Shown here piece after piece: positions 1 to 64,000 of a stretch of DNA of 64,000 nt. The stretch is from Promineifilum sp. (GTDB taxonomy: Bacteria > Chloroflexota > Anaerolineae > Promineifilales > Promineifilaceae), in assembly GCA_017983515.1 (NCBI GenBank), contig JAGOBF010000008.1:62001-126000 (forward strand). Reading direction: 5' to 3'. Numbering within the stretch: the stretch's first letter is position 1; every line of letters begins with the position of its first letter. Made by a program: the position numbers and the translations under genes. The notes under the pieces are model-generated. The model did not search any database. It saw only the letters and a list, made by a program, of their open reading frames with translations, and was not told the origin of the DNA.

Positions 1-1353
1 GTGATTTTTTATTTTCGGGAGCCGGTGCGGACCTTCCAGTGGCGGGTGCTGCCCCGACTGGGCTTCAACGCGCTTTATCGGGGCGTCCTGACCACTATCT
101 TCCGCGGCGCGCGCCTGGCCACGCGCCTGCAAGGCGGCCGCCTGCGCCTGTATCTGGAAATGATGATCGCCGCGGCCATCGTGCTGGTGCTAACATTCAC
201 CGGCGGCCGGCTGCTGCCCGACCTGTCCTTGGCGCGTATGCCGGCCACCGACTTCAGCGGGGCGACCCAGCTACTGCGGCTGTTTGCCTTGCTCGTCACC
301 GTGGGGGCGGCGCTGGCCTCGGTCGTGCTGCGGCGCGATTTCGACGCGGTGTTGGCTCTGTCGGCCTCCGGCCTCGGCATGGCGCTGCTGTTCGCGCTGG
401 AGCCGGCCCCGGACGTGGCCCTGGTGCAAATCGTCGTCGACATCCTGGCGACGGTCATCCTCGTGCTGGCATTGGCCCGGCTGCCACGCGGCCAGCGAGC
501 GGCCGCCCAACGGTTGGCCCAGTCCGAGATGCATTCGCGCCGGCCATTGAGCCTCATCCGTGACCTGGCCGTGGCGGGGATGATCGGCCTCATCGTCGCC
601 TCGCTCACCTATGTGGCGCTGACCTCACGGCCTTTGCGGGATAGCCAGGTGACGCCCTATTACGAGGCTAACGCCAAGGCGCAGGCCGAAGCTTCCGACA
701 TCGTCGGGGCCATCGTCGTTGACTTCCGCCAACTAGATACCGTGATCGAGATCACCGTATTCAGCGCCGCGGGCCTCGGCGCGTACATGCTGTTGCGCTC
801 GGCGGCCAAGGCGGGTGACAAGGGCAGCCGCCCCCTGGGGGTGGCCCAGTCCCGGAGCCGCGCGGGCACGCGAGGCATCGCCGGCCACGAGACATCGGCC
901 TTCATTCGCCTGCCGGCCTTTGCCACGCTGCCGGTCGCCATACTCATCGCCGCCACGCACATGATCTACGGCCACCAGCAGCCCGGCGACGGCTTCACCG
1001 CCGGGGTGATTATCGCCCTGGCCGTGGCCTTGTGGTACGTCGTTTTCGGCTACGACGAGACCCGGCGGCGATTGCCCTGGGTGCGTGGCGTCCCGCTGAT
1101 GAGCACGGGCATTATCCTGGTTTTTGTGGCCGGCTCGATCACCTACGCGATGACGGGTTTCTTTTTCGGCCACGTCAATTTCGGCCAGTTGGTTGGCCTG
1201 CCTCTACCGGAAGGGTTCGATTTCAGCAGCGCCTTCCTGTTCGAGGTGGCGATCTGCCTGACGGTGCTGGGCAGCGCCGCGCTCATCATCAACACGCTTG
1301 GGCATCCTGATGACGAGGATGACAAACCGGCCGACAGCCCGGCACGAGGATAG
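1..1353 (+). CDS. mrpA: Mrp Na+/H+ antiporter, C-terminal part of subunit A fused to subunit B (5' end off window)
   Basis: Membrane subunit of the multisubunit cation/proton antiporter. Only 450 residues are visible and the frame is open at base 1, so the GTG there is probably internal and the large proton-pumping N-terminal half of MrpA lies upstream. Visible parts: transmembrane helices at about 50-70 and 90-160, the latter resembling the DUF4040/MbhD segment of MrpA (FALLVTVGAALASVVLRRDF); an MbhE-like segment at about 195-265; then an MnhB/MrpB domain at about 300-430 with the family motif HMIYGHQQPGDGFTAG. A and B are therefore one polypeptide, an arrangement known in several phyla. MrpC starts 5 nt after the stop, and C to G follow in canonical order. 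Family assignment is firm; the true start cannot be seen. Confidence 0.9.
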   Translation: MIFYFREPVRTFQWRVLPRLGFNALYRGVLTTIFRGARLATRLQGGRLRLYLEMMIAAAIVLVLTFTGGRLLPDLSLARMPATDFSGATQLLRLFALLVTVGAALASVVLRRDFDAVLALSASGLGMALLFALEPAPDVALVQIVVDILATVILVLALARLPRGQRAAAQRLAQSEMHSRRPLSLIRDLAVAGMIGLIVASLTYVALTSRPLRDSQVTPYYEANAKAQAEASDIVGAIVVDFRQLDTVIEITVFSAAGLGAYMLLRSAAKAGDKGSRPLGVAQSRSRAGTRGIAGHETSAFIRLPAFATLPVAILIAATHMIYGHQQPGDGFTAGVIIALAVALWYVVFGYDETRRRLPWVRGVPLMSTGIILVFVAGSITYAMTGFFFGHVNFGQLVGLPLPEGFDFSSAFLFEVAICLTVLGSAALIINTLGHPDDEDDKPADSPARG

Positions 1354-1358
1354 AGATT

Positions 1359-1691
1359 ATGGAACTTCTCACGGCGATCACAGTTGGTTTCCTGTTTGCC
1401 GTCGGCATCTTCCAGATGCTGCGGCGCAATATCATCCGTTCGGCCATTGGGCTGGTCATTCTGAGCAATGCCGTGAATCTGTTCCTGCTGAGCACAGGGG
1501 CGTATGACGGTGTGGTGGCGGCCTATGCCACGTCTGCCGGCCAGCGCAGTGACGCACTGCCGCAGGCTCTGGTACTAACGGCCATCGTGATCAGCATGGG
1601 CGGCACGGCTTTGGTGCTGTCGATGCTCTACATCATTTCGTCGCGCTATCAGACGGCCGACATGGACGAGGTGCGCGGTCTTGAGAATTGA
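1359..1691 (+). CDS. mrpC: Mrp antiporter subunit C (NuoK-like)
   Basis: A 110-residue three-helix membrane protein, the usual size for MrpC/MnhC, homologous to NuoK of complex I. The family core is readable near the N-terminus (GIFQMLRRNIIRSAIGLVIL, about 19-38), followed by the SNAVNLFL helix and a C-terminal helix with QALVLTAIVISMGGTALVL. It couples the antiporter subunits A and D within the membrane. It begins 5 nt after mrpA/B, so co-translation is likely. The 76 nt after its stop contain a 7-bp inverted repeat (1701-1707 with 1735-1741) but no U-tract, so I do not call a terminator there. Confidence 0.92.
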   Translation: MELLTAITVGFLFAVGIFQMLRRNIIRSAIGLVILSNAVNLFLLSTGAYDGVVAAYATSAGQRSDALPQALVLTAIVISMGGTALVLSMLYIISSRYQTADMDEVRGLEN

Positions 1692-1767
1692 GATGGTTAT
1701 GACCTGTATGCAAGACAAGAAGAAACACCGCTGGACAGGTCTTACGAGCACGGGAATCTGAGAGTCA

Positions 1768-3270
1768 ATGGATTTTATCGCCGATAACCTGGTGCTATTG
1801 CCCATCGCGATGCCGCTGGTGGGGGCCATGGTAGCCCTTGTCATCCGGCGTTATGGCCGCGCTCAGGCTTACTGGTCGCTGGCCGTGATGCTTCTCAGCC
1901 TGATGTTTAGCTTTCTGCTGTTGGTGCGGGTGCTGGGCAGCGGGACAGCGGTCGTACTGCAGGTCGGCGGCTGGCGCTTCCCCTATGGCATCTCGCTCGT
2001 TGGCGATCCATTGTCGGCCCTGTTCGCCGTCATGGCCCAGCTCGTGCTCTCTTCCGGGCTAATCTACGCACTCGGCAGCAAGGACATGGTCATCACCTAC
2101 CCGCCGTTTTACCCGCTCTTTCTCCTGCTGGCCACGGCCCTGACCGGCGCCTTCCTGACCGGCGATTTGTTCAACCTGTTCGTGTTCGCCGAGCTGCTGG
2201 TCATCACCGGCACCACACTGACGGCCGCGTCCGACGACCGCTTCGGCACCGAGGCAGCCTATAAGTACTACTACATGAGCCTGTTGGCCTCCACGTTCAT
2301 GCTACTGGCCATCGGGTCACTCTACGTCTCCTATGGCACGCTCAACATGGCCGACATGGCGGCGCGGGTTGCCGCCCGGCCCGACGGCATCCTGCTCGCC
2401 CCGGCTATCGCCCTGCTGATGGCTACCTTCATGATCAAGAGCGCTGTCTTTCCGTTCCATTTCTGGCAGCCGGACTTCCACGCCGCCGCGCCGACGGCCG
2501 TCAGCGCCATGCTGTCGTCGGTCGTGGTCAAGGTGGGCGTCTATGGCTTCTTGCGCATGACGACATTGCTGTTTGTGGCCCAGGCGCCACTCATTCGGGG
2601 TATTCTGCTGGCGCTGGGCGTGGCAGGGGTGGTGTTCGGCGGCCTGTCGGCCGTGGGCACCCACAACGTCAAGCGTATGCTGGCCTACTCTACGCTGGCC
2701 CAGGTGGGCTTCATTCTGGTGGGCATCGGCTGGGGGACAGCCCCGGCCATCGCCGCGGCAGTTGTGTTTTCCTTCAACCACAGCCTGATCAAGGCCGCCA
2801 TGCTGATGCTGGCCGGCTATGTAGCCAGTCGCGCTCCGGTCAAGTCGGCCTCGTTCGAGATAGTGACCGGCGTGGGCAGGTATCTGCCGTCGGCCGGGCT
2901 TCTTTTCTTGCTGGGCGGCCTGGCGCTCAGCGGTATCCCGCCGACGAACGGTTTTGTCAGCAAGATGCTGCTATTTCGCAGCGGCATCGACGCCGAGGAA
3001 TACGTATCACTTCTCATCATCGGCGTGGCGAGCATCCTGACGCTGGTCTACGTCATCCGCGCTTTCCAGCTCATCTGGTGGCACGCGCCCCACGAAGGCA
3101 CCACGGCCAAAGCGACCGGCGATAGTCTGCTCGCCCCGGCCTTGCTCATCGGTCTGGTGTTGCTCCTGGGAATTTGGGCCGAGCCGCTGGTGAAGGCGGC
3201 CATGACCGTCAGCGAGTGGCTGCTCAATCCGGCCCTCTATCTGGCGGCGGTTAGCGGGGCGGGAGGATAG
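1768..3270 (+). CDS. mrpD: Mrp antiporter subunit D (NuoN/NuoM-like proton channel subunit)
   Basis: A 500-residue polytopic protein of the complex I antiporter-like family (Proton_antipo_M). Family landmarks are visible: GDLFNLFVFAELLVITG at about 132-148 with the conserved Glu, the FMIKSAVFPFHFWQPDFHA stretch at about 221-239 with the conserved Lys and His, HNVKRMLAYSTLAQVGFIL at about 298-316, and NHSLIKAAMLMLAG at about 338-351. These are the charged residues of the proton path. Length is normal for MrpD. It sits 76 nt after mrpC and is followed within 1 nt by mrpE. The ATG is preceded by a modest GAG-rich ribosome site (ctgagagtca). Confidence 0.94.
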   Translation: MDFIADNLVLLPIAMPLVGAMVALVIRRYGRAQAYWSLAVMLLSLMFSFLLLVRVLGSGTAVVLQVGGWRFPYGISLVGDPLSALFAVMAQLVLSSGLIYALGSKDMVITYPPFYPLFLLLATALTGAFLTGDLFNLFVFAELLVITGTTLTAASDDRFGTEAAYKYYYMSLLASTFMLLAIGSLYVSYGTLNMADMAARVAARPDGILLAPAIALLMATFMIKSAVFPFHFWQPDFHAAAPTAVSAMLSSVVVKVGVYGFLRMTTLLFVAQAPLIRGILLALGVAGVVFGGLSAVGTHNVKRMLAYSTLAQVGFILVGIGWGTAPAIAAAVVFSFNHSLIKAAMLMLAGYVASRAPVKSASFEIVTGVGRYLPSAGLLFLLGGLALSGIPPTNGFVSKMLLFRSGIDAEEYVSLLIIGVASILTLVYVIRAFQLIWWHAPHEGTTAKATGDSLLAPALLIGLVLLLGIWAEPLVKAAMTVSEWLLNPALYLAAVSGAGG

Positions 3271-3271
3271 C

Positions 3272-3754
3272 ATGATCTCATATCTCCGATGGGTGGTGTT
3301 GCTGACGCTGGTCTACCTTGCGCTCACTTCTAATCTGGAATGGGTCAATATTGTCGTTGCTCTGCTGCTGGCGGCGCTCGTGGTAATGCTGGTGCGGCCG
3401 ACGCCACGGCCGACCGGGCCACGGAACTTCCCGCGATCGTTTGTGGCCTTTGTCCGCTATATCGCCAACCTGATCCAGGACCTGACCGTGAGCGGCATTC
3501 AGATGGCGCGGTTGGTGCTGACGCCCTCGCTGCCAATCCGGCCGGGCATCATCGCTATCGCCGCGGAAACCGAGACGGACCTGGGTCTGACTCTTAGCGC
3601 CCATGCCGTTACCCTGACGCCGGGCGAATTGGTCGTCGAGATCGGTGATGACCACATCATGTATACTCATGCTCTCGACGCGACGCAGGCCGAAGAATAC
3701 GTCAAGGCAGCGCTGGCACTGCAGCGTGAATTATTGGACGACATTTTCCCCTAG
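3272..3754 (+). CDS. mrpE: Mrp antiporter subunit E
   Basis: A 160-residue protein of the MnhE/MrpE family. Two N-terminal hydrophobic helices (about 6-41) are followed by the family core FPRSFVAFVRYIANLIQDL and a cytosolic domain with the characteristic ETETDLGLTLSAHAVTLTPG stretch (about 101-120). The ATG follows the mrpD stop by a single base, and GGGAGG inside the end of mrpD is its ribosome site. MrpE is needed for full activity or assembly of the complex in characterised systems. Confidence 0.93.
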   Translation: MISYLRWVVLLTLVYLALTSNLEWVNIVVALLLAALVVMLVRPTPRPTGPRNFPRSFVAFVRYIANLIQDLTVSGIQMARLVLTPSLPIRPGIIAIAAETETDLGLTLSAHAVTLTPGELVVEIGDDHIMYTHALDATQAEEYVKAALALQRELLDDIFP

Positions 3755-3797
3755 CGATACGTCGTCGAGCGACCCCCGATCCGCTTGACGAAGGCGG

Positions 3798-3803
3798 TAT
3801 ACT
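3798..3803 (+). promoter_or_regulatory. Possible -10 hexamer giving a leaderless mrpF transcript
   Basis: TATACT lies 7 nt before the mrpF ATG in the 56-nt gap after mrpE. No Shine-Dalgarno is visible between it and the start. If used, transcription would begin at or next to the ATG. No convincing -35 hexamer at 16-18 nt is seen, so this is a candidate only; it is listed because the same geometry recurs before other genes in the window. Confidence 0.35.
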
Positions 3804-3810
3804 GTTAGCG

Positions 3811-4086
3811 ATGGTTGAATTATTGACCCAAGTGGCGGCGGTGGCGATGATCCTCCACGTGGTGATGCTGGCAGTCGTTGTCTGGCGCATCTGGCGTGGT
3901 GAGACGGTTGCCGATCGCCTGCTCGCGGTCGATCTGATCACAACACTGTTGATCTCGATCTTCATTATTCTGTCCATCATCCAACGAAACAGTATCTACA
4001 TCGACCTGGCGTTGGCGCTAGCCGCGCTGGGATTCATCAGTACCATCGCTCTGGCTAAATATCTGGCCGATGAGCAGATGTTCTAG
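3811..4086 (+). CDS. mrpF: Mrp antiporter subunit F
   Basis: A 91-residue three-helix membrane protein of the MnhF/PhaF family. It carries the conserved central motif RIWRGETVADRLLAVDLITT (about 26-45) and a final helix ending in ALAKYLADEQMF. Length and position between E and G are canonical. It is separated from mrpE by 56 nt and from mrpG by 8 nt. There is no clear ribosome site; a TATACT hexamer sits 7 nt upstream. Confidence 0.92.
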   Translation: MVELLTQVAAVAMILHVVMLAVVVWRIWRGETVADRLLAVDLITTLLISIFIILSIIQRNSIYIDLALALAALGFISTIALAKYLADEQMF

Positions 4087-4094
4087 AGGCGCTC

Positions 4095-4445
4095 ATGACA
4101 CTCGAAGAGTTCCGCGCCCTTATCGCTGTGCTGGCTATCCTGGTCGGCTCGGGCCTATCGCTGATCGGTGTGCTGGGAATGGTTCGCCTGCCCGATGTTT
4201 ACGCTCGGCTGCACGCCACGGGCAAGGTCGGCATTTATGGGGCCGTGCTGCTGCTGGTGGCCGCGGCCATCTGGACGCCATTGGGCTGGGGCCGGGCCAT
4301 CCTGCTCATCGTATTGTTGATGATAACCGGCCCGGTGACGGCCCATGCCATCTCCTCGGCCGCCTATCGCATCGGCACGCCCATGAAAAACCCCATTCGG
4401 GACGACTTGTCTGCCGCCGAAGAGCGCCCGGCGCCCGGCGACTAG
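4095..4445 (+). CDS. mrpG: Mrp antiporter subunit G
   Basis: A 116-residue three-helix protein of the MnhG/PhaG family, the last subunit of the Mrp complex. The diagnostic stretch GVLGMVRLPDVYARLHATGK is at about 25-44, followed by two further helices and a polar tail of about 20 residues. It follows mrpF by 8 nt and ends the antiporter operon; the next gene starts 29 nt later with no visible terminator, so readthrough into the STAND gene is possible. The complex exports Na+ (or Li+/K+) against H+ uptake. Confidence 0.93.
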   Translation: MTLEEFRALIAVLAILVGSGLSLIGVLGMVRLPDVYARLHATGKVGIYGAVLLLVAAAIWTPLGWGRAILLIVLLMITGPVTAHAISSAAYRIGTPMKNPIRDDLSAAEERPAPGD

Positions 4446-4474
4446 ATCGATCTTAACAAAGCCGAAACAAACCC

Positions 4475-7387
4475 ATGTCCGCCTCCGACACCGAAGACCT
4501 ATCAGCAGCAGACCCTAAATCCTATCACCTGTCCGGCGATTTTCGGGGGGCGATTGTCAACATCGAGTCGACGTTCGTCAACTCGTCGGCCGTGCAGGAT
4601 ATCGAGGGGCTGCCGCCGGAGCCGGGCAATCCGCCCTATAAGGGGCTGCAATATTTCGACGAGGCCGACGCCGAGCACTTTCTCGGCCGCGAGGCGCTGA
4701 CGGCGCGGCTGTCCGAGCGACTGCGCGAGACTCGCTTCCTGGCGGTCATCGGTGCGTCGGGCAGCGGCAAGTCGTCGCTGGTGCGCGCCGGGCTGGTGCC
4801 CGCGTTGCGGCGGGGCCAGCCGTTGGCCGACGGCGCGCTGCCGCCCGCGGGTTCGGATCAATGGCTCATCCGCGTTCTGACCCCCACGACCCACCCGCTG
4901 GACGCGCTGGCCGTTTCCCTGTTGCCCGACGCTGAGCCGGCGGCCGTGACCGCGCTGCGCGACCGGCTGGCCGCCGAGCCGGGGGCGTTGGCCGCCGTCG
5001 CGCCCGACCTGCTGGGCACGGCCCACCCCCAACTGTTCCTCGTCGTCGACCAGTTCGAGGAACTCTTTTCCCTCACTCGCCACGAAGAGGAGCGGCAAGC
5101 GTTCATCGATAATCTGGTGTCGGCCGTCACCGGCGACGCGCCCGTTCGGGGCGTCATCGTTCTGCGAGCCGACTTCTACGATCGCTGCGCCCAGTACGAG
5201 GGGCTGCGCGAGCTGGTGTCGCGCCAGCAGGAATACATCGGCGCGATGAGCCGCAATGAGCTATTTCGGGTCATCGTGCTGCCCGCCGTCCGCGACAACT
5301 GGAAGATTCAGGAGGGACTGGTCGATCTGATGCTCGACGACGTGGGCGATGAGCCGGGGGCGCTGCCATTGCTCTCCCACGCCCTGCTGGAGACGTGGCA
5401 GCGGCGGCGCGGCCGCACGATGACCCTCTCCGGATACAAGGAGTCCGGCGGTGTGCGCGGAGCCATCGCCAAGACGGCCGAGACCGTTTTTCGCCAGCGG
5501 CTGACGGCCGCCCAGCAGCCCATCGCCCGCATGATCTTTATGCGCCTGACGGAGTTGGGCGAGAGCGCCGACAGCGACACGCCCGACACCCGCCGCCGCG
5601 CCCTGTTCAGCGAACTCATCACCCGCTCCACCGACACGGCCACGCTGGAGGCCGTGCTCAGTATTCTGGTCGATTCGCGCCTGGTGATGACCGATTTCAT
5701 CCCGCCGGGCGAGATCAAGGTCGTTGAGGTGTGCCACGAGGCGCTCATCCGCGAGTGGCCGACGCTGCGCGACTGGTTGAATCAGGATCGCCAGGGGCTG
5801 ATCCGCCATCGCCAGTTGACGGCCGACGTTAACGACTGGCTGAATCTGAATCGCGACCCCGGCGCGCTCTATCGCGGGGCCAAGCTGGAGCAGGCGCTGG
5901 CCTGGACGGCCGATCCGCCTGACCCGCTGAGCGTGGCCGAGACCGAGTTCCTCGACGCCGGCCGGGTGGCGGTCGAGGAAGAAGCGCGCCGCGCCGAGCG
6001 TCTGGAGCGGGCCGGGCGCAACCAGCGCATTCTGATCGGGTTGTCGGTCTTGTTGCTACTGGGCGTGGTCGCCGCCGTTCTCTACAGTCAGGGCGTTTTC
6101 AATCCGCTGGCGGAGACCATGACCGGAGATTTCAAAGTGGCCGTGGCCGAGTTCGCTGTGCTCGACGAGGCCGGCCGGTTGACCAGCGGCGACGGCGGCC
6201 GGCGCATCGCCGAGCGGATCGGCAGCGATCTGGCCCTGGAATCCAGCCTGGACCTCAATGTCTGGTTTGACGGCCCGGCCAGCGAGCCTCACGTGCCAAT
6301 CGGCGTCGTCGGCGAGGGTATCGAAGGCGCGGTAGAGCCGGCGGAGCGCGCCGAGCAGCTCGATGCGGACATGATCGTCTACGGAACGGTCGAGCCGGAC
6401 GGCGACCACGGCACGCTGACAGCGCGCATCTATGCCCGGCCGTTATTCGGCCAGGATTTCAGCCGGGTCATCGGCAATTATGACCTCGTGTCTGGCATCC
6501 CCGTTTTCGACCTGGCCGATCCGAGTACCGAGGTATGGCAACGACTCGACCCTTATGCGCGCGCCGCGGCCCGCCTGATGCTGGGTCTGCGTTTGCAGCG
6601 GCTGGGCGACGAAGAGATCGCCCTGAGCCACTTTGAGCGCGCGGTCGAGCTTGTGCCCGATCTGGAGATCGCCCACTACTTCATTGGACAGGGCAACCTT
6701 TATCTGGCCCAGCAGGACGGGGGCGTCGATGCTGAGCGGCTGGCCGCGGCCGAGTCCGCCTTTGCCCGCGCCCTGGCGATTAACGCCGACAACGCGCGGG
6801 CGCAGATCGGCGCGGGCAGTATCCATTATTTGCGGGCGCAGGCCCAACTGGACGCATCGACGGCCGAAGACTTCACCGGCGACCGTGTGGTGGCCGTGGG
6901 GGACGCCGTGACCGAGGTCGAGCTGGCGCTGCAAACCTATGAGCCCATCGCCGCCGGGCCGGAACAGCTCGATATCTATGGCGTACCCATTGCCAGCCTG
7001 GCTAATTACGAGGCGGGGATCGCCCTGCGCTTGCTGGCCGACGCGCAGTATCGTCTGGGGTCGGTCGATGCTGCCCAGGCGGCCGTCGACGAGGCTATCT
7101 CGCGCCTGACGTCGACCCTGGGGCCACTGGTGGCCTCGGGCAACTATCGCCAGATCGCTCAGGCCCATCAGGCGCTGGGTACGGCTTACGAGTGGCGTGG
7201 ATTTTTATTGGCGGAGGGCGGCGACCCGGCCGCGGCGGCCGAAGCCTACGGGCTGGCAATTACCAGCTACGAGGCCTGTGCGGCCGTGCAGGAGCAATTT
7301 CGATTCGATTTTATGGTGGACACGATTGTGGGAACGTTATGCCGGCCACGCATCGAAGCGCTAAAGCAGTTTGCGGGAGGTGGATGA
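4475..7387 (+). CDS. Membrane-spanning STAND NTPase with extracytoplasmic TolB/FlgO-like and TPR domains
   Basis: A 970-residue protein. An N-terminal segment of about 50 residues (SGDFRGAIVNIES at 20-32) precedes an nSTAND1-type P-loop module starting at the YKGLQYFDEADAEHFLGRE motif (55-73). Walker A is GASGSGKSS at 93-101, Walker B LFLVVDQFEELF at 187-198; a helical STAND extension runs to about 490 (CHEALIREWPTLRDWL at 420-435). A charged stretch and one hydrophobic helix (about 518-537) follow. The C-terminal half starts with a TolB/FlgO-like alpha/beta domain (about 551-660, ADMIVYGTVEPDG) and ends in TPR-like helices (about 690-960). With Arg-rich flanks N-terminal to the helix, the NTPase should be cytosolic and the TPR half outside. 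STAND proteins are signalling or defence switches; the ligand is unknown. It shares a base with the next start region, so the two are probably co-translated. Confidence 0.85.
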   Translation: MSASDTEDLSAADPKSYHLSGDFRGAIVNIESTFVNSSAVQDIEGLPPEPGNPPYKGLQYFDEADAEHFLGREALTARLSERLRETRFLAVIGASGSGKSSLVRAGLVPALRRGQPLADGALPPAGSDQWLIRVLTPTTHPLDALAVSLLPDAEPAAVTALRDRLAAEPGALAAVAPDLLGTAHPQLFLVVDQFEELFSLTRHEEERQAFIDNLVSAVTGDAPVRGVIVLRADFYDRCAQYEGLRELVSRQQEYIGAMSRNELFRVIVLPAVRDNWKIQEGLVDLMLDDVGDEPGALPLLSHALLETWQRRRGRTMTLSGYKESGGVRGAIAKTAETVFRQRLTAAQQPIARMIFMRLTELGESADSDTPDTRRRALFSELITRSTDTATLEAVLSILVDSRLVMTDFIPPGEIKVVEVCHEALIREWPTLRDWLNQDRQGLIRHRQLTADVNDWLNLNRDPGALYRGAKLEQALAWTADPPDPLSVAETEFLDAGRVAVEEEARRAERLERAGRNQRILIGLSVLLLLGVVAAVLYSQGVFNPLAETMTGDFKVAVAEFAVLDEAGRLTSGDGGRRIAERIGSDLALESSLDLNVWFDGPASEPHVPIGVVGEGIEGAVEPAERAEQLDADMIVYGTVEPDGDHGTLTARIYARPLFGQDFSRVIGNYDLVSGIPVFDLADPSTEVWQRLDPYARAAARLMLGLRLQRLGDEEIALSHFERAVELVPDLEIAHYFIGQGNLYLAQQDGGVDAERLAAAESAFARALAINADNARAQIGAGSIHYLRAQAQLDASTAEDFTGDRVVAVGDAVTEVELALQTYEPIAAGPEQLDIYGVPIASLANYEAGIALRLLADAQYRLGSVDAAQAAVDEAISRLTSTLGPLVASGNYRQIAQAHQALGTAYEWRGFLLAEGGDPAAAAEAYGLAITSYEACAAVQEQFRFDFMVDTIVGTLCRPRIEALKQFAGGG

Positions 7388-8433
7388 TGAAAAGGTACGC
7401 AACGGTTCTGTTTGTGCTCGCGGGAATACTCCTGATTGTTGCCTGCGGCGGCGGCGAAGGGGCTACGCCCCAGCCGACCGGGGTCGAGGACGAGATCGCC
7501 GGATCGGTGCAGCAGACGGTGGCGGCCATTGCCGTGGCCAAGACTGTTGCCGCGCTAACCGGCGGCACGGCGACCGCGCCGGCCGACTTGCCGGCCGTCC
7601 CTACCCCGGTCATCACGCCTTCGGACGCGCCGCCGGCGACCGCGGCCGCGCCGGACGCCGACACGCCACCCCCAGCCACCGCGCCCCCGGCCGCCTCGGC
7701 CACCGCCGCGCCATCCTGCACCGTCGTCTCCGGCGTCAATCTGCGCGGTGGGCCGGGCACAATCTATGATCCGCCAGTCGGCTTCGCCGCGGCCAATACG
7801 GCCCTGCGACCCCTGGCCTATACCCCTTTCGGCAACCCGCAAGGGGCGTGGCTCCTGGTGGAAGTGGCGGGCAGCGGGCAGCAAGCCTGGCTCAGCGCCG
7901 GGGCGCAATTCGTGCGCTGCTCGGTCGACCCGGCCACGCTGCCGCCGCCGGCCAACGTGCCGGCCACGCCGCGGCCGGCCAACACGGCCACGCCGACGGC
8001 CACCGCCCAACCGGTCGCCGCGCTGCCGCCCGATTTGCGCAATGTCAGCGGCGGGGCCGGCTGCCTGGACGATCCCGACATCCAATCCAACTTTCAGACC
8101 GACTCGCGCTTTCTGCTGCGTATCTACGCCCAGCTCTTCAGCCCTCCGCCGGACGAGTCGGGCGACGGCGCAGGCATCGAGCGGGTGGAGTTCTTCGTCC
8201 GCGAGAGCGGCTATAGCCACACCGAACGCACCGCCGGCTACTGCATCTTCCAGGGCGGCGAGCCGACCTGCCGCGACTGGCCGCGCGACCAGCTTGGCCG
8301 GCTCACCTGGGGCGATGGCGGCCCCGTGGTCGTCGATGGCAATTACAATATCGACGTCAACGTCTTTCCCAAAGAAGACACGTTAATCTCCCAATGTAAC
8401 TGGACGATTAGCCTGACGGTGGACGTACCCTGA
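7387..8433 (+). CDS. Lipoprotein with SH3b-like domain
   Basis: A 348-residue predicted lipoprotein. The signal peptide MKRYATVLFVLAGILLIVAC ends at Cys20 (lipobox IVAC). A Pro/Thr/Ala-rich linker (about 80-118) leads to an SH3b-like domain at about 119-185 (VVSGVNLRGGPGTIYD, then WLLVEVAGSGQQAWL). A second P/T-rich linker and a C-terminal domain of about 130 residues (about 218-348, several Cys) follow; I do not recognise that domain. The start is taken at the second ATG (7387) because GGGAGG at 7375-7380 then has 6-nt spacing; ATG at 7384 is the alternative. It overlaps the stop of the STAND gene, suggesting an outer-face partner of that protein. SH3b domains often bind peptidoglycan or peptides. 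Confidence 0.8.
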   Translation: MKRYATVLFVLAGILLIVACGGGEGATPQPTGVEDEIAGSVQQTVAAIAVAKTVAALTGGTATAPADLPAVPTPVITPSDAPPATAAAPDADTPPPATAPPAASATAAPSCTVVSGVNLRGGPGTIYDPPVGFAAANTALRPLAYTPFGNPQGAWLLVEVAGSGQQAWLSAGAQFVRCSVDPATLPPPANVPATPRPANTATPTATAQPVAALPPDLRNVSGGAGCLDDPDIQSNFQTDSRFLLRIYAQLFSPPPDESGDGAGIERVEFFVRESGYSHTERTAGYCIFQGGEPTCRDWPRDQLGRLTWGDGGPVVVDGNYNIDVNVFPKEDTLISQCNWTISLTVDVP

Positions 8434-8495
8434 GCGGGCGTGACCGATTCGACCATTTGAGCTACTAATTACTCGAATTATCACCCTAAATGGGG

Positions 8496-8501
8496 TACGA
8501 T
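8496..8501 (+). promoter_or_regulatory. Possible -10 hexamer for a leaderless dinG transcript
   Basis: TACGAT ends 7 nt before the dinG ATG, and the 75-nt gap after the lipoprotein gene has no Shine-Dalgarno close to the start. No good -35 at the usual distance is visible, so the call rests on the repeated geometry seen elsewhere in the window. Confidence 0.35.
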
Positions 8502-8508
8502 CGGGCGC

Positions 8509-11334
8509 ATGGGCACAACCTATGTCGCCGTCGATGTGGAAACAACCGGCCTGGATCCGGCGCGGGACGCGATCATCGAAATCGCCGCGATCACCTTTCG
8601 CGACGCGGTGATTCTGGAAGAGTTCGATTCGCTCGTCAACCCGCTGGTCGACATCCCGCCTTTCATCACCCAACTGACATCGATCACTGACGAGATGGTG
8701 GCCGACGCGCCGACGCTGCACACGCTGCGGCCCAAGCTGCGCGGCAAGCTGGGCGACAACGTGCTCGTGGGCCACAACGTCGAGTTCGATCTGGGCTTTC
8801 TGCGCGAGGCGCGGCTGGCCTTCGGCAACCGGCGCATGGACACGCTGACCCTGGCCTCGATCCTGGCTCCGGAGGCGGGGCGCTTCAGCCTCAGTTCGCT
8901 GGCCGACTTCCTCAACCTGCCCAACGACAACGGGCGCGGACATCGCGCCCTGGGTGATGCCGAGTTGACTATCGAACTGTTCCTGGCCTTGCGCGAGCGG
9001 GCGCTGGCCCTGTCGCTGGCCCAACTGGAGGAGATCGTCGAGGCTGGGCAGCGTTTGGGCTGGCCGGAGACGCTTTTCTTCGAGGAGGCGCTGGCCGAGC
9101 GCGCGCGCGGCGCGTTCGAGAGCGGCGAACTGCGGATGCGCGGCCGTTTGCAGCGCCTCTACACCCCACCCAAAGTTGAAGGGTCGACGTTGGTGCCGGA
9201 GGAGAACCCCGCGCCGCTGGACGTGCCGTCATTGACCTCGCTGTTGCAGCCGGGCGGCCGGTTCGAGCGGGCTTTTCCCGGCTTCGAACACCGACCCCAG
9301 CAGGTGGAGATGCTGGAAACGGTCATCACCGCCTTCAACGAGGGGCGACATGTGTTGGTGGAGGCGGGCACGGGCACGGGCAAGAGTCTGGGCTATCTGT
9401 TGCCGGCTGCCTTCTGGGCCACTGCCAATGGCCGCCGCGTTGTTATCTCCACCAACACCATCAACCTGCAAGACCAACTGATCGCCAAGGACATCCCCGC
9501 GCTGCAAGAGACGCTGCATCTCGACTTGAGGGCGGCCATCCGCAAGGGGCGCAGCAACTATATTTGTACGCGCCTGTTCCAGCAGATGCGCCGCAGCGGC
9601 CCCGGCAACGCCGATGAGATGGCCCTCTACGCCCGCATCCTGCAATGGCTGCCCCACTCGACCACCGGCGACGTGGGCGAGATCGCCCTACGCACGCCGG
9701 GGGAGCGGCTGGCCTGGTCGAAGATCAACGGCGAGAATCCGACCTGCACCGCCGACCAGTGCGCGGCCGAGAACTGCCCCCTCCACATCGCCCGTCGCCG
9801 GGCTGAGCTGGCCCATCTGGTCATCGTCAATCACTCGTTGCTGCTGGCCGACCTGCGCTCCGAAGGCTTGATTCTGCCGGACTATAGCGACCTGATTATC
9901 GACGAGGCTCACCATCTGGAAAGCGCCGTCACCGATGGCCTGAGCTTCCGGGCCGACCGCCGCTCGCTGGAGGCGATCCTGGAGGAAGTGACGCGGCCGC
10001 GGGCCGGACTAGTGGCCAACGCCCAGCAACGCATCGCCGCTGTGGCCCCCCAGGAGGTGAGCCTGAGTGTCGATGGGCTGGCCGAGCGGATGCGCGCCGA
10101 CGCGCAGATCGCCATGCTGCGCACGGAGGAGTTCTTCGCGACGCTAGACTTCTTCTTGCGCGGCCAGGAGCGCGAGCGCAGCCAGTTCGCGGCCCAGATG
10201 CGCCTGACGCCGGCCGTTCGCAGCCAGCCTGACTACCACCTGATCGAAGAGGGTTGGGAAGACCTGAGCAAGCTCTATACGGTCATCGTCAAGGGCTTCC
10301 AGAAACTGATTCAGGTCGTGGCCGACTTGTCCCACACGACGCAAATCGAAGGCGTAGACGAACTGCGCGCGGCGTTGATCAGCAACGGCCAACTGCTGGC
10401 CCAGGCGGTTGCCAACGTGGATGCGCTGTTCCTGAAGCCCGACGCGGCGATGATTTATTGGGTGGAACAGTTCCGGGATTCGATCTCGCTTCACGCCGCG
10501 CCGCTCCACGTCGGCCCGCTGGTGGAGGCCCACATCTTCCAAAATAAGGAAACGGTGGTGCTGACGTCGGCGACGCTGCGAACGGCCGGCTATGGCCGCG
10601 CCGAATCGACCTTCGACTATGTGCGCGACCGCCTGCACGCCCACGACGCCGATGAGCTGGCCGTCGGCTCGCCCTTCGATTACAAGAACTCGACCCTGCT
10701 CTATCTGTTGACTGACATTCCCGAACCGAACCAGCCCGGCTACCAACGAATGCTGGAGCAGGCGATCATAGACACGGCGGTCACGCTGGGGGGGCGCACG
10801 CTCGTCCTGTTCACGGCCAACAATCATCTGAGCCAGACGGCGACGGCTATTGAGGCCAAGCTGGCGACGCACAAGATCGCCACGTTGGCCCAAACGGGGG
10901 GCATGTCGCGGCAGCAGCTATTGGAACAGTTCCGGCGCGAGGGGACGCGGGCGGTGCTGCTGGGCACGCGGTCGTTCTGGGAGGGGGTGGATATCCCCGG
11001 CCCGGCGCTGACGGCCCTGATTATCGCCAAGCTGCCGTTCGACGTACCCAGCGACCCTATTTTCGCCGCCCGCTCGGAGACCTATGAGAGTCCATTCTTC
11101 GAATATTCGATCCCGGAGGCGGTGCTGCGCTTCCGGCAGGGGTTCGGCCGGCTTATCCGGCGGGGCAGCGACGAGGGGATCGTCCTGGTGCTGGACAAGC
11201 GCGTCATCACCAAGCGTTACGGCCAGATGTTTTTGGAGGCGCTGCCGGACTGCACCATCATTCGCCAGCGCTCGGACCGTATCGAGGAGCTGATCGGCCG
11301 CTGGCTGGCCCGCGACCGCACGAAACGATTGTAG
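8509..11334 (+). CDS. dinG: DinG-family helicase with N-terminal DnaQ-like 3'-5' exonuclease
   Basis: A 941-residue protein. Residues 1-165 form a DEDDh exonuclease domain: DVETTG (9-14), HNVEFD in ExoII, and the HRALGDAELT stretch in ExoIII. After a linker, the XPD/DinG helicase begins near 250: Walker A EAGTGTGKS (285-293), DEAH box (465-468), and four cysteines C353, C413, C418, C423 positioned as the 4Fe-4S ligands of XPD-like helicases. Motif VI-like FRQGFGRLIRRGSDEG is near the C-terminus. The exonuclease fusion is common in Firmicutes and Chloroflexota, unlike E. coli DinG. Role: unwinding and trimming of DNA during repair. No obvious operon partner. Confidence 0.93.
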   Translation: MGTTYVAVDVETTGLDPARDAIIEIAAITFRDAVILEEFDSLVNPLVDIPPFITQLTSITDEMVADAPTLHTLRPKLRGKLGDNVLVGHNVEFDLGFLREARLAFGNRRMDTLTLASILAPEAGRFSLSSLADFLNLPNDNGRGHRALGDAELTIELFLALRERALALSLAQLEEIVEAGQRLGWPETLFFEEALAERARGAFESGELRMRGRLQRLYTPPKVEGSTLVPEENPAPLDVPSLTSLLQPGGRFERAFPGFEHRPQQVEMLETVITAFNEGRHVLVEAGTGTGKSLGYLLPAAFWATANGRRVVISTNTINLQDQLIAKDIPALQETLHLDLRAAIRKGRSNYICTRLFQQMRRSGPGNADEMALYARILQWLPHSTTGDVGEIALRTPGERLAWSKINGENPTCTADQCAAENCPLHIARRRAELAHLVIVNHSLLLADLRSEGLILPDYSDLIIDEAHHLESAVTDGLSFRADRRSLEAILEEVTRPRAGLVANAQQRIAAVAPQEVSLSVDGLAERMRADAQIAMLRTEEFFATLDFFLRGQERERSQFAAQMRLTPAVRSQPDYHLIEEGWEDLSKLYTVIVKGFQKLIQVVADLSHTTQIEGVDELRAALISNGQLLAQAVANVDALFLKPDAAMIYWVEQFRDSISLHAAPLHVGPLVEAHIFQNKETVVLTSATLRTAGYGRAESTFDYVRDRLHAHDADELAVGSPFDYKNSTLLYLLTDIPEPNQPGYQRMLEQAIIDTAVTLGGRTLVLFTANNHLSQTATAIEAKLATHKIATLAQTGGMSRQQLLEQFRREGTRAVLLGTRSFWEGVDIPGPALTALIIAKLPFDVPSDPIFAARSETYESPFFEYSIPEAVLRFRQGFGRLIRRGSDEGIVLVLDKRVITKRYGQMFLEALPDCTIIRQRSDRIEELIGRWLARDRTKRL

Positions 11335-11363
11335 GATGTGGGGGAGGGCAAGCCATTAAACTA

Positions 11364-11411
11364 AACACGGATTTAACGGATTGAATGATCTCAATCCGTT
11401 AAATCCGTGTT
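11364..11411. repeat. 21-bp perfect inverted repeat with 6-nt loop (dispersed hairpin repeat candidate)
   Basis: Arms 11364-11384 and 11391-11411 are exact reverse complements around the loop atgatc. A third partial copy of the right arm (aaatccgtgttta) lies at about 11421-11433, so the left side can pair with either. It lies in the 125-nt gap between the convergent dinG and htrA genes. There is no long U-tract, so it is not a textbook terminator, though it could stop transcription from both sides. The modular ATCCGTGTT wording resembles dispersed intergenic repeats of many bacterial genomes. Confidence 0.75.
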
Positions 11412-11459
11412 ATCCGCGTCAAATCCGTGTTTAATGCTTATGGCCCTATGGGCAAGCGA

Positions 11460-13109
11460 TTATTGCCCCGGTAAGGTGCCGACGACGTTGAACGTATTCA
11501 GGATATGGTCGAGCGCGTCCAGATCGGCGTCAGAGACGACCTGCACCTGAACGAGGACGGAGTAGTTTTGGGCCGCCGGTTCGGCCGCCAGCACGATGAT
11601 CACGCTACCGGCATCACTGCAGTTCGAATACATGTCGTAATGGCCGGTATAAACCGGGTCCGAATAATCGGAGCGGCCGTCATAGGTGCAGTCGGACGAG
11701 TAATCGACCAGGTCAAGCAGATCACTCATGGCCGTATCGCCAAAGTAGGCCCCAGCCAGAATCTGCATGCCGGGCGTCGAGTAGGTGGTGTTGTATCCTT
11801 CGATGCTGGGGGAAGCATAGAGGGAACTGCCGAGAACCGTCCCGTCGTCGCCGATCCAGTTGGTGCCGTCGACGTCGGCCCACTCGGCCGGCACTTCGAC
11901 ATAGATCGCCTGGGAATCGTCGTAGATGCCGACGTAATTCTGGTACGTTGTGGCGGTGTCGCCGCTGCCGGCCGCAGCCTCTTCGTCCACTTCAACCGCC
12001 TGGGCAAAGGAGAAAGACTGCTCCAGCTCAGGGCCGTTCAGTTGCCCCTCGAGCACTTCCTGCGTCGCGAAGCGCAACACTTCGATGTTCATCGGGTCGG
12101 TGGCGTTGCGGCTGCGCAGGATGTCGCAATAGTCGGCCATGGTGCCGTCGGTCGACAGGACGAGGCCCTCCAGCTTGGTGACGATATCGCCCGCTTCGAC
12201 GCCCACTTTGTCGGCCGGGGAACCGGATTTCACGGAGGACACCCAGATGCCCGTGTCGCCTTGTTCGGTGACGACTGCTTCGCCGTTGATGCCGATAGAA
12301 TCAAGATCGGTGCCGGCGCGCAATTGCTCCACAACCCGGCGCGCATCGCTAGCGCTGATGGCGAAATACTGGTTGGAGCTGGACGAGCCGGCGTAGTTGA
12401 CACCGACGACTTTACCGTCGGTCGATACCAGCGGCCCGCCGGAGTTGCCGGGGTTGATGGTCGCGTCATGCTCCAGAACGTTGTTGACCGAGGCCCAGCT
12501 CGTCTCGCCGCCGGCTTGCGCCTTGGAGATGACGCCGCGGGTCAGGGTCGGTTCGGGATCGCCCAGCGGAAAGCCCAAGGCATAGACTTCGGTGCCCAGG
12601 TTGACCGGCGTGGTGTTCCAGTCCAGGAAAGGATAGCCGTCTCCTTCGATGTCGATGACGGCCAGGTCGTTGCACTCCGACACGCCCAGAATCTTGGCGT
12701 TCATCGGCTGATCATAGCCCTGCACAAAGACCTGCATGAAGGCCGCGCCGGTGACCACGTGATTGTTGGTGACGGCGATGCCCGATGGGTCGATGATGAA
12801 GCCGGAGCCGCGACCGGCCGAGTTCAGCTGCATACCGAACTCAGGATCGATAAAGCTGCCCTGCGCTTCGATCTGGACGGTGGCGTTGATGGCGTCCTGG
12901 AAGCTGGTGGCCGCTGTCGGGCCGGACGGCGTGGGCTCTTCGGTGGGGGCCGGTGCCTGGGTAGGCTGCTCAACTGTTTCTGTGGCGGCGGCCGTGGCCA
13001 CAGGCTCGATAGTGACTTGAGCCTGCTCTTCCTCTCCGCCTCCACAGCCGGTCACTATGCCCACCAATAAAATCGCTAACAATAAAATAGTTAAACCATG
13101 CTTCTTCAT
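11460..13109 (-). CDS. HtrA/DegP-type serine protease lipoprotein with extra C-terminal domain
   Basis: A 549-residue exported protease. The start is set at 13109 because GGAGGT lies 5 nt upstream and the product then begins with a lipoprotein signal peptide (MKKHGLTILLLAILLVGIVT then GC, lipid Cys22). A P/T/E-rich linker leads to a trypsin-like domain with His117 (TNNHVVTG), Asp148 (CNDLAVIDIEG) and Ser223 (NPGNSGGP), a complete catalytic triad. A PDZ domain follows at about 275-350. The last 155 residues form a separate domain (IYVEVPAEWADVDG, four Cys) resembling the PsbP/Mog1-like fold; this last point is a weak inference. Role: quality control outside the membrane. It is divergent from the sigma factor gene. 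Confidence 0.9.
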   Translation of the reverse strand: MKKHGLTILLLAILLVGIVTGCGGGEEEQAQVTIEPVATAAATETVEQPTQAPAPTEEPTPSGPTAATSFQDAINATVQIEAQGSFIDPEFGMQLNSAGRGSGFIIDPSGIAVTNNHVVTGAAFMQVFVQGYDQPMNAKILGVSECNDLAVIDIEGDGYPFLDWNTTPVNLGTEVYALGFPLGDPEPTLTRGVISKAQAGGETSWASVNNVLEHDATINPGNSGGPLVSTDGKVVGVNYAGSSSSNQYFAISASDARRVVEQLRAGTDLDSIGINGEAVVTEQGDTGIWVSSVKSGSPADKVGVEAGDIVTKLEGLVLSTDGTMADYCDILRSRNATDPMNIEVLRFATQEVLEGQLNGPELEQSFSFAQAVEVDEEAAAGSGDTATTYQNYVGIYDDSQAIYVEVPAEWADVDGTNWIGDDGTVLGSSLYASPSIEGYNTTYSTPGMQILAGAYFGDTAMSDLLDLVDYSSDCTYDGRSDYSDPVYTGHYDMYSNCSDAGSVIIVLAAEPAAQNYSVLVQVQVVSDADLDALDHILNTFNVVGTLPGQ

Positions 13110-13183
13110 TCCTGACCTCCAATTGAGTTGTAGCGAAGCCTCCAAATTGCGATGTCGATGACCTTTTGTCGCATTTCCGCGGC

Positions 13184-13219
13184 ATTATAACCGATATAGT
13201 AGCTTAACAACAGTTAAGC
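13184..13219 (-). promoter_or_regulatory. htrA promoter with overlapping dyad operator
   Basis: On the minus strand TATAAT (13189-13184) is preceded at 15 nt by TTGTTA (13210-13205). The -35 lies inside a perfect 7-bp inverted repeat with 4-nt loop (13202-13219, gcttaac / gttaagc). This is about 75 nt upstream of the htrA start. The spacer is short, so the -35 assignment is less sure than the -10. Confidence 0.5.
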
Positions 13220-13327
13220 AATTAACAGAAATTGGTAACTGGCTACACCATTTCGTCGTCTAAACTGTAGGTTGAGTGATGGATGTCGCAATGCGTCAAA
13301 ATAACTAACTTTTACGCCCTAAACCTA

Positions 13328-13357
13328 TTGACTTTTGTCAGTCGCTTATGCTAGACT
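13328..13357 (+). promoter_or_regulatory. Sigma-70-type promoter for the sigma factor gene
   Basis: TTGACT (13328-13333), 18-nt spacer, TAGACT (13352-13357). Transcription would begin near 13364, leaving about 210 nt of leader before the ATG at 13574. A good purine-rich ribosome site (gaggaagagg) and a GTG codon (13391) lie within this leader, in frame with the sigma factor. Confidence 0.55.
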
Positions 13358-13573
13358 GCATTTTTGATCTACTGAGGAAGAGGAAAAAAGGTGTGCGGGG
13401 CGACAGCCAACCCTCTCACCGAAGCTGAGACAGATTATTTTTCTTTATACCGTCGCCGCGATGGGCGGCGCTCAGCTTTGTCACCTGGTCCGGCGGGAAG
13501 CAATCATCCATTCACCGCCGCATTGACGTACCCAGCAGACAGACTCAGGGTAGCACCGAGGTATTATCTTACG

Positions 13574-14839
13574 ATGACTGATTTGAACGATCCATTGTCC
13601 GATGAGATGGAAATCCTCAATGCGCTTCTGAACGAAGGCATCGAGCAACGTTATTTGACGTATGATCAGATTCTGGAAGCCCTTCCGGAAATCGAGAACA
13701 ACGTCACGTTGCTGGAGACGTTGCTTGAGGAAGCCCAATCGCTCGGACTGGCGATTTATGAGAACGAGGAAGATATTGTGACCACAGCACTGAGCGCTTC
13801 CAGCGACGAAATTGATGAGGAAGAAATCGTCGAAATCATCAAAGAGGAAACGCTGCCCAAGCCGGAACGCGTGGTCCGTTCGGCGCGGGTGCGCTCCCAC
13901 GACGCGCCGCTGTTCGATCTGAGCAACGTGCCGATCGATGATTCCGTCGGTCTCTATTTTCGCGAAATGGGCCAGCAGGGCTTGCTCTCGGCCGACGAGG
14001 AAGTGCATTTGGCGATGGAAATCGAGACCGGTCGCGCCGCCGTCGAGCGACTGGAGTCTGGCGAGGTGACCGACCTGGACGAGAAAGATCTGCTGGATCG
14101 CCAGCGCGAGATCGGCGACGCGGCCCGCGCGCACCTGATTCGGGCCAACACGCGCCTGGTCGTCAGCATCGCCAAGAAATATCGCGGCCGCGGTCTCCAA
14201 TTCCTGGACCTGATTCAGGAAGGCAACGTCGGCCTGATGAAGGCCGTCGAGAAATATGATTACCGGCGCGGCAACCGCTTCAGCACCTACGCCACGTGGT
14301 GGATCCGGCAGGCGGTGACGCGCGCGCTGGCTAACCACGGCCGCACCATCCGCATCCCGGCCCACCTGGGCGGGCGGATCAGCAAGCTCTATCAGGTCGC
14401 TCAGGAGCTGGAGCAGGAATATGGCCGCCAGCCGACGGCCGAAGAGATCGCCGAGAACATGGAGCTGCCCGCTGACCGCGTGCGCTGGATGTTGCGCACC
14501 AGCCGCCAGCCGGTACACCTGGAGCGGCCGGTCGGCGATGAGTCCGACGCCGAGCTGGGCGACTTTATCGAAGATATCGAGGCTCCCGCGCCGGCCGAGT
14601 CGGTGGCCCAGACGATGTTGACCGAAGAGATCGGCGACATCCTCGACCAGCTGACGCCGCGCGAGGCCCGTATCCTGCGCCTACGCTACGGTTTGCAGGA
14701 TGGCGAGTCGCGCACGCTGAAAGAGGTCGGCGAGATGTTCGGCCTGTCGCGCGAGCGCATCCGGCAACTGGAGAAGGAAGCGTTGCGCAAGCTGCGCCAT
14801 CCCAACTTCGCCGGGCACTTGCGCCAATATCTGAACTAG
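13574..14839 (+). CDS. rpoD: RNA polymerase primary-type sigma factor (sigma-70, RpoD/SigA)
   Basis: 421 residues from ATG 13574. Region 1.1-like segment at about 15-55 ([19 protein letters not shown]), region 1.2 near 120-150 ([12 protein letters not shown]), region 2 at about 195-265 with [37 protein letters not shown] and [16 protein letters not shown], region 3, and region 4 near the end with [15 protein letters not shown] and the helix-turn-helix [20 protein letters not shown]. This is the full group 1/2 layout and directs recognition of TTGACA/TATAAT promoters. An in-frame GTG at 13391 with a better ribosome site would add 61 residues of no recognised domain; I prefer 13574 because region 1.1 normally begins the protein. 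A terminator follows immediately. Confidence 0.93.
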
Positions 14840-14870
14840 CCGTTCGGCCGTCGGCCGGAACAAACAGAAC

Positions 14871-14903
14871 AGCGCCCTTCTGGAGACAGAGGGGCGCTTT
14901 TAA
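14871..14903. terminator. Intrinsic terminator between convergent sigma factor and methyltransferase genes
   Basis: Stem agcgccc (14871-14877) with gggcgct (14892-14898), loop of 14 nt, followed by TTTTA on the plus strand. It lies 31 nt after the sigma factor stop and its T-run overlaps the stop codon of the convergent methyltransferase, so it can end plus-strand transcription. Confidence 0.75.
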
Positions 14904-15712
14904 GTTCGGCAGACGAAGGCCAGATCACCCGGATGGATATGCCGGCGCGGGTCCATGCCGATGCTCATGTCGACGGCTTCGGCCCGGTCAAAGGCGTCGC
15001 GCATCTTTTCCAGCACGTCCAGCCCGTAGTGGCGCAGATGGCCGTTGGCATCCGGTTGGTCGAATGTGCGTGTGATTGGCTGATCGTAATCGCCGGGGAT
15101 GGTGAATACGGCCACGCCGCCGGGCTGCAGCACCCGGGCGCATTCGCGCAGCGCGGCGCGGTCGTCGGGGATGTGCTCCAGCACGTGATTACAGAAGAGG
15201 GCGGCATAACCGGCATCGGCAAAGGTCAGGCGCTGAATATCTTCGCCGGGGAAATCCACGTCAGGTCGCAAGTAGTCGGTCGTGTGGACCGGGCCGGAGG
15301 AATTGGCGATGATATGGGCCATCAGCGCCGGCTCCGGCGCAAAAACGAGTACGGGCCCGGCCGGCACACCCGACAGCAGGGTCGGTATCAACGACGCCAG
15401 CCCGCGATGGCGCGACCGCGAGTCGCAGCGTGGACAGCGCGAGTGATGTTGCACGGCGCGCCAATTGCTTAAAGACACAAAGCCGGGGCCGCGCCAGCCG
15501 CAGCACGGGCAATGGGCACCGTCGGCCGCGGCGCGCACGCGGAAAGTCCAGACGTTGGCCGCCGCGCTTCGCGCGCGGTTCAAGCCGGTACGGACTTCAC
15601 CCTGCCCGACGAGTTGGCTGATGCGTCGCAGTTCGCCGGTGATCGGCGGCATCCCGAATGGCAGGTGGGAGGTGTCCGGCTGTGGGGCGGTGGGGGAATA
15701 TTTCGTGATCAT
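14900..15712 (-). CDS. Class I SAM-dependent methyltransferase with N-terminal zinc-ribbon-like motif
   Basis: 270 residues. The N-terminal third has two CxxC pairs (CPCCGW near 69-74 and CPRCDSRSRHR near 94-104) that look like a structural zinc site. The methyltransferase part is methyltransf_11-like: VFAPEPALM in motif I position, LFCNHVLEHIPDDRAALREC in motif IV/post-II, and VLQPGGVAVFTIPGDYD. The glycine-rich loop is degenerate (FAPEP), which is seen in this zinc-ribbon subgroup. Substrate unknown. Convergent with the sigma factor and just outside the polysaccharide locus, where it may belong functionally. Confidence 0.8.
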   Translation of the reverse strand: MITKYSPTAPQPDTSHLPFGMPPITGELRRISQLVGQGEVRTGLNRARSAAANVWTFRVRAAADGAHCPCCGWRGPGFVSLSNWRAVQHHSRCPRCDSRSRHRGLASLIPTLLSGVPAGPVLVFAPEPALMAHIIANSSGPVHTTDYLRPDVDFPGEDIQRLTFADAGYAALFCNHVLEHIPDDRAALRECARVLQPGGVAVFTIPGDYDQPITRTFDQPDANGHLRHYGLDVLEKMRDAFDRAEAVDMSIGMDPRRHIHPGDLAFVCRT

Positions 15713-15834
15713 GTTGCTGCTTGACCTTCCGGTGGAAATTGTTTAGCCTGAGCATGTACGGCTATGCCCATTATTATAGGGGTCTGGATCTTCTTGTCAG
15801 CCTCCAGGGTCCTTAATTTTACGAAAACTTCACC

Positions 15835-15851
15835 ACGGTTTCACAAACCGT
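15835..15851. repeat. Small hairpin in the leader of the ABC exporter operon
   Basis: acggttt (15835-15841) and aaaccgt (15845-15851) form a perfect 7-bp stem with a 3-nt loop, about 130 nt upstream of the exporter permease gene. The rest of the 269-nt gap (15713-15981) shows no convincing promoter hexamer pair. It could be an operator or a leader structure. Confidence 0.4.
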
Positions 15852-15981
15852 TCATTCATTAAACGGGTGGTTGTGGTAACTTGTATGCGGGGACACGACA
15901 TCGAATCTATTCCCGCCCGATTTTGGTGAGCGTCGCCGTCGATTTTCGAGCATGTGAAGTACAACAAACAATCTGGAGAAA

Positions 15982-16818
15982 ATGAAGTCTGAACCGATTG
16001 TCATCGAGCCGGTACGCGGCTGGCAGGTCATAGATTGGCGAGAGCTGCGCGACTATCGCGATCTGTTCCGTTTCCTGGTCGACCGCGATATCAAGGTGCT
16101 CTATAAGCAAACCGTGCTGGGCTTCGGCTGGGCCATTCTTCGGCCGGTGCTGAGCATGGTCATCTTCACCGTCATCTTCGGCAATCTGGCCCGCGTGGAC
16201 AGCGACGGCGTGCCCTACGCCATTTTCAGTTACGTGGCCCTCGTGCCCTGGCTCTACTTCTCCTCAGCGTTATCGGCCTCGGCGCTCAGCCTGGTCAATA
16301 ATACCGAGATGCTGACCAAGATCTATTTCCCGCGCCTGATCTTTCCGATGACGTCAGTCGTCTCCAAGCTGGTCGATTTTGCCGTCTCGTTTGTCATCGT
16401 CTTCGTGCTGATGGCCTGGTTTCGTATCCTGCCCACGACGCGCATCCTCTATGTGCCTTTGCTCGTGCTGTTGATGATGCTGTCGGCGGCCGGCATGGGA
16501 CTGTGGTTCGCGGCCTTGTCGGTGCAATATCGTGACGTCAAACACGCGATGCCTTTCCTGACGCAGATATTGATGTATGCCGCGCCGGTCGTCTGGTCGG
16601 GCACGCTCATCGCCGAGCGATTCGGCGCGCGGGGTCGTTTCCTGTTCGCTCTCTATCCGATGGTCGGCGTCATTGAGGGCTTCCGGTCGGCACTGCTGGA
16701 TACCGGCCCCATGCCTTGGGACATGATCGCCGTGGGGACAGCCTCGGCGCTGATCATCTTTGTCACCGGACTGTATTATTTTCGGCGCATGGAGGCCACC
16801 TTTGCCGACGTGGCCTAG
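15982..16818 (+). CDS. Polysaccharide ABC exporter permease (Wzm/TagG type)
   Basis: 278 residues with six hydrophobic helices, an ABC2-type membrane protein. The N-terminal amphipathic region WRELRDYRDLFRFLVDRDIKVLYKQTVLGFGWAILRPV is typical of Wzm/TagG permeases that export polysaccharide or teichoic acid, and the C-terminal region carries the usual LYPMVGVIEGFRSALL stretch. It starts with a good ribosome site (ctggagaaa) and is followed after 45 nt by its ATPase. Together they should move a lipid-linked glycan across the membrane. It opens the polysaccharide locus. Confidence 0.92.
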   Translation: MKSEPIVIEPVRGWQVIDWRELRDYRDLFRFLVDRDIKVLYKQTVLGFGWAILRPVLSMVIFTVIFGNLARVDSDGVPYAIFSYVALVPWLYFSSALSASALSLVNNTEMLTKIYFPRLIFPMTSVVSKLVDFAVSFVIVFVLMAWFRILPTTRILYVPLLVLLMMLSAAGMGLWFAALSVQYRDVKHAMPFLTQILMYAAPVVWSGTLIAERFGARGRFLFALYPMVGVIEGFRSALLDTGPMPWDMIAVGTASALIIFVTGLYYFRRMEATFADVA

Positions 16819-16863
16819 GGCAACGCGGCTCAAGCGTTTGACGGCCGGGGACAGATAATCGTC

Positions 16864-18150
16864 ATGAACATGCGTAGTAACGGACACCCGCCGGAACCGG
16901 CCATCATCGTCGAGTCGCTCGGCAAGCAATACCATATCGGTCTGAAAGAGGAGCGCCACGATACGCTGCTCAAATCGGCCGGCGCCTGGTTGGCTTCGCC
17001 GCTCAGGAATTTCCAGCAGTTGCGCCGGCTGAGCGCCGTCGACGCCGCCGAGGCCGAAGACGTCATCTGGGCACTGCGTGACGTCTCCTTCACCATCAAT
17101 CAGGGTGAAGTCGTCGGCATCATCGGCCGCAATGGAGCGGGCAAGAGCACGCTGCTCAAAATCCTGTCGCGTATCACGCCGCCGGCCGAGGGCCGAGTCA
17201 TACTCAACGGCCGCGTCACCAGTCTGTTGGAGGTCGGCACGGGTTTCCACCCCGAGTTAACCGGCCGCGAAAACGTCTATCTCAACGGCACGATTCTGGG
17301 GATGCGCAAGGGTGAGGTGGATCGTCTGTTCGACGAGATCGTCGATTTCGCCGAGGTGGAGAAGTTCATCGACACACCCGTCAAACGCTATTCCAGCGGC
17401 ATGCGCCTGCGGCTGGCGTTCGCCGTGTCCGCCCACCTGCAATCCGACATCCTGATGGTCGACGAGGTGCTGGCCGTGGGCGACGCGGCTTTTCAGGAAA
17501 AGTGCCTGAATAAGATGGAAGGCGTGGTGCAGGTCGGCCGCACCGTGCTGCTCGTCAGCCACAACATGCAGGTGATCCAGCGCCTGTGCCACCGCGCCCT
17601 GCTGCTGCAAAAGGGGCGGCTGGTGGCCGACGGCCCGCCGTCGGCTATCGTTGGGCGCTATCTGGGCGATGCCCTGGCCGCCACGGCGCTGGAGCCGGTG
17701 GAGTTGGAGCAGAAGATTCGCATGAACCGCCTGACCGTATCCCAGAACGACGCGCCGGCCGGCGAATTTCTGGACAGCGACCAGCCGTTCGAGGTCAACG
17801 TTCACTACGACGTGCTGGAGCCGATGCGCAACTTGTTGCTGGGCTTCAACGTGGTGGCGGGGGACGGCATCGCCCTATTCCGCACGTATGATATGTTGTC
17901 CTATGGTCTGGGCGAGCGTGCACCGGGGGCTTACGTGTCAGTGTTCCGGCTGCCCGGCGGGTTGCTCCCGGCGGGGCATTACTTCTTCGAGATCGTCGTC
18001 GGTATCCATCGCTTGCGCTGGCTCAGCAAGGGGGAGATACGACTGCGGCTAAACCTGGGCGGCGCGCGCCAGACCGACGTCGATTTTCCCGGCGTGATGT
18101 CGCCGGTGGGCGACTGGACCGTTTATCAAAACGGCGAGCGTGAGCATTAA
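16864..18150 (+). CDS. Polysaccharide ABC exporter ATPase with C-terminal glycan-binding-like domain (Wzt type)
   Basis: 428 residues. ABC ATPase domain: Walker A GRNGAGKST (88-96), signature RYSSGMRLRLAFA (about 175-187), Walker B ILMVDE (196-201), H-loop VSHNMQ. Residues from about 270 on form a beta-rich Wzt_C-like domain (FEVNVHYDVLEPMRNLLLGFNV), which in E. coli O8/O9 systems binds the terminally modified non-reducing end of the glycan before export. This implies that a chain-terminating modification exists; the methyltransferases nearby are candidates. Paired with the permease upstream; next gene starts 2 nt after the stop. Confidence 0.92.
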   Translation: MNMRSNGHPPEPAIIVESLGKQYHIGLKEERHDTLLKSAGAWLASPLRNFQQLRRLSAVDAAEAEDVIWALRDVSFTINQGEVVGIIGRNGAGKSTLLKILSRITPPAEGRVILNGRVTSLLEVGTGFHPELTGRENVYLNGTILGMRKGEVDRLFDEIVDFAEVEKFIDTPVKRYSSGMRLRLAFAVSAHLQSDILMVDEVLAVGDAAFQEKCLNKMEGVVQVGRTVLLVSHNMQVIQRLCHRALLLQKGRLVADGPPSAIVGRYLGDALAATALEPVELEQKIRMNRLTVSQNDAPAGEFLDSDQPFEVNVHYDVLEPMRNLLLGFNVVAGDGIALFRTYDMLSYGLGERAPGAYVSVFRLPGGLLPAGHYFFEIVVGIHRLRWLSKGEIRLRLNLGGARQTDVDFPGVMSPVGDWTVYQNGEREH

Positions 18151-18152
18151 TT

Positions 18153-18956
18153 ATGTCCGATCCCTATTGGCTTTCACACCGCAGATACGTCGCAGACGGG
18201 CGCATGCGTTGGCATGCCGAGCAAGCTGACGAGGCTTTCTGGGACGAGTACTGGCGCGAACGAGTGAACCCGGCCTATTTTCAAAAGGCGGCCGCCACCG
18301 ACGTGCGGGCCGACGACATGGGCCGCGTTTTGCTGGCCGAGATGCCGGCACAGGGTCGCCATCTGGAGGCGGGCTGCGGCGCGGGCTACTGGGTGGCTGC
18401 GCTGCGAGCCGCCGGGCGCGACGTGGAAGGCATCGAGTACTCCCGCGATCTGGTCGCGCGCGTCAATGCCGTGTGTCCGGAGTTGCCGGTGCGCTATGGC
18501 GATGCGTTGGCAATCGACTGCCTCGACAACACCTATGCCTCTTATCTCTCCTTCGGTGTGGTGGAACACCGCCGGGAGGGGCCGGAACCGTTCCTGGCCG
18601 AGGCCTACCGAGTGCTGGTTCCCGGGGGCAAGGCGCTCATCACTGTGCCCCATCTGGGGCCGGTGCGAAAGCTACGCGCCCGTCTGGGGCGCTATGAGAG
18701 CGTGTCGCCGGCGACGCCGTTCTTCCAATATGGGTTCAATGCCGGTGAATTCGCTGGACTGGTGGCGCGAGCGGGCTTTGTCGTCGATTCGGCGCAGCCT
18801 CTGTATCTCCACCGCCTGATGGTGGAGGAAAACGCTGCCTATCGCTGGCTTTATGATCGGCGCTACGGCACGGTGTGGCGGCGGGCGTTATCCGGGGTGC
18901 TCGACGGCCGCGACGGCCACATGCTGATGGTCGTGGCCCATAAGCCCGTAGTCTGA
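18153..18956 (+). CDS. SAM-dependent methyltransferase
   Basis: 267 residues, class I methyltransferase. Motif I HLEAGCGAGYWVAALRAAGR at about 70-89, a motif IV-like SYLSFGVVEH and a post-I/motif VI region VLVPGGKALITVPHLGPVRKL. Starts 2 nt after the Wzt-like ATPase, so translated together with the exporter. A plausible role is methylation of a sugar at the chain end that the exporter recognises, but the substrate is not readable from sequence. Confidence 0.82.
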   Translation: MSDPYWLSHRRYVADGRMRWHAEQADEAFWDEYWRERVNPAYFQKAAATDVRADDMGRVLLAEMPAQGRHLEAGCGAGYWVAALRAAGRDVEGIEYSRDLVARVNAVCPELPVRYGDALAIDCLDNTYASYLSFGVVEHRREGPEPFLAEAYRVLVPGGKALITVPHLGPVRKLRARLGRYESVSPATPFFQYGFNAGEFAGLVARAGFVVDSAQPLYLHRLMVEENAAYRWLYDRRYGTVWRRALSGVLDGRDGHMLMVVAHKPVV

Positions 18957-19053
18957 TGGAGAAAGCATCCACAAATTTCCTGGAGACGCACCGACGAAGT
19001 TTGTGACGATTCCAGACACTTGACCTAAAACAAGCAGAAGAGGCGAACGACCA

Positions 19054-20934
19054 ATGTGTGGCATCAGTGGCGAACTGCAATTTTACGACGGCCCAGCCCG
19101 TGACGAGGGAACGATCGCCCATCTGAGCGATTTGATGGCCCGTCGCGGCCCGGATGACGCCGGGCTGTGGCGCGACGATGTGTGGGCCTGGCTCGCGTTC
19201 CGCCGTCTGGCGATCCTTGATTTGTCCCCCGCCGGCCGGCAACCGATGGTGACGCCCGACGGCCGCTATGCCCTTGTGTTCAACGGCGAGATCTATAACT
19301 TCGTCGAATTGCGCCGGGAACTGGAGCAGGTGGGCATCGGCTTTCGCTCCAGCGGCGACACAGAAGTCGTCCTGCAAGCGTTGGTGCGCTGGGGGCCGGC
19401 CGCGCTGGACCGTTTCAACGGCATGTTCGCTCTGGGTTTCTATGATCGGCGCGAGCGCAGCCTTCTGTTGGCCCGCGACCACGCCGGCATCAAGCCGCTG
19501 TACTACCTGCTGGGCGAGCGAGGTATCTTCTTCGCCTCGCAATATGATCAGATTTTGGCTCATCCGTGGCGCGACGGCCTGCCCGTGTCGTCCGACGGGT
19601 TAGGGCTTTACCTGCGGCTAGGCTACATCCCCGCGCCCTACGCCGTGCTGGAGCAAACCTACATGCTGGAGCCGGGGGCCTGGCTGCGCGTGAGCGGCGA
19701 GGGACGGGTCGAACGCGGTGTCTATTATGCGTTCCCCGCCCGAACGATGCCGGACCTGAGCGGCCGCGAGGCGTATGAAGCCGTCGACGAGGCTGTGGCC
19801 GCCGCCGTGCGCCGGCAAATGGTCAGCGATGTGCCGTTAGGGGCTTTTCTGTCTGGCGGCATCGATTCGCCGCTGGTGGTGGCCAAGATGCGCGCCGCCG
19901 CCGGCCGGCCGGTGCGCGCCTATACCATCGGCACGGCCGGCAGCCCGCTCGACGAGTCGGCCGACGCCGCCAGCTATGCCCGACAGTTGGGCGTCGACCA
20001 CGTGCTGGAGCAATTTACGCCCGACGTCGCGCTCGACTGGCTGGACGACGTTGTGGCCGCCTGTGGCGAGCCGTTTGCCGACTTCTCGATCTTTCCCACG
20101 CTGCTCGTCTCGCAACTGGCGCGCCGCGACATGACCGTGATGCTCAGCGGCGATGGTGGCGACGAACTGTTCTGGGGCTACCCGGAGCGCTTCGGCTCGG
20201 TGCTCAGCGCCTCGGCCGATTTCCGTCGTTCCCACTGGCGGCGCAGCGCCCGCTGGGCCACGCGGCGCTTCACGGGTTGGGGCGACGGGCACCAGAATTT
20301 ACGCTGGCCGACTATCGGTCATTGGTACCGGCAAAAGCACATGCGTATGTCCGAGGCATCGCTGGCTGGTCTGTTTTCCCCATTGCCGCCGTGGCCTCGC
20401 TCCTTCGACCTGTTTAACTATGACGGCTGGGAGGCGGACGAGACGGCCGACTGGCTGCGCTGGAATGAGTTCACGGGCCATCTGACGATGGTCTTGCTGA
20501 AGGTCGATCGCGCCGCCATGCATCAGTCGCTGGAGGTGCGCGTGCCACTGCTGGATCGCGAGGTGATCGCCGTGGCCGCGCGGGTTGACTGGCGCGCGTG
20601 CCTCGATCCGGCGACTAACACCGGCAAGCAACCGTTGCGCTGGGCCTTGTCGCGCCACGTTCCCCACCAGACCCAGGACAAACGCGGCTTCGCCGTACCC
20701 ATGGCCGACTGGTTGCGCGGGCCGCTGGGCGAGGTATTCCGAGAGCAAGTCCTGTCGCGCCGGGAGTGGCTGGGTATGGGAGTCGATCAGACGGCGCTGG
20801 AGAAGATGTGGGCCGAGCACCAGAGCGGGCGCGCCGACCTGAGCCGCAGCTTGTGGACGTTGCTGAGTCTGGCCCTATGGGATGATTATCACTTCCAGCC
20901 GGCGGCCCGGACGCCGGCCGCCCAGGCGCTTTGA
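19054..20934 (+). CDS. asnB: Asparagine synthase (glutamine-hydrolysing) family amidotransferase
   Basis: 626 residues, complete two-domain AsnB. The class II glutaminase domain has the nucleophile Cys2 (MCGISGEL), RGPDDAG, FNGEIYNFVELR and SGDTEVVLQAL; the synthetase domain has the PP-loop FLSGGIDSPLVV at about 265-276 and SGDGGDELFWGYPERF further on. It transfers amide nitrogen from glutamine to an ATP-activated carboxylate. In polysaccharide loci such proteins are thought to amidate uronic acids or similar rather than make asparagine; that is inference here. Ribosome site AGAGG is about 10 nt before the ATG. Upstream gap of 97 nt holds nothing else recognisable. Confidence 0.92.
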   Translation: MCGISGELQFYDGPARDEGTIAHLSDLMARRGPDDAGLWRDDVWAWLAFRRLAILDLSPAGRQPMVTPDGRYALVFNGEIYNFVELRRELEQVGIGFRSSGDTEVVLQALVRWGPAALDRFNGMFALGFYDRRERSLLLARDHAGIKPLYYLLGERGIFFASQYDQILAHPWRDGLPVSSDGLGLYLRLGYIPAPYAVLEQTYMLEPGAWLRVSGEGRVERGVYYAFPARTMPDLSGREAYEAVDEAVAAAVRRQMVSDVPLGAFLSGGIDSPLVVAKMRAAAGRPVRAYTIGTAGSPLDESADAASYARQLGVDHVLEQFTPDVALDWLDDVVAACGEPFADFSIFPTLLVSQLARRDMTVMLSGDGGDELFWGYPERFGSVLSASADFRRSHWRRSARWATRRFTGWGDGHQNLRWPTIGHWYRQKHMRMSEASLAGLFSPLPPWPRSFDLFNYDGWEADETADWLRWNEFTGHLTMVLLKVDRAAMHQSLEVRVPLLDREVIAVAARVDWRACLDPATNTGKQPLRWALSRHVPHQTQDKRGFAVPMADWLRGPLGEVFREQVLSRREWLGMGVDQTALEKMWAEHQSGRADLSRSLWTLLSLALWDDYHFQPAARTPAAQAL

Positions 20935-21087
20935 GCGTTCAAAGATGTCGATTATTGGTAGCCACACGCTTCGGCACCGCCAGATAACGAGCGCTGCCTC
21001 TTGAGGACGCAACCGAAGCTGCTCACTACGAACTTGGGAATGATCTCGTAACGGTTTGTTGATTTAGTGTGTAATTTGTAGCAAGTG

Positions 21088-21945
21088 ATGGAGCAATCGA
21101 TGAACAGAGTGGAATTTCCGCAGGTAAACAAAGAGTGGGCCGCTGTGGCCCGCTCGATCAACCATAACTTACGCCCCACCGTGCGCGTCACTTTGTGTGA
21201 CGTGACGTTTACGCTACGAGCCGAAGCCCGCCCGGCCGGCAGCGACCGAGATTACGCCATCCTGCGCCAACTGGCCCGGGGCAAGCAATGTATTTTCGAC
21301 GTCGGCGCGAATGTCGGTCTGACTTCGCTGGTCATGGCCGGCCCGGCGCCGGCCGGCGCCGGGCCGGCCGAGGATGGCCGTATCATCGCCTTCGAGGCCT
21401 CGGAAGCGGCCTGCCGGCTCATCCGCGACAACGCGGCGCTCAACGGCCTGTCGGGACGGATCAGCGTCGTCAATGCGTTAGTTGCCGAGCGCTCCGGGCT
21501 GGCGCTCGATTTCTATGGCGATGCGGCCTCCGGCAGCGCATCAATCATCCCTGGGTATCTGGCCCACCATCATCCCTTGCGCAAGGTGACTCTGGCCCTG
21601 GATGATTTCGTCAACGACTTCGGCCTCGTGCCCGATCTGATCAAGATCGACGTGGAGGGCGCGGAGTTGCGGGTCGTCGCCGGACTGGTGGAGACCTTGC
21701 GCACGGCGCGTCCCCTGGCCTTCATCGAATTGCACAGTTGGGGCGATCTGACCGTCGATCACACGGCCGACGCGCTGCTGGAACAATTGCGGCCGCTGGA
21801 TTATTGCCTGGTCTACCTGCGTACTAAGGAGATCGTGACTGATACGGCGGTGCTCGCCGGGCGCGGCCGCTGTCACGTGTTGGCTTGTCCGAACGAGTCG
21901 CCTTTCCTCGACACGCTTGCCCAGCTGGATACTGCCGGGCTTTAA
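21088..21945 (+). CDS. FkbM-family methyltransferase
   Basis: About 285 residues. FkbM hallmarks: motif I FDVGANVGLTSLVM near 71-84, FEASEAACRLIRDNAALNG, and PDLIKIDVEGAELRVVAGL near 187-205, then FIELHSW. FkbM enzymes O-methylate sugars or small molecules. Start is ambiguous: GTG 21085, ATG 21088 and ATG 21100 are in frame; the last has GGAG at a 6-nt spacing. The 150-nt upstream gap contains a short inverted repeat (cttcgg/ccgaag) but no clear promoter. Confidence 0.88.
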   Translation: MEQSMNRVEFPQVNKEWAAVARSINHNLRPTVRVTLCDVTFTLRAEARPAGSDRDYAILRQLARGKQCIFDVGANVGLTSLVMAGPAPAGAGPAEDGRIIAFEASEAACRLIRDNAALNGLSGRISVVNALVAERSGLALDFYGDAASGSASIIPGYLAHHHPLRKVTLALDDFVNDFGLVPDLIKIDVEGAELRVVAGLVETLRTARPLAFIELHSWGDLTVDHTADALLEQLRPLDYCLVYLRTKEIVTDTAVLAGRGRCHVLACPNESPFLDTLAQLDTAGL

Positions 21946-22001
21946 GAGCGGCCGGTGTTCGGCTATTCTGTTTGTATAGGGTGTGAGATAAGCGAGAGAC
22001 G

Positions 22002-23237
22002 ATGAGTCGCAGCGAATACAGGCCCCTGGAGAAATCGCGGGCGGATGAGCTCCTCAAACTGGGGAGTGCGTCCGCCTCTGCACGCGTCACTCGCCTGACG
22101 ATGGTGGCGCTGCTCCTGGGGCTGGTGGTCTTCGGTCTGCGGGCCCTGTCGTCGCGAAGCGTTGTAGATGATCTGGTGGTGAATCCGACGTTGTTGAAGT
22201 CGGCCATGCGGGCGGCGGCCGGCGCGCCCGTCGCTCCGGCGGCGGCAACCGAGGTTGTGGCCAGTCGTATCCCCGTGTCCGGGTTTCAGGCGCGAGCCAT
22301 GAGCGAACTGGCCCGTAGCGCGGGCCAGTTGACCACGGCCGAGGCATGGCTGAATCAGGGGCTGGCCGACCCATCCTCCGGCTATCTGGCGCAGTTCGAA
22401 TTATGCTTGCTTTACTGGAATCAGGGGCGGCAGGCCCGCGCGCGCGAGGCCTGCCGCGGCACACGGTCGTCGGCCGTGTACTGGCTGAACCGCGGCTATG
22501 TGGCCGATCAGGAAGGCGAGCGGACCGAGGCGCTGCTCGATTTCCAGATGGCCGCCTCGATCAACCCCGACCTGGTGGCGGCCTGGCAACAGTTGGGCCA
22601 GGCCTTGTTTGCCGCGCGTCGCTACGATGAGTCCATCCTGGCCCACGAGCGCGTGATGGCCCTGGACTCGACGCCGGAAGCCGGTGTTTTTCATTCGCTC
22701 AGTCTGGCGTATCTCGCCACCAACAATCCGACGATGGCCCGCGATGTTCTCAATCGCGGCCTGATGATTTACCCTGATGAGCGGGTTTACTATCTCGCGA
22801 TGGCCGAGTCCTATCGGCAAGAGGGCGATCTGGATACGGTAGAGAGCTGGTACGTTCGTGCCTTGCAGCGTTGGCCCTACGATGCCCAGGTATGGGCCAA
22901 GCGAGCCGAAACGGCTGTCGCCGCCGGCCACCTGCGCGAGGCCGAGGAATACTTCCAGGAAGCAGTCACTATCCAGCCCGACGACGTGGGCTACTGGATG
23001 GGGCTGGCCGGGGCCGCCGTCGCTACCGAGCATAAGCGTCTGGCGACGGAAGCGTTCCAGGCGGCGATGGAATTGCGCCCCGAGGACGCGGGTATCTGGC
23101 TCCAGTCGGGGCGCTATCTGGCGGAGATCGGACAGACGAGCGAAGCCCGACCCATTCTTGAGCACGTTCTGGAGCTGGAGCCGGACAATCGCGATGCTAT
23201 GTCGCAACTGGCTGGATTAATGGAGCCGTCGCCATAG
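22002..23237 (+). CDS. Membrane-anchored TPR protein
   Basis: 411 residues. One N-terminal hydrophobic helix (about 29-47, LTMVALLLGLVVFGLRAL) follows a basic cytosolic tail, so the rest should lie outside the membrane. From about 95 on there are around eight tetratricopeptide-type helical pairs (for example AAWQQLGQALFAARRYDESI and DAQVWAKRAETAVAAGHLREA). It lies inside the polysaccharide locus between FkbM and the second asparagine-synthase-like gene. TPR proteins in such loci can scaffold polymerisation or export complexes; no specific partner can be named. Confidence 0.82.
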   Translation: MSRSEYRPLEKSRADELLKLGSASASARVTRLTMVALLLGLVVFGLRALSSRSVVDDLVVNPTLLKSAMRAAAGAPVAPAAATEVVASRIPVSGFQARAMSELARSAGQLTTAEAWLNQGLADPSSGYLAQFELCLLYWNQGRQARAREACRGTRSSAVYWLNRGYVADQEGERTEALLDFQMAASINPDLVAAWQQLGQALFAARRYDESILAHERVMALDSTPEAGVFHSLSLAYLATNNPTMARDVLNRGLMIYPDERVYYLAMAESYRQEGDLDTVESWYVRALQRWPYDAQVWAKRAETAVAAGHLREAEEYFQEAVTIQPDDVGYWMGLAGAAVATEHKRLATEAFQAAMELRPEDAGIWLQSGRYLAEIGQTSEARPILEHVLELEPDNRDAMSQLAGLMEPSP

Positions 23238-23290
23238 CGAGGGCGTCGTCGGTGACGAGGCTGTCGACGAGCGCGTCCCATGAGCAACGC

Positions 23291-25150
23291 ATGATGACTA
23301 TCGAGCACCCAATGGCTACTTTGCCGTCCGACAAACCGCTGACCGCCGTCGAGCGGGCGGAGAGCGCGCCGGGCGTGACTGACGCTGTGGGCGACTGGCT
23401 GCTCACGTTCGCCGTCGAGTCGGGCCGACGGCCGTCGCGTTTGCCGGCCGCCCCTTGGTGCTCCGAACGCCGTGGCGAGAACTGGGAGCTGCAACACACG
23501 TACCCGGCCGACGGCTGGCGCGGGATGCCGCTGGCGCGTATCGCGACGCCGCGATGGTCGGCCTGGCTGGCGGGCGAACTGTATGGAACGCCGGACGCGC
23601 ATGAGAGCGTGGGGGCAGTTCTCGACGGCCGCGCTCCGGCGACGGCGCTGAATGGTCACTTTCTGCTGCTGGCCCACGAAAAGGCGTCGGGCGAATGGCA
23701 CGTCTGGACCAACCGCCACGCCACACTCCACGCCTATCTGGCGACGGACGGGGCGCGCACGGCGCTGGGCACCTATATGCCCGCCGTGGCCGCCGCCACC
23801 GGACGCACCGCGCCGGACTGGGAAGGGCTAACCAGCTTCTTCGGCTTCGGCTTCTTCGCCGCCGATCGCACGCATCTGGCCGGCGTACGCATCCTGCGCC
23901 CGGCGACCCACTACCGCTTCGACGGGCGCGGCCGCCTGTTATCTGAGGAACGCTATTGGCTCTGGCAGCACGCGCCGGACAGGGCGCGTTCCTACGATGA
24001 GACGGTGGACGAATTCGCGGCCCTCTTCTCGACGGTCATGGCCGACCTGCTGGCCGGCGGTCGTGTGGCCCTGCCTATCTCCGGCGGACTCGATTCCCGC
24101 TCTACCGTGGCCGCCGTAGTCGCGGGCAGCCCGATGGTCGAGCGCCTGTGGGCCTACTCTTACGGCTACGGCGACGACTCGGTGGAGACGCGCATCGCCG
24201 GCGCAGTGGCCGGCGCGCGCGGCTTGCCATTCGACAGGTTCACGGTGGGGCCTTATTTATTCGCGCGATTGCCGCGTATTCTGGCGGCGGTCGAGGGCTT
24301 CCAGGACGTAACCCAGGCGCGGCAGGCGGCGGTGACCGGGGAAATCGCCGACCACGCCGATTACCTGATCGCAGCCCATTGGGGCGACGTCCTGCTCGAC
24401 GATATGGGCGTGGACACCCACATCCCGGAGGGCGGCCTGCCGGACTTGGCGATGAAGAAATTCCAAAAGACGGGCGGGCGCTGGCTGATCGATCATCTCG
24501 GCCGTCCGCAGTTGGCCGCCGAGCCCCACGATCTGCTGCGCGGGATGATGAGCGCCGAGCTGCAACGGGCCGGCGCGGCCGGCGATCCAGACTTCCACAT
24601 CAAGATGCTCAAGACGGAGCAATGGAGTACGCGCTGGACGACTGCTTCCCTGCGCATGTTCCAGGCGGCGGCCTTCCCGCGCCTGCCGTTCTACGATGCG
24701 CGTCTGGTCGATTTCTTTTGCACTGTGCCCACAGCGTTCGTGCGCGGCCGGCGCCTGCAGCTCGACTATCTCAGACGCTATGCGCCCGATCTGGCCCGCG
24801 TGCCCTGGCAGGTGACCGGCCGCGACCTGTTCCACGACCGGGGCGACAGGCTCACTGACGTGGCTATGCGTGCCGTTCGCAAGGCCGGGCGGGCTGTCAC
24901 CCGGCGGCCGGTCATCGAGCGTAATTGGGAAGTGCAGTTCGCCGGCGCGGCCGGCCGCGAGGGATTGACGCAGTGGCTGCTGCGCCCCGGCCTGTCGTTG
25001 CACGAGTTCGTGTCGCCACAGGCTGTCGCGGAGTTGCTGGAAGCATTCGCCCGCGATCCGTACACGGACAAGCGCGGCTACACCGTCTCCATGCTACTGA
25101 CCTTCTCGGCCTGGCTGGAGCTGCTGGGGCCGGGGGGGGGCGGCGCATGA
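23291..25150 (+). CDS. Asparagine-synthase-like protein lacking the glutaminase cysteine
   Basis: 619 residues from ATG 23291. The C-terminal part has the PP-loop LPISGGLDSRSTVA and an asparagine-synthase-type fold. The N-terminal part keeps a glutaminase-like architecture (NGHFLLLAHEKASGEWHVWT) but has no Cys at position 2 and no RGPD motif, so it probably cannot hydrolyse glutamine. It may use free ammonia or another amine, or act as a beta-lactam-synthetase-like ligase. The start is uncertain (GTG 23252, ATG 23291, ATG 23294). The gene ends next to a G9 tract (25132-25140), and its TGA overlaps the ATG of the next glycosyltransferase. Confidence 0.82.
   Translation: MMTIEHPMATLPSDKPLTAVERAESAPGVTDAVGDWLLTFAVESGRRPSRLPAAPWCSERRGENWELQHTYPADGWRGMPLARIATPRWSAWLAGELYGTPDAHESVGAVLDGRAPATALNGHFLLLAHEKASGEWHVWTNRHATLHAYLATDGARTALGTYMPAVAAATGRTAPDWEGLTSFFGFGFFAADRTHLAGVRILRPATHYRFDGRGRLLSEERYWLWQHAPDRARSYDETVDEFAALFSTVMADLLAGGRVALPISGGLDSRSTVAAVVAGSPMVERLWAYSYGYGDDSVETRIAGAVAGARGLPFDRFTVGPYLFARLPRILAAVEGFQDVTQARQAAVTGEIADHADYLIAAHWGDVLLDDMGVDTHIPEGGLPDLAMKKFQKTGGRWLIDHLGRPQLAAEPHDLLRGMMSAELQRAGAAGDPDFHIKMLKTEQWSTRWTTASLRMFQAAAFPRLPFYDARLVDFFCTVPTAFVRGRRLQLDYLRRYAPDLARVPWQVTGRDLFHDRGDRLTDVAMRAVRKAGRAVTRRPVIERNWEVQFAGAAGREGLTQWLLRPGLSLHEFVSPQAVAELLEAFARDPYTDKRGYTVSMLLTFSAWLELLGPGGGGA
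25132..25140 (+). repeat. G9 homopolymer at a gene junction
   Basis: Nine consecutive G seven bases before the overlapping TGA/ATG. The glycosyltransferase frame has no stop back to 24925, so a one-base gain here, or a -1 ribosomal slip, would fuse the upstream and downstream proteins. Confidence 0.8.
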
Positions 25151-26358
25151 CCGTGTCTGTGCCCTTTTCCGCCCCGCGGGTGCTGATCGCCGGCGTCAAG
25201 TGGCCGCCGGAGACGTTTCTGGCGCGCCTGATCCGCGGCTTGGCCGCGCGCAACATACGCGTGTCGGTCATGGTTGCCACGCGGCCCACGGGCGAATGGC
25301 GCCAACTGCCCAACGTTGATTTTCTGATGGCCCCGGGCTGGGACGGTTCTGTGGTGGGGCGGTTGGCGCGGGCCGGGAGTCAATTGGCCGCGGCATCCTG
25401 GCGCTCCTGGCCGGAGACACGACGCGCTGTGCATCTGGAGCGCGAGCGGGAATCCGCTATTTCCCTGAGCGAGCGTTTCTCCCGAATGCTGCCGTTCATT
25501 GGGCGCGAGTGGGACGTTATCTATTTTCCTTGGAATGCGACGGCCGTCTTTTATGACTCGTTGATGGACAAAGCGCCGTCGGTGATTAGCTGCCGGGGGG
25601 CGCAGATCAACGTGGGGCCGCATAACCCGCGCCGGACATGGCTGCGCGAGGGGCTGGAGCCGACATTCCACAAGGCGGCCGCCGTCCATTGCGTCTCGGC
25701 AGCCATTCGCGACGAAGCGGTGCAATACGGGCTGACTCCGGACAAGGCGGTGATTATCCGCCCGGCGGTCGATCCCGACGTGTTTCGCCCGGCCGACGCC
25801 AAGGACGAGGACGCCGGCCTGTTCCGGCTCATCACCACCGGGTCGATCATCTGGCGCAAGGGCTATGAGTACGCGCTCAGCGCCATTCGGCAACTGGTCG
25901 ACCGGGGCGTGCCGGTACGTTTCGACATCATCGGCAACGGCCCCGAATATCAACGGCTGCTCTACACGATTCGCGATCTTGAGCTGGACGAATACGTCTT
26001 TCTCCACGGGCGATTGGCCCCGGCCGGCGTGGTGGCCCGGCTACAGGCGGCCGACGTCTTCCTACTGTCCAGCCTCAGCGAGGGTATCTCCAACGCCGTG
26101 CTGGAGGGGATGGCCTGTGGCCTGCCGGTGGTGACGACCGCCGTCGGCGGCATGGCTGAGGCGGTGGACGACGGCGTGGAAGGGTTCGTCGTGCCGTCGC
26201 GCGATCCGGCGGCTATGGCCGAGGCGCTGTCGGCCCTGTGGCTAGATACGGAGCTGCGCCACCGGATGGGCGCGGCCGGGCGCGTTCGTGTCCAGCGCGA
26301 TTTTCGTCTGAGCGAGCAGGCCGACGCATTTGTCGAACTGTTCCGGAGGGTGGCCTGA
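25147..26358 (+). CDS. Glycosyltransferase, GT4-like (GT-B)
   Basis: 403 residues from ATG 25147, which overlaps the previous stop (ATGA). GT-B fold: the C-terminal nucleotide-sugar domain begins near 220 (ITTGSIIWRKGYEYALSAIR) and has the E-x7-E motif in SEGISNAVLEGMACGLPVV (about 317-335) and an AVGGMAEAVDDGVEGFVVP segment. The N-terminal acceptor domain carries FLMAPGWDGSVVG. Acceptor and donor unknown; retaining mechanism expected for GT4. Member of an overlapping glycosyltransferase run that continues to 36932. Confidence 0.9.
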   Translation: MTVSVPFSAPRVLIAGVKWPPETFLARLIRGLAARNIRVSVMVATRPTGEWRQLPNVDFLMAPGWDGSVVGRLARAGSQLAAASWRSWPETRRAVHLERERESAISLSERFSRMLPFIGREWDVIYFPWNATAVFYDSLMDKAPSVISCRGAQINVGPHNPRRTWLREGLEPTFHKAAAVHCVSAAIRDEAVQYGLTPDKAVIIRPAVDPDVFRPADAKDEDAGLFRLITTGSIIWRKGYEYALSAIRQLVDRGVPVRFDIIGNGPEYQRLLYTIRDLELDEYVFLHGRLAPAGVVARLQAADVFLLSSLSEGISNAVLEGMACGLPVVTTAVGGMAEAVDDGVEGFVVPSRDPAAMAEALSALWLDTELRHRMGAAGRVRVQRDFRLSEQADAFVELFRRVA

Positions 26359-26361
26359 GCG

Positions 26362-27594
26362 ATGCGCCTCGTCCTGGTCGTCCCCCGTTTTCCGCGCCTG
26401 TCGGAGACGTTCATCGCCAACAAGTTTGTCGGCCTGGTCGATGACGGGTGGGATGTCCACGTTGTTTGCCAGGAATCGGCCGTGGCGGATTGGGACAAGT
26501 TGCCGTCGTTGGCCGGTCGTTTGGCATTGCGCCGGCGCGTTCATGCACAGTGGCAGCATGAGCCGCACTGGGTTGTGATTTTGCTGTGGTTGCCCGTATT
26601 TCTGCTGACGTTGCTGCGCGCTCCGGGGGCGACCGTTCGCTATTGGCGCGTTGTCGGGCCGGAGTTCGGCGCGGCGACGTTGAAGCAGTTTTACATGGAT
26701 GCGGCGATCATCGCCCTGCAACCGGCGATCCTTCATTATGAGTTCGGCGCATTGGCAGTGGACAAGTTATATTTGAAACGGGCCCTCGGCTGCCGTCTCA
26801 GTGTGAGCTTTCGCGGCTATGACCTCAACTACGTTGGCCTCGATGATCCCGACTATTACGGTCAGTTGTGGGCCACCGTCGACGCGATCCATTTGCTGGG
26901 CCACGATCTCCGGCGGCGCGCCCTGCGGCGCGGCTGCCCGCCCGACAAGCCTTACGCGCTCATTCCGCCGGCCATCGACGTGGGCTTTTTCGCCCCGGCC
27001 GACGGCGCGCGGCAACCGGCGACCATCGGCCCCGATCGGCCGCTGCGTATCCTCAGCGTCGGCCGTCTGGAGTGGAAAAAAGGGTACGAGTATGCTCTGA
27101 GCGCCGTTCGGCTGTTGGGCGAGCGCGGCGTGCCGTTCGAGTATCACATCGTGGGTGATGGTTCCTTTCTGGAGTCCTTGGCGTTTGCTCGCTATGAATT
27201 GGGACTGGAAGACCGGGTGACATTCCGGGGCGCGCAGCCGCATCCGGCCGTTCTGGAACGGATGAAATGGGCCGACGTATTCCTGCATCCCGCGGTATCG
27301 GAGGGCTTTTGTAACGCGGTGATCGAGGCGCAGGCGATGCGCCTGCCCGTGGTTGCCGCCGATGCCGACGGCCTGGCGGAGAACGTGGCCGACGGCGAGA
27401 CCGGTTTCGTCGTGGCCCGGCGCGATGCGGCGGCGCTGGCCGACAAGTTGGCGCTGCTGGCCGGTGACCCGGCGCTGCGCCGCCGGATAGGCGCGGCCGG
27501 GCGAGCGCGGGTAGAGAACTGCTTCTCCTTGCCACAGCAGATCGCCGCGTTCGATCGTTTCTATCGGGAGGGGGTGACCGGCCATGCGCATTGA
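26362..27594 (+). CDS. Glycosyltransferase, GT4-like (paralogue of the preceding gene)
   Basis: 410 residues, GT-B fold. LRILSVGRLEWKKGYEYALS at about 229-248 and the E-x7-E motif in VSEGFCNAVIEAQAMRLPVV at about 312-331, then DADGLAENVADGETGFVV. The KGYEYALSA segment is shared with the preceding protein, suggesting tandem duplication followed by divergence of the acceptor half. It starts 3 nt after the previous stop and overlaps the next gene by 11 nt. Confidence 0.9.
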   Translation: MRLVLVVPRFPRLSETFIANKFVGLVDDGWDVHVVCQESAVADWDKLPSLAGRLALRRRVHAQWQHEPHWVVILLWLPVFLLTLLRAPGATVRYWRVVGPEFGAATLKQFYMDAAIIALQPAILHYEFGALAVDKLYLKRALGCRLSVSFRGYDLNYVGLDDPDYYGQLWATVDAIHLLGHDLRRRALRRGCPPDKPYALIPPAIDVGFFAPADGARQPATIGPDRPLRILSVGRLEWKKGYEYALSAVRLLGERGVPFEYHIVGDGSFLESLAFARYELGLEDRVTFRGAQPHPAVLERMKWADVFLHPAVSEGFCNAVIEAQAMRLPVVAADADGLAENVADGETGFVVARRDAAALADKLALLAGDPALRRRIGAAGRARVENCFSLPQQIAAFDRFYREGVTGHAH

Positions 27595-29236
27595 CCTGAT
27601 CTGGATCGCCACCGACCCGATCTCGTCGCCTGACTGGACACTGGGCCGGATGCAGACGACCGGGCCGTCGCCGGCCGCGGTGGCCGCGGCGGTCAAGCGG
27701 CTTGAGCCGGGCGCGGAAGCCGTCCTCTTCTGGGATGCCATGTGGGGCGCGCCGGATGAAAGCGCGATTTTGGCCGCGGCCCGGCTGCCCGGCGACGTGC
27801 GCCACGCAGGGTTGTCTTTGGGCCTGGGCGGGCTGCCGCGGATGATCGATTTCGTCGATCCGGTGTGGCGCTTCAACCGCGACCCTGAGCCGGAGATCGA
27901 CGCGACGTCGTGGCGTTTGTCGCTGCGCGCCTGTCTGGTTCGGGTGGCCGTGCTCCGGCAGCTGGGCGGCCCGGACCCGCATTTCGAGACATTGGCCGGG
28001 GCATCGCTGGAACTGGGGCATCGCTGGATCCGATGCGGCGCGTTAATGCGCCACGATGCCGGCCTGCTGCCGGCCCAACGGCCGGCCGCCGCGCCTCCTG
28101 ATCTCCCCCTAAATGATGAAATTCGCTTCCTGCATCTGCGCTATGGTCGGGTTTGGACGGCCTGGGCCTGTTGGCGACGGCGCGGCGAAGGCCTGACCGA
28201 AATCATCCAGGCCTGGCGCCGGCGGCAACCGGCGGCCGTGGCCAGCGCTGCCGTTGGTTTCCACGAGCCGAACGACGCCGTCGACCAACCGGGCACGAGC
28301 GAGGCGCATCCGGCCGTTACGGTGCTGATCCCCACGCTCGACCGCTACCCGCATTTGTTCAATGTGCTGGATCAATTGCGCCGGCAGACCGCGCCGCCGC
28401 TGGAGATCGTGGTCGTCGACCAGAGCGAAGGGGACGGCCGCGACCCAGGCTGGCCGGAGCGCTTCGCCGATCTGCCGCTGCGCGTGCTGTGGCGCGACCA
28501 GGCCGGGCAATGCTCATCGCGCAACGCGGGACTGGCCGCGGCGCGCGGCGAGGCGGTGCTGTTTCTCGACGACGACGACGAGGTAGAGCCGGACCTTATC
28601 GCCCGTCATCTGGCCTTTCTGCGCCGGTTCGATGCCGATGCATCATGCGGGGTGGCCGAGGAGGCGGGCGCGGGCGCTTTGCCGTCCGAGTTCCGACTGA
28701 TCCGCGACAGCGACGTCTTTCCGACCAACAATTCGTTGTTGAAGATTGCGGCGCTGGCACGGTCGGGCCTGTTCGATCTGGCCTATGAGAAGGGCGAGCG
28801 GGCCGACCACGATTTGGGGATGCGCCTCTATCTGTCCGGCGCTACACTGGTGCTCAATCCGGCGGCCTCGGTGATCCACCTGCACGCGCCGCGCGGCGGA
28901 CTGCGCCAGCACAAGGCGCGCGTGATCACCCGGTCGTCCAGCCGGGCGTCGGTGTGGCATCGCCAATTTCTGGCGCCGACGGAGGCCTATCTGTGGGCGC
29001 GCTATTTCGATGCCGGCCAGGTGCGCGAGGCGTTGCTCATTCGCACGCTCGGCACGCTGCGCGGCCGTGGAGCCGGCTGGCGACGCTGGGCCCGAGCGGT
29101 GGTGATGCTGGCCTTGCTGCCCGACACGTGGCGGCAAAATAGCGGCCGGCTGGCCGCCGGCCGGGCGATGCTGGCCCGATTTCCGTCGATTCCCGACTAC
29201 GAGCCGGGCGTGATCAAGGAACCATTGACGCTATGA
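27584..29236 (+). CDS. Two-part GT2 (GT-A) glycosyltransferase with degenerate N-terminal GT-like half
   Basis: 550 residues. The C-terminal half (about 240-470) is a normal family 2 domain: VTVLIPTLDRYPHLFNVL, EIVVVDQSEG, CSSRNAGLAAARGEAVLFLD and the metal-binding DDDDE. The N-terminal 220 residues resemble the end of another GT-A domain (LRACLVRVAVLRQLGGPDPHFE, ASLELGHRWIRCGALM) but have no clear DxD, so this half is probably non-catalytic. It overlaps the upstream gene by 11 nt and the downstream gene by 4 nt. Confidence 0.82.
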   Translation: MRIDLIWIATDPISSPDWTLGRMQTTGPSPAAVAAAVKRLEPGAEAVLFWDAMWGAPDESAILAAARLPGDVRHAGLSLGLGGLPRMIDFVDPVWRFNRDPEPEIDATSWRLSLRACLVRVAVLRQLGGPDPHFETLAGASLELGHRWIRCGALMRHDAGLLPAQRPAAAPPDLPLNDEIRFLHLRYGRVWTAWACWRRRGEGLTEIIQAWRRRQPAAVASAAVGFHEPNDAVDQPGTSEAHPAVTVLIPTLDRYPHLFNVLDQLRRQTAPPLEIVVVDQSEGDGRDPGWPERFADLPLRVLWRDQAGQCSSRNAGLAAARGEAVLFLDDDDEVEPDLIARHLAFLRRFDADASCGVAEEAGAGALPSEFRLIRDSDVFPTNNSLLKIAALARSGLFDLAYEKGERADHDLGMRLYLSGATLVLNPAASVIHLHAPRGGLRQHKARVITRSSSRASVWHRQFLAPTEAYLWARYFDAGQVREALLIRTLGTLRGRGAGWRRWARAVVMLALLPDTWRQNSGRLAAGRAMLARFPSIPDYEPGVIKEPLTL

Positions 29237-30696
29237 GACTATCATCCTATTCGAAAAACCCTGTCCCAGACACGCCCACGGGTCTGACCGGCAACCCGGC
29301 TCGCGATCTGGCTAACTCGTTCAACGTGCGGGTGATCCTGTTCCTGATGCTTCACGTGCCGTTGGCGATGGGCATGGAGTTATCGCCGATGATCAGCACG
29401 GTTCATGGGCTTATCGCCGTGCTGATCGGATTGCGGGCCGCGCTGTTGGGGCGGGTGTCCCATGTCATGTACTCGGTGGCCTACATCGCCGCGGCCGAGG
29501 TGCTGTGGCGTATGTCACGCGCTTACCTGCTGTGGGAATATTCCAAGTACGCCATCGTGGCCATCATCTTTGTAGCGGTCATCGTCGAGTGGGGCCGCCG
29601 CGAAGGGCCGCGCCGCCTGCGTAGTAATTGGCCGTTGTTGCTGTTGGTGACGCTGGTGCCGGCGGCGGTGATGGCCATCCTATACTATAGCCCGGCCGAG
29701 GCGCGCGATACGCTTAGCTTTAATCTGTCCAGTTACGTGGCGTTGATCGCCCTGGCGCTGTATTTGTGGGATCGGCCGGTCAATCGCGAAACCAGTATGC
29801 GCATGTTCCTGTCTATCCTGGCGCCCACGGTCGGCATTACTTTCCTGGCGATCTACTATACGATCACCGATCTGGACAGCCTCGTCTTCCTGGGGGCGGC
29901 CAACTGGGTGACCAGCGGTAATTATGGCCCAAACCAGGTCTCTAACATGATGGGGCTTGGCGCTCTACTCGGGGCGATGCTGTTCATCATGATCCCCCGC
30001 GCCTGGTGGGCTCGGGCTTTTATCCTTATCCTGACCATCTTCATGCTGGCCCAGGGCGTCCTCACGTTTTCGCGCGGCGGTATCTACAGTTTTGTGTTGG
30101 CTGCGGCCGTTTTCGGGCTGCATCTGACGACCACCCCGCGGGCGCGGCGGCGCTTCCTGGCCTTGACGGTGTTGTTCGGGATCGTCCTTTTCGCTTTTGT
30201 CTATCCGTTTCTGGATCAATTTACCGGCGGCTCGTTATCCGATCGGTTTAGCAGCCTGGATACGACCGGCCGCCTGGAGGTGGCGACGGCCGACCTACAG
30301 GTGTTTATGGATAATCCGGTGTTGGGAGTGGGCATAGGACGCTCCCTCGAATACCATGCCACCATCAACGGCATACCGCTGGCGGCCCACACGGAGTACA
30401 CCCGACTTTTGGCCGAACATGGTCTGTTCGGCATTCTGGCGATGATGATCCTGGTCTGGATGCTGGCGAAACGCTATGCGGCGAACCGGCCCGGTCTCGG
30501 TCGCGGCATGACGGCCGCTTTCGGCGTGTGGGCGATGTCGATCATGGGCCATAGCGCCATGCGTTTGGCCGTTGTCCCTCTGTTGATCGCTATGGCTCTG
30601 GTATCGTGGCGTTTGCAAGCGCGAGACAAGCACCAAGCGTCCGAAACCCTGCCATCTACCGTCCTCGAGCCGCAGCTGTTCCCCGACCAACGGTGA
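29233..30696 (+). CDS. O-antigen ligase/polymerase-like membrane protein (Wzy_C)
   Basis: 487 residues with about 11-12 hydrophobic helices. The Wzy_C hallmarks are GNYGPNQVSNMMGLGALLGA, LTFSRGGIYSFVLAAAVFGL and a periplasmic loop ending in VLGVGIGRSLEYH and AAHTEYTRLLAEHGLFGILA. Proteins of this family polymerise lipid-linked repeat units or ligate glycans to an acceptor. Its ATG overlaps the previous stop (ATGA). A second member lies at 49158. Which one is a polymerase and which a ligase cannot be told from sequence. Confidence 0.88.
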   Translation: MRLSSYSKNPVPDTPTGLTGNPARDLANSFNVRVILFLMLHVPLAMGMELSPMISTVHGLIAVLIGLRAALLGRVSHVMYSVAYIAAAEVLWRMSRAYLLWEYSKYAIVAIIFVAVIVEWGRREGPRRLRSNWPLLLLVTLVPAAVMAILYYSPAEARDTLSFNLSSYVALIALALYLWDRPVNRETSMRMFLSILAPTVGITFLAIYYTITDLDSLVFLGAANWVTSGNYGPNQVSNMMGLGALLGAMLFIMIPRAWWARAFILILTIFMLAQGVLTFSRGGIYSFVLAAAVFGLHLTTTPRARRRFLALTVLFGIVLFAFVYPFLDQFTGGSLSDRFSSLDTTGRLEVATADLQVFMDNPVLGVGIGRSLEYHATINGIPLAAHTEYTRLLAEHGLFGILAMMILVWMLAKRYAANRPGLGRGMTAAFGVWAMSIMGHSAMRLAVVPLLIAMALVSWRLQARDKHQASETLPSTVLEPQLFPDQR

Positions 30697-30705
30697 TGGA
30701 GCGCT

Positions 30706-31899
30706 ATGGTCATTGAGGCGACAACTCGGACAAACTCTACCCCGCGCGCGCTGCTGCTGAGCAGCGAGTTTCCGCCCGGCCCCGGCGGCATCGGCCAGCA
30801 CGCCTTCCAATTGGCCCGCCATCTGACGCGCCTGGGATGGGAGCTGCATGTCCTGTCTCCCCAGCCATACGCCGCCGACGCCGACCGCGAGGCGTTCAAT
30901 CGGCGGCAGCCTTTCGCCGTCACCCCGCTGCAGGATCGCGCCTCGGGTGCGGCCTGGTTTCCGTCGCGCCTGCGGATGATCCACGGAGTGATGCGCGCCC
31001 AGCGCCCGATGCTGCTTATCGCCACCGGCTACCGGGCGTTGCTAACGACCGCCGCGTTCGCCGCCGTCTGTCGCCTGCCCTGGGTGGCCGTCGGCCACGG
31101 CACCGAGTTCCTGGGCCGGTCGTCGTTGAATCGGCGACTGACCCGGCGCGCCCTGGAGAGCGCCACGGCCGTCATCGCCGTCAGCGACTATACCGCCGGG
31201 CTGATTCGCGCCGCCTCGCGCCCGCGTCGTCTGGTCGTCATCCCCAACGCCGCCGACGGCGAGCGTTTTCGCACCGGCCTGGACACGTCCGCCTTGCGCG
31301 AGCGCTGGGGCGTGGGTGACGGGCCGGTCATCCTGACGGTGGGGCATGTCAGCGAGCGTAAGGCGCAGGACGTGGTGATTCGCGCCCTGCCGCGCATCCT
31401 GGCCCGTCATCCGGACGCGACCTACGTCATGGCCGGGTTGCCGACCTTGCAGGCCGCGTATGAATCGCTGGCCGGTGAGTTGGGCGTGGCCGGGCGCGTG
31501 CGTTTCGCCGGTCTGGTGGCCGACGACGATCTGCCGGTCGCCTACAATCTGGCCGACGTTTTTGTTCTGGTCAGTCGCCGGACGGCCGCCGGCGATGTGG
31601 AAGGATACGGCATCGTGGTGCAGGAGGCGGCGCTGTGCGGCGCGCCGGCCGTCGTGAGCCGCGATTGCGGCCTGACGGAGGCCATTCGCGAGGGCGAAAC
31701 TGGCCTCAGCGTGCCGCCCGACGACCCGGAGGCCACGGCGGCGGCCGTGCTGGCCCTACTCGATGATGGCGACCGCCGTCGGAAGATGGGTCGCCGGGCG
31801 TGCGAATGGGCGAAGGCGGCTACCTGGTCGGAGCGGATCGGCCAATATGATCAGGTGCTGCGTGGCGCTTTGCCGCCGCGCCGCGAGCCGGCCGGTTAA
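30706..31899 (+). CDS. Glycosyltransferase, GT4-like (PimB-like)
   Basis: 397 residues, GT-B. N-terminal Glyco_transf_4 motif LLSSEFPPGPGGIGQHAFQL (about 15-34), VAVGHGTEFLGR in the middle, nucleotide-sugar domain with ILTVGHVSERKAQDVVIRAL and EGYGIVVQEAALCGAPAVVS carrying the conserved E-x7-E. It starts 9 nt after the Wzy_C protein gene. The wording is close to PimB-type mannosyltransferases; donor specificity is a guess. Confidence 0.9.
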   Translation: MVIEATTRTNSTPRALLLSSEFPPGPGGIGQHAFQLARHLTRLGWELHVLSPQPYAADADREAFNRRQPFAVTPLQDRASGAAWFPSRLRMIHGVMRAQRPMLLIATGYRALLTTAAFAAVCRLPWVAVGHGTEFLGRSSLNRRLTRRALESATAVIAVSDYTAGLIRAASRPRRLVVIPNAADGERFRTGLDTSALRERWGVGDGPVILTVGHVSERKAQDVVIRALPRILARHPDATYVMAGLPTLQAAYESLAGELGVAGRVRFAGLVADDDLPVAYNLADVFVLVSRRTAAGDVEGYGIVVQEAALCGAPAVVSRDCGLTEAIREGETGLSVPPDDPEATAAAVLALLDDGDRRRKMGRRACEWAKAATWSERIGQYDQVLRGALPPRREPAG

Positions 31900-31918
31900 C
31901 AATTGGGAGAAAGACTCT

Positions 31919-33160
31919 ATGCGCTTGCTCATCATATCGCACACTCCCCACTATCATGCCGCCGAAGGCGTCGTTGGCTGGGGGCCGACCGTGCGCGAGC
32001 TGGATTATCTCGCGGCGCTGTTCGATCAGGTGACCCACGTCGCCGTCGGCTATCCCGGCCAACCGCCGGCGAGCGCGCTGCCCTATGCGGCCCCCAACCT
32101 GCGCGTCCGGCTGGTCGCTCCGACCGGCGGTGAATCCTGGCGAGACAAGCTGGGCATCCTGACTGCTTATCCGGCCTACGCGCGGGTGCTGCGCGAGGAG
32201 ATAAGTCGGGCCGATGCCGTCCACGTGCGCTGCCCGGCCAACATTAGTCTGCTGGCTTTGCGACTCCTGGAGCGAGCGCCGGAGCCACGCTATCGCTGGG
32301 TAAAGTTCGCCGGTAACTGGCAGCCGGAGGGCCACGAGCCGTGGTCTTACCGCTGGCAACGACGCTGGCTGACCGAAAATCGCCATCGCGGCGTGGTCAC
32401 GGTCAACGGCCGCTGGCCGGGCCAACCGGCGCACGTGCACACGTTTGACAACCCCTGCCTGACAGACGAAGAAATAGCCCAGGGCGGCGCCCTGGCGGCC
32501 GCCCGGCCACTGCATCCGCCGGCCGAACTGCTGTTTGTCGGCGAACTGAACGAGGGCAAGGGCGTCGGCCGTGTCCTGCGCGTGGCGCAACTCTTGCAGG
32601 CCCGTGGCGTCCCCTTCCGGCTACGCTTGTTGGGCGATGGCCCCGACCGGCCGCGCTACGAAGCCTGGGCGCATGACAAGGGGCTAAATGGGGTATCGTT
32701 CCTGGGCTGGGTGCCGCGGGCGGAGGTCGCCGGGTACTACGCGGCGGCCCATTTCATCCTGTTGCCGTCTCGCTCCGAAGGCTGGCCAAAGGTGCTGAGC
32801 GAGGCGATGGCCTATGGGGTCGTCCCGGTGGCGGCAGCTGTTTCCAGCATCCCGCAAATCCTGGGCGAGACGGGGGCCGGGGTGTCCTTGGCGGTGGACG
32901 ATGTCGAGGGGATGGCCGAGGCTATCACCAGGTTTGTGGCCGATCCTGAGGCCTGGGCGGCGGCCGGGCGGGCAGGCGTGGCCGCGGCTCCTCGCTTCAC
33001 GTATCGCGCCTATCAGGCGGCGGTGGCCGGTCTCTTTGCCGGGGCGTGGGGCATACAGTTGTCGTCGGCGGCCGATCCCGAACCGCTGCGCTCGGTCGTC
33101 GTCGCCAGCACACCAGAGGCGGGCGTGGTCGCGCCTTATTCGAGCAATGGCTATCACTAG
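31919..33160 (+). CDS. Glycosyltransferase, GT4-like
   Basis: 413 residues from ATG 31919, chosen because the product then begins MRLLIISHTPHYH as expected for GT-B proteins and aattgggagaaag supplies a ribosome site. Domain 2 has LLFVGELNEGKGVGRVLRVA and the E-x7-E motif in SRSEGWPKVLSEAMAYGVVP. Domain 1 has HVRCPANISLLALRLLERAP. It overlaps the next glycosyltransferase by 14 nt. Confidence 0.88.
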   Translation: MRLLIISHTPHYHAAEGVVGWGPTVRELDYLAALFDQVTHVAVGYPGQPPASALPYAAPNLRVRLVAPTGGESWRDKLGILTAYPAYARVLREEISRADAVHVRCPANISLLALRLLERAPEPRYRWVKFAGNWQPEGHEPWSYRWQRRWLTENRHRGVVTVNGRWPGQPAHVHTFDNPCLTDEEIAQGGALAAARPLHPPAELLFVGELNEGKGVGRVLRVAQLLQARGVPFRLRLLGDGPDRPRYEAWAHDKGLNGVSFLGWVPRAEVAGYYAAAHFILLPSRSEGWPKVLSEAMAYGVVPVAAAVSSIPQILGETGAGVSLAVDDVEGMAEAITRFVADPEAWAAAGRAGVAAAPRFTYRAYQAAVAGLFAGAWGIQLSSAADPEPLRSVVVASTPEAGVVAPYSSNGYH

Positions 33161-34232
33161 CGCCGAAACTCCGCCCAGCGCGATAGTTGCCGGCCGGCCG
33201 CGCCTGGGTTTTGTCGGCCCGATGCTGGGCGTGAATCCGGGGTGGGTGACGTCGCAGGGGGAACTGCTGGCCGAGCTATTGACTGGTGCGGGTTATCAGG
33301 TGCAAATCACTTCGCATAGACTTCAGCGACTTCCGCGTCTAATGGATATCCTCGGCTCCCTTGTGGCCTGGCGCAACGAGATCGATGTGGTTATTCACCA
33401 GGTGTTCAGCGGCCCGGCCTTTGCCGTCACCGACGCGGCCAGCGCTCTTTGCCGGACGTTAGGTCTGCCGCAGGTATTCGCGCTGCACGGCGGCGCGTTG
33501 CCGGAGTTCGCCGCCGAACATGGCGGCTGGGTGCGACGCGTGCTGCGACGGGCCGAGGCCATCGTGACACCCTCGACCTATCTGGCCCAGACGTTCGCCG
33601 CCGACCCCGACCTGGTGGCGCGGATCCACACCATTCCCAACATCCTGGAGATCGAGAACTATTCCTATCGTCACCGGCCGTCGGTGGACCCACAATTGCT
33701 ATGGATGCGCACGTTCCACGAGATATACCATCCACAGATGGCCGTCGAGGTACTGGCCGAACTGCGACAAACTCATCCGGAGGCGACGCTGACGATGGCC
33801 GGGCAGGAGAAGGGGCTGCACGCCACCGTTCAGACGTTGGCGCAGCAGCGTGGCCTGTCGGCCGCCGTTCGTTTCCCCGGCTTTCTGGGGCCACAGGACA
33901 AGGCGCGCGAATTCGCCGGCCACGATATTTACCTGAACACCAACCACGTCGATAATATGCCCGTCAGCGTCCTGGAAGCATGCGCTTTCGGCTTGCCCGT
34001 GGTGGCGACGGCCGTCGGCGGTGTGCCCCATCTGTTGCGCGACGGTGAGACCGGGCTGCTGGTGCCGGACGGCGACGTGGCCGCGATGGCGGGAGCTGTA
34101 CGTCGCTTGTTGGATGAGCCGGAACTGGCCGGTGCGCTCTCGGCCAACGGCCGCCGTTTGGCCGAGTCGTGTGCCTGGGAGCCGGTCAAAGCGCGCTGGG
34201 AAGCACTGTTTGCCGAGGTGATCCATGCCTGA
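33147..34232 (+). CDS. Glycosyltransferase, GT4-like
   Basis: 361 residues from ATG 33147 inside the end of the previous gene. N-terminal LGFVGPMLGVNPGWVTSQGE is a Glyco_trans_4-type opening; ALHGGALPEFAAEHGGWVRR and HDIYLNTNHVDNMPVSVLEA with the GLPVVATAVGGVPHLLRDGE segment mark the donor domain. The E-x7-E first Glu is replaced (the motif reads VDNMPVSVLEA), which is seen in some GT4 members, so activity is likely but less certain. Overlaps the next gene by 8 nt. Confidence 0.87.
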   Translation: MAITSAETPPSAIVAGRPRLGFVGPMLGVNPGWVTSQGELLAELLTGAGYQVQITSHRLQRLPRLMDILGSLVAWRNEIDVVIHQVFSGPAFAVTDAASALCRTLGLPQVFALHGGALPEFAAEHGGWVRRVLRRAEAIVTPSTYLAQTFAADPDLVARIHTIPNILEIENYSYRHRPSVDPQLLWMRTFHEIYHPQMAVEVLAELRQTHPEATLTMAGQEKGLHATVQTLAQQRGLSAAVRFPGFLGPQDKAREFAGHDIYLNTNHVDNMPVSVLEACAFGLPVVATAVGGVPHLLRDGETGLLVPDGDVAAMAGAVRRLLDEPELAGALSANGRRLAESCAWEPVKARWEALFAEVIHA

Positions 34233-35649
34233 TTGGCTGAAGGTCTATCACAAGCTGCCCTATCCGGCCAAAGCGCTGGCCGCCGGGGCCCGCGGCCGCT
34301 ATCTGAACCGCTGGCGCTACGGCCCGGAAACGGAGCCGTTGGTGGCCGAGTATCTGGCCCATGATCGCTGGAGCGCCGATCAGTGGCGGGCGTGGCGCGA
34401 GGAGCGACTGGCCTACGTCCTGCAGCGGGCGGCGGCCGACGTGCCTTATTACCGCGAGCAGTGGGCGCGCCGCCGGGCCGCGGGCGACCGCGCCTCGGTC
34501 GAGCTGCTGGAGAACTGGCCCATCCTGACCAAGGAGGCGCTGCGGGCGCAGCCCACGGCCTTCCTGGCCGGCGACTGTGACCCGAAGACCATGTTCTACG
34601 AGCACACCAGCGGTACGACCGGCAAGCCGCTGCACATCTGGTTGAGCCGAGCCACGGTGCGGGCGTGGTTCGCCTTGTTCGAGGCGCGGGCGCGGCGCTG
34701 GTATGGCGTCGACCGCCACGACCGCTGGGCCATCCTCGGCGGGCAACTCGTGGCCCCGGTGGAGCAGGAGCGGCCGCCGTTCTGGGTGCACAACGGCAGC
34801 CTCAACCAGTTATACCTGTCGGCCTATCATCTCGCGCCGCGGAACATCGCCGCCTATCTGGACGCCATGCGACGGTATGAGGTGCGTTACCTGCTGGGCT
34901 ACCCGTCCGGCCTGCACCGGCTGGCGCAGGAGGTCATCGACGGCAACCTGGACGCTCCGCGGCTGCAAGTCGCCATCGGCAACGCCGAGCCGCTGCTCGA
35001 CCACCAGCGCCGGGCCATCGCTGAGGCCTTCGGCTGCCCGGTGCGCGAGACCTACGGCATGGCCGAGATCGCCGCCGCGGCGAGCGATTGCGAACTGGGG
35101 CGGCTACACGTCTGGCCGGAGGCGGGCCACGTCGAGATTCTGGCCGACACGGCCGACGATGCCGTTCCGGCCGGCACGGCCGGTCGTCTGATCGCCACAG
35201 GACTGATGAACGCCGATATGCCGCTCATCCGTTACGAGACGGGTGACCGGGCGACGATCGACGACGAGGCGTGCGCCTGCGGCCGGTCGCTGCCCGTGCT
35301 GCGGGCCATCGAGGGGCGCGTCGACGACGTGGTCATCACCCGCGACGGCCGCCACATCGGCCGCCTCGACCCTGTCTTCAAGGCCGACCTGCCGATCCGC
35401 GAGGCGCAGATCATACAGGAGGATTGGGACGTGCTGCGCGTGCTCTACGTGCCGGCCGACGGCTACACGGCCGCGGACGGGCAAGCGCTCGTGCGGCGCA
35501 TCCACGACCGCACCGGCGAGGACATGCGGGTAATTCTGGAGCCGGTGGCCGCCGTTCCGCGAACGGCCAACGGCAAATTCCGCGCGGTCATCTCGCGCGT
35601 CGGCCGGCGGCCGACGGAGCCGGTATCGCCTGCGGGGGGCACATCATGA
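34225..35649 (+). CDS. CapK/PaaK-like adenylate-forming enzyme
   Basis: 474 residues, phenylacetate-CoA ligase-like. ATP-binding P-loop YEHTSGTTGKPLHIWLS near 130-146, ETYGMAEIAAAASDCELG near 274-291, and TGDRATIDDEACACGRSLPVL near 338-358. Such proteins (CapK) are frequent in capsule and exopolysaccharide loci but their reaction is not settled; they could activate a carboxylic acid for attachment to the glycan. Tightly overlapped with the glycosyltransferase upstream and, by ATGA, with the GT39-like gene downstream, so it belongs to the same transcript. Confidence 0.86.
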   Translation: MPDWLKVYHKLPYPAKALAAGARGRYLNRWRYGPETEPLVAEYLAHDRWSADQWRAWREERLAYVLQRAAADVPYYREQWARRRAAGDRASVELLENWPILTKEALRAQPTAFLAGDCDPKTMFYEHTSGTTGKPLHIWLSRATVRAWFALFEARARRWYGVDRHDRWAILGGQLVAPVEQERPPFWVHNGSLNQLYLSAYHLAPRNIAAYLDAMRRYEVRYLLGYPSGLHRLAQEVIDGNLDAPRLQVAIGNAEPLLDHQRRAIAEAFGCPVRETYGMAEIAAAASDCELGRLHVWPEAGHVEILADTADDAVPAGTAGRLIATGLMNADMPLIRYETGDRATIDDEACACGRSLPVLRAIEGRVDDVVITRDGRHIGRLDPVFKADLPIREAQIIQEDWDVLRVLYVPADGYTAADGQALVRRIHDRTGEDMRVILEPVAAVPRTANGKFRAVISRVGRRPTEPVSPAGGTS

Positions 35650-36932
35650 CCCGGCGACTCGAAATCTTCCTGGTGGCCGGCTTGTTCATCGTCGCCATGC
35701 TCGTGTCGGCCGTGTTCTGGGCCGTATTGCCGGCCGAATACCGCGAGAACCAGAGCACGGACTACGCGCTGGCCTACGAGCCGGTGGCGCGTAATATCGC
35801 CGCCGGGCGGGGGATCACGCTGGAGGGCGAGATCGCCACTCGCTATCCACCGGGGTTTTCCATCCTGCTAGCCGGGGTTTTTCGGCTGGGGGACGCGCTC
35901 AACGTGACCGACGAGACGATGCTCCTGGCCTTCCGCTTGTTGTGCGTCGGCCTGGCCGTGGTGTTGATCTATGGGCTGGGGCGATTACTCTGGTCACCGT
36001 GGGCGGCGCTGATCCCAGCGGCGGCCTGGATGACTTACCCCTTTTCATTGTGGCTGACCAAGCAGCCCAACAGCGAAGTCCCGTTTATCCCGGTGTTCTT
36101 CGCCGCGATGCTGGTGTTCTGGTGGGCCTTGTTGCGCGAGCGCGACGGGGCGCGAGCCGCAGCGCTCTATCTGGCGGCCGGTGTGCTGTCCGGGGCGGCC
36201 ATGCTCATTCGTCCGGCGGCGCTGGGGCTAAGCGTCGTCCTGGCGCTGCTCGTGCTGCTGCTCGCGGCCCGGGCGACGTCGATGCGGACGCGCCTTCTCT
36301 ATGGCACGCTGGTGATACTGGGCAGCATCCTGGCCGTGTTGCCCTGGGAAGCGGCCGTCTATGCCCAAACGAGCGAGATCGTCCCCCTGAGCAGCGGCGG
36401 GCCGGCCACCCTCTATGATGGCCTGACGTTTCTGGCGGTGCCCAAGGATTATCGCCGCGAGGTCGCCATTCCCGAAGACGTGGCCGACTTGATGTGGGCG
36501 ATACACGAACGGCGGGCGGAGACGGCCACGACCGGCGGCGTGCTCACCGTTCTGGTCGAGGAAGCGCAAGCGACGCCGGCGGCCTTCGTCAAGCTGATGC
36601 TCATTAAGCTGGCGCGGAGCTGGTACGGCATCGACAGTCGCATGATGGAAGGGCCGACGGTGTTGATCCAGGCCGTTTACCTGCTGATGGCGGTGTGGGG
36701 AACACTTTATTGCTGGCGGCAAGGGGGCGCGGCGCAGCGCATGGTCGGCGGCAACTGGCTCATCGTACTCTACTTCTGGGCGATGACCTTCACCGTCATT
36801 CCGTTGCTGCGCTACATGACCCCGGTCATGGGGCTGCTGATGCTGCCGCTGCCCGGCTTCTACTATTCGCTGGCCGCATGGCGGCAGAAGCGGGTAGAGC
36901 GCCAGGTCGGGCCTGTTTCATCGGATTACTGA
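35646..36932 (+). CDS. GT39/ArnT-like membrane glycosyltransferase (GT-C)
   Basis: 428 residues from ATG 35646. About ten hydrophobic helices and the PMT_2-type first luminal loop NQSTDYALAYEPVARNIAAG (about 37-56) with the acidic residue used in catalysis, followed by RYPPGFSILLAG. GT-C enzymes use polyprenyl-phosphate sugars on the outer face of the membrane. Shorter than E. coli ArnT, with no separate soluble C-terminal domain. It is the last gene of the overlapping run 23291-36932. Confidence 0.87.
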   Translation: MTRRLEIFLVAGLFIVAMLVSAVFWAVLPAEYRENQSTDYALAYEPVARNIAAGRGITLEGEIATRYPPGFSILLAGVFRLGDALNVTDETMLLAFRLLCVGLAVVLIYGLGRLLWSPWAALIPAAAWMTYPFSLWLTKQPNSEVPFIPVFFAAMLVFWWALLRERDGARAAALYLAAGVLSGAAMLIRPAALGLSVVLALLVLLLAARATSMRTRLLYGTLVILGSILAVLPWEAAVYAQTSEIVPLSSGGPATLYDGLTFLAVPKDYRREVAIPEDVADLMWAIHERRAETATTGGVLTVLVEEAQATPAAFVKLMLIKLARSWYGIDSRMMEGPTVLIQAVYLLMAVWGTLYCWRQGGAAQRMVGGNWLIVLYFWAMTFTVIPLLRYMTPVMGLLMLPLPGFYYSLAAWRQKRVERQVGPVSSDY

Positions 36933-36983
36933 GTTCTCACAAGGCCTTCACGGGTTTTATACGTCCTAACGCCGGGTAGTTGC

Positions 36984-36989
36984 TACACT
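36984..36989 (+). promoter_or_regulatory. Possible -10 hexamer for a near-leaderless glycosyltransferase mRNA
   Basis: TACACT ends 6 nt before the ATG at 36996 in a 63-nt gap. A ggaaa sequence overlaps the same stretch but is too close to the ATG for normal Shine-Dalgarno spacing. No good -35 seen. Confidence 0.35.
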
Positions 36990-36995
36990 AGGAAA

Positions 36996-37991
36996 ATGGA
37001 TAACCTGCCCCTGGTGTCAGTCATAATGCCTGTGCGCAACGAGGTAGCCTATATATCACGCAGCCTGGGCGCCGTATTGGCCCAGGACTACCCGGCCGAC
37101 TGTCTGGAAATCCTGGTCATCGACGGCCTGTCGACCGACGGAACGCGTGAGTTCGTCACCGCGGCTCAGGCGACTCATCCCGCCTTACGCCTGATCGATA
37201 ATCCCCAGCACATTGTGCCGCCGGGACTCAATATCGGCATTGCCCAGGCGCGAGGCGAGATCATCGTGCGCGTGGACGGCCATTGCGAGATCGCGCCCGA
37301 CTACGTGAGTCGTTGTGTCGAGCATCTCCTGAACGACGACATCGAGGCTGTCGGCGGGCCAATCGAGACGGTCGGCGAGACGGATGAGGCACAGGCTATC
37401 GCCTTGGCGATGAGTTCGTGGTTCGGCGTGGGCGGGTCGGCCTTTCGAACGGTCATGGATCGGCCGATGCTGGTGGAGACGGTGGCCTTTCCGGCGTACA
37501 CGCGGCAGACGTTGGAGCGACTCGGCCCGTTCGACGAGGAGATGGTGCGCAACCAGGACGATGAATACAACTACCGCCTGCTCAAAAGCGGCGGCCGCAT
37601 CCTTCTGTCGCCCGACATTCGGTCGCGCTATTACAGTCGCAGCAGCCTGCGTTCCCTATGGCGGCAGTATTATCAGTACGGCTTCTGGAAGGTGCGGGTC
37701 ATGCAAAAGCACCCGCGACAGATGCGCCGGCGGCAGTTTATTCCCCCGGCTTTTGTGGCGGCGTTGGCCGCTTCCTCACTGTTTAGTATATTTTTCCGTC
37801 CATTTCGCGCCCTGCTGGCGATTATTCTGGTATTGTATACTACCGCTAACCTGGCCGCGTCCATCTCTCAGGGACGAGCCTACGGCCGGCAAAACGTCCC
37901 GCGGCTCCTGCTGATCCATCCCATCCTCCATCTGAGTTATGGGCTGGGTTTCCTGGCGGGGCTTAGGCATTTTGCCGGGCGTCCAGCGTAG
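36996..37991 (+). CDS. GT2 glycosyltransferase with C-terminal membrane helices (ExoA-like)
   Basis: 331 residues. Family 2 GT-A domain: LVSVIMPVRNEVAYISRSLG, LEILVIDGLSTDGTREFV, RGEIIVRVDGHCEIAPDYV with DGH as the metal-binding DxD-like site, and MVRNQDDEYNYRLLKSGGRI. Two or three hydrophobic helices near the C-terminus (about 250-325). Closest in style to succinoglycan ExoA-type proteins. It opens a new transcript block after the long glycosyltransferase run. Confidence 0.9.
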   Translation: MDNLPLVSVIMPVRNEVAYISRSLGAVLAQDYPADCLEILVIDGLSTDGTREFVTAAQATHPALRLIDNPQHIVPPGLNIGIAQARGEIIVRVDGHCEIAPDYVSRCVEHLLNDDIEAVGGPIETVGETDEAQAIALAMSSWFGVGGSAFRTVMDRPMLVETVAFPAYTRQTLERLGPFDEEMVRNQDDEYNYRLLKSGGRILLSPDIRSRYYSRSSLRSLWRQYYQYGFWKVRVMQKHPRQMRRRQFIPPAFVAALAASSLFSIFFRPFRALLAIILVLYTTANLAASISQGRAYGRQNVPRLLLIHPILHLSYGLGFLAGLRHFAGRPA

Positions 37992-38045
37992 CGGAATTGT
38001 GAAAATCGGCCTGATTGATGATCAGCGGCCGGCAGGAGTGAAAAG

Positions 38046-39971
38046 ATGAGACGAGCAATCGAGACCGACATAGACCAGGGTATCACCCGCCGCCGCTTCT
38101 TGCAGGGGTCGGCGGCGCTTATGGGCGGACTGGCACTGCAGCGCACCCGGTCGACGAAAGCATTCCGGCTGGGCCCGGTGGGGCAGACCCCGGCGGCGGT
38201 CAACGTGATGGATGCGGCCTACGGGGCCAAAGGTGACGGCCGGAGCAACGATCGCGCTGCTTTCCAGGCGGCCATTGATGCGGCCATCGCCGCCCAACTA
38301 CCGCTGTTGATCCCGCAGCCGCCCCAGTTTTATCACATCGCGCTCGACCCGAGCCATACCCGCCTGCTGGTGGATGGCGATCTGGCGGTAGTGGGCGAGG
38401 GACGCGCCACGACGACGTTGCGCTTTACCGTGCAAACCACGGCCGCCGGGCAGAACTATGCGGCTTTCTTTGTGGCTGGCGGCGTCAATTTCCAGATGGC
38501 CGATCTGCGTCTGGAGGAAGACCTGCACCAGCCTGTCGAGCAGTTCGAGTTCGCCGCCGTTTTCTTCGAATCATCGGCGTCTGACAGCGCCTGCCTGGTG
38601 GAGGGCGTCGACGTCGAGGGCTTCACCCATTGCCTCTATTCGCCCTCGTCCGGCACCGACAGCGCCGACGGCGAACTATTTCTGGCAGTGCGCGATTGCG
38701 ATTTGCACCCGTGGTGGACGTTCTGCATCGCCTTCTGGACTGTTCCCGGCGGCCACAAACGGCTGCACATCTATGACAGCTTTCTCCACGACAACCAGAA
38801 TGGTCACCTGGTGTACTGCCATCCCCATAACTCCGTCCACGTCGAAAATACCCGCTTCGACGGGGCCAGTTCGTGGGCCTTTCACTTTCAAGGGTCGGAA
38901 GTTGCCGGCGATCCGGAGTATCAACGGTTCGTCGGATGCTGGTTTGGGCCGCGCAACACACAAGGCCTCATCACCCAGGATCGGGCGACCGTCGCCACCC
39001 AGGTCGAGGTTCGAAACTGCATGTTCGAGGGCCAGCCGGCGATTCAGATACGCTCCGACGTGGTGATCGACGGCTGCTATTTCACGACAAGCAAGGACTC
39101 GGCCCGCACGACGACCCTGATTGGCGCCTACTCTAATGCGCCCTGGCGGGCGATGATTCGCAATTGCATTTTTGCGCCCAAGTCGAACGTGTTGCCCCAG
39201 GTCGATTTGCGCCTGGAAAACATCGACGTCACCCTGGAAAACTGCCAGTTCTATAATCAAGGTTCCGGCACGCTGCTCACGCTGGGATCGGGGGCGTTGA
39301 GCCGCTACGTTGTGCGCGACTGTGTCTTCTATAATCGGCCGGATAACGCCTCCCAGTCGGTCGCCATTGAGGTCGACAGTGGACAGACGCTGGTCGACAA
39401 CTGCCGCTTTTTTGGCCGCTCCACCGGCGATCGCGGTGTCATCGTCCTTCTCAGTTCTGATTTGGGGCCGACGGACGATACCCTGCTGCAAGTCGATAAT
39501 TCAATCTTCCAGAACGTTAGCGGCGGGACGTTATTCTTCGCCAATATGGTCACATCCAATAGCTGGAGCGGCAAGCTCAGCGGCGAAAATAATCGCATCG
39601 TCAATTTGCAGACCGGCAAGCCGCTGCTGATCGTCGAGCCGGCGTCTCCCGTTTTTGGGCGGTTCGCGCCTCTGGCCGAACCGGCGCCGACTTCCCTGCC
39701 GGCCGCGCCCACGATGGTGATATCGAGTAATTACGATACTTATGAGGTGTTGGGGACGGCCGACGTCTCAAACATTCATTGGTGGACGGAGGATGGCTTG
39801 TCTGATCCCCTCTTCAGCGGAGCGATCACCCTGACCGCCAGCGCACCGTTGGCCCTGGTGTCGGGCGGCAACATTCAATTGGCCGGGGGCGCGGCGCGGC
39901 GCGACCTGGCCGCCGGAGGCTCGGTCCGCCTGACCTATGACTCGGCGCAGGGTCTGTGGAGTGAGGGCTAG
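38046..39971 (+). CDS. Tat-exported right-handed beta-helix protein (pectate-lyase-3 superfamily)
   Basis: 641 residues. A twin-arginine signal ITRRRFLQGSAALMGGLAL is at about 13-31, so the protein is probably exported folded. Mature N-terminus has the Pectate_lyase_3 signature VMDAAYGAKGDGRSNDRAAF (about 55-74), then parallel beta-helix coils to about 510 and a small C-terminal beta domain. Such proteins in polysaccharide loci act as lyases, hydrolases or epimerases of the glycan, or as inactive binders; catalytic residues cannot be fixed here. Good ribosome site (aggagtgaaaag) before the ATG. It overlaps the next start by one base. Confidence 0.85.
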   Translation: MRRAIETDIDQGITRRRFLQGSAALMGGLALQRTRSTKAFRLGPVGQTPAAVNVMDAAYGAKGDGRSNDRAAFQAAIDAAIAAQLPLLIPQPPQFYHIALDPSHTRLLVDGDLAVVGEGRATTTLRFTVQTTAAGQNYAAFFVAGGVNFQMADLRLEEDLHQPVEQFEFAAVFFESSASDSACLVEGVDVEGFTHCLYSPSSGTDSADGELFLAVRDCDLHPWWTFCIAFWTVPGGHKRLHIYDSFLHDNQNGHLVYCHPHNSVHVENTRFDGASSWAFHFQGSEVAGDPEYQRFVGCWFGPRNTQGLITQDRATVATQVEVRNCMFEGQPAIQIRSDVVIDGCYFTTSKDSARTTTLIGAYSNAPWRAMIRNCIFAPKSNVLPQVDLRLENIDVTLENCQFYNQGSGTLLTLGSGALSRYVVRDCVFYNRPDNASQSVAIEVDSGQTLVDNCRFFGRSTGDRGVIVLLSSDLGPTDDTLLQVDNSIFQNVSGGTLFFANMVTSNSWSGKLSGENNRIVNLQTGKPLLIVEPASPVFGRFAPLAEPAPTSLPAAPTMVISSNYDTYEVLGTADVSNIHWWTEDGLSDPLFSGAITLTASAPLALVSGGNIQLAGGAARRDLAAGGSVRLTYDSAQGLWSEG

Positions 39972-40681
39972 TGGGCGATCTGGAGCGGGGAGATGAGACA
40001 AGGCGCGTGCGCGCGGTCTATGCCGGGCGCGCCGAACGACTGGCCGGGGCGGGTGTCTATTCCCCGGTCAATGACGCTTATCTGTTTGCCATCCAGAGCC
40101 GCCAGCGCGCGCTGCTGCGCGCCCTGAGGCGCGAGGGGTTGTGGCCGCTGGGCGACAAGGACATTCTGGAGGTTGGTTGCGGCAACGGCGGCGTCCTGCT
40201 GGAGTGGCTCGGCTACGAGGCCGACCCGCAGCGCTTACACGGCACGGACCTGTTGGCTGAGCGGGCCGGCGTGGCCCACGAGCGTCTGCCCCATTTGCCG
40301 ATCACCGCCGCTTCGGGCACAGCGCTGCCCTATCCTGACCAGTCTTTCGACCTCGTCCTACAATTCACGGTGTTTTCATCGATTTTGGATCGGGCCATCT
40401 GCTATACTGTCGCCAACGAGATCATTCGAGTGTTACGACCTGGCGGCGCGATTCTGTGGTACGACTTTTGGATCAACCCGCTTAACAAGCAAACAAGAGG
40501 CATCAGGCCGAGGGAAGTCCGGGACTATTTTGCAGACTGCGCGATTACGTTTGACCGCATCACCCTGGCCCCACCCCTGGCGCGCAAAGTCGTGCCCTTA
40601 TCATGGACGGGAGCACTGGTTCTCGAAAGACTAAAAATTCTGAACACACATTATCTGGCAACCGTACGAATTCCCGAGTAG
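39971..40681 (+). CDS. SAM-dependent methyltransferase (GTG start)
   Basis: 236 residues with GTG start overlapping the previous TAG by one base. Motif I KDILEVGCGNGGVLLEWLGY at about 63-82, GTALPYPDQSFDLVLQFTVF for motif II/IV and EIIRVLRPGGAILWYDFWIN for motif VI. Methyltransf_11 type. Together with the genes at 18153 and 21088 it is one of three methyltransferases inside the polysaccharide locus, so the glycan is probably methylated at more than one position. Confidence 0.86.
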   Translation: MGDLERGDETRRVRAVYAGRAERLAGAGVYSPVNDAYLFAIQSRQRALLRALRREGLWPLGDKDILEVGCGNGGVLLEWLGYEADPQRLHGTDLLAERAGVAHERLPHLPITAASGTALPYPDQSFDLVLQFTVFSSILDRAICYTVANEIIRVLRPGGAILWYDFWINPLNKQTRGIRPREVRDYFADCAITFDRITLAPPLARKVVPLSWTGALVLERLKILNTHYLATVRIPE

Positions 40682-40684
40682 GTC

Positions 40685-42394
40685 ATGAACGAAAGCGTCG
40701 CACCCCACCAGCCTAAAACTGACATCAAACTCCAGGATGGATTATCCGACCTGTGGAGGACGGTGGATGGCGTCGCTCGGCGGTCGCTCGATATTCTTAT
40801 TTCGGCGCTGGGCATGCTCATGCTGTGGCCGATCATCCTGTTTCTGGCTTTGCTGATCAAGCGGGATTCCCCCGGCCCGGTTTTCTACTGGGGCGCACGC
40901 GTGGGGCAGCGCGGCCGGCCATTCCGCATCCTCAAGTTTCGCACCATGTATGAGGACACCGCCAGCTATGACGGCCCCAAGGTTACCGGTACGGGCGACC
41001 CGCGTATCACGTCGCTGGGCCAATGGCTGCGCGACACGAAGATCAACGAGTTGCCGCAGTTATGGAACGTCCTGAAGGGCGATATGAGTCTGGTGGGGCC
41101 GCGTCCCGAAGACCACGACTTCGTGGCCCATTGGCCGGCCGAGATTCGCGATACCTTACTGGCCGTGCGGCCGGGCATCACCAGCCCCGCCTCTGTGCTC
41201 TATCGCGACGAGGAGAATATGTTGCAGGCCGGCAACGTGGTCGATCAATACCTGAAGAGCATCCTCCCCAGCAAGCTGCGTCTCGACGTGCTGTACGTCA
41301 ATCACCGGTCGTTCCTGACCGACCTCGACGTGATGTTCTGGACGCTGCTGGCCCTGTTGCCGCAGCTGAAGACGCGCCGCGTGCCGGAACACTTGCTGTT
41401 CTGGGGGCCGCTGGCGCGGTTCATCAGCCGCTATTTCTCGTGGTTCGTGCTCGACAGTCTGATGGCTTTCGTGACCGTGGCGTTCACGGGGCTGCTGTGG
41501 CGCAGCAATGGCCCGCTGGAACTGGGCTGGGGCATCGCCATGGGCGTGGCCCTGACCATCGCCTTTATCTTCAGTATGGTCAATGCGCTGCTGGGCATCG
41601 GCCGCGTCGTCTGGTCGCGGGCCGATTTTAACGACGCCTTTGCGCTGGCCGTCTCGTCGGGGCTGACGACCCTGATCCTGCTGATGGTCAATCTGATCTG
41701 GCAGCCGCGGGCCATCGCTGTGCCCTACATCGGCTATCGCCTGTTGCCGTCGGGCCTGATCATGGTCAGCGGCGTGCTGGCCTTCGCCGGGTTCGCTCTG
41801 TTACGCTATCGCATGCGCATCATCACCGGGCTGTCGGAGCACTGGATTACGCTGCGCGGCGGGGCAACCACATTGGGCGAGCGGGTGCTGATCGTCGGCG
41901 CGGGCGAAGTCGGCAACCTGGCCAGCTACCTGCTGCGCAAGGCGGAGTTGGGGCAGGCCTATACGATCGTCGGCATGGTCGATGACGCGCCGCGCAAACA
42001 GGGTACGCGCATCAGCGGCATTCAGGTCCTGGGCCGGACGGAAGAGATTCCCGAACTCGTCAGCCTCCACGACGTAGGGCTGATCATCTACGCCATCGAG
42101 AAAATCCGACAGCCGCAGCGGGATCGCATCCTGCAACTGTGTCGCACGACTGGGGTGCAGACGGTTGTCCTGCCTGACGTGCTGGAGACGTTTCGAAGCC
42201 AATTGGTCTTAGAACCCGAAATGCCGGCGTCGGAGTCGACCGGTTCGGCAAACGTCGGGGGCGCGCCGCGCCTCGAGAACTGGTTAGTGGAAGTCGAGAG
42301 CCTGATGCAAGCGGAAGCCTGGGACGCAGCCCACGCGCGAATCCGGGCCATGCAGCAACAGGTCGTCATGCGGAATCAGGCGCATCATCCCTGA
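40685..42394 (+). CDS. Initiating sugar-phosphate transferase with unusual (permuted) domain order
   Basis: 569 residues. The N-terminal 225 residues are a bacterial sugar transferase (PglC/WbaP catalytic core): membrane segment RRSLDILISALGMLMLWPII, ILKFRTMYEDT, TSLGQWLRDTKINELPQLWN and DMSLVGPRPED. Four hydrophobic helices follow (about 255-375), then a Rossmann-like CoA_binding_3 domain (about 398-505, RVLIVGAGEVGNLASYLLRK). In WbaP/CpsE proteins the helices and Rossmann domain come first and the transferase last; here the order is reversed. It should transfer a sugar-1-phosphate to undecaprenyl phosphate and so start repeat-unit synthesis. Starts 3 nt after the methyltransferase. Confidence 0.88.
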   Translation: MNESVAPHQPKTDIKLQDGLSDLWRTVDGVARRSLDILISALGMLMLWPIILFLALLIKRDSPGPVFYWGARVGQRGRPFRILKFRTMYEDTASYDGPKVTGTGDPRITSLGQWLRDTKINELPQLWNVLKGDMSLVGPRPEDHDFVAHWPAEIRDTLLAVRPGITSPASVLYRDEENMLQAGNVVDQYLKSILPSKLRLDVLYVNHRSFLTDLDVMFWTLLALLPQLKTRRVPEHLLFWGPLARFISRYFSWFVLDSLMAFVTVAFTGLLWRSNGPLELGWGIAMGVALTIAFIFSMVNALLGIGRVVWSRADFNDAFALAVSSGLTTLILLMVNLIWQPRAIAVPYIGYRLLPSGLIMVSGVLAFAGFALLRYRMRIITGLSEHWITLRGGATTLGERVLIVGAGEVGNLASYLLRKAELGQAYTIVGMVDDAPRKQGTRISGIQVLGRTEEIPELVSLHDVGLIIYAIEKIRQPQRDRILQLCRTTGVQTVVLPDVLETFRSQLVLEPEMPASESTGSANVGGAPRLENWLVEVESLMQAEAWDAAHARIRAMQQQVVMRNQAHHP

Positions 42395-42492
42395 ACGTGC
42401 CGGTGACGGGGCCGGGCAACCGGCTCCGGGTGACGGGCAGTCGCCCGCACCCAAATGATCGGGCAAGAAATATTAGGAGTAAATCAACCGAG

Positions 42493-43485
42493 ATGAGTGA
42501 ATGGACCGGCAAGCGCGCTCTGGTGACGGGCGCGGGTGGCTTCATCGGCAGTCAATTGACCGAATCACTGGTGCGCGATGGCGTCGGCGTGCGTGCTTTT
42601 GTGCGCTATACGTCGCGCGGTGATGCGGGATTGCTGGGCCAGCTGCCGCGCGAGATCCTCGACGAGGTGGAAATCGTCGCCGGAGACCTGCGCGATACGG
42701 GGGCGATTGACAGCGCGGTGGCGGGCGTCGACGTCGTCTATCATCTGGGGGCGATCATCTCCATCCCCTATTCCTACAAACACCCGATGGAGACGGCCGA
42801 AACCAACTTCATGGGCACGCTCAATGTGCTGATGGCCTGCCGTGCCCACAATGTGGCCCGATTGGTGCATACGTCTACCAGCGAGGTCTACGGCACGGCT
42901 CAATTCACGCCGATGGACGAGCGCCACCCTCTGCAAGGGCAATCGCCCTATTCGGCCAGCAAGATCGGGGCCGACAAGCTGGTGGAGAGCTTTTATCGCG
43001 CCTACAACCTGCCAGCCGTCACCGTCCGGCCGTTCAATACTTATGGCCCGCGCCAGTCGGCCCGGGCGGTCATCCCGACGATCATCACCCAGGCGCTGAC
43101 CGGCGATTGCATCCGGTTGGGCAACCTGGAGGCGCGGCGCGACTTCACCTACGTGCGCGACACGGTCAGCGGCTTTATGCGGGCCGCCGGCGCCCCCGAT
43201 GTGCTGGGGCAGGAGTTGAACCTGGGAACGGGCACGGACATTAGCGTCGGCGAGTTGGCCGACTTGATCATTCGCCTGGTGGGGCGGCCGGTGACCATCG
43301 CGACCGACTCGGAGCGATTGCGGCCGGAGAAATCCGAGGTCGGGCGCTTGATGTCCGATAACGGCTTGGCCCGTCGCACCCTGGGGTGGGAGCCGACCTA
43401 TTCATTGGAAGAAGGCCTGGGCGAGACGATCGCCTGGATCGGCGACCATCTTGATTTCTACCACGTTGGGCGCTATGAGATTTAG
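42493..43485 (+). CDS. NAD-dependent sugar-nucleotide 4,6-dehydratase (LegB-like SDR)
   Basis: 330 residues from ATG 42493; an upstream in-frame GTG would add an implausible tail. Extended SDR: TGAGGFIGSQL (about 14-24), TSTSEVYGTAQF carrying the Thr/Ser of the triad, YSASKIGADK with the YxxxK pair (about 154-163), and FNTYGPRQSARAVIP. The opening VRAFVRYTSRGDAGLLGQLP matches LegB-like UDP-GlcNAc dehydratases. The next two genes are a nucleotidyltransferase and a DegT aminotransferase, so a 4-keto-6-deoxy to 4-amino-6-deoxy sugar route is likely. The AGGAG upstream is spaced 13 nt, longer than usual. Confidence 0.88.
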   Translation: MSEWTGKRALVTGAGGFIGSQLTESLVRDGVGVRAFVRYTSRGDAGLLGQLPREILDEVEIVAGDLRDTGAIDSAVAGVDVVYHLGAIISIPYSYKHPMETAETNFMGTLNVLMACRAHNVARLVHTSTSEVYGTAQFTPMDERHPLQGQSPYSASKIGADKLVESFYRAYNLPAVTVRPFNTYGPRQSARAVIPTIITQALTGDCIRLGNLEARRDFTYVRDTVSGFMRAAGAPDVLGQELNLGTGTDISVGELADLIIRLVGRPVTIATDSERLRPEKSEVGRLMSDNGLARRTLGWEPTYSLEEGLGETIAWIGDHLDFYHVGRYEI

Positions 43486-43515
43486 CCTGGCGCAGATTTG
43501 GACGGGAGATTGACC

Positions 43516-44283
43516 ATGAAAGCAGTCATTTTAGCCGGCGGCAAGGGTACGCGACTCAAGCCCTATACGACGATCTTGCCCAAGCCGTTGATGCCCATCG
43601 GTGATATGCCCATTCTGGAGATCCTGTTGCGCCAGATGAAACGGGCCGGGGTCGATGAGGCGGTGTTGACCGTCGGGCATCTGGCCGAAATGTTGCGCCT
43701 TTTCTTCCAGGACGGCGAAAAATTGGGCCTGACGATCACATATAGTTACGAAGACGCGCCGCTGGGGACGGCCGGCCCCCTGTCGCTGGTCGAGGGGCTG
43801 GATCGGACGTTCCTGGTGGCCAACGGCGATGTGCTGACGACGTTGCCGCTGGCTAATTTGCTGGCCCACCATCATCTGAGCGGCGCGGCGGCCACCATCG
43901 CCATGCACCACCGTAAGGTCCACATCGACCTGGGGGTCATCGAGCAGAACAGCGACGGCCACGTCACCGGCTACATCGAGAAACCAACCTATGATTTTAT
44001 GGTCAGCATGGGCATTTACGTCTTCGAATCGCGTGTCCTGGACTACATCCCGGCCAATGCCTATCTCGATTTCCCCGACCTGGTCAAGCGGCTCATCGCC
44101 GCAGGCGAGATCGTCACCGGCTTTGCGTTTGACGGTTATTGGCAAGACCTGGGCCGGGCCGACGATTATGAGCGGGCCATTGAAGATTTTGATCGGATGA
44201 AGGCGGAATTTTTGCCGCCGGAAGCGCCGGTCATCCATTTTACAAACGGCGCGGGCCGGCATGCCGCCGCGAAACAGGCTTAG
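43516..44283 (+). CDS. Sugar-1-phosphate nucleotidyltransferase
   Basis: 255 residues from ATG 43516, with GGGAG 7 nt upstream. NTP_transferase family: signature MKAVILAGGKGTRLKPYTTI at the N-terminus, LPKPLMPIGDMPILE, LVANGDVLTTLPLA with the metal Asp, and GYIEKPTYDFMVSMGIYVFE. No C-terminal CBS or left-handed helix domain, so it is closest to RmlA/ManC-type short forms. The substrate (glucose, mannose or aminosugar phosphate) is not decided by sequence. Lies between dehydratase and aminotransferase with tight spacing. Confidence 0.9.
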   Translation: MKAVILAGGKGTRLKPYTTILPKPLMPIGDMPILEILLRQMKRAGVDEAVLTVGHLAEMLRLFFQDGEKLGLTITYSYEDAPLGTAGPLSLVEGLDRTFLVANGDVLTTLPLANLLAHHHLSGAAATIAMHHRKVHIDLGVIEQNSDGHVTGYIEKPTYDFMVSMGIYVFESRVLDYIPANAYLDFPDLVKRLIAAGEIVTGFAFDGYWQDLGRADDYERAIEDFDRMKAEFLPPEAPVIHFTNGAGRHAAAKQA

Positions 44284-44287
44284 ACAA

Positions 44288-45481
44288 ATGGAACAGGCAA
44301 AACCCGTGTGGCGCATCCCGTTGGCCGATATTGACCTGGGGCCGGAAGAAGAAGCGGCTGTCCTGGACGTGCTGCGCCGGCGCTGGCTGTCGATGGGCGA
44401 GACGACGGCGGCCTTCGAGGCCGACTTCGCTGCGCTGACCGGCGCGAGCCACGCCCTGGCCGTGACCAACTGCACGGCCGCGCTGCATCTGGCCGGGCTG
44501 GCGCTGGGCTGGGGGCCAGGCGATGAGGTGATCGTGCCTTCGCTGACCTTCGTGGCCACGGCCAACGCCGTCCGCTACACGGGGGCGACGCCGGTTTTCG
44601 CCGACATCACCAGCACGAGCGACTTCGGTCTGTCGGCCGGGGACGCCGCGCGGCGCATCACGCGTCGCACGCGAGCCATCGTGGTCGTCCACTACGCGGG
44701 CTACGCGGCCGACATGCCAGCCATTCTGGCGCTGGCCGAGCAGCACGGGCTGGACGTGGTGGAGGATGTGGCTCACGCGCCGGGGGCGACACTGGACGGC
44801 CGCGCGCTGGGAACCTGGGGTCGCATCGGCTGCTTCAGCTTTTTCGCCAATAAGAACATGACCACCGGCGAAGGCGGTCTGATAACGACCGATGACGACG
44901 AGGTGGCCGACCGCTTGCGCCTGTTGCGGTCGCACGGGATGACCAGCCTGACCTGGGATCGGCACAAGGGCCACGCCTGGAGTTACGATGTGGTCGCGCC
45001 GGGTTACAACTATCGTCTCGACGAAATGCGGGCCGCTCTTGGCCGCGTCCAATTGGCGAAGCTGCCGGCGGCCAACGAGCGCCGCCGCGCCCTCGACGCG
45101 CTCTATCGCCAACTGTTGCCGGCCGCCGCGCCGGCCCTGGGCCTGCCCTATGAGACGCCGCGCGGGATTTCAGCCTGCCATCTGCGGCCGGTCTTGCTGC
45201 CTTCGGGCACGCAGCGGGCGCGGTTTATGGAGGCGATGAAGGCTCAGGGCATTCAAACCAGTATTCATTATCCGCCGGTGCATACCTTCAGCTACTACCG
45301 GGAACAGGGCGAGGCCACGGCGCTGCCGTTGACGGAGACGGTCGGCGAGCGGGAGGTCACGCTGCCGCTGCATCCGGGCATGACGCCGGCCGATGTGGAG
45401 AGCGTTGTGGCGGCGGTGGTCGAAGCGCTGGAGGCCGCGGCCGAGCGGCCGTCAGTCGAAACGTCAGTTACACCTGCTTAA
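44288..45481 (+). CDS. DegT/DnrJ/EryC1/StrS-family sugar aminotransferase
   Basis: 397 residues from ATG 44288. PLP fold type I: VTNCTAALHLAGLALGWGPG, VIVPSLTFVATANAVRYTGA, DVVEDVAHAPGATLDGRALG, and the Schiff-base lysine in CFSFFANKNMTTGEGGLIT. It should aminate the keto-sugar nucleotide made by the dehydratase at 42493, using glutamate. Starts 4 nt after the nucleotidyltransferase stop, so the three genes form one unit for an amino-deoxy sugar. Confidence 0.92.
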   Translation: MEQAKPVWRIPLADIDLGPEEEAAVLDVLRRRWLSMGETTAAFEADFAALTGASHALAVTNCTAALHLAGLALGWGPGDEVIVPSLTFVATANAVRYTGATPVFADITSTSDFGLSAGDAARRITRRTRAIVVVHYAGYAADMPAILALAEQHGLDVVEDVAHAPGATLDGRALGTWGRIGCFSFFANKNMTTGEGGLITTDDDEVADRLRLLRSHGMTSLTWDRHKGHAWSYDVVAPGYNYRLDEMRAALGRVQLAKLPAANERRRALDALYRQLLPAAAPALGLPYETPRGISACHLRPVLLPSGTQRARFMEAMKAQGIQTSIHYPPVHTFSYYREQGEATALPLTETVGEREVTLPLHPGMTPADVESVVAAVVEALEAAAERPSVETSVTPA

Positions 45482-45591
45482 CTGGTGATAACTTGAGGGG
45501 ATAGCCTGCTATTTTGGGAATGTACAGTATAGGTATTGGTTGACCGCCGTAATGATTCGGCGGGTTAAAGAGTGGAGTAAGAGTAATCATC

Positions 45592-47523
45592 ATGGAACTC
45601 AAGTTAATTGGACAAATGCTGCGGCGGTGGTCTTGGCTCCTGGTCATCGGCGTGCTGGTGGGTGGGGGTATCGGTTATGCGATCAGCATCTATCAGACGC
45701 CGGAATATTTGGCCAGCACCAAGATTCTGGTCATGGAGCCGCTCGGCGATAATGTCTCCAAAGTCACTGATCTGAACGACAAGGAGCTGGCTGAGACCTA
45801 TATGCAGCTGCTGACGACGCAGCCTATCCTGGATTCGGTCAGCCAACAGGTCGGCGTCAAGGTCAGGGAGTCGCAGATTAAGGCCACGCGCGTGCGCGAC
45901 ACGGGTTTGCTCGAAGTGACGGTGCGCGACACCGATCCCCAGCGAGCGGCCCTCACGGCCAACGTCCTTGTCGAGGTGCTCATCGATTACAACGAAGCGC
46001 TGCAAAAGTCGCGCTTCTCCTCATCGGAGCAAAGCCTTGAGCTGCAGGTCAGCGAGATCGAGAACGAGCTAAATCAGCTGGAAAGTAATCTTGAGCAGCG
46101 TTCCGAGCAAAGCCTGGAAGCGGATCAGCAGGCGAGCCAGGAAAAGCAGACTGAGCTGGAGCAACAAATCTTCGGCCTGCAGGGCGAAATTGCGCGCCTC
46201 GAACAGGATATCGACGACCTGACTCCCAAGGCGCTGCCAAACACGCTGCCGCCGCCGCTCACGCTAGAACAACGCAACCAGTTGAATGAAAAACGGACCC
46301 AACTGGCCCAAAAACAGTTCCAGCTCGATTTGGCTCAGGAGTCCTATTTCCGGCTGGTGCTGCCGAATTTCACGGCCACGTTAGCTGAGGACCCGACCAA
46401 TTTGCAGAATCTGGATCAGGCTAATCTGGATCTATATCGCCAACTCTATTCGACGCTGTTGAGCAATTACGAGGCGGTTCGTCTGGCGCGGCTGCAAAAC
46501 ACGCCCAATGTGGTACAGGTCGAGAAGGCCTTGCCGCCGACTGTATCGGTTCAGGCCGGGCCGCTGCGCAACATCATTCTGGGGGCCGTTATCGGCTTGT
46601 TGTTGACCGGGACAATTGCCTTTACCCTGGAATATATGGACGATACGCTGAAGACGGCGCAGGACATCACCAACGTCCTGGGCCTGCCGGTTGTGGGCTA
46701 TGTGGTCAGCGAATCGGGCATGGATAAGCATGAGGGCACGCCCTATGTCTCGGCCAACCCGCGCTCGCCGATGGCCGAAACGTTCCGTACCTTGCGAACC
46801 AATCTGGAGTTTGCCAGCGTCGACAAGTCGCTGAAGACGATCCTTGTCACCAGCCCCGGAGCGGGCGAGGGCAAGACGACTGTCGCTACCAACCTGGCGG
46901 CGGTTATGGCCCAAGCCAACAAGCGGGTTATCCTGCTGGAAGGCGACCTGCGCCGGCCGCGCGTCCACCGGGCGTTGGGCATGTCCAATCAGATCGGTCT
47001 GAGCGACGTCTTCCGGGGCCAGATGGATATCCGCGATGTGGCCCGCTACTCCAAGGTGAAGGACCTGGCGGTCATTACCAGCGGCAGCCTGCCGCCCAAC
47101 CCGGCCGAGCTGCTCGGCTCGGCGCGCATGACCCAAATCCTGGCCCGTCTGGTGGAGTCGGCCTCGGTGGTCATCATCGATAGCCCGCCGTTCGTGGTCA
47201 CCGACTCAACCGTCCTGGCAGCCAAGGTCGATGGTGTCCTGCTGGTCTTACAGCCGGGCAAGACCCACGCCGAAGCGGCCAAGACTATGCTGGCGCAGCT
47301 GAATCGTGCCGGCGCCCATGTCGTCGGCGTCGTGCTCAACCGCGTCTCGCGCAAGACCAGCAGCTACTATGGCTACTATCGCTACGAGAGCGATCCTATT
47401 TACACGGTCGAATCGACCACTGCGGACGAAGACGGCAACGGCCGCCGCAAGGGCTTGGCCTCGATGTTCAGCGGCAACGGTAAGAGCGTGAACGGCACGA
47501 TGGGCGAGAAGGCCGCGTCCTGA
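45592..47523 (+). CDS. Wzc-like polysaccharide co-polymerase with tyrosine kinase domain
   Basis: 643 residues. N-terminal Wzz domain with TM1 near 14-32 and TM2 near 323-343 (ILGAVIGLLLTGTIAFTLEY), separated by a coiled-coil-rich extracytoplasmic region (about 145-245). Cytosolic BY-kinase: Walker A GAGEGKTT (423-430), VILLEGDLRRPRVH (Walker A') and VVIIDSPPFVV (Walker B). The tail has a tyrosine cluster (YYGYYRYESDPIY) for autophosphorylation. Controls chain length in Wzy-type systems. No phosphatase partner is seen in the window. Ribosome site gtggagtaagag precedes; the 110-nt gap has a small ccgccg/cggcgg hairpin (45544-45565). Confidence 0.92.
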   Translation: MELKLIGQMLRRWSWLLVIGVLVGGGIGYAISIYQTPEYLASTKILVMEPLGDNVSKVTDLNDKELAETYMQLLTTQPILDSVSQQVGVKVRESQIKATRVRDTGLLEVTVRDTDPQRAALTANVLVEVLIDYNEALQKSRFSSSEQSLELQVSEIENELNQLESNLEQRSEQSLEADQQASQEKQTELEQQIFGLQGEIARLEQDIDDLTPKALPNTLPPPLTLEQRNQLNEKRTQLAQKQFQLDLAQESYFRLVLPNFTATLAEDPTNLQNLDQANLDLYRQLYSTLLSNYEAVRLARLQNTPNVVQVEKALPPTVSVQAGPLRNIILGAVIGLLLTGTIAFTLEYMDDTLKTAQDITNVLGLPVVGYVVSESGMDKHEGTPYVSANPRSPMAETFRTLRTNLEFASVDKSLKTILVTSPGAGEGKTTVATNLAAVMAQANKRVILLEGDLRRPRVHRALGMSNQIGLSDVFRGQMDIRDVARYSKVKDLAVITSGSLPPNPAELLGSARMTQILARLVESASVVIIDSPPFVVTDSTVLAAKVDGVLLVLQPGKTHAEAAKTMLAQLNRAGAHVVGVVLNRVSRKTSSYYGYYRYESDPIYTVESTTADEDGNGRRKGLASMFSGNGKSVNGTMGEKAAS

Positions 47524-47631
47524 GGCATCGGGGGGACGAAAGACGGAGTTCACGCTTCATTCACGTCCCCTTCACCGCTTTTCCCCTGCGACGAAGGGCG
47601 GTCAACTGATATGATGGGGCGACAGAAAAGA

Positions 47632-47713
47632 CGGCCGTTCGCCCAGTAACGGATTGTAGATAGAACGGCCGGTGCTCTGTAATGGAATCAATTGATACAC
47701 GGTCTGTAACGGA
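47632..47713 (+). repeat. Hairpin and three short spaced repeats upstream of the LysM protein gene
   Basis: A 9-bp perfect inverted repeat (47632-47640 with 47663-47671) overlaps a set of three gtaaYgga copies at 47646, 47679 and 47706, spaced 33 and 27 nt. They fill the 202-nt gap between the Wzc-like gene and the LysM gene. They could be operator half-sites or a structured leader; there is no U-tract. Confidence 0.45.
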
Positions 47714-47725
47714 TAGCAAAACAGT

Positions 47726-49078
47726 ATGCAAAGTAGTATGCCCTCATTCACCCGTCAACAGGCGGATGATAACACGGATACCCTCGGCCATTGTCCCTAC
47801 CTTGGCTCGAAGACGGATCCGGCCGTGCCGTCCGAATTTCCGTCTGAGGACAACCGCTGTCTGAGCACTCGCCTGGCGGTGCCTATCAGCACGCTCCACC
47901 AGGAAAACTATTGTTTCTCCAGCCAATATGAAGCTTGTCCGGTCTACAGGGAACGGGCCAAACGGGTCAATGGGGCCAACCTCGTCCCTGTGGCGGCCAT
48001 TCACGCGGCCGGCCCCGCGGAACCGGCGCTTTCCTGGGCGGATGAGCCAGACCTGTTCGCGCTCGCCGGCCCGGGAGCCGCGGCGGCGGCCGCTGTGGCA
48101 CCGCCGGCAGCTCAGCCTCCTCTGGGGCGGGTGCACTGGGAAGACAATACCCACCCGGATTTTCGGGCCGATATGGCCGCTGCCTCCACGCGCCGGCGGC
48201 CGCCGGTTGATCGGCGGCCGTGGCTCCTCGGCCTGCTTCTGCTGGCGCTGCTCCCGTTGGTCTGGTGGCTATTTAACAATCTCCGCCCCGACACGCGCGA
48301 AGCAGCCGGCACTGTTGAAGGAGTCATTGTCACCCTGCCCACATTGTTGGCGACGGGTGAAGCCGAGACGCCGCCTGGAGGGGACTCCGGCAACGACGGC
48401 GCGCTGCCGCTGCCCCCGGTTCCCACCGGCGTGAACGAGGGCGCAAGCGCGCCGACCCCGGAACCGACGGCCGAAGCGACGACATCGGACCTGGAGAACA
48501 TCGCCGCCACGGCCACGGCCCTGTTTGCCGATGCGACCGCCGTCGCCGGCTGCGTCGCGCCGTCGTGGTGGACGGGCTACGTCGTCGAAGAAGGCGACAC
48601 GATCGAGGCCCTGGCTCTGGCTCGCGGTATCTTGCCCGAAGAACTCATTGCCGTTAATTGCCTGACAGGGCCTGATCTGGAAGCCGGCGCCCAGCTTTTG
48701 TTGCCGCCGGTCGGGGTCATCGCTATCCTGCCTAGCGCCACGGCCACGCCGACGGCCACAGCCACGGCGACACGGCCGCGCGGTTTGCCGACACGCGCGC
48801 CGATCTTGTTTCCGACGCCGACTTTCCCGTTGGTCATCATCCTGACGCCACTCGCTCCGACGCAGGAGCCGACCGACGTGCCAGCCACCAGACCCCCGGC
48901 CCAGCCGACCCGTGTGCCAACGTTGGCCGTGCCCGCGACGGCGACAGTACCCAACCCGGGCCTCACGGCGACGCCGCCATCGTTCTTCCAGACCGCGACG
49001 CCGCCGTCGGCAGTGGGGACGCCCACGCCGACGACCACCGTGCAGCCGACACAGACGTTTCCGCCGCCGACGCCTTAA
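47726..49078 (+). CDS. LysM membrane protein with N-terminal four-cysteine CPYLG motif
   Basis: 450 residues. The cytosolic N-terminus has a compact four-Cys segment: CPYLG (C23), C45, C63 and CPVY (C71), suited to bind Zn or an Fe-S cluster. A single helix at about 166-184 (WLLGLLLLALLPLVWWLF) is followed by P/T-rich linkers and a LysM domain at about 281-328 (GYVVEEGDTIEALALARGIL), then a long Thr/Pro tail. LysM binds peptidoglycan or other GlcNAc polymers. The start lacks a Shine-Dalgarno; ATG 47738 is an alternative. Located between the co-polymerase and a Wzy_C protein, so it may anchor the machinery to the wall. Confidence 0.8.
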   Translation: MQSSMPSFTRQQADDNTDTLGHCPYLGSKTDPAVPSEFPSEDNRCLSTRLAVPISTLHQENYCFSSQYEACPVYRERAKRVNGANLVPVAAIHAAGPAEPALSWADEPDLFALAGPGAAAAAAVAPPAAQPPLGRVHWEDNTHPDFRADMAAASTRRRPPVDRRPWLLGLLLLALLPLVWWLFNNLRPDTREAAGTVEGVIVTLPTLLATGEAETPPGGDSGNDGALPLPPVPTGVNEGASAPTPEPTAEATTSDLENIAATATALFADATAVAGCVAPSWWTGYVVEEGDTIEALALARGILPEELIAVNCLTGPDLEAGAQLLLPPVGVIAILPSATATPTATATATRPRGLPTRAPILFPTPTFPLVIILTPLAPTQEPTDVPATRPPAQPTRVPTLAVPATATVPNPGLTATPPSFFQTATPPSAVGTPTPTTTVQPTQTFPPPTP

Positions 49079-49157
49079 TCCATCGTAGCCGTCAATCACG
49101 TCTGCGGCTTGTTCGAGGGACGACGCGCCGCAGCAGAGCACTTCATCAGGGAAGTTC

Positions 49158-51149
49158 ATGGACAATCCATTCGTCAGTCAACAAGAAGTGCAGCCCGCGA
49201 ATCTTTCATTTCGCAGCCTTGATCTGGTCATCCTGACGTTAGCGGCCCCGTTCCTGCTGGCCCCAACGTTTTTCAGCCGGGCCCTGTCGGGGCTTGCGTT
49301 GCTGCTGCTGCTGTTCCCCTACATCATGCGGCTGGTATTCGGCCGGCCGCTCTCCCGACCCACTGTCGTCAATCTGCCGGTGGCTGTTCTGGCACTCGTG
49401 TTTTTGCCCCTGGCGTTTTTAATCAGTCCGGCGCCGTGGGGATTGACGTGGGATCGCCTGCTGACCCTGGCCTGGTCGATTAGCCTGTTTTTCGTGGTGG
49501 TCAACTGGCCGCAGCCGGCACGCAGGGGAGACTTGCGGACGCGGGTTAATGGCCCGACGTTGCTCTATCTACTCTTGGGCGGCGTCATCGCGGTGGCCGG
49601 TATAGTGGGTATGCGCAGCGTGGACAAGCTGTTCTTTCTGCCACAGACGGGTATCCTGGCCGATTATCTGGGCTGGGAGCACGGGCTGCCGACCAACGAA
49701 ATCGCCGGGGCCTTGACGTTGTTCCTGCCCTTTGTGGTTGCTCTGGCTTATGGCTGCCTGGTGACCGGACGACGGCGGCAGTTTTTGCTGTTGCTGCCGT
49801 TGGGGGCGGTGATGGGCCTGGCGCTGGTGTTGACCCAATCGCGTACCGGGCTGACGGCCACGGCCATCGGCGCATTGCTGGCACTGTTGGCGGCCGACCG
49901 CTTCAATCGCAAATGGCTGATCGTGGGAGTCGTGATGGCGGGCCTGGCGGTGGCGCTGGTGAGTCTGACGCCCGTTGGAGACTGGTTTGTCTACGCCGGA
50001 GCCAACTCGTGGAACAGCGTGGTTGGGCCGCGACTGGGCATCTGGAATCAGGCGCTGGACGCGATCCGCGATCACCCTCTGTGGGGCATGGGGCTGGGCG
50101 TCTTCGGTTCGGTGGCGCGCGACGTTTATCCGCTGATCACGCCGCAGGCGGGGCCGCTGTTGGAAGACGCGCACAACCTGTATTTGCAGACGGCGCTCGA
50201 CTTCGGCCTGGTGGGGGCCCTGTTTTTCCTGTTGGCGGCCGTGCTGGTGGTCGTGTCGGCCGTGCGGCTGGTGCGGGTGCGGCCTCCGCAGACGTTGTCG
50301 CGGTTGTGGGCGGCGGGACTGCTCGGGGCGCTGATCGCCCACGCACTCTATAGCCTGACCGACGCTGTGGCTCTGGGCACGTGGGCCGGCGTGCCCTTGT
50401 GGATCGCCTTTGGGCTGGTAATGGGTGCGTCGCGCGGCCGGCGGCAGAAGGCCTGGTCGGGCGCGGCGCGGGTCGCTCTGGCCGGGGCCGTGTCGCTGGT
50501 GTTACTTGTGTCGGCAATGGCCTGGCCCGTGAATCGGGCCGGGCAGTTAGCGACGCACGTCATTCTCGATCCGGCGGCCGACGTGGCGGCGACCAGCGCC
50601 ACCCTCAGCGAACTGTCGGCCGGTAACTGCCGCGCGCACTGGTTCGAGGGCCTCGTTCGCCACATGGCCGGCGACACGGCGGGGCGTGACGCGGCCTGGA
50701 GCGGGTTACTCGATTGCTCCACGGATTACACCGGCTATATGGCCGTGCTGGCCGCCGACGACATCGCCCTGGCTGGGCAGGCGATTGAAACCGAACCAGG
50801 AAACGCCGCCGGGTATTTTTGGCTGGCGCGGGCGGTAGCGGTCGATGATCCCCCACAGGCGATTGGGCTGTATGAAGCGGGGCTGAAGCTGGCCCCCACC
50901 GACGGCCACCGTTGGCTGGCTCTGGCCGAATTGATCGAACCAGACGACCCGGCGGCGGCGCTTGATGCCTATCTACGCGCTTGTCGCAACGGCGATCCGG
51001 GGGCCAACGGCTGCCTGCGTGCCGGTTCGCTGGCCGAGGCCGGCGGCGACTTGCCGGGGGCAATCGAATATTATCGCCTCTCCAAGTGGAGCGGTGCGCT
51101 GGACAGGGCCGACGAACTGGAGCGGCAACTCGTGGCTGCACAGCCCTGA
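49158..51149 (+). CDS. O-antigen ligase/polymerase-like protein with C-terminal TPR-like region
   Basis: 663 residues. About 11-12 hydrophobic helices with Wzy_C features: LTQSRTGLTATAIGALLALL, the loop HPLWGMGLGVFGSVARDVYP, and LEDAHNLYLQTALDFGLVGA. After a last helix near 435 there are about 200 soluble residues of helical repeats (WLARAVAVDDPPQAIGLYEA, WLALAELIEPDDPAAALDAY), a TPR-like extension seen in some bacterial ligases such as PglL-related proteins. Second Wzy_C protein of the locus. Stands alone with gaps of about 80 nt on both sides. Confidence 0.87.
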   Translation: MDNPFVSQQEVQPANLSFRSLDLVILTLAAPFLLAPTFFSRALSGLALLLLLFPYIMRLVFGRPLSRPTVVNLPVAVLALVFLPLAFLISPAPWGLTWDRLLTLAWSISLFFVVVNWPQPARRGDLRTRVNGPTLLYLLLGGVIAVAGIVGMRSVDKLFFLPQTGILADYLGWEHGLPTNEIAGALTLFLPFVVALAYGCLVTGRRRQFLLLLPLGAVMGLALVLTQSRTGLTATAIGALLALLAADRFNRKWLIVGVVMAGLAVALVSLTPVGDWFVYAGANSWNSVVGPRLGIWNQALDAIRDHPLWGMGLGVFGSVARDVYPLITPQAGPLLEDAHNLYLQTALDFGLVGALFFLLAAVLVVVSAVRLVRVRPPQTLSRLWAAGLLGALIAHALYSLTDAVALGTWAGVPLWIAFGLVMGASRGRRQKAWSGAARVALAGAVSLVLLVSAMAWPVNRAGQLATHVILDPAADVAATSATLSELSAGNCRAHWFEGLVRHMAGDTAGRDAAWSGLLDCSTDYTGYMAVLAADDIALAGQAIETEPGNAAGYFWLARAVAVDDPPQAIGLYEAGLKLAPTDGHRWLALAELIEPDDPAAALDAYLRACRNGDPGANGCLRAGSLAEAGGDLPGAIEYYRLSKWSGALDRADELERQLVAAQP

Positions 51150-51216
51150 CCACCGGCCGGCCGCCGAAAAACCCTGACGGCCCGCCCTTCACTTCCCCCA
51201 ACGCGCCAAACGGCGC

Positions 51217-51222
51217 TATAAT
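51217..51222 (+). promoter_or_regulatory. -10 element for a leaderless ABC-F mRNA
   Basis: TATAAT ends 8 nt before the ATG at 51231, and no Shine-Dalgarno lies between. The 11-mer ggcgctataat is identical to that at the tRNA promoter (55442-55452). No good -35 hexamer at 16-18 nt is seen here. Confidence 0.5.
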
Positions 51223-51230
51223 CCCGCCTT

Positions 51231-53288
51231 ATGGCAATCCTGTCGGCATCCAACGTCGGACAATCGTTCGGCGAATACGACGTCTTTGGCGGCGTCAACG
51301 TCAGCATCCCCCAGGACGGCAAGATCGGTTTGGTCGGCCCCAATGGGGTGGGCAAGACGACGCTGCTGCTCATCCTAGCCGGGCAGGCCACGCCGTCGAG
51401 CGGACAGGTCTACGTAGCCAAGGGGTCGCGAATCGGCTATCTCTCGCAGGAGTCATCCGACGCTTTCATCGGGCAAAGCGCTCGCCAGACGGTATTCGAG
51501 GAGATGGTCGCCGTCTTCGAGCCTTTGAAAGCCGTGGAGGCGCGCCTGCGTCAATTGGAAGCCGATATGGCCGCCGACGAACTCCATGATACGCTGCTGG
51601 AGGAGTACAGCCGCTTGCAGATGGAGTATGAAATCAGAGGGGGGTACGAGTACGAAACGCGGGTGCGCATGGTGCTCACCGGCCTCGGTTTCCGGCCCGA
51701 TGCGTGGAGCCAGCCGCTGACCCAACTGAGCGGCGGCCAAAAGACCCGCGTGCTGCTCGGGCGTTTGCTGCTGGAATCGCCGGATCTACTGATCCTCGAC
51801 GAACCGACCAACCACCTGGACGTGCAGGCCATCGAGTGGCTGGAGAGCACGCTTACTGCCTGGCCGGGGGCCGTGCTGGTCGTCAGCCACGACCGCTACT
51901 TTCTCGACCGCGTAGCCAACACCATTTGGGAGATGAGCACGGCCGGCGTGGAGAGTTATCGCGGCAACTACAGCGCCTATCTGACGCAGCGGCAGGATCG
52001 CTGGGAGCGGCTGCAGCGCGAGTATGAGTCGTTCCAGGAGCGGATCGCCAAAGAGATGGATTTCATCCGGCGCAATATCGCCGGGCAGCGTACGCAGATG
52101 GCCTGGGGCAAGTTGTCGCGGCTGAGCCGCGAGGTGGAGGCGGTGCGCGCCGGCGGGCTGGGGGCCATCGGCGATCTCAGCAGCAAGGGCTGGAGCCGCA
52201 TCTCCGACGAGCTGGATCTGCGCCGGCCGGCGGCCACACTGGCCGAGTTGCAGGCGGCGGTCGCCGCGCTGCCCGCGCCTACCCGGCCGCCGGTGGTCAA
52301 CATGCGCCTCAACGCCGCCTATCGGAGCGGCAAGATCGTCTTGCGGGCGACCGATCTGACGGTCGGCTATCCCGGGCGGCCGCTCTTCACGGTCGAGGAA
52401 CTGGAACTGCATCGGCTGGAGACGGCGGCGCTCATCGGCCCCAACGGCACGGGCAAGACCACCTTTCTGAAGGTCGTTCTAGGTCTGCTGGAGCCTCTGG
52501 CGGGCAATCTGTCGCTGGGAGCCAGCCTAAAGGTCGGCTATTTCGCCCAGGCACAGGAGGCGCTCAACCCGCAGGCCACCGTGCTGGACGAGCTGCTGCG
52601 CCACAAGGAGATGCTCATCAGCGAAGCGCGCAACTATCTGGCCCGCTACCTCTTTCGCGGGGATGAGGTCTTCAGCCTCATCAGTACCCTGAGCGGCGGC
52701 GAGCGGGCGCGCCTGGCGCTGGCGATCCTGGTGCTGGAGGAAGCCAACTTTCTGCTGCTCGACGAGCCGACCAATCATCTCGATATTCCCTCTCAGGAAG
52801 TTCTGCAAGCGGCGCTGGAGTCGTTCGACGGCACGATCCTGTTGGTGACCCATGACCGCTATCTGGTAGACCGGCTGGCCAGCCAGATATGGGCGTTGCG
52901 GCAGGACGACGGCTCGTTGCGCCTGGAAGTGTTCGATGGGCCGTATCGCGACTATCTGGCGGCGCGCGCGGCAAGGCCGGTTGTGGTCGAAGTGGAAGCG
53001 TCCTCGAGCAACGGCGACGGGGTCGCTGCGCCCAGTCGCCTGAGCAAGAATGAACTACGCAGGCGGGCCGAGGCGCTTGAAACGGTGGAGGCCGACATAG
53101 CGACGACGGAGAACGCCATCACCCGACTGGCCGAGGCGCTGCAGAGCGCGGCCGCCGCGCAAGATTTTGGCGAGTTGCAGCGATTGACGGCCGATTATGA
53201 AGCGACCGAACGAAAACTCGAACAGTTATTCGGCGAATGGGAGACGATGACGCATGAGCGGGCGAGTGATCATTGGCCTGACGGGTAA
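51231..53288 (+). CDS. ABC-F family ATPase
   Basis: 685 residues, two ABC domains without membrane segments. Walker A GPNGVGKTT (36-44) and GPNGTGKTT (403-411), signatures LSGGQKTRVLLGRLLL and LSGGERARLALAILVL, Walker B LLILDEPTNHLD and FLLLDEPTNHLD. The interdomain linker (P-site tRNA interaction motif region, about 240-310) is present and the C-terminus carries a coiled coil (about 605-680). ABC-F proteins act on the ribosome to rescue stalled translation or give antibiotic resistance. It overlaps coaE by 35 nt. Confidence 0.93.
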   Translation: MAILSASNVGQSFGEYDVFGGVNVSIPQDGKIGLVGPNGVGKTTLLLILAGQATPSSGQVYVAKGSRIGYLSQESSDAFIGQSARQTVFEEMVAVFEPLKAVEARLRQLEADMAADELHDTLLEEYSRLQMEYEIRGGYEYETRVRMVLTGLGFRPDAWSQPLTQLSGGQKTRVLLGRLLLESPDLLILDEPTNHLDVQAIEWLESTLTAWPGAVLVVSHDRYFLDRVANTIWEMSTAGVESYRGNYSAYLTQRQDRWERLQREYESFQERIAKEMDFIRRNIAGQRTQMAWGKLSRLSREVEAVRAGGLGAIGDLSSKGWSRISDELDLRRPAATLAELQAAVAALPAPTRPPVVNMRLNAAYRSGKIVLRATDLTVGYPGRPLFTVEELELHRLETAALIGPNGTGKTTFLKVVLGLLEPLAGNLSLGASLKVGYFAQAQEALNPQATVLDELLRHKEMLISEARNYLARYLFRGDEVFSLISTLSGGERARLALAILVLEEANFLLLDEPTNHLDIPSQEVLQAALESFDGTILLVTHDRYLVDRLASQIWALRQDDGSLRLEVFDGPYRDYLAARAARPVVVEVEASSSNGDGVAAPSRLSKNELRRRAEALETVEADIATTENAITRLAEALQSAAAAQDFGELQRLTADYEATERKLEQLFGEWETMTHERASDHWPDG

Positions 53289-53859
53289 CATCGCCACGGG
53301 TAAATCGGTTGTCATGCGCCTGGCCGCCGAACGCGGCGCACTGACCATCGACGCCGACCATGTGGTTCACGAACTGCTGAGCGGCGATGCGGCCATTCAG
53401 TCGGCCGTGGTCGATGCGTTTGGGCCGGACGTGCGCCGGGTCGATGGGCGCATCGACCGGGCGGCGCTGGGGGGCATCGTCTTTGGCGACGCCGAACAAT
53501 TAGAGCGGCTGGAAGCGTTGTTGCATCCGGCCGTGCGGTCGGAGATCGGCCGCCGAGTGGCCGCGACCGACGCGTCGGTGGTGATGATCGAGGCCATCAA
53601 GCTGCTGGAAGGTCCCCTAGCGGCCGTGTGCCATCAGGTGTGGGTCACGGCCTGCACGCGCGAGACGCAACTGGAGCGGTTGCGCGTGTGTCGTGGGCTG
53701 GATGAGGCGGCGGCCGTGGTCCGCGTTGAGGCACAGTTGCCCCAGGCCGACAAGATCGCCCGCGCCGATGTGGTCATCGATACCGACGGGCCGATCGTCC
53801 GGACGCAAGCACAGTTCGAGGCGGCGTGGAACGAGCTGCGAATGACGAGTGACGAGTGA
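53254..53859 (+). CDS. coaE: Dephospho-CoA kinase
   Basis: 201 residues. P-loop GLTGNIATGKSVV (8-20), the DADHVVHELL segment (about 34-43) and the CoaE-type lid LEALLHPAVRSEIGRR. It phosphorylates the 3'-hydroxyl of dephospho-CoA, the last step of CoA synthesis. Start ATG 53254 lies inside the ABC-F gene, an unusually long 35-nt overlap; gggagacgatgacgc upstream provides a ribosome site. The second half is more divergent than usual but length is normal. Confidence 0.9.
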   Translation: MSGRVIIGLTGNIATGKSVVMRLAAERGALTIDADHVVHELLSGDAAIQSAVVDAFGPDVRRVDGRIDRAALGGIVFGDAEQLERLEALLHPAVRSEIGRRVAATDASVVMIEAIKLLEGPLAAVCHQVWVTACTRETQLERLRVCRGLDEAAAVVRVEAQLPQADKIARADVVIDTDGPIVRTQAQFEAAWNELRMTSDE

Positions 53860-53932
53860 GGAGCGCGAGACGAAATTCCTAATTCCTAATTCATAATTCC
53901 TTGTTGCCCTATGCAATCCGCGGGGAAATCGC

Positions 53933-53938
53933 TATAGT
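53933..53938 (+). promoter_or_regulatory. -10 element for a near-leaderless small membrane protein mRNA
   Basis: TATAGT ends 9 nt before the ATG at 53948, with cgctatagt closely matching the cgctataat at 51215 and 55445. Nothing like a Shine-Dalgarno separates it from the start. Confidence 0.45.
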
Positions 53939-53947
53939 TAGAGTCTC

Positions 53948-54208
53948 ATGCAAGCAATCAAACATTGGGTTCTCCGCCATCCTAACTTAGCCGCCTGGAT
54001 CGCCCTGGGCGTGGGCATGAATGCCATCCTCCTCTTCGAGGCGCGCGACGTCGGCTTGCTGCCGATGCAGTGGTTTTGGTTGTTGCTCATTACGACGCTG
54101 GTGGCCGGGGCATGCATCTGGATCGTCAGTTGGGGCGACGACGACGACGAAGCTGCGGCCGGCCCGGCCGAGATCGATGCGCCTGACGATACCCAAACCG
54201 GCACATGA
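53948..54208 (+). CDS. Small membrane protein of unknown function
   Basis: 86 residues with two hydrophobic helices (about 16-31 and 42-60, FWLLLITTLVAGACIWIVSW) and an acidic tail (DDDDEAAAGPAEIDAPDD). No family recognised. Its stop overlaps the ATG of the site-2 protease by 4 nt (ATGA), so the two are translationally coupled and may interact. Preceded by a TATAGT hexamer without ribosome site. Confidence 0.7.
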   Translation: MQAIKHWVLRHPNLAAWIALGVGMNAILLFEARDVGLLPMQWFWLLLITTLVAGACIWIVSWGDDDDEAAAGPAEIDAPDDTQTGT

Positions 54209-55389
54209 GTCCGGGCAACCCCCCAATGGAAGAATTTCCGCCCACGGAAGAACTCCCGGCCGAGGAAGCGCTTCCGGCTACGACGCAATACGACACGTTT
54301 GAGCACGTCGAGGCCCTGCGGGGCGACATCGCCGACTTGTTCATGGTCTCCGACACGACGCTGGACTATCCTGACAAGGGCTACGTGCGCTTTCGTGGCC
54401 GGTTTCTGCAAGACCCGGCCGAGTGCTTTGATGAGCTGCGGCTGCGGTTTGAGCGGCACGGCTACACGCCGACGGTGAGCGAGGAAGACCAGCGCGTCGC
54501 TCTCCTGGCCCTGCCTGTGGTGTTCGACCATCCCCGGTCGCGCTGGAGCATCAACCTCATCCTGTTCATCGTCACCATATTCTCGACGTTGTTCGTCGGG
54601 GCGTCCTACGCGGCCACGACGCCCGACCAGGTATGGCAGATATGGCGGGGCTGGCCGTTTGCCGCCAGTGTTCTGCTGATCCTGGGGGCGCACGAGTTGG
54701 GTCACTACTTCGCCGCTCGCCACCACAACGTGCCGGTGACGTTGCCTTATTTCATCCCCATGCCGTTATCGCTGTTCGGCACGTTGGGCGCATTTATACG
54801 CCTGCAAGGGCCGGTGAGTACCCGGCGGGCGCTGTTCGACGTGGGCGCGGCCGGGCCGTTGGCCGGGCTATTCTTCGCGCTGCCCATCCTGTTCTATGGG
54901 TTGGCGACGTCGGCGGTGGGGCCGGTGCTGCCGGGCGGCATCTTCGAGGGCAACTCGCTGCTCTACATCGTCGCCAAGTATGCCGTCTTCGGCCGCTTGT
55001 TACCAGCGGGCGGCGTCGACGTCCAGCTCAATCAGGTGGCCTGGGCGGGGTGGGTCGGGCTGTTCGTGACGGGACTGAACCTCATTCCCGTCGGGCAACT
55101 GGACGGCGGGCACGTGGCCTACGCGCTGTTCGGCAAGCGGGCCCAGCGCTTCTTCTGGCCGGCCATCGCCGGGCTGGGGCTGATTGTGCTCTACTCTTAT
55201 TTCCAGGGTGCATTCACCGCTACGTGGATATTGTGGATATTTTTGCTGCTGATGTTTGGCCGTGTTCACGCGCGGCCGCTGGAGGACATCTCCGACCTCG
55301 ACCCACGACGGCGGGCGCTGGCCGTGTTCACACTGGCCCTGTTTTTTCTGACGTTTGTGCCGTTTCCATTGTCGGCGCTGTCGGGCTGA
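54205..55389 (+). CDS. Site-2 protease (M50) family membrane metalloprotease
   Basis: 394 residues. A soluble N-terminal domain of about 110 residues precedes about seven helices. Zinc site: HELGH at 163-167 and the third ligand Asp300 in LIPVGQLDGGHVAY. The stretch PVTLPYFIPMPLSLFGTLGA is typical of the plant EGY/cyanobacterial S2P-like group without a PDZ domain. Such proteases cut within transmembrane segments of anti-sigma factors or similar. ATG overlaps the stop of the small membrane protein, a possible cofactor or substrate. No terminator seen before the tRNA promoter. Confidence 0.9.
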   Translation: MSPGNPPMEEFPPTEELPAEEALPATTQYDTFEHVEALRGDIADLFMVSDTTLDYPDKGYVRFRGRFLQDPAECFDELRLRFERHGYTPTVSEEDQRVALLALPVVFDHPRSRWSINLILFIVTIFSTLFVGASYAATTPDQVWQIWRGWPFAASVLLILGAHELGHYFAARHHNVPVTLPYFIPMPLSLFGTLGAFIRLQGPVSTRRALFDVGAAGPLAGLFFALPILFYGLATSAVGPVLPGGIFEGNSLLYIVAKYAVFGRLLPAGGVDVQLNQVAWAGWVGLFVTGLNLIPVGQLDGGHVAYALFGKRAQRFFWPAIAGLGLIVLYSYFQGAFTATWILWIFLLLMFGRVHARPLEDISDLDPRRRALAVFTLALFFLTFVPFPLSALSG

Positions 55390-55423
55390 GCCTGACCGGG
55401 GACGATTCGAGACAAGCGGCCAC

Positions 55424-55452
55424 TTGGCAGACGTCGCGTGTGGCGCTATAAT
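55424..55452 (+). promoter_or_regulatory. tRNA promoter
   Basis: TTGGCA (55424-55429), 17-nt spacer, TATAAT (55447-55452), 13 nt before the mature tRNA 5' end. This is the best sigma-70-type promoter in the window. Confidence 0.8.
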
Positions 55453-55465
55453 TCTGCATGAATTT

Positions 55466-55540
55466 GACGCCATAGCTCAGTGGTAGAGCGGGGGACTCAT
55501 AAGCCCTAGGTCGATGGTTCAAATCCATCTGGCGTCACCA
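55466..55540 (+). tRNA. tRNA with CAT anticodon (elongator Met or Ile2), CCA encoded
   Basis: 75 nt cloverleaf: acceptor gacgcca pairs with tggcgtc, D stem gctc/gagc, T arm gatgg-ttcaaat-ccatc, discriminator A and genomic CCA. The anticodon loop is ctcataa. Position 1-72 is a normal G-C pair and the anticodon stem lacks three consecutive G-C pairs next to the loop, so it is not an initiator. The 31-39 pair is A/G, a mismatch at the top of the anticodon stem. Elongator Met and lysidine-modified Ile2 cannot be separated with confidence by eye. Confidence 0.93.
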
Positions 55541-55597
55541 TGCAGGGAGCGGCTTGCCGCTTGCCGGAAGGGAAGTCCGTCAAGAAATACGGCCGCG

Positions 55598-55633
55598 AAG
55601 CACGAGACGATGAAAGTCGGCCCGTGCTTTTTT
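55598..55633 (+). terminator. tRNA intrinsic terminator
   Basis: Stem aagcacg (55598-55604) with cgtgctt (55623-55629), 18-nt loop, followed by T4 to 55633. About 58 nt after the CCA. Confidence 0.7.
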
Positions 55634-55717
55634 GTTGGGGTGTGGATGGGCAATTGATTCAGTGAGAGGGCTTTCATCCTTTCGGAAATCGGCGCGGGGC
55701 TGACGGGAAAGAAAATG

Positions 55718-55778
55718 AAGTGGCGTCGTGCTTCAGGGGAGAAGGAAGGAGGGACAAAATCTTTTCACGACGCCACTT
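55718..55778. repeat. 13-bp perfect inverted repeat with purine-rich 35-nt loop
   Basis: aagtggcgtcgtg (55718-55730) and cacgacgccactt (55766-55778) are exact complements. The loop is G/A rich with several GGAGG/GGGAG blocks. It occupies the middle of the 361-nt gap 55541-55901, which has no ORF worth calling. A structured small RNA or mRNA leader is possible; no clear promoter belongs to it (a TATAAT at 55804-55809 lacks a -35). Confidence 0.6.
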
Positions 55779-55888
55779 GCAAGGAGGGAAGTCCGTCATT
55801 TCTTATAATAGGCTCCCTTCCTTACAACTAATATTACGAATTCATACACGGCAAAAACGAAATATTGGGTGTGGTTCGCTATCAAGGT

Positions 55889-55894
55889 ATAGTC
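55889..55894 (+). promoter_or_regulatory. -10 element for a leaderless mRNA of the 837-residue membrane protein
   Basis: TATAGT ends 7 nt before the ATG at 55902; the intervening ccgttca is not a ribosome site. Same geometry as at 8496, 3798, 51217, 53933 and 36984. Confidence 0.45.
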
Positions 55895-55901
55895 CGTTCA
55901 T

Positions 55902-58415
55902 ATGGATAAATACCCGACCGTGCTGGTTGCGGCCGAAGGGCAGGAGGGGCAGCCGCCGGGCCGCCTGTCCCTCTCATTGCCCGTCGTCGCCCTCGTTTCG
56001 GCGCTGCTGTCGCTTCTCTTTTTTGTCGCTCTGGCTGGGTTAGGGCAATGCGGCTGGGAAGGACTATGCGGCCCGATCCTGGCCGAGGAGACGGCCCAGG
56101 GCCGCGTGGACACAGCGCTGCCCGCGCCTCAGCCTGGCCTGGTTCTCGAGCAAACCTTAACCCCGCGCCGCAACGGCCTGAGCGAGATCGAGTTGCTGCT
56201 GGTACGCTATGGAGGAGAAGCGGCCGGTGGCGGCGACCGGGGCCGCTTCACGGTGGAATTGTGGACGCGCGGCAACATGCTCATAGCCAACGAAACGCTG
56301 GCCACTCAGGATTTGAGTCACAATCAGGTGTATACCTTGCATTTCCCGCCCCAAGCCGATTCGGCCGGCCATGTCTATACCTTGCGCCTGTCGGGGAATG
56401 AGTACAATCACGTCTCGGTCTGGGGCTATTCGCTCGACGTCTACGACGGTGGACAGGTACATCTGATGACGCCGGGGCCGCCGCCCGCGGCCGACCTGCG
56501 CTTCGTCACCCGCTATACCCTGACGCCCGGCGACGCCGCTATGGCCGCCGCCGCTCCCTTGCGCGAAGGGCGATTGTTTTTGACGGCGCTGCTGGTGCTG
56601 TTTTTGCCGGGCGCGCTGTGGCTGTCGTTTTTTCGGCCACGCGGTTGGGACGGGGCGGCGTGGTGGGGGGCGGCGTTGGCCCTGGGCGTGGCGACGTGGC
56701 CGGTGCTGTGGCAGTGGGTATCGTTGGCCGGCGGCCGCTGGTCGGGGCCGAGTTTGTGGGGCGTGGTGGCTGTGGGCTGGGCGGTGGTCGTGGCCCAGCG
56801 ACGAAGCGGCCAGCCGTTGGCCGCATCGCCGGACGCCGCACGGCCGGCCGTCGCCGGCCGGTCATCGGTCGTTATCATGACGCTGCTGCTGGCTATCCTG
56901 CTCATCACCACAATTGCCTCGCGCTTCATCGCCATCCGCGACCTGGCCTTCCCGCCGTGGGTCGATTCCAGCCGCCATGCGCTGATCACCGCCGTCATGG
57001 TCGAGAGCGGACAAGTCATCAACGACTACGCCCCTTTCCTGGCGGTCGATCATTTCCCCTATCATTACGGTTTCCACACCTTGGCCGCGGGGTTGGCCCT
57101 GATGACCCGCAATCCGCTACCGGGACTGTTGCTCTTTCTGATGCAGCTGTTGGCCGGACTGCTACCGTTGTCCGTCTACGCTGCCGGATGGATGGTGACG
57201 CGGCGGCGGGCCGTGGGCTTGCTGGCGGCGTTCCTGGTGGCCCTGCCCTTTTTCTTTCCCGGCTATTACGCCACGTGGGGGCGGATGACGCAGTTGGCGG
57301 CGATGGTGATCATGCCGGTGCTGCTGGCGCTGACGTGGCGGCTGGGGCGCGGCTGGGCCCGTTTCTGGCCGCTGGTGGGGGTATTGGCCGCCGGGGTTTT
57401 CCTCATTCACTTTCGGGTCTTTCTGTTCTATTTGCCCTTTGCCGCCTTGGTCGCCGTCGTCCATCTGGCCGGCCGCCGGCGAAGCTGGGCGGTCATCAAG
57501 GCGGGCGGCCTGGGCGCTTTGCTCGTCGCGCCGCGGCTGGTGACGTTGTTGAAGGTCACCGAACCCCTGGCCACGTTCCAACGGTCGCTTCCGGGCTACA
57601 ATGATTTCCCGCTGGGCTACGTGACGACGGGCTGGGAGCGGTTCTATCTGGCGGCTGTGGGCGCGGCGGCCGTCGTCGTGTTGGCGGCTGTCGTCCGGCG
57701 GCGACGTTGGGCGGCGTTTCCTGTGCTGCTGCTGCTGTGGGTCGGGGCGCTGTTCGCCCTGCTGGCCGGTGAGCGGTTGGGCCTGCCGGAGTCGCTGGTC
57801 GTCAATCTCAACAGTATGTACATCACCCTGTTTTTGCCACAGGCGCTGTTTTTGGCAATCGTCGCCGGGCGGGTGTGGGCGTTTGCCGGCCGGCGGGTGG
57901 GGCGTTCGCCGGTGGGGTTACTGTTGGCCGCGGCCGCAGGGCTTGTCCTGGGCTTGTTGGCGGTCTCCGGCTGGCGGCAACAGGTCAACATCCTCAACCC
58001 GCAGACCATCCTGGCATTGCCGCAGGATACGGCTGCGCTGAGCTGGGCCAACGACAACCTGCCCGCGGATGCGCGCGTGGCCGTCAACGCCTGGCGCTGG
58101 CTGGGAGCGACGTGGGCCGGTAGCGACGGCGGCGCGTGGCTGGTGCCTCTGACCGGGCGCGAAGCGACGACGCCGCCGGTCGATCACATCTACAACGTCG
58201 CGCTGTTTGCCGAGGTGCGGGCGTTCAACGAGGCGGCGACGGCCGTGGCCGACTGGGGCGACCCGGCGGCGGCCGAATGGCTGGCGGGGCAGGGCGTGAC
58301 CCACGTCTTCGTCGGCCGGCGCGGTGGTTTTTTCGACCCGGCGGCGCTGGCGCGCAATCCGGGCCTGGAGATGATTTATCAGCGGGACGGGACGTTCATC
58401 TTTGCCGTCAAATGA
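55902..58415 (+). CDS. Large polytopic membrane protein, probable GT-C-type glycosyltransferase-like
   Basis: 837 residues. An N-terminal helix (about 26-47) leads to an extracytoplasmic beta-rich domain (about 60-190, FTVELWTRGNMLIANETLA and VYTLRLSGNEYNHVSVWGYS). From about 225 to 690 there are at least ten hydrophobic helices; a loop WVDSSRHALITAVMVESGQV with Asp/His residues sits where GT-C enzymes carry their catalytic acidic loop. A soluble C-terminal domain of about 140 residues ends the protein (VTHVFVGRRGGFFDPAALAR). I do not recognise a named family; GT-C is an inference from topology. Stands alone. Confidence 0.75.
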   Translation: MDKYPTVLVAAEGQEGQPPGRLSLSLPVVALVSALLSLLFFVALAGLGQCGWEGLCGPILAEETAQGRVDTALPAPQPGLVLEQTLTPRRNGLSEIELLLVRYGGEAAGGGDRGRFTVELWTRGNMLIANETLATQDLSHNQVYTLHFPPQADSAGHVYTLRLSGNEYNHVSVWGYSLDVYDGGQVHLMTPGPPPAADLRFVTRYTLTPGDAAMAAAAPLREGRLFLTALLVLFLPGALWLSFFRPRGWDGAAWWGAALALGVATWPVLWQWVSLAGGRWSGPSLWGVVAVGWAVVVAQRRSGQPLAASPDAARPAVAGRSSVVIMTLLLAILLITTIASRFIAIRDLAFPPWVDSSRHALITAVMVESGQVINDYAPFLAVDHFPYHYGFHTLAAGLALMTRNPLPGLLLFLMQLLAGLLPLSVYAAGWMVTRRRAVGLLAAFLVALPFFFPGYYATWGRMTQLAAMVIMPVLLALTWRLGRGWARFWPLVGVLAAGVFLIHFRVFLFYLPFAALVAVVHLAGRRRSWAVIKAGGLGALLVAPRLVTLLKVTEPLATFQRSLPGYNDFPLGYVTTGWERFYLAAVGAAAVVVLAAVVRRRRWAAFPVLLLLWVGALFALLAGERLGLPESLVVNLNSMYITLFLPQALFLAIVAGRVWAFAGRRVGRSPVGLLLAAAAGLVLGLLAVSGWRQQVNILNPQTILALPQDTAALSWANDNLPADARVAVNAWRWLGATWAGSDGGAWLVPLTGREATTPPVDHIYNVALFAEVRAFNEAATAVADWGDPAAAEWLAGQGVTHVFVGRRGGFFDPAALARNPGLEMIYQRDGTFIFAVK

Positions 58416-58451
58416 CCGGCGGGGTGGCAGCTTGCAGGGAGAAATAGCCAC

Positions 58452-58501
58452 TTAACCGCGGTTAAATCGCGGTTTGACAACCGCAAATACTGCGCTAGAA
58501 T
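58452..58501 (+). promoter_or_regulatory. sod promoter with palindromic operator
   Basis: TTGACA (58474-58479), 16-nt spacer, TAGAAT (58496-58501). A perfect 14-bp palindrome ttaaccgcggttaa (58452-58465) lies just upstream and a second dyad gcggtt/aaccgc (58469-58484) spans the -35. Two related sites placed so suggest a dimeric repressor or activator. The mRNA leader would be about 65 nt. Confidence 0.65.
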
Positions 58502-58573
58502 CCAACCAACTCCCTCATCCACTGTTCGATTTTTAGCCCAACGGCGGATGATAATGACAATAAGGAGAGAGTT

Positions 58574-59188
58574 ATGGCTTTTCAATTACCCCCACTACCT
58601 TATGCTGAAGATGCCCTGGAGCCGTATATTGATGCGCGCACCATGAGCATTCATCACGACAAACACCATGCAGCGTATACCAACAATCTAAATGCGGCCC
58701 TCGAGGGTCACGCTGATCTGGCCGGCAAGAGCATCGAAGACTTGCTCGGCGACCTCAACGCCATCCCGGAATCGATCCGTACGGCCGTGCGCAATAACGG
58801 CGGCGGCTATGCCAACCACACTTTATTCTGGGAGATCATGGGCCCCAATGGGGGCGGCGAGCCGACGGGCGATTTGGCCGCGGCCCTAGAGGAGTCGTTC
58901 GGCGGATTTGCGGCGTTCAAGGATCAATTTTCCAAGGCGGCCGCCACGCGCTTCGGCTCCGGTTGGGCCTGGCTCTATGTGGACAAGAACGGCGGGCTGA
59001 ACGTCGCCTCTGCGCCCAATCAGGACACGCCGCTCATGGAAGGCAACACGCCCATCCTGGGCCTCGACGTTTGGGAACACGCCTACTATTTGAACTACCA
59101 GAATCGCCGGCCGGACTACGTGTCGGCCTGGTGGAGCGTCGTTAATTGGGATTCCGTCGCGGCCAAATATGCGGCCGCGAATAAATAA
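58574..59188 (+). CDS. sodA: Superoxide dismutase, Mn-type (Mn/Fe family)
   Basis: 204 residues. Metal ligands His27 (MSIHHDKHH), His82 ([10 protein letters not shown]), Asp165 and His169 ([18 protein letters not shown]). Gly at 77-79 (GGGYANH) with Gln150 in [10 protein letters not shown] is the Mn-type pattern; Fe enzymes place the Gln in the other position. Cytosolic enzyme converting superoxide to peroxide and oxygen. AAGGAGAGAG ribosome site 4 nt before the ATG. Preceded by a sigma-70 promoter with palindromic operator; followed by a ferredoxin. Confidence 0.95.
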
Positions 59189-59254
59189 TACTCAAGCCGC
59201 GCCGGTGCGCCGCCCGAACGGCCCGGTCGGTAAAGATTTTCAAGGAGACAGTAA

Positions 59255-59665
59255 ATGACCCATATCATTACCCGACTGTGCCTGCGCGACACAGCCTGCG
59301 TCGAAGTTTGTCCGGTCGAATGCATGGTCCTTGGCCAGCCGGAAGAGCAATGGCCATTGCTCTACATCGACCCCGACACTTGCATCGACTGTGGGGCGTG
59401 TGTGCCGGAGTGCCCGTATGAAGCTATCTTCCCCGAAGAGGAAGTACCTTTTGATTTCGTCGCTCCGGCCGGCGTATGGATCGGTGGGACCAAAGAGGAA
59501 CTCCCGGACGGCGTGCCGTTCGAAGGCGAAGTCGATGGCCACCACGTCAAGCTGCTCAATGCCAAGCAATTGGCGGGCGGCGAGGCGCTGGACCTGACGG
59601 AGGACATCCCGGCCAACTACGCCTTTTTCTCCGAAGGCCCCGGCTACGACGCGCTGAATATGTAA
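59255..59665 (+). CDS. Ferredoxin, two-cluster (7Fe/8Fe) type with acidic C-terminal extension
   Basis: 136 residues. Eight cysteines: C9, C15, C19, C23 (CLRDTACVEVCPVEC) and C43, C46, C49, C53 (CIDCGACVPECP). The C-x5-C spacing in the first set resembles 7Fe ferredoxins, where one Cys is spare and a 3Fe-4S centre forms; a 2x4Fe-4S form is the alternative. After the cluster domain there are about 75 residues of unknown role. Electron carrier in the cytosol. AAGGAGA ribosome site. 66 nt after sodA, so possibly co-transcribed with it as an oxidative stress pair. Confidence 0.9.
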   Translation: MTHIITRLCLRDTACVEVCPVECMVLGQPEEQWPLLYIDPDTCIDCGACVPECPYEAIFPEEEVPFDFVAPAGVWIGGTKEELPDGVPFEGEVDGHHVKLLNAKQLAGGEALDLTEDIPANYAFFSEGPGYDALNM

Positions 59666-59730
59666 GGGGCGCTTTGCCCATTGATGAGACCGGCCGCAAC
59701 GGCCTTGCATCATCATTCATTAGCACCTGA

Positions 59731-59776
59731 ACCGAATTAGCCGGCCTGAGACTCTGGTTGGTTAATTCGGTTTTTT
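59731..59776 (+). terminator. Intrinsic terminator / possible attenuator before the lyase gene
   Basis: Stem accgaattagcc (59731-59742) with ggttaattcggt (59760-59771), one G-U pair, 17-nt loop, then TTTTT to 59776. It ends the ferredoxin transcript. It is only 20 nt before the next ATG and 7 nt before its ribosome site, so any transcript of the lyase from upstream must pass it. Confidence 0.8.
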
Positions 59777-59796
59777 GTTTTCCGGAGGAAACCACA

Positions 59797-61248
59797 ATGG
59801 CAGACGAGTATCGTAGTGAGAAGGATTCACTGGGCGAGGTTCGCGTGCCCACAGGGGCCTATTGGGGGGCGCAGACGCAGCGAGCGATCCATAATTTCCC
59901 CATCACCGGCCTGCGACCCTATCCGGCGTTCGTATGGTCGATGGTGCTGATCAAGCGCGCCGCGGCCGAGGTCAATCGCGACCTGGGCCTGTTCGGTGAC
60001 AAGGAAGCAGACGGCCGCACGATCAAGGGCGACGAGATGGCCGCGGCCATCATTCAGGCTGGCGACGAGATACTGGGCGGCCGGTTCGCCGATCAGTTCG
60101 TCGTGGATCCCATCCAGGCTGGAGCAGGCACCAGCCACAACATGAACGTCAACGAGGTGATGGCTAACCGGGCCAACGAGATCCTGGGCTTTGGCCTGGA
60201 CCAAAAGGGCAAGCCGGTCAACCCCAACGACCACGTCAACATGGCCCAGTCGACCAACGATACGATCCCAACGGCCATTCGACTGGGAGCGTTGTGGCGA
60301 TTGGATGAGCTGCTGGCGACGCTGGAGCGGCTGGCGAGCGAACTATCCGCTAAGGCGCAAGAGTTCGACGGCATTGTCAAGAGCGGCCGCACCCATCTTC
60401 AGGATGCCGTGCCCGTGCGCCTGGGGCAGGAGTTTGGCGCATACGCCCGGGCGGCGGAGCGTGACGCGGACAAGATTCGCGAGGCGGCCGAAGGGTTGCG
60501 CCGGCTGGGCATCGGCGGCACGGCCACCGGCACCGGCCTCAACGCCCATCCCCAATACCATCAACGCATGGTCGACGTGCTGAGCCGCCTGAGCGGGCTG
60601 GAGCTGTACGAGAGCGATAATTTGTTCGAGTCGATGCAGAGTATGGCCGATCCTGTCCATTTCAGCGGCGCGCTGCGCACATTGGCCCAGGACCTGACGC
60701 GCATCGCCAACGATTTTCGCCTGCTGGCGTCCGGCCCGACGACCGGCCTGGACGAGATTCGCCTGCCGCCGGTGCAGCCGGGGTCATCGATCATGCCCGG
60801 CAAAGTGAATCCGGTGATGGCCGAGATGCTCAACATGGCGATGTTCCAGGTGATGGGAAATGACCTGACGGTGATGCTGGCCGGGCAGGCGGGGCAGTTG
60901 GAGTTGAATGTGATGATGCCCGTCATCGCCTTCAATCTGTTCCAGAGCATGGACGTGATCATCAATTCGGTCAACGCCTTCATCGACTATTGCCTGGTCG
61001 GCATCACGGCCAACGCCGAAAAGGCTACCGGCTGGCTGGCCAAGAACGCGATCCTGGTGACAGCGCTGAATCCGGTGATCGGTTATCAGAAGGGGGCCGA
61101 GGTCGCCAAGGAAGCGCTGGCGACCAACCGCACCGTGCGCGAAGTCGTTATCGAGAAGGGCTATATCACCGCTGAGGAGGCCGACAAGCTGCTCGACGTC
61201 AGTATTCTGACTGACGGCGGCATTCAGGGCGTGGCCGGCGGCGGCTAA
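59797..61248 (+). CDS. Aspartate ammonia-lyase / class II fumarase family enzyme
   Basis: 483 residues from ATG 59797 with GGAGGA at 59784-59789. Family signature GSSIMPGKVNP at 329-339, substrate-binding TSHNMNVNEVMANRANEILG and the HVNMAQSTNDTIPTAIRLG region with the catalytic H/T/S residues. Wording such as NFPITG near the start, LGQEFGAYA and GIGGTATGTGLNAHP is closer to aspartase than to FumC, but the two families cannot be told apart reliably by eye. Either way it interconverts fumarate with aspartate+ammonia or malate. Confidence 0.9.
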   Translation: MADEYRSEKDSLGEVRVPTGAYWGAQTQRAIHNFPITGLRPYPAFVWSMVLIKRAAAEVNRDLGLFGDKEADGRTIKGDEMAAAIIQAGDEILGGRFADQFVVDPIQAGAGTSHNMNVNEVMANRANEILGFGLDQKGKPVNPNDHVNMAQSTNDTIPTAIRLGALWRLDELLATLERLASELSAKAQEFDGIVKSGRTHLQDAVPVRLGQEFGAYARAAERDADKIREAAEGLRRLGIGGTATGTGLNAHPQYHQRMVDVLSRLSGLELYESDNLFESMQSMADPVHFSGALRTLAQDLTRIANDFRLLASGPTTGLDEIRLPPVQPGSSIMPGKVNPVMAEMLNMAMFQVMGNDLTVMLAGQAGQLELNVMMPVIAFNLFQSMDVIINSVNAFIDYCLVGITANAEKATGWLAKNAILVTALNPVIGYQKGAEVAKEALATNRTVREVVIEKGYITAEEADKLLDVSILTDGGIQGVAGGG

Positions 61249-61271
61249 ATTACAGCTAATAGTCTGATAAA

Positions 61272-61313
61272 TTAGGACATTTAGACGATGACATCGCTTT
61301 GGTTTTGTCCTAA
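61272..61313 (+). repeat. 8-bp inverted repeat downstream of the lyase gene
   Basis: ttaggaca (61272-61279) and tgtcctaa (61306-61313) with a nested cgatgacatcg dyad inside. It could be the terminator of the lyase (weak, no long U-tract) or an operator for the cupredoxin gene 77 nt on. The 142-nt gap shows no good promoter hexamer pair. Confidence 0.45.
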
Positions 61314-61390
61314 GATGATAGGGTTGCTTAATAAAACAACACTATTATCAGGACTCAGGAGTGGGTCAAGTACAAGAAGGAGAAGATGTT

Positions 61391-61813
61391 ATGTCTAAGA
61401 AGTTGATCGTTCTATTGGCTGTCATGGTCATGGGATTGCTGCTGGCCGCTTGTGGCGGCGGCGGTGGCGAGACGGCTGCGCCGGAGCCGGTGAGCCTCAC
61501 GTTCGCCGGGCTGGACGAGTTTCGCTATGATCCCGAGACGGCTTCCGTGGCGGCGGGCGCCCCGGTCACGGTAACTTTCAACAACCAGGGTGCGCTGGAG
61601 CACGACTGGATGCTCGTGGCTGAGGGGACGGACCCGACTACCGTGACGGCCGATAACGCCCTAATGCCGGAAGCGCACTCGGGCGTGTTGCCCGCCGGAC
61701 AGTCGAAAACCTTCACATTCACCGCCCCGGCCGCCGGAACTTACCAGATCGTTTGCACCGTGCCGGGCCATGCCGCGGGTGGGATGGTGGGCACGTTCAC
61801 TGTGACACCGTAA
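61391..61813 (+). CDS. Cupredoxin-like copper lipoprotein
   Basis: 140 residues from ATG 61391, chosen because it gives a lipoprotein signal MSKKLIVLLAVMVMGLLLAA with lipid Cys21 and has AAGGAGAAG 4 nt upstream. The mature domain is a plastocyanin/azurin-like beta barrel with type 1 copper ligands His71 (LEHDWML), Cys122 (IVCTVPGH), His127 and Met132. An outer-face electron carrier, possibly serving a terminal oxidase or alternative complex. A strong terminator follows, so it is monocistronic. Confidence 0.92.
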   Translation: MSKKLIVLLAVMVMGLLLAACGGGGGETAAPEPVSLTFAGLDEFRYDPETASVAAGAPVTVTFNNQGALEHDWMLVAEGTDPTTVTADNALMPEAHSGVLPAGQSKTFTFTAPAAGTYQIVCTVPGHAAGGMVGTFTVTP

Positions 61814-61843
61814 CGCCCCTTACCGATAACTCGTTCAGTTAAT

Positions 61844-61875
61844 AAAATGGGCCACAGCAGTTTGTGGCCCATTTT
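61844..61875 (+). terminator. Intrinsic terminator after the cupredoxin gene
   Basis: Perfect 13-bp stem aaaatgggccaca (61844-61856) with tgtggcccatttt (61863-61875) and a 6-nt loop; U-run and mirrored A-run make it bidirectional in principle. Confidence 0.88.
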
Positions 61876-61917
61876 GCATTTCTCGCTGCCTGTCGTTACC
61901 ATTCCGGACAGTCGCCC

Positions 61918-62325
61918 ATGAATGAGCTGGTCTTGTCCGACACGCTAATCGATGAAATGATCAACCATGCGGCCGCCCATGCACCGGAGGAGGCTTGCGG
62001 GCTGGTGGGCGGGCGGGGGGGCCGGGCCATTCGACTCTATCCGGTCGAAAACGTCCTGCACAGCCCCGTGGCCTATGAGATGGCGCCCCAAGAACAGGTG
62101 CGGGCGATGCTGGACATGGAAGGCGCGGGCGAGGAGCTGCTGGCGATCTACCATTCACACCCGCATGGCCCGGCCTGGCCGTCGCCAACCGATCGGCGGC
62201 AAGCCTACTACCCGGACACGGCCTACATTATTATCTCGCTGGCCGACCCGGAGCGGCCGTCGCTGCGCGCGTTCATGCTTCAGGACGGTCAGACGGCCGA
62301 AATGACCGTGCGGCACGATTCCTGA
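61918..62325 (+). CDS. JAMM/MPN+ metallopeptidase (Mov34 family)
   Basis: 135 residues from ATG 61918. Full JAMM site: Glu25 (PEEACGLVGG), His79 and His81 (IYHSHPHG), and Asp92 ten residues later (SPTDRR). This is the small bacterial stand-alone type (like RadC-neighbour, CysO-processing Mec+ peptidases) that cleaves C-terminal glycine extensions of sulfur-carrier proteins. No ThiS/MoaD-like gene is visible in the window, so the substrate is unknown. No good ribosome site. Next gene 79 nt on. Confidence 0.9.
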   Translation: MNELVLSDTLIDEMINHAAAHAPEEACGLVGGRGGRAIRLYPVENVLHSPVAYEMAPQEQVRAMLDMEGAGEELLAIYHSHPHGPAWPSPTDRRQAYYPDTAYIIISLADPERPSLRAFMLQDGQTAEMTVRHDS

Positions 62326-62404
62326 CGCCGGATGTGCAACCAATCGCGCGCCGCCGTGTTCTAATAGTGTAATCACCCACCTCACCCGAGGGAGCTTGTT
62401 GACG

Positions 62405-63067
62405 ATGCAGATTCTTTATTTTATCCTGGCTGGGCTTGTCGGCTATTTGTGCGGGGCCATCCCTTTTGGCTATCTCTACGTCCGCCTGTTCAAGGGAGAG
62501 GACTTGCGCACCATCGGCAGCGGCCGCACCGGCGGGACCAACTCGTTGCGGGCTGCCGGTCTGGGCGTCGGCGTGCTCACCTCCTTTAGCGACGTGCTGA
62601 AAGGGGCGGTGGCCGTATGGCTGACGACCTGGCTGTTGAGCGACGCGCTAGGGCCGGCATTGCTGCCCTGGGCGCAGGCCACGGCCGGCGTGCTGTCGGT
62701 GGTCGGCCACAACTGGTCGGTCTTCCTCAAATTCGGCGGCGGCGCGGGGACGGGGCCGAACGTCGGCTGGTCGTCGGCCATCTGGCTGTGGGTCGTGCCC
62801 ATCGCTTTCCTGGTTATGGGCGGCATGTTGTATTTCGTGGGCATGGCCTCGGTCGCCTCGCTGAGCATGGCCGCCGTGACGATCATCATTTTCGCTTACC
62901 GTTATTTCGCCGGCATCGATGCGACGTTGGCTTATCTGGCGGGCAGCATCGCCGCCGGGCTGGTCGTCACCTGGGCACTGCGACCGAACATCAGGCGCGT
63001 TATGAACGGCACCGAGCGCCTCGTCGGCCGCCGCGCCAAGCGCCGCGAGCAAGAGGTGGGGCGATAG
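62405..63067 (+). CDS. plsY: Glycerol-3-phosphate acyltransferase PlsY
   Basis: 220 residues from ATG 62405 (TTG 62396 is possible). Five or six hydrophobic helices and PlsY motifs: GYLCGAIPFGYLYVRLFKGE, the SGRTGGTNSLRAAG motif 1 loop, FSDVLKGAVAVWL, and VVGHNWSVFLKFGGGAGTGP. It uses acyl-phosphate to acylate glycerol-3-phosphate, the first step of phospholipid synthesis. GGAG lies 10 nt upstream. Typical GTN motif G-T-N is intact. Separated by 63 nt from the convergent binding protein, without a clear terminator. Confidence 0.92.
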   Translation: MQILYFILAGLVGYLCGAIPFGYLYVRLFKGEDLRTIGSGRTGGTNSLRAAGLGVGVLTSFSDVLKGAVAVWLTTWLLSDALGPALLPWAQATAGVLSVVGHNWSVFLKFGGGAGTGPNVGWSSAIWLWVVPIAFLVMGGMLYFVGMASVASLSMAAVTIIIFAYRYFAGIDATLAYLAGSIAAGLVVTWALRPNIRRVMNGTERLVGRRAKRREQEVGR

Positions 63068-63130
63068 GGGATAGCAGCCAGTGGACAGGATCCCGCAAAT
63101 GGTGACTGTCTACTGTTTAATGCATACTGC

Positions 63131-64000
63131 TTACTCTTCACTCGCCGACTTCGTTAACCATTCGTAGTGCATCATGCCGAGCGCGTCGATGCGAACGCCG
63201 TCGATGGTGGGCAGCGAGACGGCCCGGCGCGGCTCCTGAGTCAGGGGCAGCGTGGGCAGCTCCTCGGCCCATAGCGTCTGGATGCGGCCGTATCGTTCGA
63301 GCCGCGGCCCCTCTTCCACTTCGGCCCGCGCTTCGGCCACCAGATCGGTCATTTGCTTGCTCTCATAATTGGAGCAGAAGACGCGGTCGGTATTGATGAC
63401 GAAGAAGTCGGTCCAGCTGGACACATCCAGATAGCTGGTTGGCTGGCCGGGCGACGGCCAGCCCAGCAGATATGCAGGCAGACCACACTGCGAGATTTGC
63501 AGGCGGATCTCGTCCCAGCCCGCGCCGGCCAGCTCCACCTGGAACACACCCGTTTCCTCCAGTTGGGTTTTGATGGCCGTGGCGTAGGCTTCTTCATTGG
63601 CGCTATAGCGGCCGTCGTTGACGTACCACAAGATGATCGGCAGCTTGACCGCCTCCGTGTAGCCCTCGACGCGCAGCAGCTCGCGAGCAGCGTCCAGGTC
63701 ACGAGCGGGCATTGTGTTGGTGTGGCCGGGGATGGTGTCGGGCACGGGGCTGAACAGCGGCAAACGCGCCCCGCCGAAGACGGCCGCCAGCGCCTCGCGG
63801 TCGACGGCCAGCGCCGCCGCCTGCCGCACTCGTTCGCTGTTCCACGGCTCGACCGACTGCTCGAAGATGATGTAGCTCTTGAACGTTGGGGGGCCTGTCC
63901 AGCCGCGATAGTCGGGTTCGCCGTCGCTGTTGGCGTCGAGCGCCGTCAGGTCGGCCATGTCCTGGAACGGCAGTCCCGTCCAGGCCAGATCGACGGAGCG
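63131..64000 (-). CDS. ABC transporter family 5 solute-binding protein, C-terminal part (5' end off window)
   Basis: About 290 residues visible; the frame is open to the window edge, so the start and signal peptide lie beyond 64000. SBP_bac_5 features: NSERVRQAAALAVDREALAAVF (helix near the hinge) and YGRIQTLWAEELPTLPLTQE close to the C-terminus. Binds oligopeptides or similar extracytoplasmic ligands for an ABC importer. Its transporter genes would be further right. Confidence 0.88.
   Translation of the reverse strand, partial: RSVDLAWTGLPFQDMADLTALDANSDGEPDYRGWTGPPTFKSYIIFEQSVEPWNSERVRQAAALAVDREALAAVFGGARLPLFSPVPDTIPGHTNTMPARDLDAARELLRVEGYTEAVKLPIILWYVNDGRYSANEEAYATAIKTQLEETGVFQVELAGAGWDEIRLQISQCGLPAYLLGWPSPGQPTSYLDVSSWTDFFVINTDRVFCSNYESKQMTDLVAEARAEVEEGPRLERYGRIQTLWAEELPTLPLTQEPRRAVSLPTIDGVRIDALGMMHYEWLTKSASEE

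What the first reader, a model, noticed from the sequence alone, without database searches (positions are those of the whole stretch)
4475..8433. STAND NTPase split across the membrane, coupled to an SH3b lipoprotein
A cytosolic nSTAND module (Walker A 93-101) is joined by a single helix (about 518-537) to a TolB/FlgO-like plus TPR half predicted to lie outside. STAND switches normally keep sensor and NTPase in one compartment. The next gene, overlapping its stop, encodes a lipoprotein that would sit on the same side as the sensor half. The pair could pass an envelope signal to an internal NTPase, or act in defence.
Basis: partly seen in the sequence, partly recalled or inferred. Interest (0 to 1): 0.55.

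Follow-up and report, generated by a model that had tools for sequence, protein, structure and literature searches.

The report
Modular membrane alarm receptor with lipoprotein partner
A filamentous-type Chloroflexota bacterium carries a membrane-spanning switch protein and a neighbouring lipoprotein that together look like an outward-facing alarm receptor whose outer half stays the same in related bacteria while the inner half is swapped between different cell-death and defence modules, a bit like animal immune receptors.

Summary
ORF 4475-7387 is an nSTAND1 NTPase, one predicted transmembrane helix (519-537) and an outer alpha/beta plus TPR half; 7384-8433, overlapping by ATGA, is a lipoprotein with an SH3b-fold, wall-binding-like domain.

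What is unusual is that the outer half and the lipoprotein are one portable unit. Of 54 unique loci with this outer half, a lipoprotein gene follows in 41 by script, against 0 of 21 nSTAND1 genes lacking it. In the inner slot, Pfam finds nSTAND1, CHAT, TIR, Ser/Thr kinase, DUF4062, EAD1 or EAD7, mostly parts of bacterial conflict systems. In orthologs the N-terminus is itself exchanged: a short GDFRGA motif, EAD7, EAD8 or a death-like domain.

The motif recurs in likely partners: a small protein encoded directly upstream in 4 of 4 orthologs outside the family, and a caspase plus an EAD7 protein elsewhere in genus members. In the one relative whose STAND lost the motif, both those proteins lost it too.

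Best reading: an envelope alarm receptor firing interchangeable death or defence effectors. No function was tested; the trigger is unknown.

The parts
4475..7387 (+). nSTAND1 - single TM helix - outer alpha/beta and TPR half; receptor-switch protein, 970 aa
4517..4588 (+). N-terminal motif KSYHLSGDFRGAIVNIESTFVNSS (residues 15-38), candidate homotypic docking motif
   Evidence: recurs in partner proteins
4634..5860 (+). nSTAND1 NTPase domain (residues 54-462); Walker A 93-100, Walker B-like 188-193
   Evidence: PF20703 E 5.9e-123; motifs
6029..6085 (+). predicted transmembrane helix (residues 519-537), N-in/C-out by flanking charge
   Evidence: helix in model
6119..6505 (+). outer alpha/beta subdomain beginning M-T-G-D-F-K-V-A-V-A (residues 549-677), fold not identified
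6527..7375 (+). outer TPR superhelix (residues 685-967)
7384..8433 (+). lipoprotein, 349 aa, ATGA overlap with the STAND gene; lipobox Cys 21 at 7444-7446
   Evidence: Cys invariant in 14 of 14 rows
7708..7929 (+). SH3b-like, wall-binding-type domain of the lipoprotein (residues 109-182)
   Evidence: SH3_3 in relatives; replaced by LysM in L074
8032..8424 (+). conserved C-terminal beta-sandwich domain of the lipoprotein (residues 217-347), YCIF(G/Q)GGEPxC signature
   Evidence: weak matches, Z 6-7 only

Best explanation
The two genes encode an outward-facing alarm receptor. Inferred chain: (1) the lipoprotein sits on the outer face of the membrane and touches the cell wall through its SH3b domain; (2) it and the outer alpha/beta-TPR half of the STAND protein form one sensing unit that registers an envelope event, such as wall damage, phage or predator attack, or a ligand; (3) the signal crosses one helix and lets the cytosolic nSTAND1 NTPase oligomerise; (4) this gathers the N-terminal GDFRGA motifs, which dock or template the same motif in partner proteins: a small helical protein encoded next door in distant orthologs, and in genus members a caspase-like protease and an EAD7 adaptor; (5) the effector kills or arrests the cell. 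Shown: the architecture, the conserved gene pair, the exchange of inner modules, the shared motif. Inferred: topology, contact between the two proteins, the trigger, homotypic docking, and cell death as output.
For: Pair: lipoprotein next to the STAND gene in 9 of 9 testable orthologs; in 41 of 54 unique outer-half loci by script, against 0 of 21 nSTAND1 genes without the outer half (uniqueness) and 17 of 243 genes in general. Exchange of the inner half in front of the same TM and outer half: nSTAND1, Pkinase, TIR_2, DUF4062, EAD1, CHAT, EAD7. CHAT is fused in 6 loci (L219, L226, L229, L231, L232, L246) and lies directly upstream in 7 (L220, L225, L234, L235, L236, L241, L245), four of these with TCAD2. 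Exchange at the STAND N-terminus: EAD8, EAD7, bDLD1 or motif. Motif: rare (8 of 298 class genomes), yet in the gene directly upstream in 4 of 4 orthologs outside the family and in caspase genes of 4 of 4 genus members that have both genes and the motif in the STAND. In G033 STAND, caspase and EAD7 protein all lack it although flanking sequence aligns. Wall link: SH3b fold, replaced by LysM in G014.
Against: In the window's own genome (68.6% complete) neither the caspase nor a second copy of the motif was found, so the local effector is unknown. G014 also has the motif only in its STAND. The three-gene covariation rests on one genome, G033. The window neighbours are housekeeping genes. PADLOC gives the STAND only short P-loop matches and the lipoprotein nothing. 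No relatives in viral contigs. 13 of 54 loci lack a lipoprotein gene by script (one of them at a contig end, three more look like lipoproteins by eye); several of the rest have another exported protein next.
Confidence: 0.6

Rival explanations
1. Envelope housekeeping: the pair monitors wall growth or envelope stress and the NTPase tunes cell physiology, not death or defence. The inner modules then serve as ordinary signalling outputs.
For: SH3b or LysM on the lipoprotein; a Ser/Thr kinase in the slot of one relative; housekeeping neighbours, with DinG downstream also in genus relatives.
Against: CHAT, TIR, caspase, EAD1/7/8, bDLD1 and TCAD2: caspase, TIR and EADs are described as conflict-system parts in the passages read of PMC7159879 and PMC8195603; CHAT and TCAD2 as such are recalled. 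Only one kinase case was seen.
Confidence: 0.22
2. Developmental or altruistic cell death in filaments: the receptor reads contact or damage of neighbouring cells and triggers caspase-type self-digestion.
For: Caspase-like partner with Cys and His motifs; the genus is Promineifilum-like by the title of L149, a filamentous group (recalled).
Against: Nothing separates this from defence in the data; the effector variety (TIR, DUF4062) is more typical of anti-invader systems (recalled).
Confidence: 0.1
3. The outer half is an anchor or scaffold, the lipoprotein a chance operon mate, and the nSTAND1 senses a cytosolic signal.
For: Helices after nSTAND1 are general; no interaction was computed.
Against: Lipoprotein adjacency 41 of 54 against 0 of 21, kept when the inner half is changed.
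Confidence: 0.08

Closest known systems
nSTAND1 NTPases of EAD-linked conflict systems (Pfam PF20703; Kaur et al. 2021, PMC8195603, passages read)
   Same: Same NTPase family; N-terminal EADs exchanged with effectors and adaptors.
   Different: Here the sensor is an outer alpha/beta-TPR half with a dedicated lipoprotein gene, not the FGS domain of the passages read.
[quoted passage not shown] 2020, PMC7159879, section 33 read)
   Same: Two genes, one TM helix, caspase and EADs, membrane-near sensing proposed.
   Different: There the 3' gene is the caspase effector and EACC1 is short; here the 3' gene is an exported lipoprotein and the TM protein carries a large ectodomain.
Bacterial NLR amyloid signalling motifs (BASS; Dyrka et al., recalled; passages of PMC8086366 read)
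   Same: Short shared motif at the N-terminus of an NLR-like protein and in a helical protein encoded next door.
   Different: Motif sequence not compared with BASS1-10 profiles (not held); here it is N-terminal in the small partner; amyloid formation untested.
Animal Toll-like receptors (recalled)
   Same: Ectodomain, one TM helix, and in L165 and L227 a cytosolic TIR domain.
   Different: No homology of ectodomains claimed; the inner part is exchanged; a lipoprotein co-gene is present.

Membership tests
nSTAND1 NTPase (PF20703) | Match above the curated cut-off over the whole domain | tested here: met
   411.7 bits against 27.1, model 1-378 of 379
nSTAND1 NTPase (PF20703) | Intact Walker A and Walker B | tested here: met
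   NTP hydrolysis itself not testable
EAD-linked conflict system | EAD or death-like adaptor on the STAND protein | tested here: not met
   No EAD in the window protein at E up to 1; present in orthologs L069 EAD8, L072 and L075 EAD7, L074 bDLD1
EAD-linked conflict system | Partner effector sharing the adaptor | tested here: inconclusive
   Motif-bearing caspase genes in four genus members, with an EAD7 gene beside three of them; none found in the 68.6% complete own genome
EACC1 two-gene system | Caspase-superfamily peptidase in the 3' gene | tested here: not met
   3' gene is a lipoprotein; the unlinked caspase matches NF047832 caspase_w_EACC1 below cut-off, 99.3 against 140 bits
BASS amyloid signalling | Shared motif in NLR N-terminus and adjacent partner | tested here: inconclusive
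   4 of 4 distant orthologs; not adjacent at the window, whose upstream gene is MnhG
BASS amyloid signalling | Amyloid assembly and templating | not testable with these tools
   needs bench work
Bacterial lipoprotein | Signal peptide with lipobox Cys | tested here: met
   LLIVAC, Cys 21 invariant in 14 rows
Bacterial SH3b (SH3_3 and wall-binding kin) | SH3b fold | tested here: met
   Z 10.1 to 8b2f, 71 residues, 2.1 A; no Pfam match for the window copy, matches in relatives
TolB-N / FlgO | Profile match of residues 549-690 | tested here: inconclusive
   1 of 18 relatives at E 0.003, window none; no PDB match below E 0.35; part barely tested in the fold search

The most novel reading that the evidence does not exclude
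This is one member of an undescribed class of bacterial transmembrane immune receptors: a constant ectodomain and lipoprotein co-receptor read the cell envelope, while the cytosolic half is freely exchanged among STAND NTPase, TIR, CHAT protease, kinase, DUF4062 and death-adaptor modules, wired to effectors by matching motifs, a prokaryotic counterpart of Toll-like receptor logic.
Probability: 0.42. Interest if true: 0.85.

Novelty: new variant of a known kind. Interest (0 to 1): 0.68.

Why it matters
Most NLR-like and effector-associated bacterial defence proteins are thought to sense events in the cytosol (recalled). A conserved outer sensor that can be set in front of TIR, CHAT, STAND or kinase modules would mean bacteria also run envelope-facing immune receptors with a shared front end. 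The exchange gives a clean experimental handle: the same outer half and lipoprotein with different, assayable inner outputs. The shared motif predicts effector partners by sequence alone.

Tried and rejected
TolB/FlgO identity of residues 549-690: profile searches of Pfam and PDB gave nothing firm; the VIA list is filled by TPR proteins, so this part is barely tested. Phage or prophage carriage: no relative in viral contigs. PADLOC and NCBIfam naming of the pair: nothing useful. A partner motif in the own genome: only the STAND itself. The lipoprotein C-terminal domain: only weak beta-sandwich matches, Z 6 to 7. A whole-protein or complex prediction was not made: both fold jobs went to the outer half and the lipoprotein, and no multimer mode is offered. 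A split STAND as the novelty was rejected. An earlier count said 29 of 40 loci with lipoprotein; recounting the rows gives 28, which I use.

Rows dropped before counts: L070 was left out of alignment A1 because its DNA holds N; matches that cover only TPR positions (about 140-290) were not taken as outer halves; of the rows that start at profile position 6 or lower I fetched 40, not all; L244 (contig end) is among the 54 but not testable, and L093 and L095 (contig ends) are outside the 21 controls. L162's lipobox lies in a membrane-anchored protein and is doubtful, though counted in the 41; L154, L156/L216 and L243 look like lipoproteins by eye but failed the script and are not counted; four controls (L087, L092, L099 and one gene of L094) had no following ORF within the limits.

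Literature: nine library searches; 'nSTAND1' occurs in two papers of that library. In the passages read of PMC7159879, PMC8195603, PMC10907252 and PMC8086366 I saw no description of this ectodomain-lipoprotein unit; the papers were not read whole.
Full report
What is there. The STAND gene 4475-7387 and the lipoprotein gene 7384-8433 overlap by four bases with a GGAGG just upstream. The first encodes nSTAND1 (residues 54-462), a helix at 519-537 with a positive cytosolic flank, and an outer half whose model has mean pLDDT 88: an alpha/beta part, then a TPR superhelix (LGN-type TPR proteins at Z 18.9, 243-246 residues aligned, rmsd 3.5-4.1 A). The second encodes a lipoprotein with an SH3b-fold domain (Z 10.1) and a conserved C-terminal beta domain.

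The split itself is ordinary for this family. Twenty-three of 23 sampled nSTAND1 paralogs in the order that lack this outer half have a predicted helix after the NTPase. This is a hydropathy result, not a topology experiment.

The pair is conserved. Orthologs were found in 10 of the 55 other genomes of the order. In 9 of 9 whose contig continues, the lipoprotein gene follows (in L071 only as a start cut by the contig end; L073 ends inside the STAND and is not counted). In G035, G034, G014 and G039 a second copy of the lipoprotein lies in tandem. In G014 its SH3b is replaced by LysM, and in L152 a TIG domain is added.

The outer half is portable. A scan of named genomes with the outer half gave 18 loci, and a class search gave matches in 213 of 396 genomes at E 1e-5, many of them TPR-only; 40 full-type loci were fetched. 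Together they are 54 unique loci. All 40 fetched loci have a predicted helix before the outer half. Inner domains by Pfam, in the loci scanned: nSTAND1 (L153, L157, L215 and the orthologs), Pkinase L162, TIR_2 L165 and L227, DUF4062 L164, EAD1 L163 and L228, EAD7 L224 and L239, CHAT L219, L226, L229, L231, L232, L246. Many other loci have a short inner tail, not all of them scanned; in seven of those the gene directly upstream is a CHAT protein (L220, L225, L234, L235, L236, L241, L245), which elsewhere is fused. A phylum sample found the outer half at E 1e-15 in 6 of 400 genomes, all of the window's class; L165 is an Acidimicrobiia MAG and may be misbinned.

Lipoprotein linkage with controls. 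By script 28 of 40 and 16 of 18 loci have a lipobox gene next, 41 of 54 unique (four loci are shared, three of them positive). Control genes: 0 of 21; background 17 of 243. Among the misses, several have another exported protein next.

Wiring on the inside. The N-terminus of the STAND orthologs is exchanged: motif GDFRGA in the window gene, L067, L068, L070, L071; EAD8 in L069; EAD7 in L072 and L075; bDLD1 plus motif in L074. The motif recurs in an unlinked cassette of genus members: a Peptidase_C14 caspase with SGHG and DCCHAG, and beside it in three of four genomes an EAD7 protein, each ending in the motif and a helical tail of about 100 residues (the G039 contig ends in the caspase). Orthologs outside the family (L153, L154, L155, L215) have, directly upstream, a 126-127-residue protein made of the motif and that same tail (187 residues as called in L155), with gaps of 12, 7, 0 and 115 bases. 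One of them matches candidate defence model PDC-M14B weakly (E 1e-6). In G033 the STAND has EAD8, and the caspase (61% identical over its length) and EAD7 protein have lost the motif; G033 also has EAD8-trypsin genes, which also exist in the window's genome. A second and third shared motif link short-tailed receptors to small upstream genes (L212, L213, L237, L243, L247, L076, L244, by eye).

How it most likely works. Envelope event, sensed by lipoprotein plus outer half; NTPase switch; clustering of the N-terminal motif; recruitment of a caspase-type or helical effector; arrest or death. All these steps are inferred from anatomy. The results against are: no effector found in the incomplete own genome, one genome behind the covariation, G014 with the motif in its STAND alone, housekeeping neighbours.

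Relation to known systems. It works like EAD-linked STAND conflict systems and partly like amyloid-motif NLR pairs, but the window protein has no EAD and amyloid behaviour is untested, so it is filed as nSTAND1 only. The ectodomain-lipoprotein front end was not seen in the literature passages read.

Noticed in passing
G000:C13, L077:6611-10243 (-): Own genome holds a second nSTAND1 protein, 1210 aa, with an EAD7 N-terminus, a predicted helix and no lipoprotein next door.
   Followed up: partly
G000:C23, L287:3386-4624: EAD8-trypsin protease gene beside a second EAD8 match in the window's genome; EAD8 matches exist in 6 of 8 genus genomes.
   Followed up: partly
L129 and L071 contig ends: Two G039 contigs end in the same peptide CLLYTSPSPRDRTRSRMPSSA, which looks like sequencing-adapter sequence left in the assembly (recalled), so these ORF ends are not real.
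   Followed up: no
L237, L243, L247, L212, L213, L076: Short receptor tails and the small gene directly upstream share glycine-rich motifs of another type (GDxIIANVGxGAxDVxVGKNI; YHVNVGSNARxVVVGxNIVQIG), suggesting the same matching-motif wiring.
   Followed up: partly
L139:3631-4530: G033 has a second caspase-like gene whose matched region holds stop codons.
   Followed up: no
window 11460-13145 (-): HtrA-like trypsin-PDZ protease with a lipobox-like start, close to the pair and kept nearby in L068 and L069.
   Followed up: no
L135:3919-5190: NNH5-type NACHT-helical protein of G037 carries a variant of the GDFRGA motif before its ATPase.
   Followed up: no
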